A stretch of DNA of 64,000 nt, from NCBI GenBank assembly GCA_002917775.1, contig KZ627161.1, forward strand, positions 638,417-702,416. The letters are read 5' to 3'. Origin of the DNA: Glaciozyma antarctica PI12. Taxonomy: Eukaryota; Basidiomycota; Microbotryomycetes; Kriegeriales; Camptobasidiaceae. The translations under genes were made by a program, and so were the position numbers. Positions 1 through 64,000 of the stretch are shown here, piece after piece (the first letter of the stretch is position 1; each line of letters opens with the position of its first letter). Under the pieces are notes generated by a model that saw only the letters and a list, made by a program, of their open reading frames with translations, ran no database searches and was not told the origin of the DNA.

Positions 1-1138
1 GCGATCAGCAAAGGCGATGTCAAGCGAAGTCGGAGAGGCACGCACTCCTTCATCGTCGCCCGACTGATAGCTCCCAGAATCTCCTCACACACACCGATCA
101 ACACCATCCCTTTATCACCCTCTCCTTTCGCCCCCATCGCAGCGATCGCAGCCTCGCACCGGTCCGTCGAAATCCGGATGTCCTTCTCCCCAGCCGCACC
201 GTTCGTGATCAAGCCTCGCTCGAGAACGTAGTCGACGTAGGCTGGATACTGCCGCCGAGGATCGATCCAGCCGTTCCCAATCATGGCGCCTTTCAATCGA
301 GTCGAAATGAGAGTAGTTTCGAGGATCGCGTCGGCGACGTAAGGAATCCATTGGCCAGCGTACGATTCGCCTGCGAGGTACGTCTAAAAAGTGATCGTCA
401 GCTCAGATGCCTCCAGAACGATGTAACACCTTACATCCATCTTGGAGAGCTCGGGAAAGACGCGGTATAGATTCGAGAGGAAGACGACAACCTGCTCCGC
501 TGCTTCGGCCAGCTCTCGCACGTTGTCGTGCTTGCTAACGTAGCCTGCGATACACCCATCAGCTTGATCCCAGCCAGCAAACTTTCCCTCTCACTGTAGC
601 CCGTCCCTGCCGGTTGATCCACTGCGAACGCGCATCAGCTTCCGCACCTGTCCCTCCCAGCTGCTAACTCACGGAAGAGGACGTTCGCGTACTCGTTCCA
701 CGCCGTACCGTCCTTCACCTCCCGCAGCGTCCCATCCGTATTCACGCGCAACGGCCCAATCTCGACCTAAGGGAGTCAATAAGTCCCTGTTTACCTCGGT
801 GACCTTTCCGAGCTCACCAGACTTCCGTCAAACCCGCTGCATCCAGGACCTCCTTGAAACCAGATGACGAGTCGCTCGCGCTGAGGAATGTGGCGGTGTT
901 GGGCTAGGAGGAAGTAGAGGTGGGCGTCCGAGTCGACGAAAGGCTTCGGAGGAGAAGAGGTGACGGAGGAGCGGAGGTTGCCCGCGTACAGAGAGAGGCC
1001 AGAGGCAGGAAGGTCAAATCCAGGAAGGTCCTTGACGTGGAAGGAGGCGGACGTCGGATCCGGATCTTCTTCTGCGCGCTCAGCGAGCTCCGCTTGCCGT
1101 TCGAAGAGGGCTCCTGGCGCGGGGCGGACGCGAACCAT
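1..1138 (-). CDS. KEX1: KEX1-type serine carboxypeptidase, partial (runs off left edge)
   Basis: Peptidase S10 family; Kex1 trims C-terminal basic residues from secretory proteins in the late Golgi. Successive minus-strand exons give an N-terminal block with LVIWFQGGPGCSGFDGSL (about 810-870), then FVDQPAGTGYS near 600, then the nucleophile elbow TYLAGESYAGQWIPY near 340-365, whose Ser is the catalytic serine. The Asp and His of the triad, and any C-terminal membrane anchor, lie beyond position 1. Introns with GTRNGT donors separate the blocks. The ATG at 1138 is preceded by an in-frame stop and the encoded start has no signal peptide, so a 5' exon with the signal sequence may lie upstream in 1139-1400. 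Family assignment is firm; the start is not. Confidence 0.85.
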
Positions 1139-1470
1139 CTACTCCTGGCGGAAGGGCGGAGGCGTGAGGGCGTGAGGGCGTGAGGATAGCGCCGGAGAGA
1201 GGCAAGTGGTGCCTGAGGAGGCTGTCGAGGAGGGGAGGCGGAAGGAGAGCTGCGGGAGCGAGTGGAGGGGAGCCAAGGGGAGGGGCGCGCGACGGCGTGT
1301 ACTTGTGCTGATGCAGTTTGCTCGGTGTCTTTCTCAAAGTCTTTCCAGACGTATCTTGATTCAATTGGGAACTACAGCATAATTTCGTAGGGCATAAGTC
1401 GCGGCACCAGGCCGACGTACGAAAGACGAACCCCCTCTTCGCACCACCATCCCAACTTCAGCGCTCAGTC
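1139..1470. other. Intergenic / unresolved 5' region of the carboxypeptidase
   Basis: This gap lies between the first convincing carboxypeptidase ATG and the stop of the next minus-strand gene. The minus strand around 1200-1300 is rich in Leu/Pro/Ala codons in several frames, so it could hold a signal-peptide exon, but no frame with clean splice sites stood out. An 8-bp unit (gcgtgagg) is repeated three times at 1162-1185. Confidence 0.4.
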
Positions 1471-4400
1471 TCAACGCAGCGTCCTTGCCGACCTCCTAGA
1501 GGCGGCAGGACCTCTGCTCGACGCTGCGACCGGCGCAGCGTTCTCGTCTCCCCCTACTCCCGAATTGCGAGAGCTCCTTCGCACGCCGTCGAGCTGGTGT
1601 TGACGAGCGCGAGAGCGAGTGGTGATGAAGGGTGCAGGCGGGGTGGTGCTTCGAGAAGCGGGGGGGGTGGAGGACAGGGGGAAGGAGTCGGATCCGTCGA
1701 GGTTGGCGAGGTGTTGCTCGGCCGTCGCTGGGGAAGGTCGATGGCGCGAGGCGCGAGGAGTTGGAGTTCCCGAGGAGCGCTTGTCCTCGCCGGCTACGTC
1801 TTCTTCGATGGTGGGAATAGGCGGAGGAGCGATGTTGAACGAAGCTGTGCGCGTGACGGGCCCCTTCGCAGGCTTCGCCTTGTCCTTCGCCTTCGCCTTG
1901 GCCTTCGCCGCTCCGTCCTCCTTCTCTGACGCCGATGAATCCGTACCGAGGTTCGGATCGCGCTGGTTGAGAAGAGCGAGAGGTCGACCGCCGGAATCGC
2001 GACGAGGAGGACTGCGTTCCGGGTTGGAGGCCTCGTCGGCGCTGCTGAGAGCGGCATCTTCGCGCGCATGCCAGGCTAAAACAGAAGAAAGTCAGCGCTC
2101 AGATCCCCGACAGTTTGAGCGGAAGCACGCACATCCTCCCTGAAGCAGGTTGAGGAACCCGGGCGAGGTGATCGATCCAGTCGTACTGACGCGCGAATGC
2201 GAGGAGCTGAGCGATCCTGAGCGGGTGTGCGTAGGACGCAAGAAGATTCCCGAGGCTGAGCTCAGCGACGACGACGTCGAGACTCGACTGACGGGGCGAA
2301 TCGTCGCGCACTGAACGACGCCGAGCTCTTCGTCCTCGGAGGAAAGGTGCGATCCCCGCAAGTCGACCGATTCCGCTGGACGCACTCGGGCTGTCGAGGG
2401 TTGGAAGAAGGTCGCCACAACGGGAGAGAACGACTCGACTGCCGGAGAGACCGAACGCTTCGCAGCGCGGTAGTCCTCGAACTCCTCCGCCAATTCGTCC
2501 CCGCTGAACTCGTCGGCGAAATCGCGCTCCTCGTCGAGAATCTCGCTCTCGTCCTCCTGCTCCTGCGGCACAGCGAGACGAAGAACGCTTGCGAACGCCT
2601 TGTCCGTCTGCATCTGCTGTCGGCGGTACACATCGTCGTCCATGCTCGTCGACCGGCCCGACGTCGCTTCCTCCTCCTCGACGCGATCCCACGCTTTCGC
2701 CGTACGGTCCTTCCACGATCGACGCCGAAGGTTCTTGTCCAACGCGTGAACTCGAACGACCTCTGTGATTGACGCGAGTTGGGAAGGCGGTCCCTCGTCC
2801 TTCGTTTCGACCTCGATCCACGCCTCGCTATCCTCCTGTTCTCCCTTGCCAAACGCTACCCAAGTACTCGACTGGATAATTCCGGGAAGAGAGAGGTTGC
2901 GATGGTTCCTGCCGCGCCTGTTCGGCGCGAAGCCTCGTCCGAGCGAGCTTGTCGTCTTCGCTTCGAACGTCGTCCCAGCACTCGAGCGACGACGGTGGAG
3001 AGGAGCGTTCTTCGCGTCGATGGGCGTATTCCTGCCGACTTTGACGCTGGGGACGAGACGAGGGAGGACTTGGGAGGAGAGAAAGTCGATGGAGTAGTCG
3101 GTGGGAGTGGTCGACTTGCGAGGAGCGGGTGCGGGCGAGAGGCTGAATTCGCGAGTGTTGAAGCCAAATTCGGCCTGAGGTGCGGAGGGAGAAGTAGGCG
3201 ACGGAGATGGGGTGTGCTTCTTGTCGGGGAGGTGGTCGGTCGAGCGACTGCCAAAGCCAAAGGGGACGCGTCCAGTGTCGTTCCATGAGGCTTTGCGAGA
3301 GGCGAGGAGGGAGCGAGTGATGAGTTCGTCGCTGAAATTCGAATGGTGGTGGACTGCGGCGGGGCTCGAGTGACTGTGCTCGAAGCCTGCGACGGTCGCT
3401 CGACTGGCGGTGCTTTCTGAGCGTTGGCGGAACGGACCGAGCGATGTGATCGTGGCCTTGCTGAGGGTGAGGCTTCGAAGGCGAGCGTGTCCTGGCGTCG
3501 TCGGAGAGGAGAATCCGGAGGTGATGCTGTCCTTGTTCGTCGGGAGAATCAGGAGCTTGGGATGGGCAGTCAGGATCGACATCGCGCGACCTGCAGAAAA
3601 GGAAGTCAGCGAGATCGCAAGGGGTTTCTGCGAAGGCGACCTACCCATCCTCCCCTTCCTCGTGCCGTCGCAATCCAAGCACGTCGGCGGGATTCCCGGA
3701 ACCGAATCCCTCCTCTTCTCGCCCCTGACGCTGCTCGCGCGACTATCCGGTCGTTCTCCCATCTCGCCCGTCTCGATCCTTTCGAGCGTCGCAGCCGACG
3801 AGGAGGTGAGGACTGGAGGACTGGAGGTGCGGTACCAGAAGCCTTCGCTAAGGACGCATTGAGTCGCAAGGACGACTGTAGGCTGGCAGACGGCGATGAT
3901 GAGGAGGATGGAGGCGAAAGCCGGGGGAGGAGATTCGGGGTTTATAAGACGAACAAAGAGGAATGGGCAGAGGAACGCCTGCGATCAAAGTCAGAGTCAG
4001 CGCTTCGCTTCGCTGGCACACACAGAGAGAGAGCTGCGACATACATATCCGAGAAGGCATCCCGCCAGGTGTCCCCCAATACGAATGACAGCCCCTCTCG
4101 CCTCCCTCTGCGAAAGCTCGACCTTCGGTCCCCCACTCCCAGGCGGGAGCGTGTCTCCCCAAACCTCCTTCGCAATCGCCTGCCTCACCGCCGATCCTCC
4201 GAAGAATCCAGGCGCATGCGAGTACGACGACGCGGAAGCGTAGCTCCCGAACGACGGGCGCGGGAGGTCCTCGAACGAGATGGCGTGGTGGTCTGGCGTG
4301 CTGGGGCCTCGGTTCGCGCGATGGGTATGAGAGGAGTAGGCTGAGACAGGGCTATCGACGTAAGAGCGGTCGCGGTTCGAGAGGAGGCCGCGGGAGGATA

Positions 4401-5723
4401 CAGGAGTTGGGGAGCGAAAGTCGCGCTCTTCGTCGATGGACGGGCGGGATGGGGCGTAGCCTACGGCAGGGGCGTTGTAGGAGGCGTAAGGGAGGATTTC
4501 GCGCGCCGTAGAGAGGTGGAGAGTGGAGGCGGATCGTCCGACAGTGCCGATGAAAGAGGTCGAGAGGCCGGAGAAATTGGAATGAAGGGGAGGGAGGAAG
4601 CCCGGCGAGAGCTTGTACGGCGTTCCCCGTTCGGTCATGAATTCTTGCTCTCGTGCCCAGGACGAGTTGAAGACTTGATGTTGAGTCGCCTTGCGAACGC
4701 GAAGGATGGCGACCAGGAGTCGACCGAAGCACAGCGTGACTTGCGAAGCGAGTCAGCGTCTTCCAAGCTCTCACTTGAGAGGAAAGGACTAACCGATAGC
4801 GCTGACCACAGAGGACCAGACGAGGAGTCCGACCCACACCGCAGCTCCACCGATTCGTCCAAGCGAAGCGAGCCCGGCTCCCAACGCGAGGATCGACAGA
4901 GCTGGAAGCCAGACGATCCAGTCGAGCGTTCCCAGTGCAATAGATCGACCTGGGAAGCTATGAGTGAGCAAGATGTGCAGCTAGCGAAGAACCGGACGCA
5001 CCTTGAACAACGTTCGCGTACGAAAGCGTCGCAACAACGAGCAGTAACGTCGGTCGCGCCGCACACGAGAGGTACAGTCGACTCGCTCCTCCTGCACACT
5101 CCCCATCAGTCCGTAATCACTCAAAATAAAAGTCCTTGACGCACCTTTCGTCCCCCCAAGTCCATTCCTCCCCGTCGCCGCAGACGCCGCCTGCTCAATC
5201 CCGTCAGTTCCCTCTCCCTTCCTCGCACGACAGTCCTACCTCCCAAACCAGTACACACGCCGCCACTGCACGCAAACTCATCAGCTCCCACCCCGCAATC
5301 CACGCAAGAAGGCACTGCCCGATATCGACCGCCGCGAGCCAAACCGTGAACCTCTGCGCGCTCGTGAGCCGAGCCCGTTTCTCGAGGGGCGCGTGAGGAG
5401 GGGCGTCGTAAGAGCCTATGGCGGATCCAGTGATCCTACGCGTGAGAGGGTGGGCTGGCAGGAGCGGTGAGGAGAGTCGTGAGAGTCGTGTAGGTTGAAG
5501 CGAAGAAGCTGCCGAACGACGATGGTCAGCTCTCGTTCCTCTCGTCGTTGCTGCTCCATCCCTCCCGTGCGTTCATCCTCTCTCACAACCTTCCTTCTCA
5601 TAATCCCTCCTCCCGTTTTGACCCTCGAGAACCTCAACCAACATCCCCCCCTCAAACGGCGACTCACCTAACGAGAGCCAATCCCAGCGTCGTAAACAGC
5701 AAGACGTTCTCCTCGAACGCCAT
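1471..5723 (-). CDS. Multi-exon polytopic membrane protein with about seven hydrophobic spans and a long Ser-rich tail
   Basis: I do not recognise a family. The ATG at 5723 opens MAFEENVLLFTTLGLALV. Exons joined at GT..CTGAC..AG introns give further hydrophobic stretches: RFTVWLAAVDIGQCLLAW, RPTLLLVVATLSYANVVQG, WIVWLPALSILALGAGLASL, AAVWVGLLVWSSVVSAIG, LAGCLLGY joined to AFLCPFLFVRLI, and SILLIIAVCQPTVVLATQ. A hydrophilic loop of about 180 residues (4050-4640) separates spans five and six. A tail of several hundred Ser/Arg/acidic residues follows span seven and ends at the TGA at 1471-1473. Clear introns include 3591-3644 and roughly 2076-2132. The topology resembles a 7-TM receptor with long third loop and tail, which is inference. 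The exon 1 to exon 2 junction near 5500-5660 is not settled. Confidence 0.6.
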
Positions 5724-6079
5724 ACTGCCTAGGTCGATGGAGCGTATCTCGATAGAGGGCATGCGAGTTTGTCGTCCTGGTTGCGCGCGCGTGAGGTGCG
5801 TTGAGAGAGAGCGAGGTCGTGAGCTTGATGAGGGGAGGTCGATGGGGTTACAGAGTCGTTAGTGGCGTAGAGGAGGTGGAGGAAGGTCGGAGTGGTCGTT
5901 GAAGGAGTTGGGAGAGAGAGGAAGAGAAAGTGAGAGCAAAGTCCAAATCGAGCGAAGGGGGCCGAGCGTCTCGCACGCGCGCCGCGTTCCTCCCCAATCG
6001 CCAACCTCCCTTCGCCTGCGATGCTAAAGCTCAATACCTTTGCGAGGTGCATAACAACTACATCAAAAACACAAAACCC
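5724..6079. other. Intergenic between two minus-strand genes
   Basis: It holds the promoter and 5' leader of the membrane-protein gene and the 3' end region of the Q-rich gene. No convincing coding frame or RNA gene was seen. Confidence 0.4.
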
Positions 6080-8828
6080 TCACTCCCCCTTCTCCTCCCT
6101 CTCCCTCCTCATCCTCTCGACCTTCCCCTTCCTCCCCCTCTCCAACTCCTCCCATTCCTCCCTCACTACTCCCGCCCCACCCTCCTCCGCCATCCTCACC
6201 AACTGCTCCAACACAGGCCTCACCTTCTCGAGCGCCTCGAGCAAGACCTTCCTCGTTCGTTCGGGGTGCGAAGGCGGTTTGGCGGGGAGGGGGAAGGCGG
6301 GGAGGATGGGAGAGCCGGAGGAGGAGAGAGGGGGACTCGCGAGGCCGCCGTCGGTGGCGATTAGGGGTTCCGAGATGGGAGGAGGGGCGGTGTGCGGCGG
6401 AGGGACGGCGTGTTGGGAGGGGCGGGGAAGGTGGGCGAGTAAAGGTCGATTCTGGTACACCGGGACGCCAGGTTGGTACTCGATGAATTCGAGAGTAGGA
6501 CCAGCGACGACGCGGGGTTGAGCGGCGGGAGGTGGTGGAGAAGGAGGGCGACTTGCTTGAAGCTGATCGGGTCGATTCCTCTGCTCCTCGTTCGCCGCCT
6601 GCCCACCGAGCACGTCGTACCCCTCCACCACGGCGCCGACGCTCCGACCCGAAGAGAATAGCGCCAGGTTCGACGCCTCGGCCGCCTTGAACCGTTCCTT
6701 GAGCTCGGCGACTCGCTGCTGCTCCTTCTGCTGGTCGTGTAGCCGCTGACGCGCCACCGCGAGCTTCCGCTGCTGCAGCAACTGCTGCTGTCGAGTCGTT
6801 TCCTGCTGCTGCTGCAATCGAGTCGCTTCCTGCTGCTGCTGCCGCTGCTTCATCTCCTCGACCCTCCTAATCCGCTCGTTGATCTCCGCCGACTCGCGAA
6901 CAATCTCGTCCTCCAAACTCGGCTGAGACTCCATCCTCCCCGGAACCGCGACGTGCCTGATCGGGATCGACGTTCGCGGCCTCGCAGCCGACGCGGCAGC
7001 CATGTCGTCCGCTTCCTTCTGCGCGACCTGCGCAAACATCTTCCCCGCCAGTAGACGACCCCGATCGTCGTCCAGCACGCACTTGGCCTGGAGGAGCCAG
7101 TTCCATGCCGTCTGCTGCGCTGGCCATTCGCCTTCTGCGCGACGCATGGCGAGGTAGTTGACGATAAGGCCGTCTGGAAGAGGCTGAGCGACGAAAGGGG
7201 CGGGCGGGGGAGGTGGGGCGGTAGGGTGGGAGAGAGAGCGACGATGGTCGAAGGGAGGGATCGACTGGATGGGCGGTTGCTGCTGTCGAGGCGGCGCGGG
7301 TTGGACGACGGGATGCATCGAAAACTCCGTCCGTGCAGATCGCTGGAGGTGCTGTTGCTGTTGCTGCTACTGCTGTTGCTGCTGTTGCTGCTGGAGCTGG
7401 GACTGCTGCTGCTGTTGCTGTTGCTGGTGCTGCTGCTGTTGCTGCTGGAAGTCCCGAGCAAACGACTGCGCGTCCTGGCGACTCGCCCGTCGTCTTTCGC
7501 GTGGAGAAGCTGACGGGGGTCGAGACGTTGGAGGATGGGGAAGGAGAGGAGGGGTTGCTCGGAGCTGCGCCTGCGCTGGCGCCGGCGAGGACGGGAGGAA
7601 TGGAGAGTACTGGTGCGTCACGACTGCCGCCACTGGTGCTCCCGAGACCGCGACCGACGCCTTAAGGAACTCGGCTTTCCACGCTGGTCCTGAGTGCCCG
7701 TATACGACCGACTGAGCGGACGGCGCGGGCTGCGAGGCAATCGGAGCCGTCTCGGGGAGTCGAAGGGCGGCGGTGAAGGACGATTTGATGATGGGGGTGG
7801 AGCTGGTCGAGGGAAGGGATGGAGTCGAGTAGCGGGAGAGGGGGGAGGGATCCGCTTGTGGCTTCGGAGAGGGTGGGCGCGATTTGGCGGGAGATGCCGA
7901 GGGAGGTCGAGAGGGTATGCTCTGAGGGACGCGGACTGTCGACCCCTTTCGAGGAGAAAAGATCCCGCGCGAAAAAGCGTACCCGAGTGCAGGGGCGGTG
8001 GAGGCGAGGGGGAGGGTGAGGGTGGTGGCGAGGGGAGGGGAGGCGGTGGAGGGGAGAGGGGAAGCGACGTCGGGTTTGATGTCCTCGTCCAATACGGTGC
8101 GCTCCCCGAAGTTCCTGTGCAAAGCTCCGGGCAAGACGGGCTCTTCTCGCATCTCGTTGGAGGCTCCGCCGCGCAAGTCGATGAGGGGAAGAGGAGGGAG
8201 GTCGCCCGTGACCTGCTGGCGGCGCCAGTCGTTGATTGTGCTTGCAAGTTGCTGCTGCTTGAACTCGAAGGACTGGTCTCCACTGCGGACGCCGTCAGCT
8301 TCCGGCGATACCACCAAAGAGGTCGCGAACAACGCACTCGAGCTGGAGGACTGAGGAAACCATGGGCGAGGCCCCCGCAAGCAGGCAGTGCGACTCCTCC
8401 GACTCAAGACGGGCCCAGGTGGCTTTCGCCTTAACCTTCCCTGACCACGCTGAGGGCATCCCCTCCCGATCCAAAGCGACGGCCTTTGCCCATTCCGTGA
8501 GGGCGTTCGTGAGCGGGTGCGTCGCGACTGTCGGCTGTTCGCTTGCGCGTCGCTTGCGTTGCTTCGGGGTGTCGTTCTTGGGTGGAGGTCGTTTGGAAGG
8601 GATCGAAGAAGGGCCTGCGGTGGATAGAAGTAGTCCTCTGGGGAGGGATGCTGGGGCGAACTTTGGCGGAGGGAGTTTCGAGGTTGAAGCCGTTGGGGTG
8701 TAGTCTGCCAGTTTTCGCCTGCGTGGTCTCCTCCCTCGTAGGGAGAGTCTTCGATTCGAGCGAGCGAGTGTCAAAGGGAGCAGTCGAGCCTTCAGCGGGC
8801 GCCTGCCTGATAAATTCGGATTATTCAC
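6080..8828 (-). CDS. Glutamine-rich protein of unknown function, with an in-frame TAG in the polyQ tract
   Basis: The ATG at 8828 opens a basic, Pro-rich first exon. An intron at about 8285-8343 (GTGCGT donor, CTGAC branch, CGCAG acceptor) joins it to a Ser/Pro-rich exon ending in a long CAG-encoded Gln run. The same frame continues past 7369 as a further 412 codons to the stop at 6080. That part has a Trp/Leu helix (LIVNYLAMRRAEGEW), a charged Gln-rich coiled-coil-like stretch (about 6650-6870), a Pro-rich segment and a final basic/acidic helix. A TAG at 7367-7369 sits inside the Gln run in this frame, and no splice sites that would remove it were seen. Either the TAG is a CAG change or error, or there are two separate products. 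No family was recognised. Confidence 0.55.
7347..7451 (-). repeat. CAG/CAA trinucleotide tract encoding polyglutamine
   Basis: About 100 bp of near-pure CAG/CAA codons on the minus strand, with a few CAC, TCC, CTC and AGC-like interruptions and one TAG at 7367-7369. A shorter tract lies at 6760-6850. Such tracts change length easily and are hard to assemble. Confidence 0.9.
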
Positions 8829-9109
8829 CCTTGGGCAAGCTAGGGGGGTAAGTAGTTTTAATTATCAAGGGTCTCTTCGCCGCGCGGGAGTCGGCACTCG
8901 AGTCCCGGTTACTTTTTCCCCAGCTCCGCCTTCGAGAGAACTCGAGCTGAGCACGTTCAACTCGAAACCAGCAAGCCAAAGCCGAAGCTCAAATCCCTCG
9001 AACCTCCGCCCCAAACTCGAACTAGCTGGAGCTCCTCCATCTCTCTCCATCCCCCGGCGCTCCTTCAATCCCTCGACCCACCCTCCACCATCAGCCGAAC
9101 ACCAGCACC
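8829..9109. promoter_or_regulatory. Divergent promoter region (Q-rich gene / thioesterase)
   Basis: A 281-bp spacer between the start codons of two divergent genes, so it must carry both promoters. The part just upstream of the thioesterase is pyrimidine-rich on the plus strand, as is common in these yeasts. No specific factor site is claimed. Confidence 0.5.
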
Positions 9110-9822
9110 ATGACGACCCCGACGACCCCGATGACCCAGCTCATTCCCTTTGGCACCGCCAATCCTGAATCCTACCTCGCCTCACGCGAAGCTGCTCGAG
9201 CTGCCGCCCTCTCCCAGGGATTCGAGGGATTCTCGACCTTCGTCGAGCAGCCAGTCCGGTGGGGAGACTGTGACGCGAATAACCACACGAATAACTGTGT
9301 GTATTTCAAGTGGCTTGAGGTAAGGACGCGCGCGGTGTGGGGACTCTGGGGTGGCGCTGTTGCTGATTAGCCGGAGCGCAGGCTGGACGATTGGCGTTTA
9401 TGAGTACAGTGCCGGGAGCGTTCCCTGGATCGAGGGCAGGAGTGGGCAAGGGGATGATTTTGGGAGCGGCGGGGATCAACTATCTTGTGCGTATCTTCGG
9501 TCCTGAGAGAGAGGGAGGGAGGGAGCTGACGAGATGATGCAGCGCCCGACGTTCTTCCCCGACACGGTCCTAATCGCACACAAGCTGCGAGTCCTGGGAG
9601 AACGAAAAGTGGTGTTGGAGAGCTTTATCTGGAGCTACGAGTGAGTCCCCTTCGCGATTCGGCAGGAACGAGCTAATTCGTGAACGCAGTCAACGAGCGC
9701 AAGTCGGCAAGGGAGATGCAGTGCTCGTGGCCTTCGACTACGACGCAGGCAAATCTTATCCCATTCCGCCCGAGACGCGCGAGTACCTGCAAGCTCGAGT
9801 ACACGATGCTGCGAAATTGTAG
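9110..9822 (+). CDS. Hotdog-fold (4HBT) acyl-CoA thioesterase-like protein
   Basis: Four exons. Exon 1 carries PVRWGDCDANNHTNNCVYFK, matching the 4-hydroxybenzoyl-CoA-thioesterase pattern in which WxDxDxxxHxNN positions the catalytic Asp. Exon 2, joined at the CGCAG acceptor near 9381, continues AGRLAFMSTVPG and GMILGAAGINYL. Exon 3 gives RPTFFPDTVLIAHKL and VVLESFIWSYD. The last exon ends at TAG 9820-9822. Introns carry GCTGAT/CTGAC branch sites. The family hydrolyses acyl-CoA or related thioesters; the substrate cannot be read from the sequence. It converges with the carboxylase gene that ends at 9946. Confidence 0.8.
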
Positions 9823-9945
9823 AAGCAGCATTTCTCGGGCTCAAGTTGAGCTTCGCATTCCTCTGCTCTCCGCGTTACTGCCGCATCTCTGCGTCCTGCG
9901 CTTCTACTACTTCTACGAGCTCTCACTATAATCTCGTCCCATTCC

Positions 9946-12900
9946 TCAATTGCAGAAGAACAACGGCTGTCCCGCCTGCATCAAATCCCCCAGTTCCACC
10001 GCTACAGCGCTCACCGTCTTCCCCACACAGTTCCTCGGAACCTTGATCGCAATCTCCGTCTTCATCGCCTCAACCCTCGCCACGACACCATCCTTCTGCA
10101 GCACGTCACCGATCTGAACGACAAGGGAACGGACGACGGCGAGGAGGGGGCATTTGAGTGGCGTTCCGGATTCTACGCAGCGAGCGAGGTTAGAGGGGCT
10201 GGGGAGGAGGGAGAGAGGACGTACGGGATCCGCGAGCGCCCGAGGAGGTGGCGGCGAGTGCAGCGGCCTCTTTCGCTTTCTCCGCTTGCCAATCCTCAAG
10301 ATGTTTCGCCTCCCTGCTCTCCATTAGCGACCTTTCTCGAGATGAAAAAAGGGGAGGACGTACTCGAGACCTAGTCGCGCCATGTTCTCGGCGTAGGTGA
10401 TCATGTTGCGGGCAACTGCAGGAGCGGCGGCGGCTTCGATTGCTGCGATCTCTTGAGCGGAGAGAACGACTTCTTCGATGAAGACGTCGTAGGCATCCTT
10501 CTTGTACAGCCTCTCGACCTGCGTCCCTTGTCAGCGTCCGTGCGAAAGGGGAGGAAGGGAGACGCGTACCTCGGTGAACTCTTCCTCCGACATCGGGATC
10601 CATTTGATGAGATCAAAGTTGCGGAGGAGGAAATGCTCCTCGTACGAATCGGCCCAGAGGGACCAGGGCGTCAGCGTGCGTCCGATAATTTGGTATCCCC
10701 CGCTGCGAAGAACACGAGATTCAGTTTGGGTAGCGAGATGAGCAGGGGAGGACGTACGGGGAGTCGACGGGGTAGATGGCGCTCGTGCAGCCGGCGTATC
10801 CGAGAGTTCCGCCGGGGGTGAACGTACGTGACGGATTGAACTTCTGTCCTGCGATGCAGCTGCAAAGCGAGGTCAGCCTGAGCGAAAGGAGAGCGAAAAA
10901 GGAACGCACGCTCGCTGGTCGATCTGCGAAAGAAGGTCAGCGATAGAGAGGTGAACGCAGCGAGAGGAACGTACGGGGAGCATGAGAGGTAGACCGCAGA
11001 AAAACGCGCGACTAGAGACGTACCAATCGCTCGAGAGGAACCTCGCCAACACGCTCGCCGAATCCGGCAACCCAGACGCAGCAGCGATGTAGTCGATGTT
11101 GGATGGAAGGTAGACTCCCGCCTTACGACCGCTCGAAGCCATGTGCGCCTTGATCGCAGCGAGTCCCGTCGAATCCTCGAAGACCATGGGCAGGTGGACG
11201 CGGCGGGTTGGGATCGCCATGTCTTGCGAAGCGAGGCCGAGGCCGAGGGATGCGGTGGAGAGAGCTTCTACGACGCGGGCGGAGGAAAGGAGGAGAGGAT
11301 CGAAGCGGAGAGTGATGGTGGAGGCTCCTTGGATGATGCTGCGAAGGCCTGAGTCGTGGTTCGTTAGCGAGGGACGGCACCGAAGTGAGGAAGGGACGTG
11401 CCTGGCAGCTCCAGTGCGCGAATTCGACGTTCCCAGAGCTCACTGAAGAGCCTAATTGCGAACGAGATGATCTGAGGGCCAATCTCGATGAGAACGCAAG
11501 CGTCTCCTGCCTGCAAAGAATGAGGCGTCAGCTTCGAAGCTCAGCGAGCTGGCGCGGACGACGCACCTGGCGGTACGAAAGGCTGGGCTGGAACTGAGAG
11601 CTATCCTCTGGAACAAAAAGCAGAACGCCATCTTGACGAGCGAGGTTGATATCGACAGGAAGGTCGATGGCGAGAAGGGACTCTTCGCCGGCGGAGCTGC
11701 CAGACTTGACGAAGTCGGCGACTTGCTCGAACCAGGCAGCCTGGTTGGCTTGCTGCTTCAGAACGGTGTCGGAGGTGGTCTCCTCGAAGCGCAGCTTGTC
11801 TCCAGGGCGGATCTGGCCAAACTTCCAGTGGTCCGGGCTGGTGACTGAGAGCCAGAATGGTTAGGACGGCTTCGCACGCCAAACGCAAACGTCCACGGAC
11901 CTGTGAGAACGCAGACGAAGCCTCCGCAATCGGGGCCGTCGACGGTGAAAAGAACAGGGGTATCGCCTGACCATACGATAATCAGCGCCGCACCGAAGAA
12001 GGAACGAAAGTGCTCACCGTTCAGGTTGAGGGAGCCGAGAGTGTAGCCGTGCTCGATCGTGTTCGAGGGATGTCCTCCGCCCGATCCGCCGTCCTTGCGA
12101 GACCACTTCAGAGGGCTGAGACCCTCGAGGCGAATCCCAAGCCGGTTCGAGTCCGCCGAGACGGCGTACGTCGTCGAGAACAGCTTGAGGCGATCCTCAG
12201 GCGTGAGGTAGTCCGCGTCGGCGTGAGGACCAGGGAAGGCGGCGAGGTTCCATTCGTGCGGGTACTGGACTTGGAGCGAGGTAGGGAGGACCAGGTCTTG
12301 CTCGCCGGGAAGCGGGAGAGACGAGGACGAGAGGACAATCAAGTCTCCAGCAGCGAGATCTCGTCCCTGCGAATTCGGGTTAGCACGAGCTGAAGCGGAT
12401 TAGGAGGAGGATCAAACGCACTTGATATCCACCGAAGCCTCCAGGCGTGAAGGTTGACTTCGAGTCAAGGAAGAGAGGGATCTCGGGGAAACCTCCTCGA
12501 ACAGCGAGATACAACCGAGCGCCTGCTTCCTCGCAAGCGCCGAATTCGAGGGTGGAGCCGGCAGGAACGATGATTCGGGACCACATCGGCTTCGACTCTC
12601 CATTGAGGAACACTTCGCAGGTGGCTCCAGCGATTCCAACGACGGCGGCAGAGTCGAAGCGGAACGAAGGTCCGCTGTAAATTTCAAGTTTTAGCTCGCG
12701 AGCGACGATCTACGAGCGGAGGAAGACTCACGTCAAAGTGATCTCAATTGCTTCGATCTCCGTCGAGTTTCCAGCGAGAGTGTTGGCGCAGCGGAAAGCG
12801 AGCTCGTCCATGGCACCTCCGGGAGGGATGCCATCGCCGCTGGGGCAGACCCGAGGCCGGAGATCTTGAATGGTAGTCGAAAGGCCTTCGTCGAGCACTT

Positions 12901-14929
12901 CGAAGCAGCTTGCCGAGTAAGCGAACGTGTCGAGGAACGACGTCGTGACATCGCCGTCGCGGAATGCTGTTGAGCGAGGCGTCAGTCGTGAAGCTCCTCT
13001 GGTGAGGCGGAGTAGACGTACCCTGGCAGTCGGCGATTGCGCTAAGATAGGCAACGTTACTCGGCGTTCCATGAATCTTGGTCGTTGCGAGAGCTTCCGC
13101 GAGACGAGAACGAGCTTCATCGCGAGTTGAGCCGTGTGCGATGAGCTTCGCAATCATCGGGTCTATAGCCAAGATCAGTTACAGCCCCGCTCCTTGGCCT
13201 GGCGAGCGTACCGTAAAAAAGGAGAGACAACAGATCCCGTCTCGACCCAGGTATCAACCCGGAGCCAAGGGTGCGAAGGGAACTCGACGTGCTGCAGAAG
13301 TCCAGGCGCGGGCTTGAAGTCGAGATGGGGGATCTCGGCGTAGATTCCTGGTTCGAAAGAGTAAGAATCTCGGGTGCTAGTTTCATGCGAATGAAATACT
13401 CACGAGCTTCGATAGCATGGCCGTACGTGGGAGTCATGCTGGCTTGACTTGGGAGTGAGAAGGGGCGACCAAGTCGCTGTCCAAGCCCGAGGTTGATCAT
13501 GAGCGCAACGATATCGGTTCCTGGTCGAACGGACTCGCTGTTGAATAAAATTCGATCAGTACGCCGTCTGGAGGAGGAGCTGGGATACGCTTACGTGACC
13601 GCGTGTTCGACTTGTATCCGGCTGTTGAGCTCGAGGAAGTAGAAGCGTCCAGTCGTGTCGTCTACTAGGAACTCGACGGTTCTTCGCAAGAAAGATTAGC
13701 ACCGACAAGTTCGGATAGGAGAGATTACGAACCCTGCGGAGCGGTAACAGATACGCTCGCAAAGCCGCACAGCAGCGGCGCACATTGCTTCTCCGACCTC
13801 TGCACAGACATTCGCGTCAGCTCTGTCTTGTGAAGCTCACAGAATGCGACCTTACCAGGATGCCGAAGTATGAAGGGACTCGGCGCCTCCTCAAGGACTT
13901 TCTGGTGGCGTCGCTGCACGCTGCACTATGGGTTCGCAGGGGTCAGCGAGCTCTCGCAGTTAGATCCGGAGGGCGTACCTCACGCTCCCCCAAGTGGATG
14001 ACATTGCCTTTTCCGTCTCCAAATACTTGGACCTATCGTAGTGCGGTGTAAGCGTTGCACGCCAGAGGTATTCAGAAAACGCACCTCGATATGCCTCGCT
14101 CGAGGAATGAACTTCTCGATGAAGACTCCGCCGTTCGAGAAGAGAGACTGCGGACAAAATGAACGGGTTAGAAGAGCAAGCGGAGAGGCTGAGAAGAACG
14201 AACCTTGGTCATCTTGACCGTACTTTCGTACGAAGTCTCCAGCTCATCCGAGTCCTCGCAAACGACCATTCCCATTCCTCCTCCCCCACCCGTGGCCTTG
14301 AGCATGACCTGACGAGCAAAGACTGTCAGCTGCGTCGCTCCCAAGCTCGAAGTTCTGCGAAGACGCACAGGATATCCAACTTGCGTCGCAGAGGCGAGCG
14401 CTTCAGCGAGGGACGGAACGAGCTCTCCTCCTGGAAGGACAGGTACTCCCGCTTCGGTCGCCGAAGTGCGAGCCTCGTGCTTCAGACCCATAGCTAGGAT
14501 CTCAGCCGGACGAGGACCTAGCCAGGTGATCCCAGCAGCCTCGACGGACGCTGCGAACTCCTGCGACAGCATAAGCGTCAGTTCAGCTCTTCATCTCGGT
14601 ACCTCGTCGGGACTCACATGGTTTTCACTCAAGAATCCGTAGCCAGGGTGCAGGAGCGTCACGCCAGCTTCTAGCGCCAGTGCGATGATTGCGGGGCTAC
14701 GGACGGTAGGGGTTAGCACCGTGACGAGCAGCAGCGTGGGGAGCGGTGTTCCTCACCCGTCAGTGTAGCTCTCGACCGGGAGTGCCTCGTCGGCTTTGGA
14801 CGCGTGGCTTATCGTGCCGTCGTGCGCAGAGTAGACGGCGAGCGTTGGGAGCGCGAGCTGCGAAGCGGTGCGGAGAATGCGGATTGCAATCTCGCCTCGA
14901 TTGGCGACGAGCAGCTTCTGGTTCGCCAT
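9946..14929 (-). CDS. Biotin-dependent carboxylase fusion (urea-carboxylase/lactamase type; fungal LamA-like)
   Basis: A protein of roughly 1,200 residues in about 20 exons. Order: biotin carboxylase from the ATG at 14929 ([17 protein letters not shown]; glycine loop [13 protein letters not shown] near 14300; [20 protein letters not shown] near 13650); KipA/AHS2 carboxyltransferase half ([16 protein letters not shown] to [12 protein letters not shown], about 12680-11900); KipI/AHS1 half ([13 protein letters not shown] to [19 protein letters not shown], about 11510-10750); biotinyl domain with VEAMKTE, whose Lys takes biotin, near 10060. This is the layout of the carboxylase part of fungal urea amidolyase without an amidase domain. 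Its 175-bp divergent neighbour is a LamB/YcsF protein. Because KipI, KipA and LamB/YcsF homologues form bacterial 5-oxoprolinase PxpBCA, ATP-dependent lactam or 5-oxoproline opening is the likeliest job (inference); urea carboxylase is the alternative. Confidence 0.85.
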
Positions 14930-15104
14930 CAGGTCGAGGCGTAGAGGTGTTTGGGAGAAAGCAAGAGCAGCGGCTTCCCTCAGCCAAGGTCGGAGACGGG
15001 GACCTGGGGGAGATAGGCATCGTCATTGGCCAAGTTCCCCCGCCTGCTGACAAGGGCGCTGCTTCTCCTGCTCTTCTTCTCTCGCACCACACCTCTGCTT
15101 CAGA
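14930..15104. promoter_or_regulatory. Short shared promoter of the carboxylase / LamB pair
   Basis: Only 175 bp separate the two divergent start codons. It contains one GATA core (15012-15015), as bound by AreA-type nitrogen regulators, and an ATTGG (reverse CCAAT) at 15025-15029. Single short motifs are weak evidence, but nitrogen control would fit a lactam-use locus. Confidence 0.45.
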
Positions 15105-16307
15105 ATGGACGCGACTTTGAACTGCGACTGTGGAGAGGGCTTCGGAATCTACCAGATCGTGCGTCCACCTCTCGCGTCGTCCTCCTCGGCCATGCTGACC
15201 TCTCCCAAGGGTCATGACACGGAACTACTTCCCATTGGTAAACAGCTTGTCTTCCAAGCAAATGCATGGCTAACCCTTGTCAGTCGACATTGCGAACATC
15301 GCCTGTGGAACGCACGGAGGAGACTGGGATGTTATGGCAGCCACCGTCGAGCTTGCGACGCAGTCCAAAGCTCTCATAGGAGCTCACCCGAGCTTGCCAG
15401 GTGCGTCTTCGTTGCGCTTGTCTGCGTATCAAGTACCAGGAGCAGAAAGAGTTCTCACGTTGCGCGCTTCTCTTCCAGATCGGCAAGGATTCGGACGGCG
15501 AGAGATGAACATCTCCCCAGAGTCGTTCTTCAACTGCATTCTCACGCAAGTTGGCGCGCTAGACGCGATAATGAAGCTCAACGGCGTCAAATACAACCAC
15601 CTCAAGCCGCACGGTCAAGCAAGTTCAACTTCCGTCAGCGTGCGAGCTTCGCTAACTCGGCTTCGCAGGCGTACATCATGAGCTCGAAGAACATCGAGCT
15701 CGCACGAGGATCTGCTCGCGTCGCTAAGCTCTATGGTGTACCTCTTCTCGGTCTCAGTGGCTCTGCGCACGAGCAAGCCTGCAAGGAGCTCGGTGTCGAG
15801 CTCATTCCAGGTGCGGTGTCCGCACTTTCTCCTTCGCTCGCTCGCTCACGATCCTATTCACAGAATGGTACAGCGACCTTCAATACGTGAGAAGGCCATC
15901 TTTCTTACCTCTCCATGATCTGACTCCCTCTCCACCAGAACGACCAAGGCGGACTGATGCCGCCAGCAGTCGGGAAAGGAGTGCTTCGCAAGACCCCCGA
16001 CCAAGTCTACGCCGAGGTAGACCCGCTCCCGTCTCCTCTCCTCTCTCGTCACTCATCTTATTTGTACCACAGACACGTTACATGCTCGAGAACTACACCT
16101 GGAAGTCGGCGTCAGGGCAAATCACTCACTCGTTCCCTCGCAACACGAAGCGGATCAGTATCTGCGTTCATTCCGATCTTCCCGGTTAGTCGACTCGCAG
16201 GTCGCAGGCGAAAGAAGCTCCCTACTCACGCAGGTTCTTCAGGTGCTGTCGAGACTGCGAAGGCCGTGCGAAGGGCGATCGACGATGTCAAGGCCGCTGC
16301 GAAATGA
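15105..16307 (+). CDS. lamB: LamB/YcsF family protein (5-oxoprolinase subunit A / PxpA type)
   Basis: Multiple exons give the family's conserved blocks: NCDCGEGFGIYQI at the start, DIANIACGTHGGDWDVM (near 15285), ALIGAHPSLPG, DRQGFGRREMNISPE (15480), VGALDAIMKLNG, YNHLKPHG (15600), YGVPLLGLSGSAHEQAC (15735), then ISICVHSDLPG spliced to GSSGAVETAKAVRRAIDD, and TGA at 16305-16307. In bacteria PxpA works with PxpB and PxpC to open 5-oxoproline with ATP. The family name comes from Aspergillus nidulans lamB, part of a divergent gene pair needed for 2-pyrrolidinone use. Here the missing partners are fused in the divergent gene next door. Cytosolic; no signal peptide or membrane segment. Confidence 0.88.
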
Positions 16308-16754
16308 GCTGTATCAAGCGGTTGAAGGAGTTGCCGGAAGCAGAACTGTCTGGAAGCTGTGTGGATAGGAAATGCATTCAATCGAGAGTTTTGTGGAGGA
16401 ATGCCTGGGTGCTGGACGCGTACTTGATCATCTGCGCCGCGACTCGAGTTCTTGCCGTAGTCCTCTCGCAGGTCGAGTGAGAGACGGAAACAGGTTGCCA
16501 AGTATAGAGCAGTTGAGAAAGCTGAAGCAGAAGCGTAGTGGCGAACCACTGTGAGTAAGCGCGGCGGAGAGGGAAGCAAGGAACGGCGCAGATCCAGGGA
16601 CACGGAACGACACGATCGAAGCAGGTGTGCTCTCACCCACTCTCTCCTCCCTCTTCCCAGTGAACCGCTCAGCAATTCGACGGCAGGGTGTACAAAAAAG
16701 CTCGTCGTCGCTCCCCGCGACCTCCTCCTCCTGCAATCTCCGGGCGCGTCTTCC
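16308..16754. other. Convergent intergenic region, no gene seen
   Basis: It lies between the stop codons of lamB (plus) and RBX1 (minus) and so holds two 3' ends. Short open frames exist on both strands but show no family resemblance, and splice-like sites do not connect them. Confidence 0.4.
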
Positions 16755-17440
<686 letters not shown>

Positions 17441-17594
17441 ATCTGTGAGGTCGGGCAGAGAGTCAGCGGGTGCGCGCTCAAGGCGGTCAGACCTCCGACT
17501 CGCCTGCCATTGCTGTGGGTGCTGAGGGGCTGATGCTGGGGTGGGCCTGAGGTTTCTGGAGCTGGGGAACGATCTGAGTTCGGCTGGCTGGTGA

Positions 17595-18437
17595 GTGGCG
17601 GTGTGGAGGAAGGGAGAAGTAGGAGCTCGCTGCTGGCACCTCTTGCTCTCGCCCATCTCACTCGACGACTTCTCCGCGCTGGCTTCTCACTATAAACAGG
17701 CCTTCAAGGTCCTCGCCTGGGTCCCGGTAGCTCTCTTCATCAACGGGCATGTCGTCTCCCTCGCCACAGTCTCAGGACGGTATGCTCCCTCCTTCCCTCC
17801 CTTTCGTGTCGCTCACGCGCCTCTCCACAGCTCGATGCAGGTCCGTAGCACTCTCTCACTGCTCCCAGCTTCACCACAGCTAACCCAACTCCCACCGCAC
17901 AGCCCACTTTCAACCCCGACACCTCAGAAATGACCCGCGACATCATCCTCCTGAATCGGTACATCGCCGTCGAAGCCGCCGCCGGCGCAGGAGGTTTCAA
18001 AGTCGGGGACGTCGTAGCCCTCCAGTACGCTCCTCCTCCCTCCACTCTCCACATACTAACTCCGCAAACAGCTCTCCCTCGGACCCGAAAGCCCTCCTCG
18101 TGAAGCGAATCATCGGCCTCCCTGGTTCGGTCGTGCGGACCCACCCTCCGCACGAAGCGAGGTCGGTTAGGATCCCCGCTGGGCACTGCTGGGTAGAGGG
18201 GGACGAGCGGTACCATAGTCGGGACAGTAATACGTACGGACCTGTGCCGCTCGGGTTGCTCGATTCGAGGGTCGATTTCGTCTTCTGGCCGCCTAGGTAT
18301 GTGGGCTGCGAGGCAATGGGAAAGAGGGAGCTGATAGTTTGTGGGGACGCAGTCGGTTTGGGAGAGTGCCGAAGATGAAGGAGGAGACGTCGAAGAGAGT
18401 GTTCCACCCTACTGGGAATCCGAACCTTCTTCGATGA
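17595..18437 (+). CDS. IMP2: Mitochondrial inner membrane protease subunit 2 (signal peptidase I family)
   Basis: Imp1 and Imp2 cut sorting signals on the outer face of the mitochondrial inner membrane. The N-terminal hydrophobic segment FKVLAWVPVALFINGHVV is the anchor. The next exons carry SMQPTFNPDTSEM with the catalytic Ser, KVGDVVAL, ALLVKRIIGLPGS with the catalytic Lys (near 18105), IPAGHCWVEGDERYHSRDSN and YGPVPLGLL, all typical of Imp2. The last exon gives FGRVPKMKEE and ends at TGA 18435-18437. The ATG at 17595 is the only in-frame one upstream of the anchor; a different 5' exon remains possible. Confidence 0.88.
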
Positions 18438-18742
18438 GGACGCGCAGGAATGCCTGTGGATGGAATAGTACGTTCGCTCTCTCAGAACTACTGCGACGAA
18501 ACTGACGAGGACCTGCCCGCAGGAACAGCGCCGTCTCCGATCCTTCCTCTCACCCAGCTCCTTGCGAAGGTACCGAGGGTGAACACCAGCTGAGCCGAGC
18601 CTCTGCGCGACGTCCTGGCTAACGACGCGACTAGGCATCACGGAAGAAGAAGACATCGCCAGCGACGGCGGCGCACGGCGATCAGGGTCGCGTTCGCGAG
18701 GTGGAGCTCGTGGAAGTCGTACAGCGCGAGGGATTGTAATCT
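18434..18742 (+). CDS. Possible small spliced gene just downstream of IMP2 (weak)
   Basis: An ATG at 18434-18436 overlaps the IMP2 stop codon. Joining across two intron-like stretches (GTACGT..CTGAC..GCAG near 18473-18522 and GTACCG..CTAAC..TAG near 18572-18635) gives about 60 residues: TAPSPILPLTQLLAK, then a basic stretch SRKKKTSPATA and an acidic end VREVELVEVVQREGL. The splice signals are good but the first exon is not well supported, and no family is recognised. It could be an alternative 3' end of IMP2 or a chance reading. Confidence 0.25.
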
Positions 18743-18984
18743 AGAGCGAGCTTCCCCGCTGTCGAGCTCAACCGCGCACACCTCGCTCTCTCAGCATCTT
18801 CGCCGCGGTGGTGTTTGAGCAGCATAAGAATTGCCAAATTGAATAAACGACAATAGGAGAAAGTCGAACCGAGGAGAGAACACGTCGGAAGGGGGGCTGC
18901 GAAGAGTGTGGGTCAGCTATGAAGACGAACCGGAGGGCAAGAACGTACTATTGAGAAGCAACAACGAGGAGCGAGAAGCCGGAT

Positions 18985-21228
18985 TCAGGCCTTGGACTTT
19001 GCGGCCGCCTTGGGCTTTGCAGCCGCCTTGGGCTTCGCTGCGACAGCCTTTTTCGCGACTGCCTTCGCCGCGGGCTTCTTCGCAACCGCCTTCGCAACCG
19101 CCTTCGCCGCGGGCTTCTTCTCGATGACCTTCTTCTTGACGACCTTCTTCGTCGCCACAGCCTTCTTCGCAACAGCCTTCACGGGCGCCTGCTCAAGCAA
19201 TCTCCGTTAGGATCGAGCGAGGGAGGAGATCAGGGAGAAGACGAACCTTCTTAACGACGACAGGCTTGGGCTTCGCAGCAGCTGCCCTCGCCTTGGGCTT
19301 CTCCGGCGCCTGTGCCAGCGTTAGATCGGCCACGCGAAGCGGGAGGAAGGAAGCGCACCTTCTTAGCGACGACGCTCTTCTTAGCGACGGTAGCCTGCAA
19401 ACTATGGTCAGTCCATCATTGGAGGAGGGTACGAGGGGACGGACCTTAGCCTTCGGTGCGGCTTTTGCAGCGGCGACGGTCTTCTTGGTCGCGACGGTCT
19501 TCTGAGGAGCGCGTTAGTGGCGAAATGGGGGCTCGGAGACGGGGGGAGACGAACCTTGGCGGGGGCCTTCTGGAGGAGGAAAGGACGTCAGCGCGTGAGG
19601 GGCGAGGAGGAGGAGAGATGGACCTTGGCTGCGGGCTTAGCTGCGGGCGCCTTCTAGAGAGCAAGTCAGCGTGGTAGGTACTTGAGCGAACGAGCGACGG
19701 ACCTTGGCGGCAGGAGCCTTCTGCGAGGAGAGATGGCATTAGTGCTGGAATGAAGTGCGAGGGAACGAGACGAACCCTGGCTGCGGGTGCCTTCTGGGAC
19801 GGGAGAAGCGCGAGGTCAGCGAGGAATGGAGGAAGACTAGGTCGGCGGGACGAACCGTGGCTGCAGTCCTCGCCGCAGGCTGCCAAACAAGGAAGAGTTA
19901 GCGAGCGTCGCAGGGGAACGAGGATAAGGCAAGGCGTACCTTCTTGACGGCCTTTGCGGCAGGCTGGAACGGAGAAGTGACGATGAGTCCACGTCGAGCG
20001 CGAGAGGAGGAACGGGACGAACCTTCTTCGAGGCAGCGACCTTTGCGGCGGGCTTCTTGATTGCGACAGCCTTCTTGGCAGGAGCCTTCTTGGCGGCAGT
20101 CCTAGAAGTGGTGGTCTTGACAGCAGTCTTCGCGGCGGGCTGGGAGAGTCGTCGTCAGCTTGTCGTTTTGCAGCGCGAAACGCGACGACGACGACGACGA
20201 GCTACTCACCTTCTTGGCGGCGAGGGGAGCCTTCTTCGCAGTCTTGGAGGCAGGAGCCTTCTTGGCCGGAGCAGCGTTCTGCGGCGACTCACGAGACGGG
20301 ATCAGCGCCACTCTTTCCCCAACAACACTCCCTTCCCTCGACGCGCCCAACGCGTTCGGAACCGCGCAAGAGCAGGAAGAGAAGAAGTGGGACTCACCTC
20401 CTTGCCAGCAGCGGCCGAAGTGGGCTTCTTGTTGATCTTGACCTTGCCCGCGAGGCCCTTGGGGAGAGCGAAGTTGCCCTTGTCGGCTCCCCTCTTGATG
20501 GCGGTAGCGACGAGGGTGTCGAACGCAGCGCCCTCGGCAATGTTGTACGTCTTGATGATGTACCTGCGCGTGCGAAAGGGGAGGGGGAGAGACGGAGCGG
20601 GAGGGGGAAGGCGGGGGAGGAGACGTGGTGAATTTTGGGCGGACGGAGGAGAAAGGGACGCGACGGCGAGGAGGGTAGAAAGAGCGGGTCGTCAGCGGAG
20701 TTTCCCCATGGGCGCACAAGGTGTCCATCGACCGTGGGCCAGCAGAAAAGGAGCGCAGGGGAGGACGAGCGGGGCGGTACGATGGTCGCATACAACCTCG
20801 GGTCGAACCAGTGGCGGGTTTCGACCTTCCCTCCGTCCCCCGGTGCCCCAGAGCGACGCACCAACGCGATAGGGATGGTAGTACGCACTTCTTGATGGTA
20901 GGGCGCGAGGCACCGGTGCGAGAGTCACCCTCCTTCTCGATGGCTTCCTGTTGTTTGGTGGAAAAGGACGAGGGGGACCGAGATGAGGTCGAGGGAGTTT
21001 GGACGCGTTGGAGGAGGCGAGGGTGGCGGGGAGGAGGGGCGCAAGTGGAATGAATGCAAGAGGAGAAGGTCAGTGTACTGGAGGAGAACGCCAGGAAAGG
21101 GGAGGACGAACAGCAACCATCTCCTGGTACGGGGGGTGTTCCATCGGGGCCCTCTTCGTAGGCGCCTTCTTGTCAGCGGTGGTGGTGGCCTTGGGAGGAG
21201 ACTTGATCTTGACAGCTGGGGACGACAT
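18985..21228 (-). CDS. HHO1: Linker histone H1 with a Lys/Ala tail split into tiny exons
   Basis: Binds linker DNA at nucleosomes. The ATG at 21228 gives MSSPAVKIKSPPKAT. The winged-helix globular domain is spread over three exons: HPPYQEMV, then EAIEKEGDSRTGASRPTIKK (near 20890-20940), then YIIKTYNIAEGAAFDTLV and IKRGADKGNFALPKGLAG (20400-20570). The rest is a Lys/Ala/Pro tail of KKAPA/AAKKP-type repeats ending in TGA 18985-18987. The tail is encoded by many phase-0 exons, several only 15-30 nt long (19555-19569, 19624-19653, 19703-19720, 19776-19793, 19856-19879, 19940-19963), each flanked by short introns starting GTTCGTC, GTCCGTC, GTCCATC or GTACGCC. Confidence 0.9.
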
Positions 21229-22179
21229 TGAGAGCGAGAATGAGGTTGGAAGTTGCGGAGGATGACAAGAACGCGGCTGAGTCGAATTCGAAGGGGAACT
21301 CGGAACGGACACTTGGGACGCTTTCTATCCACGTGACAACTTCAGTTACTTTTCTTGACGAATTACCTGCCTTTCTGCCTTTCTGCCTTTCTGCGACGTT
21401 TTGACGTCCCAAGTTACAGCCGACGAAAGCTCAAGATGTCAACTTGATTCTAAGCTTCTAATCAGCCAAAACGGACCACTCAATCCCCAGCCATTCCCTC
21501 AAGAATCCGAACGAGGGCGAGGTCAACTTTCGCCTTCCAACGATGAAACCCTGCTCGTTGTTGGCCGATACCATACCTCTGATTCCTTCTACATACTCTC
21601 CACTCGTATCCACGCGTGTCCAAGCCCGCGTCCGGCCTCTTGATCTTCCCTCCTCGGTCAAGATGTCAATTCCTCTCTCCGTCGTCCTGTCGCCTCCGCA
21701 CCGCTTGTTTAAGCTTGCAAAGGAAGATTGATGGTTTCCGAGCTGGATGCATGCCTCTACCCTTCCTTCCACCGGGCGTCTTGCCTCCTCAACTGCCGCA
21801 GCGAGAGTGGACCGAGGTCACGCAGGTCGAGGCCAAACGTCTTCCGCACCCGCTCTCATGTCCGCCAGAAGCCGCGCAGAAGCAGTCTCAATCTCTGCAC
21901 GAATCGCCGTCTCGCTGCAGAGACACTCCTCCCCCTCACGCAGCTCCGTCCCCCGAGCTCCTCAAGTCCATCCGCGAACTCGCTCTCTCTCACTCTCCCT
22001 CGAGGCTCTCCTCGAACCAGAACGCAGCTCCAAGGCAAATGCTACTATCATTCTCAGCGGTACTCAAAACAGGGAGGAGGAGGTAGATGGGTGGGGTGCA
22101 ATACCGTCATTGAGGAAGTACACAAGTGACCAGACGTCTCGAGAGGAAGGGAGAGGCTAAACACGCACAGAAAAAAACA
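21229..22179. other. Long spacer upstream of H1, no secure gene
   Basis: It contains the H1 promoter and the region past the poly(A) polymerase stop. An 8-bp unit (tgcctttc) is repeated three times at 21368-21391. Plus-strand open frames at 21616-22086 and 21747-22160 overlap and contain partly coding-like text (SPELLKSIRELALSHSPSRL; IILSGTQNREEEVDGWGAIP) but in different frames, without a clear linking intron. A small plus-strand gene is possible but not established. Confidence 0.35.
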
Positions 22180-24853
<2,674 letters not shown>

Positions 24854-25050
24854 CTGCCAGGATGGGCAAAGCTCTCGAGGGGGTCGGGGGGAGAAGTTCG
24901 GCGAGGTTGAGGGAGGGAGGGAAAGGGAGGAGAACGTCGCGCTCGAACAAACGCCTGCATCTGCTCCTCCTCCTCCCCTTCTCCTGCACCCGCCTGGCCA
25001 ACCAAGGATCTTTCAAGCTGTCGTCCCTCCGCCAAAACAACAGCGGCTCA

Positions 25051-28000
25051 CGCTCAACCAACCCTCCGCCGCCCTCCGAGTTCTCGGGACTCTCAGCCTA
25101 CGGCGGCGCACCCTCCTCCTCAGCAGGCGGAGGAACTCTCCCTCCCTCCTCCGTCCACCGCCAGAACTCGACCCCTCCGACCAGCGCTCCGACCAGCGGA
25201 GGCTACTCGAAACCTCCGCCCGTCTCGGTCGAGCAGAGTCGCCAGATTGCCAGGACTCACTTTGAGGCGCTGCGCGACTGGCTCACGAGGGAGAACGCGC
25301 TTGCGAACGCGAGCACGCGTAACAATGCGCGCGAGAAGTTGACGAGGTTGACGAGGCAGCAGTTCCAGGAGCTCAGCACGGACGTGTACGACGAGCTCGT
25401 GCGGAGGCTGGAGGATGCCGCTGGTCGGCCAGGAGATCGTGAGTTCTCGTCGCGCGTGCTACGTGCCGGTGCTAAGCCTCTCCGCGACCCACAGAACCTT
25501 TCCTTTCAGTCCGAGGCGACTTCCATCCGAAACGGAACCAAGCGCGCCAGAAGCTCGCGACCCTCCCCCTCCAACGGTTCCGCGACCTAGCGTCCGACGT
25601 CTACTTTGAGCTCGAGCGACGATACCCCGAGTTTGCTGATGAAGAAGTGCGCCTTTTTATTCCTTTCTCTGCCAGCTGTCTAACTCCCCTGCTCGCCAGG
25701 AACCTCCCCGCGCGCCGTCCCCTTCGGCCTACTCTCCCCCTCCCCCACCTTCGAACAACAACAGCAACCCCCGCCGCATTCCCACTCCGAACGGCGGGAG
25801 CCTTGCGTCCAACGACGTCGTCGTTCCCAACAAGAGCACGTTCGTGATGGAGGAGCCAGCGCCGATGAACAACTACGGCGGAGAGCGCAAGAGCGAGCAC
25901 GAAGAGCGAGTACGAGTAGAGGGACGGGGGTAGAGGAACGGCGCGTGCGAGCGAGGTCAGCAGTGTGGGGACAAGGTTCATTGGGAACTACGCCGGGAGC
26001 GCGCAGAATTCCGAGACTGGAGGACGGAGGAGCGTGAGTTCTGCTTTCTCTGGAAGCATCGTTAGGCGGAAGCTGATTGCGTGGCAGTGGGAGTACGAGG
26101 AGAAGGAGAAGATCAAGTCGGACTATGAGTACAAGCTCGCAGTGGCGCAGAACCGGATCACGGAGCTTGAGCGTGAGAACGAGGATACGAGGGGTGCTCT
26201 CAAGGTGCGCTCTTTCCTTCTCCGCCTCGAATCACAAGTGCTAATTCGATCTTTAGGGCAAGTCCGCAGAGGCATCCCGTGCAAGAGAGCTCGAATCTCA
26301 AGTCCGCTCTCACCGCGAGGTACGTCCTCCCCTCCCGCGTTCAAGACAGCAGCTAACGCCTCGACCTGCAGCGCTACGAAGACCAGTCTGCTACACTCCA
26401 ACGCCTACAATCCGATTACAGCACCCTCCAGTCCTCCCGTTCGCGTGACGTCTCCAACGGCGACTCCTCCCGCCTTCGTCAGGACCTGGATCGCCTCGCG
26501 CGCGAGCGCGGAGAGTCGGACGAACTGGCGAACGAGCTACGGGGAGAAGTGAGCAGCCTTGTTGACGAGCTCAGGAGTGTGAATGTGCGGTACGAGGAGT
26601 TGTTGGATGAGCGGGAGAGGGAGAACGCGGAGATGAGGAGGGTCGAGGAGGAGGGGAGGGGCTGGAGGAGGAAGTACGAGCAGGCGAAGACGGAGTTGAG
26701 GAACGTCAAGGGTGAGTCTGGCGCTTTTTGAGGCTGAGGAGGAGCAGAGCTGACGGGCTTCTGGGCTGCGCAGCAACATCGCAGCTGTTCAGCGGGCAGA
26801 TCAAGGTAGAGGGAGACCATATGCCTGCATCAGCAGATGGCCTGATCGCCGATGTCTTTGTCGCGGCTTTCCAGACCTCGATTGACGACTTGCTTCAAGC
26901 TGCTCGGTGCGTTCAAGGTGGCGTTGGCGCAAAAAGACCTTTGCTGACCCGTCTCCGCAGGTCCAAGACACCTTCCTCAGTCCTCAACGCTATGCGCGCC
27001 GTTGCTGTCGCCGTCGACAACCTCAACGCCGACGTCCAATCCATCGACCCTCGCCGAATCTCATCCCTCGCCTCGGCCGACCAAGACCGTCTTCGCCTTC
27101 TCCAGTCCAAGACGAGTGCGACCCTCTCGAACCTCACCACGGCGAGCAAGAACCATGCCATCAGCTTTGGCGTCTCTCCCGTCTCGCTCCTCGACGCCGC
27201 GGCGAGCCACCTCTCCGCCACGATTGTCGACCTCGTCCGCATCCTCAAGATTCGTCGGACGACCTCTCTCGCCCGCCCATCCGAACCCTCCCGCGACCCC
27301 AGCCCGCCTGTACCCACCCCGCAGGTGTACGGTGGCGGACGCGTCTCAAGCCTCAACAGCGCGCGCAGCGTCCCTAGTCGGAACAACAGCGACCCTCGCT
27401 CCGGCTCCCCTCGGCTGCGAAACGCCGGTCCGCCAGCGAGCGAGTATAACCTTCCTTCGCGCGCCAACGAGCGTGCGTACGCTTCGCCGAACTTGGGCTC
27501 CGAGCGGGAGAGGGACGACGGTCGGTATGGACAAGTGCGGCAGCAGCAGCCTCCGTCGGCGGAGTACGGTCGGTCGAACGGCGAGCAGCAGAATGGATAT
27601 GGAGGTCCGCCTGCGCCGAGGGATTGGAGGTCGAACGAGGCGGCGCAGGAGCAGGACCCGTATCAGCAGGACGGGCGAGGGTACCAGGAGCCGCCGCGAG
27701 GGAGTGTTTTGACGTATGGGTCGCCAGAGATCCCGCACGAGCGAGCTGTTGATAGCTGGGAGGAGCTCAAGGTGCGTTTTCGTTTTTTTCAAGACGAGCG
27801 GAAGCAAGTCGCTGACATCCGTTCTGCAGAACTATCTCGAGAACCAAACCGAGGCCATCGTCCACTCGATCCAATCTCTCCTCTCCGCCATTCGCAGCGG
27901 CGCTCAAGGCGAACAGCTCAACGAGAACCTCACTCAAATCATCACGATCGTCTCGAGCATCTGCGCCATCTCCAAGGACGCCCTGCCGAACCACTCTCGC

Positions 28001-28201
28001 GCCGAGGGGGACGAGATCCTCCGGGACCTGGCCGACAACTGCGACCGCTTGTCGGAGATGCAGAGCCAGGAGAGCTCGACAACGGTGTTCACGAAGCAGA
28101 CGAAGCAGGCGATGGCGTCCGCGAGCTTTGGGGTCGCCAAGAGCCTCAAGGCGCTCAACGCGTTGTTGTCGAGGGGGAGGGAGGACGAGAGTTTGACGTG
28201 A
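25051..28201 (+). CDS. SPA2: SPA2-like polarisome scaffold
   Basis: Scaffold of the polarisome, which organises actin and the cell-wall MAP kinase route at growth sites. Two Spa2 homology (GIT) repeats lie near the start: NNAREKLTRLTRQQFQELS with DVYDELVRRLED, and NQARQKLATLPLQRFRDLA with DVYFELERRYPEF. A Pro/Asn-rich linker, a long coiled coil (RITELERENEDTRGALK to RRKYEQAKTELRNVK, 26080-26710) and a disordered Ser/Gly/Gln region follow. The C-terminal helical domain runs from NYLENQTEAIVHSIQSLLSA to LLSRGREDESLT, stop TGA 28199-28201. The frame is convincing from about 25051; the start exon was not fixed and lies close to the divergent PAP1 start. Confidence 0.85.
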
Positions 28202-28539
28202 GGAGGTCGTGTAGAGGAGGAAGCTTTGTTATTATTCGTTATTCGTCGGAGCTGTCTTGGGCGAGCCGAACCCCAGGAGTTGTCGACGCGCGTCGAGGGA
28301 GCCGCAGCTGCGTTGGTTCAGTCGAAGGCGGCTTTCGTATCGCCCAAATCAGCCTCACCGCCTGCTCCTGGTCTTCAAGCGCGTCCTTCTCTTCAGGCTG
28401 AGACTCTCAGCATAGTTTCGAGCTTCGAGATTCGCGTTCCGACTCAAGAAAAGGGAGCGAGAAGACAGGGGGTCGATAACGGCCCCGGCAAGACTGCCGG
28501 CCTTGGGGAAAGGCGGGGGTTGTCCTTCTACCACTCACG
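28202..28539. other. Intergenic between SPA2 and enoyl-CoA hydratase
   Basis: It holds the 3' end of SPA2 and the promoter of the hydratase gene. Only short frames without family features are present. Confidence 0.4.
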
Positions 28540-29694
28540 ATGGCACCTACTCCGCCCGTGGTTGGCGAGCACCTAGTACTCACCTTTCCTTCGCCCAAGA
28601 CTCTGCTCATCCGCATGAACAGGTGCGTTCCCAGCCTGCGTCGTCGAAGCGTGAAGGCCGACCCTCCTCAGGCCGCAGCAGCTCAACGCCATGACCGACG
28701 AGGTGCGATCCTCGTCCTTCATATGGAACGCTGCTGATACGTGCTTGCGATAGATGGAGGAGGACATGCGACGCGTGCTGGACTGGGCTGAGGAGGAAGC
28801 CGGGATCTGGGTTACGGTCGTTACAGGTTCGTCTCCCACCCTGGGCTCTTTGTACACCTGCTGACGAGATGCTTGCCAGGAACTGGACGAGTCTTTTGCG
28901 CGGGACAGGATCTCAAAGGCTGGCTCGCCGGGCGAGGCACCGCCAAATCTCCCGACCAGAAGATTCAGGCGAACCCGTACGGATTCGGATCTCTCGCTCG
29001 TCGACAGAGCAAGAAGACGATCATCGCGGCGATGAATGGCTCTGCTCTTGGTGGCGGCGCTGAGATCGTCGTCAACTGCGATATAGTCGTTGCGAAGGTC
29101 GGCGCTACGGTCTGCTTTCCCGAGGTTCGACGAGGTCAGTCGCGACGTTTGCTTCTCTCGCAACTGCTGATAGACATTATGTTCTTTCAGGTGTCGTCGC
29201 TAGGTGAGCAGATTTACTGCGCTCGTTGAGCCGTAGCTGATTGTTCGCACACAGCGTCGGGGGGATTCCAAACCTAATCCTTCGTTCACCCGCCATGGCT
29301 CCCTGGCTCCTCGCCGGACTCCCCATTCCTCAGCATCTTCTCGAACAACACCTCATCACGGAATTCGTCCCCGCCGACGACGTCCTCCCCGCTGCACTCG
29401 CCTGGGCCGCCCGCATCGTCGAATGCTCGCCCGACGCTGTTTGGGTCACCAAGACGCAGATCAACATGCTCAAGAATGGAATGGGAATCAACGAGATCGT
29501 TATGAAGAGCGTGGTGGCGCCGGAGAGTACGGCGATGTACGAGGGGGAGAATCTGGAGGAGGGGTTGAGGTCGTTTGTCGAGGTTCGTCGAAAGGGATTC
29601 TCGAGCTGGTTGCGGTCGCTTATTTCTTCCCTGCGATTCTCAGAAGCGTACTTCGGTCTGGAGGGATCCCAAGCCACTCAAGTCGAAGCTTTGA
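28540..29694 (+). CDS. Enoyl-CoA hydratase/isomerase family protein
   Basis: Crotonase fold; acts on acyl-CoA double bonds in fatty-acid or amino-acid breakdown. The ATG at 28540 gives MAPTPPVVGEHLVLTF, LLIRMNR spliced to a KALNAM block, then VTVVTGTGRVFCAGQDLKGW with the first oxyanion-hole region (28875-28925), IIAAMNGSALGGGAEIVVNC with the second (29030-29080), and ATVCFPEVRRG. Later exons give GGIPNLILRSPAMAPWLL, LITEFVPADDVLPAAL and a C-terminal Lys-rich end at TGA 29692-29694. The length of about 290 residues is normal. No peroxisomal SKL-type C-terminus: the end reads PLKSKL. The substrate is not readable. Confidence 0.85.
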
Positions 29695-29984
29695 GGGAAG
29701 GAGGAACGGGGCGAAGTTTAGGGGCTGAAATTTGCAAATACTCGTCGCGCTTCCCTCGCTCAAACGGCTCCCGCGCTCCTCGTGCTCGTCCTCTTACTTC
29801 AAGTACTGCTCCTGACTGCGTCTTCTTAGGCGCGGGTTCGGCGCCGCCCTCCTGGACGGAACCATCGAGCCGAGCTCTCGGAAGCCGGCTCCTCACAAAA
29901 GGCAAATGGCCGAAGACCTAATCTTTGGTCGCTTCTTCTCGAGCCTGTTCTGCACTTACTACACGCCGGTTCACGCTCCGACAA

Positions 29985-32498
29985 ATGGCTCATAGCTCAG
30001 CATCTACGATGGTTGACCTCCCTCGACACAGCGAAGAACACACCGACCTCGAGAAGGCCGCTAGAGTTTACGACGGCGCGGGAGTGCTGGGGGATCCCTA
30101 CGTCGTCAAATTTGCCGAGGGTGACAAGGAGAGCCCGATGCATTGGTCTAACGGACGCAAGTGGGGGATCACGTCCACCATCTCTATCGCCACTCTGTAA
30201 GAAGCGACGTCTTGCTCCTCCTGCGAGCGGTGGAGCTAACGAACGGACTTGCAGGTGTGTCGCCTTTGGCAGCTCCATCTTTGCAGGAGGAATTATCCCC
30301 ATGGTCACATACTTTAACAAGTCAAGCGAGGTGCTGACTCTGGGAGTTTCGCTTTGTGAGTGTCGCTTTGACTTCCTTTCCTGCTCCCTTCGCTGATGAT
30401 TCCTCACTCAGACGTTCTCGGGTTCGCGAGTGGTCCTCTGGTGTTAGTAGCTCTGCTTCAGTGCGTGTGCGGTGACTGAAGAACGCGGTTTCCGCAGGTG
30501 GGCTCCTCTGAGCGAAATCTACGGACGACGACCAGTTTTCATCGCTTCGTTCTGGCCTTTCGTGCTCTTTTCGTTCGCGTAAGTACAGCTCGGGAACGTC
30601 GCTTTAGATCGGTACTAAGATCGCCTGCAGAGCGGGAGGAACCAAGACTATCGAAGCTCTCCTCATCTGCCGATTCTTTGCTGGGTGCGTCGCTCACGGA
30701 GAGCTCGGTTTGAGCTTGCTGCTAACTCTATTTGCAGTCTTTCCGGAAGTAGCGCTTTGACAAATTCGGGTGGCGTCGTCTCCGACATGTTCAACGCGCA
30801 AGAGCGAGCTCTCGCTCTCTCCCTTTTCGCGGTAGCGCCTTTCCTCGGTAAGTTCGGGCGTTCTTCCTCTCTGCCCTTTTTACTAAAAAAATATTTGCCT
30901 TGCCAGGGCCCGTACTCGTTCGTTCTCGCCTTGATTTGCTTCCTTCGCACGGGCTGACCTCCCTCCCCTTTCACAGGGCCCGATGCTGGGAGGCTTCATG
31001 CGGCGAGTACTCCTCGTGGAGGAACCTGTTCTGGGTCCAGGGAGCGTTCGGTGCCCTCATGGGTTTGATGGGAAGCTTCATCCCCGAAACCTGTGAGTTC
31101 CCTCATCAGCAGCGAGATCTCGGCGGGCGTTCGCTGATAATCTTCTCGCAGACGCACCGGTTCTGCTTCGCGAGAAAGCCTCCAAGCTCAGTAAAGAGAC
31201 TGGGAGGGTTTATGTATCCGAGTTCGACTTGCGCGTCGGTGCGAAGCAGCCTCTTGCGGACAAGCTGAGGGTCAACATGACTCGCCCGTTCGTTCTGCTC
31301 TTCAAGGAGCCGATCGTCCTCCTCTTCTCCATCTACGCTGGTGAGTCGCTATTCTAGATTCGTCCTTTCCCTTACTGATCTACTGGAACTCGCGCAGCTA
31401 TCGTCTGTACGTTCATCGTCGGCGTCCTCGTTCTTCGGCTGCTGATCGTTCCCTCCTCGCGAACCAACAGACGGAACTCTCTACATGTGCTTCGGTGCCT
31501 TTCCTATCGTGTTTCAGCAAGGCAGGGGCTGGGGCCCAGGCGTCGGCGGACTCGCCTTCATGTACGTCGGCAGTCACTCGCATCGCGTCCTCCGCACTGA
31601 CACCTCTTCGTGCGCGTTAGTGGCGTCGGAATTGGTATGATTATCGGTGTCGGAATTAGTATCTGGGAGAACAAGCGCGTGCGTTCCTTCCTTCTAGAAC
31701 GTCTCTTTCGCTGGCTGATGATACTTGACGCGCAAAGTACGTTCGCAACTCGATCGCAGCTGGAGGACGACTTGCACCGGAAGCTCGCCTCACGATGACT
31801 TGCGTAGGAGGTTTATTTCTGCCCATCTCACTGTTCTGGTTCGCCTGGACGGTGCAGCCTAGCGTACACTGGTCAGTTCCTTTCGCATTCCGTCTCGCGC
31901 AATCATTTTCTGATTCCTCTCGATCGCGATAGGATCGTTCCTATCATCGCTTCGACGCCGTTTGGAACGGGGATGTTGCTGGTGTTCCTCAGCATGACTT
32001 CGTACGTCGAACGGCGCGCTCTGTCCGGAAATGCGACCGCGAGCTGACCGAGTGTCTTCGTAGCTACCTGATCGACTCCTACTTAATGTTCGCGGCGAGC
32101 GCACTCGCTGCAAACGCTGTTCTTCGTTCGCTTTTCGGAGCTGCATTGTGCGTAGCTTTTTATCTCCTCGATTAGACGCGCGAGGCTGATTTAACTCCAC
32201 CAGCCCCATGTTCACCGCAAAGCTCTTCAAAGCGCTCGGGAACAACTGGGCCCTAACGCTCTTCGCCTTCCTCGCACTAGCCTGCGCGCCAATCCCCTTC
32301 GCGTTCATCAAATGGGGAGCACAGATCCGAGCGATGTCGACTTTCGCACCTGGTCATCAAGCGCCAGCACCGAAGCTCGAGAGGGTCCCGACTCGCCTCG
32401 AGCGCGAAGTGGAGGAGGAAGTTCAGGAGGCGGATCAGATGGAGGCGGAGCGCGAGGAGGAGGAGGCGAGGGAGATTGCCCGCAAGATGGACAAGTGA
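29985..32498 (+). CDS. MFS transporter, DHA1 (drug:H+ antiporter / Tpo-like) type
   Basis: Twelve-span major facilitator at a cell or vacuole membrane. The cytosolic N-terminus ends in [19 protein letters not shown]. Span 1 is [17 protein letters not shown]; the loop 2-3 motif A reads [18 protein letters not shown] (30490-30550); motif C-like [13 protein letters not shown] is followed by [13 protein letters not shown] before the central loop (31090-31170). Later spans include [49 protein letters not shown] and [19 protein letters not shown] charged Glu-rich tail ends at 32498. About fourteen short introns. It lies between the enoyl-CoA hydratase and the AT3-GT2 fusion, all plus strand. The start could also be the ATG at 29925. 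Confidence 0.85.
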
Positions 32499-32574
32499 GC
32501 GCGTGCGAAGGCGAGGAGGTTTCGCCATTTAATGCGGATGCTTTGATAGAATCCAGTAGTGCCTGACTCGGCAT

Positions 32575-35500
32575 TTGTTTAGAAACTACGGCTGTATTTT
32601 ACGTACATCTACAATCCCTGGAAAGCGAGGCGAGGAGGAACAGCAGCGCGTGCGGGAAGGGGTTTCGGAGAATTTGGAGGCCGTCACCACAGAGTTGTCT
32701 CAGTTCCTTTCTCCTCCTCCTCCTGCCCTCTCGTCAAGTAACAGACGAGGAAGTTTAACCTGGCACTACCCTCGGCTCGCCCCTCTCCAGCTCAGGCTCG
32801 TACCACGCCAACTTCGCCTTTAGGAAGCGCCCCGCTCATCGCGCTACACCGCCCTTCGTCCTCCATCGAAGAGCTCGACCGCCCTCCCTTCCCCGGCAAC
32901 GACAACGCTCCTCACGCCAATAGGGCTGGCCTCACTCAACCTCGCGCTAGGATCAACGAGGCTGTCAAGCGGAACAAGTCGAAGGTGAGTCGAGGTCCCG
33001 CTCCCGAGCCCCTCAGCGGCAATTTTTGGACAGTGGTGCCGCGCGCGATGAGAGGGCGTTCCCACCTGCTGGGCTGGCAGTGATTGGTACGCACGGAGGG
33101 AAGGGAGGGACAGCGCAGACTCGGCCTACGCCATGTGTGTGACGATCGTTCGACGGGAGCAAACATCGGTTTTCGTTCTCAAGGGGGGCCTGGCTGCTCC
33201 CCTCCTCCCCTCCAGTCCTCGCCTACGCTCCTCCAAAAGAGCAACAGGGCTTATTAGCACACTATCCTTATCAGGCACGGTCAAGAACTGAGCGCTGACC
33301 AGTTCTCCCCTCTTCACCACTCCTCAGGAACCCTCCTCATCCACCCCTCCTCCCCTTCCCCCAAAGTACATGACCACGCCCATTCACGCCCGCTTCTCAT
33401 CTGTATCCGACGCTGCCATGCCCGCCAACCCCAACGACTACGATCAGCGCCAATCGCTCGCAGATCCTTACGCCTCTCGCCACGACGACGCCGCTCACCT
33501 CGGCGGCTTCCGTCGTCCTTCGCCCGACATCGAGCCCTGCCTCCTCCGACCCTCTTCGCGCCCAGTTTCAAGACTATGATGGCGATTCGAACCCTGGCTC
33601 TCGTCGCGAGAGCTTCTTGGAGTCGGACCTAGAGATGCGCAAGTATCAAGGCCTCTCGGCGTCAGGCGTCGCGGGCTACCAGGCCGTCGGTCCTGGCGAG
33701 ATCTCGGAGCCGGGAAGCCCGACTCAGGGTGAAGGCTACGAGCGGAGCAACGAGAGCGGGAGCAGTGGGACCAAGGTCGACCAGGCGGGACGCAGCGGTC
33801 GCCCTGTGACGATGAGCAGTGATGGGAGCTACGACGCGCGGGACCGCACGAGCGGACACGCGCATACGGTACGTTCGAGTCTCATCTCGTTGGCGACGGG
33901 ACACTGACTTCCTCTCGCTTTGGCAGTCCGAATCTGGTCACATCGAGGGCGACTACCGCAACAACTCGACTGGCTACGCCGACGCAGGTCTCTACCACCC
34001 CTCCTCCCCCTCGTCTGGCCGCTACCGCGAAGGCTCCTTCGGCCACGCCTCTGGTGTCGAGTCGGGGCGCGCCTCGACCATCGGAACCGACCACGGCGCC
34101 CCGAGCATCCCGTTCAACTCGTCCCGCGTCGCGCTCAACAACGACTGGCGCAACTCGTACGATCAAGGGAGCGATATTGGCGGAGGCGGACGCGGGAGGG
34201 CCATTTCGGAGGTCGCTGCGGGGAAGGAGGGCTACGGTCGCGCGGACGGGAGGCAGTACGACGACGAGATTGAGAAGCTGCAGAAGGAGCGGATGGCGGG
34301 CAGACCTACGCGGCCATTCCGCCTCACTCGCCTGCGGTTGGCATGAACGAGAAGTTCCCTGGAGGCGCGAGGGACCCTCCGACCGTCGTCATCAGCAGGA
34401 CGAACCGCCTCGAGTGGATCGACGGTGTTCGCGGCATCGCCAGTATCATCATCTTCACGCACCACTTTGCCGATCTCACCTGGTCGGAGCGCTTCCCCAA
34501 CACTCTCGCCGTCGGAAGTATCGAAGGATTCCTCAGGTGCGTTTCTCGTTTCTCCTTTGCACGCAGCGACTGACGGTTTTCTCGCTCACGCAGGAACGGA
34601 CAACTCGCCGTCGCCATCTACTTCCTCCTCGGTGGTCGAGTCCTCGCCGCGTCGTTCCTCAAGTCCGCCTTCACCGTCCCCAAAGCCCCCGTCGTGCACG
34701 GCGACGACGAGCCCGAGAAGCCAGCCCCCATCCTCAAGGTCGCCGGTCCTCGCTGGCTCTCCCTCTCCTCGTCCCTCTTCCGTCGATCCATCCGCCTGGC
34801 CTTCCCCGCCGTCATCGTCGGCTTCATCCAGTGGAAAGTCTGCGTCGACGGTCTCATGAACACGACGATGATGGCGCAGGAGCTCGTCCTCGCTCCCTCC
34901 GCCCTCTGGGTCCCGAGTTGGTGCCAGATTGGCGACTTCTCCGGCTTCCTCCGGTTCACCCTCGACCTTTTCACCGAGCAGAACCACCAGTACATGCTCG
35001 TCGTCGGCAGCGCGCTCTGGTCGACGTACGACCAGTTCTGGGGATCCGTCCTCGTCTACATCGTCGCCGCCATGCTCGCCCCTCTCCCCGTCCGCGGCAG
35101 ATACTCGCTCTACCTCACGATTTGCGTTGCGCTCTGGTGGGTCAGCAGCCCCAACATGCTGTACGTTCCTTTCGATCTCGTTCTCGCGCATGCTTTTTTC
35201 TAACGACTCGCTCGGCAGGTACATGCTCGGTCTTTGGCTCGCCGACGTTCACGCCGTCGGCTACATTCGCAAGATCCAGGACTCGTGGAAGCTCACCGTC
35301 TTCATCGAGGCCTGCGCCATGGGCCTCGCTCTGTCGTTAATCGCCGGAGGACGTCAGGTGGCCACTCCCGCCGATAAAGCTTTCGCCAGCGTCACCGTCT
35401 TCAACGGCAAGTACAGCAACGACGCCTCGCTCCTCTGGCCTCAGTACATGCTGGCGAGCAACTGGTGCGTCGCTCTTTCTCCTCTCCCCTCGTCTGCGCC

Positions 35501-38009
35501 GCTGCTGACGACTCGCCTCGCTCTCGCAGGATTCCGGCGACTTCTATCCTCCTCTGGGTCGAGCTCAGTCACGCGATGCAGTGGTTCATGAGCTGGGGTA
35601 TCTTCGTCTGGATCGGAAAGGTCTCATACGGGTTCTACCTGATGCAGTTCCTGACCATCTACGGCCTGATGCCTCACCTCGTTCTCTACTTCAACAGCAG
35701 GGGCTACACGTACTGGGACAACATCATCCCGACGTACATCCTCTGCCTCATGTTCAACTTCTTCATCGCCTGGTACGCTCATTCGCCTCGTTGCGACTCT
35801 TCGACGCTGACGTTCGTACTCGTACTCGTAGGATTTCCTACCACCTCCTCGACCGCGTCGGACTCAAGCTCGGCAAGGCTATCTGGGACGGCCTCTTCGT
35901 CACCAAGCCCAACAACCTCGGCGCGCTTCCCATGAAGATGGTTCGCCACTTTATCGACATGATCGTCCACGGTCCTGGACGCACGATTCGCGGCATCGGC
36001 AGCGGCTCCGCCACCAAGTACACCAACTTCCGCAGCAGCCTCCACACCCTCATGAACTGGCGCACGCCCACGACTCGTCCCGCCGTCCCCGATCCTACCG
36101 ACCCCGAAGTCCTCTCCCAACTCCACTCGACCCGCTGGACGACCGACCTGTCGCCCGACAAGGAGGCCATGCGTACGCGCCGCCTCCTCAACGCGCAGAG
36201 CTGGGCTTGGCTCCCTCACCTCTTCCTCATCCCCGGCCTCACCGTCGTCTGGGTCATCTACCAGCCGACCGGAAGGTGGACGTACGACGCCCTCACGTTC
36301 TCGACCTTCTGGCGGTTCATGTGGGTGCTCTCGCTCCCCAACTGCCTCTTCGCCTGGTTCGGCTTCATCACTCCCGACATGATCTACTCAGAAGCGGTCA
36401 TGGACAAGAAGCCCGTTCACCGCGAGTACATTCGCAACTTCTTCATCGTCCTCGTCACCAAGGGATCGAACGAGGCCGCCGTCCGTCGAGGATACAACAA
36501 GCTCCTCAAGCTCGAGAAGTACCACCCCTCCGTCAAGGTCGTCGTCCTCACCGATGAGCCCTACGTCTACCCCGATCTTCAAAACGTCGTCTGCCCCAAG
36601 TCGTACAAGTCTCCTCTCGGTGCGTCTTCGTTTTCGCTACTCTCGCTGCGTTCCGTCGCTGACGCCTCCCACTTTGCAGGCAAGGCAAAGTACAAGGCTC
36701 GCGCGCTCGATTACTTCCGGTACCACGTCTCGCTCGGAGTTTACGACTGGATTCTGCACATGTACGTCTCGTTCGACGCCGTCGTTCTCCCGTCTACCGC
36801 GCTGACGCTGTGCTCATCAGGGACGAGGAGTCTGTCACCGACGGCGAATCCCTCCGCCACTGCATCGAGTTCATTCGCTACACGCCTCATCACTTCGGCC
36901 AAGGCATCATTCTCTACAACGGAGAAGGCTTCTGGGAGAACTGGTATTTCACGGTCGCGGACGGCATTCGAGTCGGAGACGATCTCGCGCGCTTCCACTT
37001 CCAGAACTCGGTTGTCCACCGCCCCGTCTTTGGAGTCCACGGATCCTTCCTCATGACGAACGGAGAAATGGAGAACGAGTGCACTTGGTGAGCTCTTTCT
37101 CGCGCGTTGGTGGATCGCGGTTGCTGACGATCGCTCGCAGGGATTTTGGATCGCTCGCCGAGGATTTCGAGTTCTCGCAGGACGCCTGGCGCCGTGGCTT
37201 CACTTCGGGTCGCATTCACGGTGTCGTGCGCGAGCAGAGTCCCGTCACGCTTCGCGATTTCCTCAAGCAGCGTCGTCGTTGGTTCATGGGTATTGTGAGT
37301 GTTCTGCTCGCGTCTGTTTAGCCGCAGGACTGACCTTCTGCGTTCCTCAGCGCGACATCAAGGGACTTTACGGTCTCCCGCATCTCGCCATCAACCTTTG
37401 GATCGTCGGAGTGTAGGTCGAAGCTCTCGACGCGTGCCGAAGACCCGCCGCTGACCTTGCCTCCTCGCACCAGGTTTACGCTTTCGGTTACCATCGTCAA
37501 CTTGCCCCTCGGATTCATCAACTACACGCTCACGCCTCTGTGGGTTGCCGTCTCCGCCAACTTCTGCTTCATCACGTTCTTCGTGAGTAGCTCCGTTAAA
37601 CTTTCGTTAGGACTGAGCAGTTCGCTGACTCGAGCTTGTGTTGCAGACGCTGTACCTCTGGGGCATCCTCTTCCAGGGTTCGTTCAGCGGTTCCTTCCTC
37701 GTTGGCGTTGCTCGCTCGCTAACCTCGCCGCCCGCAGAGCTCGACTTCGGACAGACTTGGTGGAAGATCCCGATTCACTTGGTCTGTGCGATCGTGATTC
37801 AGCGTGCGTCGTCCTTCTACCAAAGCGATAACACTCAGCTGACGACCTTGTTCATCAGCTTTCGCCTCCGTTGCCGAGGGACTCAGTGCCATTTGGGCCA
37901 TGTCGTCCGAGGACTTTGGCAAGGTGCGTCTCGCTTTCGTCTTCCGCACGTTTTGAACGTTTGCTGACTTGCGTGCTCCCCGCAGTTCGAGGTCATCACC
38001 AAGAGGTAA
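32575..38009 (+). CDS. Acyltransferase-3 / GT2 glycosyltransferase fusion membrane protein
   Basis: A Ser/Gly-rich N-terminal region (SPLGSAPLIALHRPSSSIEE; RRESFLESDLEMRKYQGLSA) leads into an acyltransferase-3 domain (PF01757 type) starting RLEWIDGVRGIASIIIFTHH at 34405. It has about ten spans and includes GKVSYGFYLMQFL. After a linker come two spans and a GT2 domain: VKVVVLTDEP, the DxD-like MDEESVTDGESL (36765-36850), AEDFEFSQDAWRRG, the QxxRW motif in KQRRRWFMG (37265-37290) and C-terminal spans. The end is FEVITKR with TAA 38007-38009. Motif order fits egghead-like GT2 enzymes. It presumably makes and O-acylates a sugar product at a membrane (inference). The start at 32575 depends on a predicted 53-nt intron. 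Two apparent single-base frame breaks lie at about 33531-33540 and 34296-34302. Confidence 0.75.
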
Positions 38010-38391
38010 AACGAGCGGTACCCCCGCTGTCGACGTTCCTCCTTCATTCTTTCCGCCCCATCTTCTCGGACACTTTATCTCTTTCTTCTCGTTTTCTCGG
38101 ACCCCAGCTAGATTCCCGTCCTGTCCCTTTTTTCACCACACAAACACTCCTCCTCCCCTCCTTGGCCGTCATTTACATCCCTCCCTTCCTGCTAAGAACG
38201 CTTTCTCGCATCCTTCGTCGCGTGTGGTGTTTCTTGTCTGCTCTCTCTTTGCTCGGGTGACTCCAGAGCTACGACGTAACGACGTTCAGGAGAAGAACAG
38301 CAGATGCCTTAGCCGCGCGGGAAGCGAGCACGGGGTGCGAAGACCGCTTGTCCTCCTACGCTCTCGCCACCACAACAACTTCTAGCCTAGG
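38010..38391. other. Intergenic, pyrimidine-rich
   Basis: It lies between the fusion gene and the SulP gene on the same strand. Long C/T-rich stretches (38040-38170) are typical of promoter regions in these yeasts. No gene was seen. Confidence 0.45.
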
Positions 38392-41365
38392 ATGGCAAGC
38401 GGACAGGACAGCTCACGTTTCGCGTCGGGAACGAGCACCCCACGCAGTATCGACAGCACCTCCTCGACTCAGGGGCGCTCTGCGAACGAAGGTACCTCCC
38501 TCTTGGGAATCGCAGCGGTCGAGTCGGACGGCGCGGTGGTGGACTATGGAGCGACGGGCAAGGCTTCGAGCTCTGAGGGCACTGGTGCGTACACGGGAGG
38601 GGCTCGCGCGGAGGAGGGGGAGGAGGAAGCTGACGCGAACTTGCGCGCAGCTGCTCTGGCGTCGCTCCCCACGCGGTTGGCACGCTCGGCTTCGATTGCG
38701 CGCAAGGCGGAGCGAAGGGAGAAGCGGTCTGCCAAGATGCGCACGCTGCAGACGAGGATGCTGTACTACGTGCCGGTCTTGGACTGGCTGCCGGCGTACA
38801 CGCTCAAGGCGTTCGCTGGAGACGTTGCATCAGCTTTCACTGTGAGCCTGTTCTCCACACTCCTGGCTGGAGAACCACGTGCTGGAGCTTCGAGCTAAGC
38901 GCGTGGACGACGCCCTGCAGAGCCGCCACTGACTTGTTTCCGTACTGCAGATGACCTCGCTCATCGTTCCTCAATCAATGTCCTACGCGACAAACCTCGT
39001 TGGCATCTCCCCTATCAACGGTCTCTTTGGAGCTGCGATTCCTCCGATGATCTGTGAGTCTTGTGTCGATCGTGCGTTCGAACGTACCTAACACGCCTTC
39101 GCAGATGCGATGCTCGGTACCTGCAGGCAGCTGAGCGTAGGACCTGAAGCCGCCCTATCGTTGATCATGGGCGAGGCAATCAGGAAGTACGTCGCCGAGG
39201 AGTCGCACGCCCATGGAGGTCTTTCCGACGCCGAGAAGATGAAGATCTCGCTCACAGTGGCGACGGTTATCACGTTCGAAGCTGGGATCATTACGTTCGT
39301 GTGAGTACCACTTTCGGTTGCAAAGGAGCCGCTCACTGACCTTGATGCTTTGACAGGCTCGGCATCCTGCGATTAGGATTCTTGGACGCAGTTTTGAGTC
39401 GCGTACGCGAAGCTTTCGCTCCCTCGTTCGAGTTGGCGCTCACATCCTTCCTCTCAGGCTCTTCTGCGAGGATTCATCACGGCTGTCGGAATCGTCATCT
39501 TCATCGCTCAGCTCATTCCCATCCTCGGCCTCGAACGCATGCTCGCCACTTCTCCACCAGTCGACACGGTCCTGGAGAAGGTCTCGTTCATCGTCCGAAA
39601 CATCCACCGCGTCCACAAGCTTACGCTGGCCGTCTCTCTTGGCGCCCTCACCATCCTCGTCCTCGCCAAGATGTTCAAATCGCGTCTTGTTACGCGCAAA
39701 GGATTCAAGTGGCTCGCCTTCGTTCCCGAGGTTCTCGTTGTGGTTATCGCTTCCACCGGTTCGATCCTCTTCGTTTGCTGTTTGCGGACGTCGCTGACTT
39801 GGTCGTTCTGCAGTTCTCACTTGCGTTTTCGACTGGGACGAGCGAGGCCTACAAGTCCTGGGCAAGGTCTCGGCAGGTCAAGCTTCGCTCGCCATCCCTT
39901 TCCGTGGAGCTGGAGTCTACCTCAGGGAATGCCTAGGGACTTCGACCGTCATCGCAATCCTAGGCTTCCTCGACTCGATCGTCGGTGCTAAAGATTGCGC
40001 GTCTCGCTACAACTACCCGATCAGGCGAGTTTCTCCCCATTCGCTCGCACGCATAACACTCGCTGATGACCTTCGTTATAGCCCAAATCGAGAGCTCGTC
40101 GCACTCGGAGCAGCCAACGTCGCCACGTCCTTTGTCGCGGGAACCCTCCCAGGCTACGGATCGATTACGCGCTCTCGGCTCGCTGGAAGCACTGGCGCGA
40201 CGACCCAGATGACCTCCCTCCTCACCGGCGCTTTCGTGCTCTTCGTCACCTTTTTCCTCCTCGGCTTCCTCTTCTACCTTCCCAAATGCATCCTGGCGGT
40301 CATTATCTGCGTCGTCGGCGAGTACCTTCGACAGTGAGCTTCCTCTGGCCTCTGCTGACCTCCTTGGTCGTGCAGTGTTCTCCATTCTGGCCGAGTTCCC
40401 TCACGACGTCAAGGTCGGTGAAGTCTGCCTGGCTGAACGAGGCTTTGCTCACTCCCATTCTCGAGCAGTTTTTCTGGAAAATGCGCGCCTGGATTGACGG
40501 AGGCCTCATGGCTTTGACCTTCCTCTTGACTCTGTTCGTCAGCGTCGAGGTGAGATCTTTCCTTTCGTCTCAAGTGCATGCTGCTCACGCGTACTGTGCA
40601 GGTGGGCATCATCATCAGCGTCGTCGTTAGCATCGCTCTCTGTATTCGGGAATCAGCCGCCATGCGGATCCGAATTCTCGGTCGTGTCCCGGGGACGTCC
40701 TTTTTCGAGCCTCTGGACGACGACGAGGGAGACGATCCCAGCGAGGAGATTCCTGGAGTGCTTATCGTGCGGCTGCGCGACGTGTCGCTGACGTTCGGTG
40801 AGCTCTCCTTTACCCCAGCCTTCGCATTGACACTAACTTTGAGATTTAGCGAACGCTGGCGCGATGAAGGAGCGGTTGAGGCGCCTCGAGCGGTACGGCA
40901 AAGGCCGGCATCACCCATCAGACCGCCCCAGGCGCGACGAAGCCTCCGTCGTCATCTTCCACCTCGCCGACGTCGAGGGTGAGCTCCACTCTCTCTCCTC
41001 TCCCCGATCGCTGTGCTGACTTTGTGGAATCGATAGATATTGACGCTTCGGCACTGCAGCTCATCTTGGAGGTCGTCGAATCTTACGTCGCGCGGCACGT
41101 CTTGGTGAGTGGCTTGACTTGCGTCTTGACAGCATCTCGCTGACCGTCGCTCTCCCTCAGGTGTACTGGACGCATCTTCAGCCTCAAGCTCGGGCTCGCT
41201 TGGCCAAGGCTGGCGTGTTGGCGTTGTCGGGCGATGGTAGGCTCCCTTTCGCACTCGTCAAAGAGGCCCTGCTGACGCACTTGCGCAGAAACTCATGTGC
41301 AAGCCACCGTCCAGGCTGCGCTGAACGCCCTCAACGACACCATAATCTCGGTCCAGCAGTTCTAA
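38392..41365 (+). CDS. SulP/SLC26 anion transporter with STAS domain
   Basis: Moves sulfate or a related anion across a membrane. The Ser-rich cytosolic N-terminus from ATG 38392 is followed by YYVPVLDWLPAYTLKAFAGD and SLIVPQSMSYATNLVGISPI (span-1/2 signature, near 38950), CRQLSVGPEAALSLIMGEA, TVATVITFEAGIITFVLGIL, RGFITAVGIVIFIAQLIPIL, AILGFLDSIVGAKDCASRYN and ELVALGAANVATSFVAGTLP. The C-terminal STAS domain contains ASVVIFHLADVEDIDASALQ (40950-41060) and ends at TAA 41363-41365. The domain order and length (about 770 residues) fit vacuolar or plasma-membrane fungal SulP proteins. Several short introns with CTGAC branch sites. Confidence 0.88.
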
Positions 41366-41565
41366 GCACCCATCCCATCGCTCTCCACCATCGCTCCCCC
41401 ATTCTGAAGTACAACATAGTCGCGCTCGCAATATATACCCTTCGATACATCGAGAACTCCGGGTTCGCAGAGCTGCTCTCTTTAGTCTCAAAGTTGGTGG
41501 GCTAAACCCCCGTCTCTCGCTCACGACGGCAGTTGCTCGCTAGTCCGTCGTACAAACTTGCTCTA

Positions 41566-43362
41566 TTAACGTTGCACCTCTGGCATCTCCTCCTCGTCTG
41601 CGACCTTCAAGCTCCCCTCGACGACCCTCTTCCACATCGCCTCGTTCAGGCCCACCGCCTTTCCGAGCTGCTGCCTCAACTTGAGCACCTCAGCCTCGAG
41701 CGCCGCAACCCTCACCACTCCCTCTCCATCGTCCTTCTTCCCGCCCGCCATCAACTCGACCTCCTTCCTCGCGACGGGCCTCAACAACTCTCTCACATCG
41801 ATACTCTTGCCCACGCGCATCGACACCGTCCTCCCCGCCGTCCCTCCCTGTGTCCAATCAGCACCCTTGACCGTCCGTCCCATTCCGCCAGTCATGACCG
41901 TTCTCGCAGGGAGGGAGACTCCTCCGCCTTCTGCGGTCCCGGCGCCGAGGTCCGGCGGGCGGAGCATGGTGGAGAGGAAGGTGATGGGTCCCGGAGGGGT
42001 GGAGGAGAGCGGGGGAGGAATGATGCGCGTCGGGAGGAGGGCGGGGAGGGAGAGGACGTGGATCGTGGAGGTCGTGGTGCCGAGGAGGAGGGTGGGGGAG
42101 TGAGCGGAGAGATGTAGGGCAGTGATGGTGTCGCTGGCGAGGGGTCGTCAGTTTTAGGAGGGAATATGAAGAGAAAGGACGTACGGGACGGAATAGAAGC
42201 TAGACTCGACAGCTCGCTCGACCTCGCCTCGTCCTCCACCACCAATCGCCTCGCTCATCTCGTGCCCGAACTCGTCGTTCTTCTTCCGGTACAGGGATAC
42301 CTTCATCACCTTTCCACCAGTGACAGCCGTGCCAGGCGCAGCGGCAGGATCGACGGAGGAGGGGCAGGCGACGAAGAAGAAGCGTTCGAGCGTGTCCCAG
42401 GCGACGTGCGAGACGGGGGAGGAGAAGGCGAAAGTGGACAGGAGAGAGGGCGTAGTCGTTGAGAGGTCCCAAATCTGGAGCGGGATGGTCAGCGTTCGGT
42501 CGAAGGGCGAAGAGCTGCTAACAAACCTTGCACGTTGCGTCGAGCGAAGCGGTGAGGATTCGGCAGCGAGGGAAGGTTCCGAGCCCGATCGCGATCGCGG
42601 TGATGGGGAGAGTGTGGTCCGTGAGAGTCGCAAAAGGCGTCGGCGGGTCCATGGGCGTCGCGTTGAGCAACCTGCGAAGAAGTTCAGTCTGCGAGCGGAC
42701 GCCAACGAAAGACGCGACTGACCGTCCGACATTCCAGACGCTCACTCCGGCGTCCTCTCCTCCACTGACAAGCGCAGCATCGTCGTGCGAGAACTCGAGG
42801 ACCGAGATGGGTCGGTAGTGCGCGTCGATGGTAAGCAGGAGAGTTCCAGAGGCGACCTGTGTCCGAGGGATCAGTTCGACAGCTCGTTTCGTAGAGCAGC
42901 AGTTCCCGTACCTCCCAAAAGAAAATACGACCATCCGAGGTTCCTCCTGCCAGGTAAATGCCGGTGTTGGATAGGCACATCGTGGAGAGCCTCACGGGAG
43001 GGATCAGCCTCTGCAGAACTTGCTCCTGCGAAGGGGACGCCCGACGTTAGCCCTTCAACAACACCGTCCCCCCTGAGCCTGCGTACCTTCTGAAATCCCC
43101 ACACGTTGATTCCTGCGCGTCCCTCCTTCCCTCCCATCCCCATCACGACTCCTCCGCATCCATTCGCCGTCTCTGCGTATCCCATCGTTTTGCGGTAACC
43201 CAAGTTGGACGAGGGGTCCTGTTCAGCGGCCGTCGAGTTGGAGGCATTGGGTGACTTGAAGGAGAAGAGGAGGGAGCCGGTGAGGAGGGAGTGGAGCTGG
43301 GTGGTCGGGAGAGGAGAGGTCGAAGAGGTGGAAGAGAGCAGGAGCTCGGAGAGGGACGACAT
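41566..43362 (-). CDS. IPI3: Pre-rRNA-processing WD-repeat protein IPI3 (WDR18 family)
   Basis: Rix1-complex subunit needed for 60S ribosome assembly in the nucleus. The ATG at 43362 gives MSSLSELLLSSTS. WD-like blades follow: IYLAGGTSDGRIFFWEV (42930), HYRPISVLEFSHDDAALVSG then GEDAGVSVWNVGR (42720-42810), ITAIAIGLGTFPRCRILTAS then LDATCKIWDLST (42520-42610), SPVSHVAWDTLERFFFVA and TALHLSAHSPTLLLGTTT (42080-42120). The C-terminus ends in a coiled coil (AALEAEVLKLRQQLGKAVGL), as in Ipi3, with the stop at 41566. Length and repeat order match the family; divergent from ERG9. Confidence 0.82.
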
Positions 43363-43820
43363 GGTGAAGGAGGGCGGCGTGGGGGTTGATAGATTGTTGA
43401 GCTACTTGAAGAGCTTTCCTAGGGTCCAGCGAAGATCTAGCGAGCTCGTATCGACGGTGATGAGCTGGGATAGTCTTTGTCGAAGAAAAGTCGAGGGGAG
43501 CTGGTTTGAGCTGCTGCTTGAGGCTGCTTGAACGGGGTGGATAAGCTGGGCTGAGCTGTCGGCGTGTGCTCTGGAGAGTAAGGCGACGACTGCAAACTCC
43601 TGAGCTGCAGTGGTGGAAAGCAAGGCTCGAAGAATTCGCGAGCGCTGAGGCAGGAGCAAGCGGGCCGTCCACTTCCTCTTCTCCCTCAAACCCTCCGCCC
43701 AAACACAACAGACTCGAGCGCCGACACCTGAACGGACTAGACTAGAGGAACCCACTCCAATACGCACCTTCTCCCGCTCGAATCTCACCAAAAGCTCTAC
43801 CCCGTCCTCCACGCGCAACG
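43363..43820. promoter_or_regulatory. Divergent promoter region IPI3 / ERG9
   Basis: A spacer of 458 bp between divergent start codons. Open frames on the minus strand here lack family features. No sterol-response site is claimed. Confidence 0.45.
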
Positions 43821-45964
43821 ATGGGATTCGCTTCCCTACTCGTCGCAGCCGTCACTCACCCCAATGAGGCGAGGGCTATGATCAACTACTCCATCTGGCG
43901 TGATCCCCTTCGCCGGATTGAGGACAACCCGGCCGATTCTGGATGGTACGTTGCTACCTCCGCCAGCCGCTCCAAGGCTCCAGCTGACGCGGGTTCCTCC
44001 AGGGACCGCGAGGACATGAAGCAGTGCTGGAAGTTCCTGGATCTTACGTCTCGCAGCTTTGCGGCCGTCATCAAGGAGCTGGAGGGGGAACTTGGGCGAG
44101 TGGTGAGCTGACCGTTTCATCTGTGGGGGGAGTTGAGCTGGGCGGTCTCTGGACTAGGGTGGGGAGGTGCTGGGAGACGATGAGCGGGCTGGCAAGCTTG
44201 ATTCTCCGTGCTTGTGCTTTTGTCCAGCCAACATCGGTCGAGATCCAACGAGCTGACCCTAGACCTCCTCAACCCTCGCAGGTCGCACTCTTCTACCTCA
44301 TCTTGCGCGGACTCGACACGATTGAGGACGACATGTCGATCGATATTGCCACCAAGGGACCTCTGCTCGAATCCTTCTACTTGAAGCTGGAGCAGGAGGG
44401 ATGGAACTTTACCGAGTGTACGTCTTCTGCGGAGATGAGCACGGGGAGAGGACTGACGCTGCTTTCTGCTTAGCTGGACCTACTGAGAAGGATCGCGCTC
44501 TTCTCGTCGACTTCCAGGTTGTGATTGCCGAGTTCCAGCGTCTGGATCCTAGGTGAGTCGTCGCCCGAGAGCGGGGTCGAACAAGCCTCACCACGCTCTT
44601 CGCTCGCAGCTTCAAGAAGGCCATCTCCAACATCACCCAAAAGATGGGCGCTGGAATGGCTCGCTACGCTTGTCTTCACGCTGCCAACGAGGGCAAGTTT
44701 TCCGTCGACACTTTCGCCTCCTTCGACCTTTACTGCCACTACGTCGCCGGTCTCGTTGGCGAGGGACTCTCGGCCCTTTTCTCCGCCTCTGGGAAGGAGG
44801 CTCCCGAGCTGGCCGAGCAGCTCTCCCTAAGCAACTCGATGGGCCTCATGCTACAAAAGACCAACATCCTCCGCGACTTCCGCGAGGACACGGACGAAGG
44901 ACGCGTCTTCTGGCCTGCCGAGATCTGGAAGAAGTACGTCGAGCGACCTGAGGACCTTTACGCGCCTGGCAACGAGGACAAGGCGATGTGGGCGCTCTCC
45001 GAGATGACGGTCGACGCGCTCACGCATGCGACGGACGCCCTCGACTACTTGACGCTTCTGTCGAACCAGAGCATCTTCAACTTCTGCGCGATCCCCCAGG
45101 TCATGGCGGTCGCTACCCTCGACCTTTGCTTCATGAACCCCAAGGTCATGAAGCAGAACATTAAGATTCGCAAGGGCTACGCTGTCTCCGTGCGTCCCTT
45201 TCCTTTCCTTTCGTCGGCGTGCGAGCACTTGCTGATCTCCGTAACGTGCAGCTCATTCTCAACGCCACCAACCCTCGCGACGTCGCCTACATCTTCCGCG
45301 ACCACCTCCGTCGCATTCACGCCCGCGCACGCGCCAACGACCCCAGCTTCATCAAGATTGCCGTTCTCGCTGGTCGCGTGCGTCCTTGTTTGTCCTCGCA
45401 TGATCCTCAAACTGACTCTGGCAACGACAGGTCGAGCAATGGACCGAATCCCGCTACCCCTCCTTCGTCATCCTCGGTGCTCCCGCCCCTACCTCTTCGG
45501 CTGACTGGGTCGAGGGCGCCGACGCCCGTATCAAGCAGCTTCCGGCACCGAACGACCCCGCGCAGGACACGGAGCTCGTGGCGTTGCGCGCGGCAGTGTT
45601 GGCTCGAAGCCAGGAGACCAAGATGACCTACGAAGACGTTCGTTCCTTCGGTTTACCTCCTTGTCTGAGCTCGAGCTGATGCTTAGATCTGTGCAGTACA
45701 AGTTCATCGGACTACTCATCTGTGGACTCCTAGGGCTGGTCGGACTCATGGGCGCGATTGCGTCGGGGACAGTGTGGCTCCTAGTTCTCCGAGACGGAGC
45801 TCCTTACGCCGTACGTTCTTCCTCTCTTCCTTGACGCACTCGCTAACACAAACACACAGGAGGACCTCCTGAGTGGCACGGCGATTGCTGCCAAACAGGC
45901 AGTCAAGACGGCGGCTGCTGCAGCTTCGACGGCTGTTTACGCTGCGGTGAAGGAGGAGCTCTAG
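43821..45964 (+). CDS. ERG9: Squalene synthase (farnesyl-diphosphate farnesyltransferase)
   Basis: Joins two farnesyl diphosphates into squalene, the first committed step to sterols, at the ER membrane. The ATG at 43821 gives [20 protein letters not shown]. The motifs are all present: [13 protein letters not shown], the first Asp-rich site [15 protein letters not shown] (44300-44345), [17 protein letters not shown], the second site [20 protein letters not shown] then DEGRVFWP (44835-44925) and [14 protein letters not shown]. The C-terminal membrane anchor is [20 protein letters not shown], followed by an Ala-rich tail; TAG 45962-45964. Eight or so introns, the last ones near the anchor. Normal length. 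Confidence 0.95.
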
Positions 45965-46300
45965 GGATCTATCGGTGGGTTTATTGGAACCAATCGGACC
46001 TTTGTTTGACGAACGTTTCGAGATCCGAGAGCGCGGACTGGCCGGGAGAGCAGCCAGTGCTGCTCGAGAGCTTCGCGGCGCGCTGGGAGAGAGCTCAGCG
46101 GAGACCACCCAGCTTCTTCTCTACACGCTGCACACCCGTCCTCACCGTTGCGCCTCCGTACTCAAAGTCAACGCAAGAGCGCCACTCCTGCCCTACCAAC
46201 CAACCCCGCCTCTCAGCTCCTTCCCCACTTCTCAACTTTTTGCTCCTCAGCCGGCATCTTCTCCAGCCCTCCTCACCTCCGCTTTCCCCACCAAAACAGG
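45965..46300. other. Intergenic between ERG9 and PRPP synthetase
   Basis: It holds the ERG9 3' end and the promoter of the next plus-strand gene. No gene was seen. Confidence 0.4.
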
Positions 46301-48242
46301 ATGCACAACGGCTCCAGCATCAAGCTCCTCACGGGTACGTTTCTCGTTCCCTCCTTTGCAGAGCAGGGGGAGCTCTTGGGGAGAGCTAAAAAGCTGACTT
46401 TTGCTCTCTCTTTCGCGCGTGATTAGGGAACAGTCACCCCTTGCTAGCTCAGCAGGTCGCGGATAGGTGGGTCGCGTTTACGTGCTGAGAGGACTGGCGA
46501 CGCGTATGGGCTGGGGGGGAGATTGGAAGAGGAGGAGGAGGAGGCGGGAGGCGGGCGAATGACGGGAGGCGGCAGAGTTCGTTAGAGGACGGAGGTGGGC
46601 AGAGAGGCGGTGGAAGCTGTGGTTGGAAGAAGGGAGGGATTGAGGACGCCATCAAGGATCAGGAGGGACGACCAGGAGCAGCCAGCCCACTCGAGCACAC
46701 CAGCTAACGACCTCGCTCCTCTCCTCTCCACAGGCTCGGTATCCCTCTCACCCGCTGCGCCGTGAAGAAGTTCAGCGACAACGAGACCTCTGTCTCGATT
46801 GGCGAATCCGTACGCGAGGAGGACGTCTTCATCCTCCAAACCGGCTTCAACCCCTCTCCCTACGCGTTCGGGCAGAAGAACCGCACGCCCGGTGGAGAGA
46901 TCCAGCCTCGCTCGACGAGCCCCCTCCCGCCTACCCGCCCTGGGTCGCCCACGCAAGAAGCGGCGAAGCCCCAGCCTGCGCCTTTCAATGACCCGAACGA
47001 GAACGACATGGAACTCTTGATCCTCATCTCGGCCTGCAAGACGGCTAGCGCGAAGAGGATCACCGCGGTCATTCCCTGCTTCCCTTATGCGCGCATGGTG
47101 AGTGGCTTTCTCTGGAAAGGAGCGGGAAGCCGCAGGCTGAACCGAGTGAGGAATGCAGGATCGCAAGGACAAGTCGCGCTCTCCCATCACCGCCAAGCTC
47201 GTCGCCAACATGCTCCAGATTGCCGGCTGCGACCACGTTATCACCATGGACCTTCATGCGAGCCAGATTCAGGGATTCTTCGAGGTCCCCGTCGACAACT
47301 TGTGGACCGAGCCTTCCATGATTCGGTGCGCTGCTTCCCGCACGAATCGTTCGCAACGTCCGTATTGATGCGGCTTTGCCTTTTAGCTGGGTCAAGGAGA
47401 ACATTCCCGACTGGCGTGATGCAATCATCGTCAGTCCCGACGCTGGAGGAGCCAAACGGTGAGCTCTCCTTGTCTTGCAAACTCCTGTTCATGTCACTGA
47501 TGAGATTCTTTTCAGCGCCACCACCCTCGCTGACAGGCTCGACGTCGACTTTGCGCTCATCAACCGCAACCGCTCCAAGGGCGACGCACCGGGCTCCGAG
47601 GGACGGATGGAGATTCTCGTCGGGGACGTGCGCGACAAGGTGCGCTTTTCATATGTCGGAGCGGAGAGCTTCCAGCTAATCTCGGATAACAGGTCGCCAT
47701 TCTCATCGACGACATGTGCGACACTGGAGGAACGATCAAGCTTGCTACTAACGCGCTCATCGAGGGTGGCGCCCGAAGCGTTTACGCCGTCGTCTCGCAT
47801 GGTGCGTCGTGCCTTGTCGCGAATCGACGTGCTTTGCTAAACATCTGATCGCAGGTCTGCTTTCGGGCGAGAGCACTGCTATGCTCGCCAAGCTTCCTAT
47901 CGAGAAGATTGTCGTGCGTTGGTGCCGTCATTGGCCGTCATTGGCCGTCAAACTGATCTGTTTCCCGCCACCAGGTCACCAACACTATCTGCCAGACAGA
48001 ACACCTTCGACAAGGAGCCGGCAAGCTCGAGATCATGGACATCAGTCCCGTCCTCGCCGAGAGCATTCGCCGAGTGCGTTCCCACTCTCGCCCATCGTGA
48101 GCGCCTTTGCTGACGCTTTCGCTCACAGACGCACAACGGAGAGAGCATCAGTCTTCTCTTCTCTGAGGGTTCGTCGCTATCGTTCTCTCCTTGCCTCGTT
48201 GCTCATCCTTTGATCGCAGGCGGAGCGTCCATGTTCGGATAA
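46301..48242 (+). CDS. PRS1: Ribose-phosphate pyrophosphokinase (PRPP synthetase) with an internal insertion
   Basis: Makes PRPP for nucleotide, His and Trp synthesis. The ATG at 46301 gives [12 protein letters not shown], then [33 protein letters not shown] and [20 protein letters not shown]. The flexible loop is [19 protein letters not shown] (47160-47210), followed by [19 protein letters not shown] and [12 protein letters not shown]. The PRPP-binding site is [20 protein letters not shown] (47697-47757). The end is TAA 48240-48242. About 50 residues rich in Pro/Ser are inserted after FILQTGF (46850-47000), like the non-homologous regions of yeast Prs1 and Prs5, so a Prs1-type subunit is likelier than Prs2-4. 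The second intron is unusually long, about 250 nt. Confidence 0.88.
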
Positions 48243-48479
48243 ATGTACGGTGGATCCTGGGACTGGGGAGTCTTTCCGCGCTGGAGTCGTGTGCGTTTAA
48301 GCTATAGAACGGTGTTACAATAGTCCTCCTTGTGCGAGAACTAGGAGAGCAAGCACACTGCGTGCGAAGCCCCTCGCCCTAGCTAAAATCTCAAGTAGCG
48401 AAGGATTTTGGCCGAGAGCGACAGGGCTCTCTCTTGCCTTCTTCCTCTCACGCGCAGAGCTTCTCAAGAACCCATCAGC

Positions 48480-49070
48480 ATGAACGCCGCTCCTCTTCCC
48501 GCTCCTCTGCACCTCCGCTTCCTCTCCGGACAAATTCTGTCCGGCGCACAGGTGAGCCCTTCCTCTCAGCCTCGCGACCCAGAACCTAACGCCTCCTTCT
48601 CGCCAGGCGCACCAAGTCATCGCCTCCTTCCTCTCCTCCGACGCCCCCTCCGTCCTCTCTGGCGCAGGTGGCGCAGCAGCCGCTCGCGAGTCTCTTGCGC
48701 GCCTGGCGGAAGGGCTGAAGGAGGAGGCGGCGGAGGGGCAAGTCGAGGGAGTGCGCGAGGAGGGGGGCAAGAAGAGGACGAAGAGTGAGAAGGGGGAGAA
48801 GGGGGAGACGAGCAAGAGGAGGAAGGTGGCGGGTGGGAAGTGAGAGGGGCTGAGATGGTGCGTTGGACGTTTGCTGTGAACGGGATTGGTGCTGATGCGC
48901 CGGCTTTGCAGGTGCGTTGAAGCTACTCCTCAAGCACTTGCGACCTAGTGAGCTTGCCAAGCCGCAAGACAGGTACGTTCAGGCGTTTGCTCGTTGGCGA
49001 GGGCTAGCTAACCATGGATCCTCTCAGGGCCGCCGAAGAGCGAAGCCATGAGGCTCTTTCTGTCGGCTAA
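48480..49070 (+). CDS. Small protein of unknown function with basic central region
   Basis: The ATG at 48480 gives MNAAPLPAPLHLRFLSGQIL, then after an intron AHQVIASFLSSDAPSVLSG, an acidic helix and a Lys-rich stretch (KKRTKSEKGEKGETSKRRK). Splicing from a GTGGGA donor at about 48834 into 48911 continues the frame as ALKLLLKHLRPSELAKPQ, and a last exon ends EERSHEALSVG with TAA 49068-49070. Without that splice the reading ends at TGA 48841-48843, giving about 100 residues. The downstream exons read well and have a GTACGT..CTAAC..CAG intron between them, so I favour the longer form. Nuclear location would suit the basic stretch; no family recognised. Confidence 0.6.
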
Positions 49071-49331
49071 ACGTTTCGAAGCTGTTCGTACAGCTAGCAG
49101 CTACAATACAAAGAGCCCAGTCACCCGCGATCACTAAACTTCCTCGCTGAACACTGCTTCTCGCTGCTCGAAGCTGCTTCGCGTTGGGACCTTTGGTGCG
49201 CGGCGCAACTGTGCCTGGGTCAGAGAACACCAAGCAGAGTAGAAGAAGCTCAACACTTCGACGAGGAAGAAGAAGCACCGAAGCAGAAAGCTCACTTCAC
49301 GCCGCTGCGAGGGCGAACGGCTGCGATCCAC

Positions 49332-50648
49332 TCATTCGTCGGCTCCTACAATCTCCTCCGCCTCCTCCGTATCCCCAGGCGCTACCGGCGTGTACCCCAC
49401 TTCCGCGAGAACCTTGAGCACTCCGACCTCCTTGATCGCTTCGAGCGCAGTCTCCGTCTTCGTTAACACCATCCCCGCGTACCCGAGCGAGTTGATCGAC
49501 ACTTCCTCCCCGTTCGGTAGGGCGTAGGATTCCTTTGTCCGAGGAACGAGGTGTATGTACGTGTCGGTGATGATGACGTTGTAGGACAGTTGGGAGAGGC
49601 GGAGTTGAACACCGTCGGGAGAGGAGAGGGAGAGGCGCCGGAGATGGTCGATCATGATGTCGAGGAGGGTGAGGAAGACGTTGGCGAGGTACGAGTGGAG
49701 GTCGGTCGGAGGGGGAGAGAGGAGGGTGGTGAAGTTTGCGTAGGGGAGGGGAAGCTGGAAAGGTGCGTCTTTGGGGAGAGTCAGCGAGGAGCAAGAAGTG
49801 AGAGAAAGGCAGGGCGCACTGATGTTCTCCGGTCGATGGGCGGCAATGTAAGAGTCGAAGGGAGCCACACCGTTGGAGAGGGGGATGAATTGGATGCTGG
49901 AGAGAACGGAGATCAGCAAGGAAGCGCGAACAGAGTGTGGAATGAACTGACTGCTTGTGGGGTTGGCTCGCTCCGCTGCTCGCTCCACAGTTGAAGAAAG
50001 CTACGTGCTTCTCGCGCGATCCGAGTTGCTTTACGATAGAGTAGGCCGCCACAAGCTCTGCGGGCGTGAGAGGCATCGACTGGGGCGCGAAATCCTTTGT
50101 AACGATCAGGAAGTGACGAGGGGTAACGCAGTGCTTGTTGAGCTGCAGAAAGCGGTCGTTAGCTTTGCGTTCCTGCACAGTCTCCAGCTGCAGACAACCA
50201 GAGCTCCCACAGAGCCGGTGCCTCCCTACCGAGGCAGCAGCTCTCGAGCCGTCCCAGCCCGTTCCCTAGTCGCCCACCAAGCAGATCCCACTCACCAGAA
50301 CCACAAAGCTCTCCCCACTGTCCTGCTCGTCCTCCTTGACCGTGTCCTCGGCAACCAGCAGCTCAGGCTCGTACGGCGGCGCGAACGGATCCTTCTTCTT
50401 CTGCACGGGCGCGCTGTCCTCCTTTCCAGAGGGCTTCTTGGCCAGAGCAGGCGCACACCGAATCTCGAACTGCGCGGGCGTGGGTCAGCGCAGGCGACAG
50501 AGCACAGCGGAGGACGCACTGGGATCCCTTCCTCCTCGACCTCCACTTCCTCACTCTCCGTGTAGAGGGCGGCGCCTTTGGCTACTGCAGCCTTGTAGGC
50601 CGCCTTGATCTTGGGGCCGAGGCCAGGGAATAGAGGCGCAGTTGACAT
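49332..50648 (-). CDS. APA2: Ap4A phosphorylase / ATP adenylyltransferase
   Basis: Splits diadenosine tetraphosphate to ADP and ATP using phosphate. The ATG at 50648 gives MSTAPLFPGLGPKIKAAYKA, then FEIRCAPAL, DPFAPPYEPELLVAED, NKHCVTPRHFLIVTKDFAPQ, SMPLTPAELVAAYSIVKQLG, VAFFNC and GASQPHKHIQFIPL, the HIT-like site with the nucleophilic His (near 49900-49960). The C-terminal part has LPYANFTTLL, LSYNVIITDTYIHLVPRTKE and INSLGYAGMVLTKTE, with the stop at 49332. The domain order and length, about 340 residues, fit fungal Apa1/Apa2. Confidence 0.9.
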
Positions 50649-50874
50649 CGTGAGGGGACGAGGGCAAGGAGCAAGGCGCGGGGAGCTCGGAGTTGTGTTC
50701 GACAGAGGGCACTCCTCGAGCTCAAGGCCCGACAACGACTGGAGCAAGCAGAGCTGACGGCTAATCTAGTACTTTCTCAAGCACAGCAGCTCCTACAATA
50801 ACCCCTTCCTTCCCATCCCATCGTCCCTGCTCCGCCCGCGATCCCAGCTCACAAGGCCCCCCATCTCCTTCTCC

Positions 50875-51366
50875 TTACAAGCCAACCTGCTTGACCGCTT
50901 CGCGTATCCGCCGTTGCCGAGAGATGGGAGCTGTTGAAGGGGAAGGGAGAGCGTTCGTGTCTGGCGAAGTGAACATAGGCATCAGCAAGGCGTTCCTCCG
51001 GCGGCCAACTCGCTACCACTCACCCAGGATCCCAGCCGTCACCAAAAGCTTCTCAACCCTCTTACTCGGCATCGCTCCCTGCGCCAGCCAGTACTTGATC
51101 CGCTCCGTGTTCCACACGACCTTCTTGTCGCCGCACTCCTGCACCGAGACGACTTTCTTCGCCTGAGGCGGGCCCCACTCGGCGCCTCGACGCTGGCCGT
51201 TCGGGGAGAGGGTAGGCGGAGGGGTAAGGACGGGAATGGGGTGGTAGGCGCCAAGGATCTCGAGAGGACGGCCGGTGGGGCGAATGGAGGAGGGGGAGGC
51301 GACGATTTGGTACGAGGGGTTGTTGCGGGACAGGGGAGTGCGGGAGAGGCGGATTCGGACGCCCAT
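50875..51366 (-). CDS. MRPS16: Mitochondrial ribosomal protein bS16m
   Basis: Small-subunit protein of the mitochondrial ribosome. The ATG at 51366 gives MGVRIRLSRTPLSRNNPSYQ, then VASPSSIRPTGRPLEILGAY and NTERIKYWLAQGAMPSKRVE, classic S16 text. An in-frame stop near 51013 is probably inside an intron: a GTGAGT donor right after GILG and a CTGATG branch with CCAG acceptor near 50950 join to LPSPSTAPISRQRRIREAVK and TAA 50875-50877. The start at 51366 is chosen over upstream ATGs because S16 proteins begin at this motif. It shares a 142-bp divergent promoter with URA5. Confidence 0.88.
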
Positions 51367-51508
51367 GCTGACTGAGTAGATTCGGAGAGGAGTGGGGCTT
51401 GGTTTGGCGTTACTGGCTGAGGAGGAGAAGGGAGAGGGCGTCCACGGCGAAGACGCTTCTTCTCCTCCCTCCTCCCTCCTCCTCTCGCCTCCAGCACACT
51501 CAGCAGGA

Positions 51509-52192
<684 letters not shown>

Positions 52193-52721
52193 AGGAGGTG
52201 AGCTGTTCTTGCTCCGAGGAGATCTGGACTATCGCTGATCTCGTCCTTTCCACAGCTGGCGAAGCATCCTCGGCTCGTAGGTAGAGCAATTATATAAAGC
52301 ACACAGCAATGCATCCTCCGGCTGGAGGTCTCGAAGTACGATGGGGCGAATGAGGATGCGGCTTCTTCTGCGTCACCGCACTCCTCATCGCACAAGTTCT
52401 CACCGAGGATCTCTTGCCGCTCTTCAATTCCGAAGCATTCGCTTCAGGCTAGGTGTTGGCATCTCATAGAACGGTGGAGAGACGGGGGACCATCGCAGCG
52501 AGAGCGCGAACGTGTTGAACACCTGCTCGCCTCTCGCCTCAGCTTCAAAGAACCTGTCTCGCTATAGCCTGTAGTCCGAAGCTTTTGAGATCTCCAAGCA
52601 GCATCTGTGCTCGTTGAAAACGAGAGACGAAGGGAGCTCCATCTCGTTGAGCACGCGAAAGCGTCCTCCCAAGTCCTTTCACCTCTCCCCCTTTTACCAC
52701 TCTCTCAGATCCCTCAAAACA
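52193..52721. other. Intergenic between URA5 and glutaredoxin
   Basis: A 529-bp same-strand spacer. An ATG at 52607 is in frame with the glutaredoxin and could extend it, adding a charged then hydrophobic leader. Nothing else was seen. Confidence 0.4.
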
Positions 52722-53270
52722 TGCTCACGACACTCAAGAGCCTCTGGCGAGCCTACGTCGTTGGTCCCGACCTCACTCCCGCGCAGCTCTCCGCTGCCAA
52801 AGACGTTGTAGAGGTGAGCACCCCCTGCTCGACCCACCTTCCGCTGCTGACTGTCTCCGCGCCCGCAGAACCTCATCTCTTCCTCCCCCGTCGCCGTCTT
52901 CTCCAAGAGCTACTGCCCGTACTGTACGCGCGCCAAGCAACTGCTCTCGAGTCTGGGTCAGGACGCAAAGACGCAGGTGCGTCGAGGGAAGGGAGAAGGA
53001 TGGATCGGAGCTGAACTGTGCGCTGCAGGTACTCGAGCTGGATTACGATAAGAACGGGAGTGCGATTCAGGCGTACCTTGCTCAGCGGGCGGGGGTGTCG
53101 AGGGTTACGGTGCCTCAGGTGCGTTCGAGGAGGCGTTGCGGATCGAGCTCCGAGGGAGGTGCTGACGGTCCTCGTTCTCGCAGATCTTTATCAAGCAGCA
53201 GCTCGTAGGAGGCTGCTCTGATCTCCAGTCGCTGCACGGCAAGGGGAAGCTGGTCTCGATGCTCGCTTAG
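52722..53270 (+). CDS. Dithiol glutaredoxin
   Basis: Glutathione-dependent thiol oxidoreductase. The ATG at 52722 gives MLTTLKSLWRAYVVGPDLTP. The next exon carries SSPVAVFSKSYCPYCTRAKQ with the CPYC active site (52885-52940). Then VLELDYDKNGSAIQAYLAQR, the TVPQ cis-Pro region spliced to IFIKQQLVGGCSDLQSLHGK, which holds the glutathione-binding GGCSD, and TAG 53268-53270. The length of about 120 residues fits Grx1/Grx2. An in-frame upstream ATG (52607) could give a longer, possibly mitochondrial form. Confidence 0.92.
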
Positions 53271-53330
53271 GGACTGAAGGAGGTTAGATGCGACGTAATC
53301 CAATTCCGTGTACAACAAGCTCCTGCTCCC

Positions 53331-56300
53331 TCAAATCCAGCTATCCGATACGACATGAAGGTCCTCAGTACGACACCACCCGCGCTGTCCGTCCTCCTTG
53401 CGACCCAGCAGCCACCCACTCCCTCCCTCTGCGTTGTCCGCTTCCTCCAGCTCGATCTGCACCAGCTCCCCAACACTGCGAACGTTCAAACGTATCAGTT
53501 CCTGCTCCCCCAATCCGCAGAAAGGACTCACTCAAACGAGAGGATTGGATACCGACTCCTGAAAGCGTTCGACCGCGCCGAAGCCATCGTCGCCGCCGTA
53601 TAAAGGACCGTCTCCGCTTCGAAAGCTGGGACGTCCTCCGCCTCGTAGTACACCGACTGGCGCTTCTTCCCCTCTCGCCGACTCGTGGAGCGCCTTGCCC
53701 CTTGCGACGGCTCCTCGTCGAACGTGTCATCCTCCTCTGCTTCGAAGGAGGAGGACGAGGCTCCACGCGCGAGGGAGGCGGGGAAGGGTGAGGAGACGGC
53801 TCGTCGTTCATGGGAGGGGAGGAGGGGGAGGGGAGGAGAGAGGTATTCGGCCGAAGAGGGGAGAAAAGCCGTCGTCGAGCCGCCCGAGCGCCGTTCCTTT
53901 TGCTCAAACCCCTTCGAGCCGTTCGCCAGTCCCACCGAAGGAAGCGGAGGCGTCGCGGGAGTTCCGTTGGACGAGGCAGTCGAAGTGCTGGTGGCGTTGG
54001 ACATGGTGAAGGACGGCGCCGACGATTCCGATGCGATGCTGCTGCGGTTTGTCCCGCTCTGCTGAGGGCTTCCGTTGGCAGATAAATCGCCGGATCCAGA
54101 GGCCGAGGGGAAGCGTTGCCGAGAGATGGGCCGGTTCGAGAACGGCGTCGCGGCGGTGGGATGGGGGATCGAGGTCGGGCGAATGTGGCTAGTTGGCGAG
54201 TTGAGCGCTGCGAAGGAGACGAAGCGTTAGTGCTGCGTAGCCTGAGCGTGAGCAGAGTGAGACGTACGCGTTGGCGTGACTCCAAGACCGGCTGCAAGCG
54301 TGTCCATCATCTGAGCGACCGGGAGATGGCTGCTTGCGAACGACGACTCAATCGCGCCGTACGGTCCTTCTGGGATCTGTACGAACCACTGATCGGCGAA
54401 CGCCGTCCAGGCGAGGTGAACGGCCTCGTGGTACGTCGCCTGCGCCGTGGCAAAGTGGGCGATGATGATGTTGAAGTAGCGCGAGACGCTGCTGAGGAAT
54501 CGCGGTAGCTCAATGTTGAGCTGCGCCGACAGGACCAAAAACTCTTCGGAGCCTCGACGGTCGACGGGGAGCTTCTTGGCGAGGTAGCGGGAGTGGTCGA
54601 GGAGTTTGTCGTTGCGTTTGGCGATGACCGAGCGAGGGTTCTCGAAAAGGCTGAGGAGGTGCTCGGTTTTGACGAGGAGAGAGTGACGAATCTCGTAGTC
54701 CTGTGGAGCCCAGTCGTGAGTCATGGCGAAAGGGAGGAGAAACGGAACAGACTCACGAGGTCGGCCCAGGGACCGTCGATGGAGGGTCGCAAGACCTGCT
54801 CGAGAAAGGCACAAAGCCGCTCGTGACCACCTCCCCTCACGCGCCCCTCCCCCATCTGAGGAGCGTAGACCTCGATCCATCCCTCAATCATCGTGCCCTG
54901 CGCCTCGAGCGCCGACTTGGTATCGCGCGACCAATCCCTCATCTCGCTCGAGAAGTGAAGGACAGCACTTCGCGAGCTATCGACCAACGCAGCGAGCGTG
55001 TCGAACATGTCGTCCTTCTCCTGATCGACGATCCCGAAAGCGACCTTGGCCTTCTGCGACGAGCGAAGGAACTTCTTCGTGACGGAGCGGCTGAACGTCG
55101 AGCTCAAGTTCGGGGTTCCAGCACGAGAGGGCGAGCGAGGGACCGACTCCTTCTTGCTGACGATCCGGCCGACGAGGTCGTAGCGCTTCTTGAACTCGTT
55201 GATGTGCTCGGCGACCATGAGCATGTCGGTATTGGCTCGCTTGAGATCGTTGCGATCCGGGTGGTTCTTGGGCGTGACGGCAAGAATCTGGTCGAGGAGG
55301 AGGGGGTACTTGAGGCATCGCTGAACAGGCTTGATGAGGAGGCTAGCGAGGTCCCAGGCGTTTGTACGTCCGTGGCTGAGAGTCTTGCAGTCGGCGAGGT
55401 AGGTGCGAAGGACTGGCTCGAGCTCCTGAAGACGCAGAATGGCGCGGTGGTGGCGAGCGCAGTACGTCGAGTAGACCTGCTGAATTCGAGGGAGCTGCAT
55501 CGGAGCAGCTCAGCAACGGTCGCTGCAAGATGAAGGAGTGAGAACATACCATCTCGACAAAGACCTCGCCAATGCGATCCGCCATATCCTCCTCGTTCCC
55601 GCTCCCGCGCGCTCCATCGAGGACTCCAGCGAACGCCTCCGCTAGGTCGGCCATCTCCTCCAAGTTAGCAAAAACGACGTGCAGGTCCTTGGCCGACATG
55701 AGCGGCTCGCCAGCGACTACGAGAGCGGGAGAGGGCTGCGACGAAATCCGACGAGGGAGGGAGAGACGACGTTGGTTGTTCTTCGAGGTCGCGTCGGAGG
55801 AGGGAATGGGCGAGGGAGGACTGCCGCCAAGGATGTTGCCGAGTCCCAGTCCCGTACTCATAACGTGGTCGGCGATGGAAGCCATGTCTACGAGAAAAAG
55901 GCATCAGCACGATCTCGTTCGGCAGTCGAGCAAGAATCAAACACACCAGCTCCCTTCGCCCGCGCCAAAAAAGATATCTCGCACGACGGCCATATCACTC
56001 GCATAACTCGCCTCCGTCTCGACAAGCTCCTCGATCGTCCTCCTCCTCTTCTCCGCCATCTTGGCATTCGTCTTCCTAATCTCGTCCGCTTGTTTCTCAA
56101 TCGCCACTCTCTCCACCTCCCTGTCCGTCTGCGCCGTCTCCGCTTTCCGCGCGACGAAGGAAGGCACAGGAGAGACACCACGGAGGGTCGCAGGGCTAGG
56201 AGGAACGCGTTCGGAGCGAGAGAAGGTCCCGAGATGCGGCTTGAGATCCATGTCGAAGCCGAGTCCACGATCTCCTCCGAGTTCCTCCTCGCTACCGCTC

Positions 56301-58316
56301 GACGAGGATTGTGCCGACATTGTCGATGTGAAGTAGGTCGAATCGCGGTGCGCGTTCGGCGGTTGGGAACGAGAGATGGCGGGGCTCACTTCGGCTGAGC
56401 TAGAGTCGGCGGTGCGGAACGTGTTGCCCAGGGCGGAGGAGGAGGGGGGGAAGAGGCCGACGACGGGTTCGGAGGGGTGTCGAGGAGCGGCGTACTGGAA
56501 TCGCTTGCGGCTGGAGAGGGAGAGGACGGGGGAGGAACTTGTCGGGTCGGTGGTGGGGTTGTGCGGAGAGGTTAGTCGGGGAGTGGCGAGGGGGGAGCTG
56601 GTCGTGGAGACGACTGGCGACGCTGCTGCTTCCGCCATCTCGGCGAGGCTCATCCCGCCGTCCAGAGCTGCCTCTGCTTCGCCAGTAGGAAGCACCATCG
56701 CCAACGACTTGCCACCCTCCATCGCCGCGGCCGTCTCGTCGAGGAAGAGCGCCAGCCGCTTCCTCTTCTCCGCGACGTTCGCCCGCTCCTGCAGAAACTC
56801 GTCCGGAAGCCTCTCCTCGTCGTGCTGCAGCGTCGAGAAGTTCGAGTCGGTAGGCGAATGGAGGTCCGCACCGGTCGTGAAGGTTCGAGAGCCACGGAAG
56901 ACGATGCTGGCGGCCGAGCTCGTAGTAGACAGCGTCGATGATCCCGAGACTCGGCGGGACTGCTCCTCGCGAGCTCTTGAGGACGAGTACGGATCTCGAA
57001 GCTCCTCTTCGCGAGGTCTTGAGGAGATGGAAGTCCGGTGCGAGAAGATGGGAGCTCGGCGAGAAGAGACGGAGGAGGGTCGAGAGGGCGAGGGAGGTTC
57101 GTCACCGATAGAGTTGGCGATGGAGCTCGAGGTGTGGCGACGATTGGAGGAAGGTCGGGAGGGGAAGGGGAGGCTGCTGCTGGATACCGATCGAGGGAAT
57201 GTGGATGATGCGGGCGAGGGAGGATTGCCTGAGAGAGAGCAGCACGTCAGTGTCCCTTCCCAAGCTCCGCACAAGAAAATGAGGCTACGTACTCGAGAAT
57301 GCCGAACGTGATCCTCCAAAGAGCATATCCTCCAAAGCCGCCTCGTCCTCCGGAACGACCGACCGCATAGACCTAATCGACGCTCCCGACGACGACTGAA
57401 CTCTCGAACTCCTCGACTCAGTACTCGCAGGCCTCTGCACCCTCAACGGCGTCGTATCCGAGACGCTTCTCCGTCCGCTAATCGACGAGCGCGAAGATGA
57501 GCCTGGAGGGGGTTCGTTATCGAGGAAGGAGAAGTCGAGGTTGAAGTAGTTTGGAACGGCGGGGCCGGGTTGGAGAGTCGGGGTGAAGGGGGCGGAGGTG
57601 CGGAAGGGAGAGGCGCGGGACGAGGGGAAGGGTTGGACGGGGGAGGGTTGGTAGTCGTTGGAAGGGAGGTGGAGGCCGCGTAGAGATGAGGAGGAGGGTT
57701 GAAGGGAGTGGGAGTAGAGGTTGGTTGTGGGAGGAGAGGTGGGAGGGGAGCGTGGCGAGCGCAGTTGACGAGGTGCGGGGAGGGAGTGAGTCGAGGTGGA
57801 CGAGGGAGCACGGACGACGCGGTGTTCGGGAATGTTGTTCATCGTCGAGGTAGGTGAAGACGCCAGTTTGGAGGTCGATCCAGAAGAGGTGCGTCGCGCG
57901 TGAGTAGGAAAGGGGCCATTGGCGGCGGTGTCGCGGAGAGAGGTGCGAGGGAGAGGTGAGTTGGAGTGGTCGTGAGGAGAGATCGTTCGAGACAGCGTTC
58001 GCGAGTGATGTCCATGGCGTGGTGGAGTACGAGGGAAGGGTTCAGGGCGAGTCGGTGGTGAGGTGGCCGGAGGGAGAGACGGCGTTTGAGAAGGTGAAGG
58101 GAGGCGAGTTGCGGGGGTAGGGAGGTACGAGGGGAGGACGGGGACGGGAGGAGGAGGGGTAACGGATGAGCGTGGTCGGATCGATCCCAGAGAGGTAGAG
58201 CGCGATTGTCGAAGGGGTGGGACGGGAGGAGAGGAGGAGGAAGTAGACATCAGCGGACGGTTCGACGACAGCGAGCGCTGGTGCACGAAGGGAAGGTCGT
58301 CGCGAGCGTTCCTCAA
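53331..58316 (-). CDS. Rho guanine-nucleotide exchange factor with DH, BAR and SH3 domains
   Basis: Activates a Rho/Cdc42-type GTPase at membranes; domain order as in Gef1/Tuba-type proteins. After a long Ser/Pro-rich N-terminus, the DH domain starts EKRRRTIEELVETEASYASD (near 56020) and contains AWDLASLLIKPVQRCLKYPL then LLDQIL (55270-55350). A BAR-like helical domain follows (EDYEIRHSLLVKTEHLLSLF; SSVSRYFNIIIAHFATAQAT, 54400-54700). A Ser-rich linker leads to an SH3 domain: YPILSFE spliced to VGELVQIELEE, GWLLGRKEDGQRGWCRTEDL, stop 53331. The start at 58316 is the first ATG of the last open frame, but the frame stays coding-like upstream to an acceptor at about 58346, so the gene may begin further upstream. 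Confidence 0.82.
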
Positions 58317-58357
58317 GTGAGCTCGCTTCGTGCGAAGAGAGAGGTCCCTGGAAGAGA

Positions 58358-59495
58358 TTAGATTGCTCGTGCTCGTCTGCTCATCAACCTCGACGGGGAA
58401 CTGGAATTGCGTTCCGAATCCGGCGACAACCCGTCATTTAAGCATCGCTCACGCGCTCTTGTAGCCCCACGCGAGCTCACTCGTTTCTCCACACCACTCC
58501 AAGGAACACCTGGCAAGAAAAACAGGTGCCTCCCCCTCCCAACCAGACCTCAAGAACGCGACCCGGCGACCAACTGAGACACGAGCCACTCACCGTGCGA
58601 AGCTGCCTCTGCCGCGAGGAGGCCTTTCCAATCCATGTCGCAGAACAGGACGTCCAGTTCTGCATCTTTCGGAGGAATTGAGGTGAAGCTGCTGGGCCTT
58701 GAGGACGTCGGGGAGCTGGTCGACCGTAGAGAGGAGTCGAAGGTCGCCGGTTCTGGAGGGTGTGGAGTAGGAGGGAGTTGGAGGCGGGGAATGGAGCGGA
58801 CGGAGGTCGTAGGAGGTGGTAAGGGAGGAGTAGCTTTGGCGTGAGAGAGGCTGGAGGGTCTGGAGGCGGATTTGGGAGGAGGAGTAGGTGGGAGAGGTGA
58901 GGGCGTCGTCGGGAGGCGGTGGGAGAGAGAGGGAGCTGATGCGGATGCTGTTGGCGATGGTCGGGAGGCTGTAGGAGTGCGGGGGAGGTCCTTGAGGGAC
59001 TGAGGAGTCTGCGAACAGGAACAGCATCAGCTCCCACCTCCTCTCCGCTCCATCTCGCTCTGCGCACCTTCAATGGGTCATGAAACCTAGCTCTCAGCGT
59101 TGCGAATCGTTCAGCCGAAGAATCGCCCTTCGCACCAGGCGAAAGCGTAACAGGCGAGCTCGACTCGGCGGAAGGCGGTCGAGGAACGCGTCTCGGCGTC
59201 GTAGGCGGTGACCTCGAGTTGACAGCCTGCACTTCTCCATGCTCCCTGTCGCCCAGCGCACTAGGTACGGCGTACTAGGTACCCGCCTACCCCCTCCCCC
59301 AATCCCTGCTTGACGCGAGTCTGTACCAGCGCCCGCTCCACTCCGCACTGGGCTCGAGGTGCTGTCGAGGTGCTCCCATTTGCTGGAGAGGGAGGAGAAG
59401 GAAGTGAAAGGGGTGACGGTGGAGATAGGGGAGGAGGGGTGGGTGGGGGGAGAGTGCGGTGGTGTTGAAGGGGAGTTGGAGTGGATGGTCGCCAT
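58358..59495 (-). CDS. Ser/Pro-rich protein, or 5' part of the Rho exchange factor gene
   Basis: The ATG at 59495 gives MATIHSNSPSTPPHSPPTHP and FSSLSSKWEHLDSTSSP. A GTGCGG..GCAG intron joins it to AVNSRSPPTTPRRVPRPPSA and SAERFATLRARFHDPLK. A GTGCGC..CAG intron then leads to SLKDLPRTPTASRPSPTASA and a long Pro/Ser region ending KDAELDVLFCDMDWKGLLAA. A further intron follows, and the reading ends at about 58358. Low-complexity codons make three frames open here; the chosen one is supported by splice phase. No family was recognised. Only about 40 bp separate it from the Rho GEF frame, and coding-like text continues across, so the two may be one gene. Confidence 0.4.
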
Positions 59496-59880
59496 CCGGC
59501 GGGCTTTTGTTCGAGTCGCTTGACTCTGACTCTGCTGCAAAGATGGGGGCACGACTAGGCGGAGCGTAGTGGTAGGAGAGAAGAGGACGACTTCAGTCTC
59601 TATTCTCCCTTTGTCACTCCCAGCGAGAGGTCCTTGCTCAGTCCGGCCTTGTTGCCCCGCGGAGATCGACAAATTTAATTGTGAGATTGAATTGCCTTCC
59701 CCTCTAGACTCTCCGCGGACTCTTTACCAAGCAGCCAGCCCCCTCCCTCTTCCGGCCAGTCCTGGCTCAGGGCCACTCTCTCACGACGACCCTCTCTCAA
59801 GCTCGTAAACAGCGACCACGATATCACAGACGTCTCAACGCGCTAATCCACGAGCTACACCAATCGCTACACACTCCTCC
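59496..59880. other. Intergenic between the FAD oxidase stop and the Ser/Pro-rich gene start
   Basis: It holds the promoter of the Ser/Pro-rich gene. No gene was seen. Confidence 0.4.
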
Positions 59881-62833
59881 CTACTCGACCTGATCCGGCC
59901 AAAACGTATTCCTCAACGCGTTCCCCGGATCGAACCTCTCCTTGACCCTAACGAGCCTCTTCCAATTCTCCTCCCCGAAACAGCTGCGCACCGACTCGAG
60001 TCCCTCCTTGCTCTCGAGGAAGCAGGGGAATGAACCCCCGGGAGAGTGGGGAGAGATGACGGTGTCGATCCAGCGACGGGCAGTGGTCGTCCAGAGGTCG
60101 TCTTGGTCTTGGGATTTCCATTGGTGGCTGCGGAGTGGGGGTCAGTCAGGGAGGGGGGGAGGAAGTGAGGGAGGGAGATACGTACATGGCGGCGACTTGG
60201 AAAGGAGCGGAGCGGTGCGAGGCGGGGAAGCAGGAGGAGGAAGGGAGGGGGTCCGCGATAGCTCCAGCGGCGATTTCGAAGAGCCAGGCTGTTCGTTCGC
60301 AAGTCGATCAGCGAGAGTGCGAGAGGAAGAAGGAGTGAGGACGTACCACTTCGTTCGGGGATGTTCTTGAACGCAGCGACGGTTTGGTGGATGCACTCGT
60401 CCGGCAGCGAGTTCATCAAATTGGCTCGAATGCACCACCTATTCCCAGCTTCATCACACGCATCAGCACACGCCCGCACGATTGAGAAAGGGAGGAAAGG
60501 AACGCACCTTGCGCGCTGAGAACTTTGAGCACGCTATCCTGCTGCGTGAGGAACGTCCTCGTCTCGACGTCCTTGAGGAGACACCGCTCGCCCTCCCAGC
60601 TCATGATACTCTGCAAGAACTGATCTCCGACACTGCGTGCGCCGAGGTAGCAAAGCTGAATGACGACGACCTGCGTTTCGCGTGCGTGAGCTGGTGCGCT
60701 GGAAGAGCGAGGAGAGGCGAGGAACGAACGTGTGATGAGGGATCAGGACCGGCGGTGAGGATCAAGTTCATGTAGAGCTCCCTCGGAGCGTTCTTGCAGC
60801 AGTCACGCCAGTGCTTGATGAGGCTCGGCGTCGTGATCGGGTTGAACGGGCTGCGCGCGCACCCGTCGTCAGCACACTTCCTCCAAACCCATAACACCGA
60901 GCGACGACTCACTAGATGAGGTTTCCCGAGTAGACGAGTCCAACATGGTACGCCTTGACCCTAATCCTCGTCACAATCGCCACCGTGATTCCCGCGCCCC
61001 TAAACGCCCACCACAGCTCCCTCTTCTCCCTCCCCTCAACCCCCACCTCAGCCATCCGCACGCTCATCAGTAAGGTAAATGATGCGCCCGTCCGGAACGA
61101 CCAGCTCGACCTCGACGACGTTATCCATGCTGAGCCCATGCAAGCGGCTTAGGAAGCCGAACCCTCCCGACGCAAAGATGGCGCAACCGACGGGGTAAGC
61201 CGCCAAAGGAACATAGTACGAGGAAGGAGCGGTCGCAGCGTCGATTTGCTGAGATTTCGCCCCGGCGCCGATGGTGACGAGGGCGATGGGGGCGGAGGAG
61301 GGGATCGAGGGAGGGACGGAAGGAGCGGGGTTGGTCGAGGCGGCGAAAGTGAGGGGGGTGGGAGCGACTGGGGGAGGAAGGGAGAGGACGGGGGAGCCGA
61401 GGGAGGAGGTCGAGGCGAGGGCGGAGGTGTTGAAGGTGAAGCCGGCTGAGGAAGGGCCTGCCATGGTGGTGGGGTTGAACGCGAAGCCGTTCGAGGTAAC
61501 GCTGCTGTTCGAAGGTGCGCCGTTGCTGAATGGAGGGAGAGGAGGGTGGGCGTAAGGGTCGAAGGCGGGGCTGAAGCCGGTCGAGGTGGCGAAGGGGATG
61601 GCGGGGTCGACGGCGGGGGGAGGACGGTTGAAGAAGGAGGTTGCAAAGGATGGGACGGCGGCTGGAGCGTAGTCGTGCCATGTCGGGGTAAAGGTGCTCG
61701 AGGGGGGACTAGTGTCGTCGCGCACCTGTCTCTCGACCCAGGACCTCGTGCCCTCGGTCGCCTTGTCCCCCTGCGATAGCGCACCAAACAGCAACCCTCC
61801 CGCACCCTCGCTGTCCCTCCTCTCCCGCTCGACGTCCATCGCGGCAAACCCGTTCGCCACTCGCTCCCTCCCCTTGCCCTTGCGGTCTCCGTTCGCCACC
61901 GCCTCGTTCCAACCGCTGCTCTCCCTCGACGGACCGCTCGTCGCCGTCGTCTCGATGCTTAACTCTCCTCCAGATCCAGAGCCATGTCGTGCGCTGAGCG
62001 AAGACGAAGATGCCGAGGAACTTGGTCGAGAAGGTTGGGTGTCCATCGAGGTGTGCGTCGTGCGTGAAGGAAGGGGGAGGTTGCCAAGGGAGAGAGGGGA
62101 AGTCGTTCCGTTATCGTTGAGGAACCGCTGGATGTCGACGCCTTCCTCGGTACCGCCCATGCCGCCCTTCCAAGCCTTCGCGCCAGCACTTGTGCTGCAC
62201 CCGACTCGTGCGCCACTCTCGTCCCCAAACGCCTCGGTCTCTCCGCGCTTCTTTCCCCGATCTCCACTCAAGGTCCTACCCGTCAAAGGAGAGCCCAGAG
62301 GCTTGACGACGACCTTTCCCGTGAGGTCATCGGGCTTGTGGACGTCGACCTGACTTAATGAGTACAGGTCGATGATGATGTCGCCCTGGACGGCCCATCC
62401 GGCGGTGTTGAATCCTCCTCCCTTGACCGAGATGGAAAGGGACTGCGCATGGGCAAAGGTGACGATGCTGTGGAGGTAACGATAAGTGTGTGCTCGAATG
62501 CAACCCTTGGTAAGATTGCTCACGCGGAGACGTCTTCGGCGGTCGTAACACGGACTACAGCCGAGGCAGGGGATTTGACGGCATGGTTGAAGAGTTGGGT
62601 AGTCTCCTCGAAGCTGGGAGAGGAGAGTAGGGGGTGGTTAGGGAAGGGTGGAGGAGGGTGGTGGCAAGGGAGAGAAAGGGCAAATGCGGGATCAGTTGGC
62701 AGTCCTTCCGAGCGCTGACGAGGGACTGTACTAACAAGGGGTGTCCTCTGAGAATGACCTGAGCCTTTGAGCGTGGTGGTAGCTGAGCGACGAGGAGAGA
62801 AGTCCAAGGGGAGAGGAGGGAGGTCGCCGCCAT
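59881..62833 (-). CDS. FAD-linked oxidase (BBE/oligosaccharide-oxidase type) with a large disordered insertion
   Basis: PCMH-type FAD-binding fold. From the ATG at 62833: LPPRSKAQVILRGHP, FEETTQLFNHAVKSPASAVV, then SLSISVKGGGFNTAGWAVQG and DIIIDLYSLSQVDV (62380-62450). About 330 Ser/Pro/Gly-rich residues follow (62270-61270). The fold resumes as PVGCAIFASGGFGFLSRLHG and MDNVVEVELVVPDGRIIYLT (61080-61190), then RELWWAFRGAGITVAIVTRI (61020) and the C-terminal BBE segment LVRVKERFDPGNALRNTFWP, stop 59881. The usual His in the GGH flavin-linking motif reads Phe (GGGFN), so covalent His-FAD attachment is probably absent. The substrate is unknown. The ATG choice rests on being the first in the right frame. 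Confidence 0.78.
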
Positions 62834-63107
62834 TGAAGCTGTAGAGGGAGGATGGGCTTGCCGCTCTTGGGGACAACGGGAGGGGTTGCTGCCTTAGTTG
62901 AAGTCGCTTGTCTGGTCGTGTTCTTTGGTTAAGCTGTCGATTCTGTCCAAGTCGGTTCGGTGTAAGAGGGGAAGAGCGAGAGGGATGACTTCTAGCCCGG
63001 CGGCGGTCCCCTTGGGTGAACGACTTGGGGCCAGGGGGGTCGACTCGCCTCAGCCTCAGCGCGCGAGTGCACTCGTTCAGTTCTCCCTCTCCGCCTAGTT
63101 ACCAAGG
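62834..63107. promoter_or_regulatory. Divergent promoter region (FAD oxidase / right-end gene)
   Basis: A 274-bp spacer between divergent starts. No specific site was recognised. Confidence 0.4.
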
Positions 63108-64000
63108 ATGGCAGCAGAGTTACTCTATTCTCTTCCATTCGCTTGTCCAATCCCCTGGCCAACTCATCCAACTTATCCCATTCAACTCACTTCAACCGAC
63201 CTCCCAACAGCTTACCTCGACGCGCTCTACTCTTCATCGCAACACCACGTTCGTATAGCTCTGGACGTGCTCAAAGAAGCATCAGCTAACTCCTGATCGA
63301 TCACGCAGGCCACACTTGACCTCTTCGCCCGCCATTCCAATCCCTCGCCCCCGACGCGCTCCCCCGACGCGCTCCCCCCACTCCTCCGCTCCCTCATCCA
63401 CCCCGCCCACGACTTTGATCGCAGATGGCGCTCCATTTTCCCCTCCGCCGTTATTCCTACACCAGACGCGATGGACGAAGACCTGCCGGCGGGCAAGGTG
63501 GACAAGAAGCGGCTGAGCGAGGTGGAGAGGGAGATGCTTCGGAGCGCGCACGGGCGGTGGGTCAAGGCGGAGGAGGAGGAGGGGAAGAAAGCGGTAGGAT
63601 GGGAGGAGGAGAAACCTGTGAAGAGTGTGCCTGAGGTGGTGGAGAATGGGCAGCAGGACGCGACGGAGGGAGTGCGTGACAAGCCGACGCGCTGGACGGT
63701 GCAGGAGCAAGGTGTCGGTGATTGGTTGCGGGATATGGAGCTTCTCGAGTACGTTCACGCGCTTGGTCGGTCGAAGAACGCGTTGCTAACTCTCTCCGCA
63801 CACAGAACGCGTCTCCAATCCCTCCTCCTCCTCACGCTCCTCTCCCTCGATCCCTCCCTCCTCCCTCCTCCTCCCACCCGCCGAAAGAAGGATCCCGAAC
63901 GACACGCCTCCACGCTCGACCTGGCTCTCCTCCTCGATTTCCTCACGGACCGACTTCAAGTCTGGGCAGCGATCAAGAGCATCGCAGGCGCTTCTTCTTC
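63108..64000 (+). CDS. Possible Sld3/Treslin-like DNA replication protein, partial (runs off right edge)
   Basis: The ATG at 63108 gives MAAELLYSLPFACPIPWPTH and YLDALYSSSQHH, then a GTTCGT..GCTAAC..GCAG intron (63249-63309). The second exon reads ATLDLFARHSNPSPPTRSPD, LIHPAHDFDRRWRSIFPSAV, an acidic linker and WLRDMELLE. The third exon starts TRLQSLLLLTLLSLDPSLLP and LDLALLLDFLTDRLQVWAAI. The paired helices with a RLQ-LLL-L and LLLD-L-DRL-W pattern recall the Cdc45-binding domain of Sld3, but this is from memory of the pattern and the protein is cut by the window. A short direct repeat (ccccgacgcgctc) occurs at 63352-63382. Confidence 0.45.

What the first reader, a model, noticed from the sequence alone, without database searches (positions are those of the whole stretch)
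34343..38009. Acyltransferase-3 fused to a GT2 glycosyltransferase in one polytopic protein
Seen: one run of exons encodes DGVRGIASIIIFTHHF and the AT3 span pattern, then MDEESVTDGESL and QRRRW of a GT2 enzyme, with exon junctions in phase throughout. Known: AT3 proteins O-acylate sugars or lipids, GT2 QxxRW enzymes build beta-linked sugars. Inference: a single enzyme couples sugar transfer with acylation, perhaps for an acylated extracellular glycan or glycolipid. I do not know of a characterised fungal protein with this order.
Basis: partly seen in the sequence, partly recalled or inferred. Interest (0 to 1): 0.8.

Follow-up and report, generated by a model that had tools for sequence, protein, structure and literature searches.

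The report
Fungal acyltransferase–glycosyltransferase fusion enzyme
One fungal gene really does encode a membrane protein that joins a sugar-acylating domain to a sugar-transferring domain; the same joined protein occurs in rusts, red yeasts, smuts and chytrids, but what it makes is still untested.

Summary
A 14-exon gene at 34343-38009 (+), all introns GT-AG, reads as one 965-aa protein with Acyl_transf_3 at residues 24-419 and Glyco_trans_2_3 at 703-906, both above the Pfam cut-offs. One uninterrupted exon (35832-36619) runs from the end of AT3 through the linker into the GT2 part. It is no assembly accident: 46 of 66 database hits carry both domains, in Pucciniomycotina, Ustilaginomycotina, Dacrymycetes, Chytridiomycota and Blastocladiomycota. 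The GT2 domains of 28 chosen fusion rows cluster together, with three non-fusion rows among them. AT3 R-x10-H is kept in 40 of 44 proteins with both motif sets, GT2 DEES and ED in 44, QRRRW in 43. The GT2 half is egghead-like by source names and synthase-like by fold; the AT3 half resembles HGSNAT. Best reading: a beta-hexosyl (probably mannosyl) transferase that also acetylates its product. Activity, substrate and coupling are inferred. The paper listings I saw held nothing on this fusion.

The parts
34343..38009 (+). Conserved two-domain core of the gene: 14 exons, 965 codons plus stop
   Evidence: splice model; full-length homologues
34412..35838 (+). Acyltransferase-3 domain (residues 24-419, spliced over exons 1-5)
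   Evidence: PF01757, 52.2 bits; coordinates converted by hand from the model
34430..34465 (+). AT3 R-x10-H motif (R30 to H41)
   Evidence: coordinates converted by hand from the model
35832..36619 (+). Single exon joining the AT3 end, the linker, two hydrophobic spans and the first part of the GT2 catalytic domain (TDEP at residue 657)
36748..37652 (+). GT2 domain Glyco_trans_2_3 (residues 703-906, spliced over exons 6-11)
   Evidence: PF13632, 101.5 bits
36822..36833 (+). GT2 DEES motif
37160..37165 (+). GT2 ED motif (in AEDFE)
37268..37282 (+). GT2 QRRRW motif (QxxRW)
33521..34342 (+). Upstream sequence homologous to the 264-292-residue N-terminal extension of ten relatives; contains a GT-AG intron-like gap 33869-33926 and frame changes near 33.52 kb and 34.28 kb for which I saw no GT-AG intron by eye

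Best explanation
This is a polytopic enzyme of an old fungal family in which an AT3/TmAT acyltransferase domain is fused to an egghead-type GT2 glycosyltransferase. Shown by sequence: one reading frame, both domains, kept catalytic motifs, a family that clusters together. Inferred: the GT2 domain lies in the cytosol and adds a beta-linked hexose, most likely mannose from GDP-mannose, to a membrane-bound acceptor (a glycolipid or a short or growing glycan); the AT3 domain takes acetyl from cytosolic acetyl-CoA through its transmembrane pore and puts it on that same sugar on the luminal or outer side. The fusion would keep the two steps on one product.
Against: No activity, donor, acceptor or localisation data. 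The link to egghead rests on source-given names (P0003, P0050, P0066) and on my recall of egghead sequence; no characterised egghead was compared. Fold cannot set the sugar. R-x10-H is broken in 4 of 44 (P0030, P0039, P0042, P0048). The position I take for the second AT3 histidine is Gln in 18 of 20 fusion rows, the window included, and His in 2. The AT3 [ST]G-aromatic signature reads GGR or SGR here. No solved chain matched the GT2 part by sequence.
Confidence: 0.5

Rival explanations
1. It is a processive synthase: the GT2 part polymerises a beta-linked glycan (such as a beta-mannan) and passes it through its own membrane channel, and AT3 acetylates the emerging chain.
For: The GT2 half fits hyaluronan and cellulose synthases as well as PcManGT within one Z unit; hydrophobic spans lie on both sides of the catalytic domain. 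Red yeasts secrete mannose-containing exopolysaccharides (abstracts in the listing); that some are beta-1,3/1,4-mannans is recalled, and I did not find it in the passages read.
Against: QxxRW also occurs in non-processive egghead-type enzymes (recalled). The family also lives in chytrids and rusts, for which I know of no such mannan.
Confidence: 0.25
2. The two domains share a polypeptide but act on different substrates, or AT3 serves as a scaffold or regulator of the GT2 part.
For: In the 31-row alignment the invariant columns listed lie, but for one, at or after residue 528, that is in the linker and GT2 half (several rows are truncated at the N-terminus, which may distort this). 4 of 44 fusions lack the R-x10-H histidine.
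Against: 40 of 44 keep R-x10-H; the arginines R127, R128 and R131 of P0002 are invariant in the 15-row alignment.
Confidence: 0.2
3. Two separate genes, or an assembly or annotation chimera.
For: Three rows inside the fusion cluster have no AT3 domain listed: P0069, P0070, P0074. Some hits hold only one of the two domains, such as P0037, P0041, P0043, P0044, P0045.
Against: One exon crosses the linker without a stop; both halves are joined in 46 of 66 hits from many genomes. P0069 begins in what looks to me like AT3 tail, and P0070 and P0074 are 428 and 458 aa, so they may be truncated, as may the metagenome rows with one domain.
Confidence: 0.03

Closest known systems
Egghead / BRE-3 type GT2 beta-1,4-mannosyltransferases
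   Same: GT2 domain with DEE[ST], ED and QRxRW; sources name P0003 and P0050 'egghead' and P0066 'beta-1,4-mannosyltransferase'
   Different: Egghead is GT2 only (recalled); here an N-terminal acyltransferase and a linker are fused on. No characterised egghead was compared
AT3 / TmAT transmembrane acyltransferases (OafB, OatA, HGSNAT)
   Same: PF01757 match, R-x10-H, DxxR, RxxR; HGSNAT-like fold
   Different: The commonest AT3 fusions named in the review PMC9558356 are to SGNH and to alanine-racemase domains (passages); the passages seen name no GT2 fusion. SG-aromatic is SGR or GGR here
Hyaluronan, cellulose and chitin synthases (processive GT2)
   Same: GT2 fold with membrane helices on both sides
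   Different: 7-14% identity in the rows shown; no AT3 domain that I know of
Cryptococcus Cas1p (acetyltransferase fused to a PC-esterase)
   Same: Fungal multi-TM acetyltransferase for a surface glycan (passages of PMC2824669)
   Different: Partner is an esterase, not a glycosyltransferase

Membership tests
Acyltransferase-3 (PF01757) | Pfam match above the curated cut-off | tested here: met
   52.2 bits against 31
Acyltransferase-3 (PF01757) | R/K-x10-H in helix 1 (PMC9558356 passage) | tested here: met
   R30-x10-H41 in the window; 40 of 44 fusions
Acyltransferase-3 (PF01757) | RxxR at the first cytoplasmic loop (PMC9558356 passage) | tested here: met
   RSIR at window residues 129-132; R128 and R131 of P0002 invariant in A2, 15 rows. 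That this is the same RxxR is my placement
Acyltransferase-3 (PF01757) | VxxFFx(I/V/L)SG(F/W/Y) (PMC9558356 passage) | tested here: inconclusive
   VAIYFLLGGR in the window; SGR in chytrid and smut rows; the aromatic is replaced by Arg
Acyltransferase-3 (PF01757) | Second conserved His in helix 9 (PMC2824669 passage) | tested here: inconclusive
   the column I take for it is Gln in 18 and His in 2 of 20 fusion rows
Acyltransferase-3 (PF01757) | Acyl transfer activity | not testable with these tools
   needs an assay
GT2 (PF13632) | Pfam match above the curated cut-off | tested here: met
   101.5 bits against 27
GT2 (PF13632) | DE, ED and QxxRW catalytic motifs | tested here: met
   44, 44 and 43 of 44 fusions; GT2 fold matches. 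The motif list is recalled
Egghead beta-1,4-mannosyltransferase | Sequence relation to a characterised egghead | not tested
   Drosophila or C. elegans egghead was not in hand; source-given names only
Egghead beta-1,4-mannosyltransferase | GDP-Man to glucosylceramide transfer | not testable with these tools
   a Glyco_transf_21 match exists in the genome

The most novel reading that the evidence does not exclude
An ancient single-chain assembly line of fungi: one protein makes a beta-linked glycan or glycolipid, moves it across the membrane and acetylates it on the way, giving a so far undescribed acetylated surface glycan shared by chytrids, rusts, smuts and red yeasts.
Probability: 0.25. Interest if true: 0.75.

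Novelty: new variant of a known kind. Interest (0 to 1): 0.45.

Why it matters
If coupling is real, this would be the first enzyme I know of that builds and acylates a sugar linkage in one chain, and it would point to a surface glycan of several fungal phyla that I have not seen described. The own genome shows one copy and Rhodotorula toruloides has the full protein (P0008), so one deletion in a tractable yeast would test it.

Tried and rejected
Two-transcript or chimera reading: rejected on the linker exon and on independent homologues. Solved relatives of the GT2 half by sequence: 16 chance-level hits, best E 0.14. NCBIfam on P0002: none. Alignment search for more distant fusions: 49 hits, no further named phylum. 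Both full-length searches scored only the 7,997 and 7,993 candidates sharing most words, so absence from Ascomycota or Agaricomycetes is not shown. The first GT2 tree took a wrong stretch of P0038, which came out as a branch of length about 10; I rebuilt it with a stricter motif and without P0066, P0079 and P0125. A pattern tally of the second His missed 28 of 66 rows and was dropped; I used the aligned column, recounted. Foldseek alone lists no HGSNAT among its 50 rows; the AT3 match comes from VIA-align. Papers: searches returned none; some searches listed 20 of 111, 15 of 176 and 15 of 37 papers, none on this fusion by title or abstract start. Rhodotorula beta-mannan structure: (3 of 3, 15 of 572 and 10 of 1,081 listed) and passages of PMC12733683, PMC12876142 and PMC12153088 did not give it.

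Full report
Gene model. From ATG 34343 to TAA 38009 the + strand splices into 14 exons with 13 GT-AG introns of 53-65 nt; the product is 965 aa. Exon 5 (35832-36619) runs unbroken from the last hydrophobic stretch of AT3 through the linker to the TDEP region of the GT2 part (residues about 418-680), so no start and stop lie between the two domains.

N-terminus. Ten relatives examined (P0001, P0003, P0005, P0006, P0008, P0010, P0011, P0012, P0014, P0025) have 264-292 more residues before the AT3 motif than the window model. All ten match the upstream DNA at least in part: about 33521-33904, 33900-34316 and 34274-34537 for nine of them, in order but in frames 2, 3 and 2 of the stretch searched; P0025 matches only the last two parts. 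The first change fits a GT-AG gap, 33869-33926. For the change near 34.28 kb, and one further upstream near 33.52 kb, I saw no GT-AG intron. They may be assembly errors or a real defect; the frame of ATG 34343 is open upstream only to 34274. Meredithblackwellia (P0002, 964 aa) and Atractiella (P0016, 970 aa) are annotated without the extension, so a start at 34343 is not excluded.

Domains. Pfam gives Acyl_transf_3 at 24-419 (52.2 bits, cut-off 31) and Glyco_trans_2_3 at 703-906 (101.5 bits, cut-off 27). In the own genome P0002 finds only this locus, exon by exon, and PF01757 finds only this place. PF13632 also rings weakly at two other places (26.9 and 23.3 bits). These searches read exons singly, so other genes may be missed.

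Spread. Of 66 proteins found, 46 carry both Pfam domains. Named sources include Rhodotorula, Microbotryum, Sporobolomyces, Puccinia, Phakopsora, Melampsora, Mixia, Cystobasidium, Calocera, Ustilago, Sporisorium, Powellomyces, Geranomyces, Fimicolochytrium and Paraphysoderma. Five of these sources or relatives were placed by taxonomy: Calocera in Dacrymycetes, Paraphysoderma in Blastocladiomycota, Powellomyces in Chytridiomycota, Meredithblackwellia in Pucciniomycotina, Ustilago in Ustilaginomycotina. A GT2-only search found 294 proteins and listed 120, many of them chytrid proteins for which only GT2 domains are listed, plus a rotifer protein.

Tree. I chose the window and 27 fusion proteins and 21 non-fusion proteins for a GT2-domain tree of 49 rows; three rows of an earlier tree were left out. 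I labelled five rows fusion although their models lack the first AT3 helix motif (P0046, P0047, P0049, P0054, P0055); three of them, P0049, P0054 and P0055, have no AT3 domain precomputed, but align to the AT3 region. All 28 fusion rows lie, with three non-fusion rows (P0069, P0070, P0074), on one side of a branch with support 100/99. The label needs three changes, starred branches force three, and 0% of bootstrap trees need only one. The tree program warns that long branches meet, P0049 among them, and that such joins may be false. One origin with later losses or truncated models is my reading; it is not proved. The three exceptions are 588, 428 and 458 aa, and P0069 begins in what looks to me like AT3 tail.

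Motifs. In the 44 of 66 hits that hold the AT3 DG-x-RG motif and DEES, R-x10-H is kept in 40 (exceptions P0030, P0039, P0042, P0048), ED in 44, QRRRW in 43 (not P0031). OafB R14 and H25 have the same spacing and are called essential (PMC9833829, passages seen); the review PMC9558356 names R/K-x10-H and RxxR as functional motifs (passages seen). Deviations are the Arg in place of the aromatic after SG or GG, and Gln in 18 of 20 rows where I place the second histidine.

Mechanism (inference). If the N-terminus is cytosolic and AT3 has its usual ten helices, the linker and the GT2 domain are cytosolic: the sugar donor and acetyl-CoA would both be taken from the cytosol and the acetyl group delivered on the far side, as proposed for OafB and HGSNAT. 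I did not count the helices rigorously. The egghead name suggests GDP-mannose and a glycosphingolipid acceptor; the own genome has a Glyco_transf_21 match. A processive polysaccharide reading is equally allowed by fold.

Verdict. The fusion is real and widespread and already in databases under automatic names such as 'glycosyltransferase family 2 protein'. I found no functional study in the listings I saw, which cover only an open-licence library. It is a new variant of known kinds, not a new kind.

Noticed in passing
33521-34342: Conserved N-terminal coding of this gene lies in changing frames; assembly errors or a real defect in this strain.
   Followed up: partly
about 38393-39500 (+): The next gene downstream looks like a sulfate-permease family transporter (PF00916, 32.8 bits on one exon, 39104-39301).
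   Followed up: partly
P0038, P0040, P0042 (Paraphysoderma): Three paralogues show the same longest contig length of 94,870 bases, perhaps one local cluster; two keep R-x10-H and one has Ser there.
   Followed up: no
P0064 (Puccinia): A rust protein joins part of the AT3 region to a PF01595 domain, with Asn at the R-x10-H position; perhaps a gene-model error.
   Followed up: no
P0082 (Brachionus): A rotifer GT2-only protein is 44% identical to the GT2 half of P0002 over 403 aa; whether it is the animal egghead or a transferred gene is open.
   Followed up: partly
P0066 (unnamed metagenome source): A GT2 named beta-1,4-mannosyltransferase by its source has a long N-terminal part with no Pfam match, so a different extension from AT3.
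   Followed up: no
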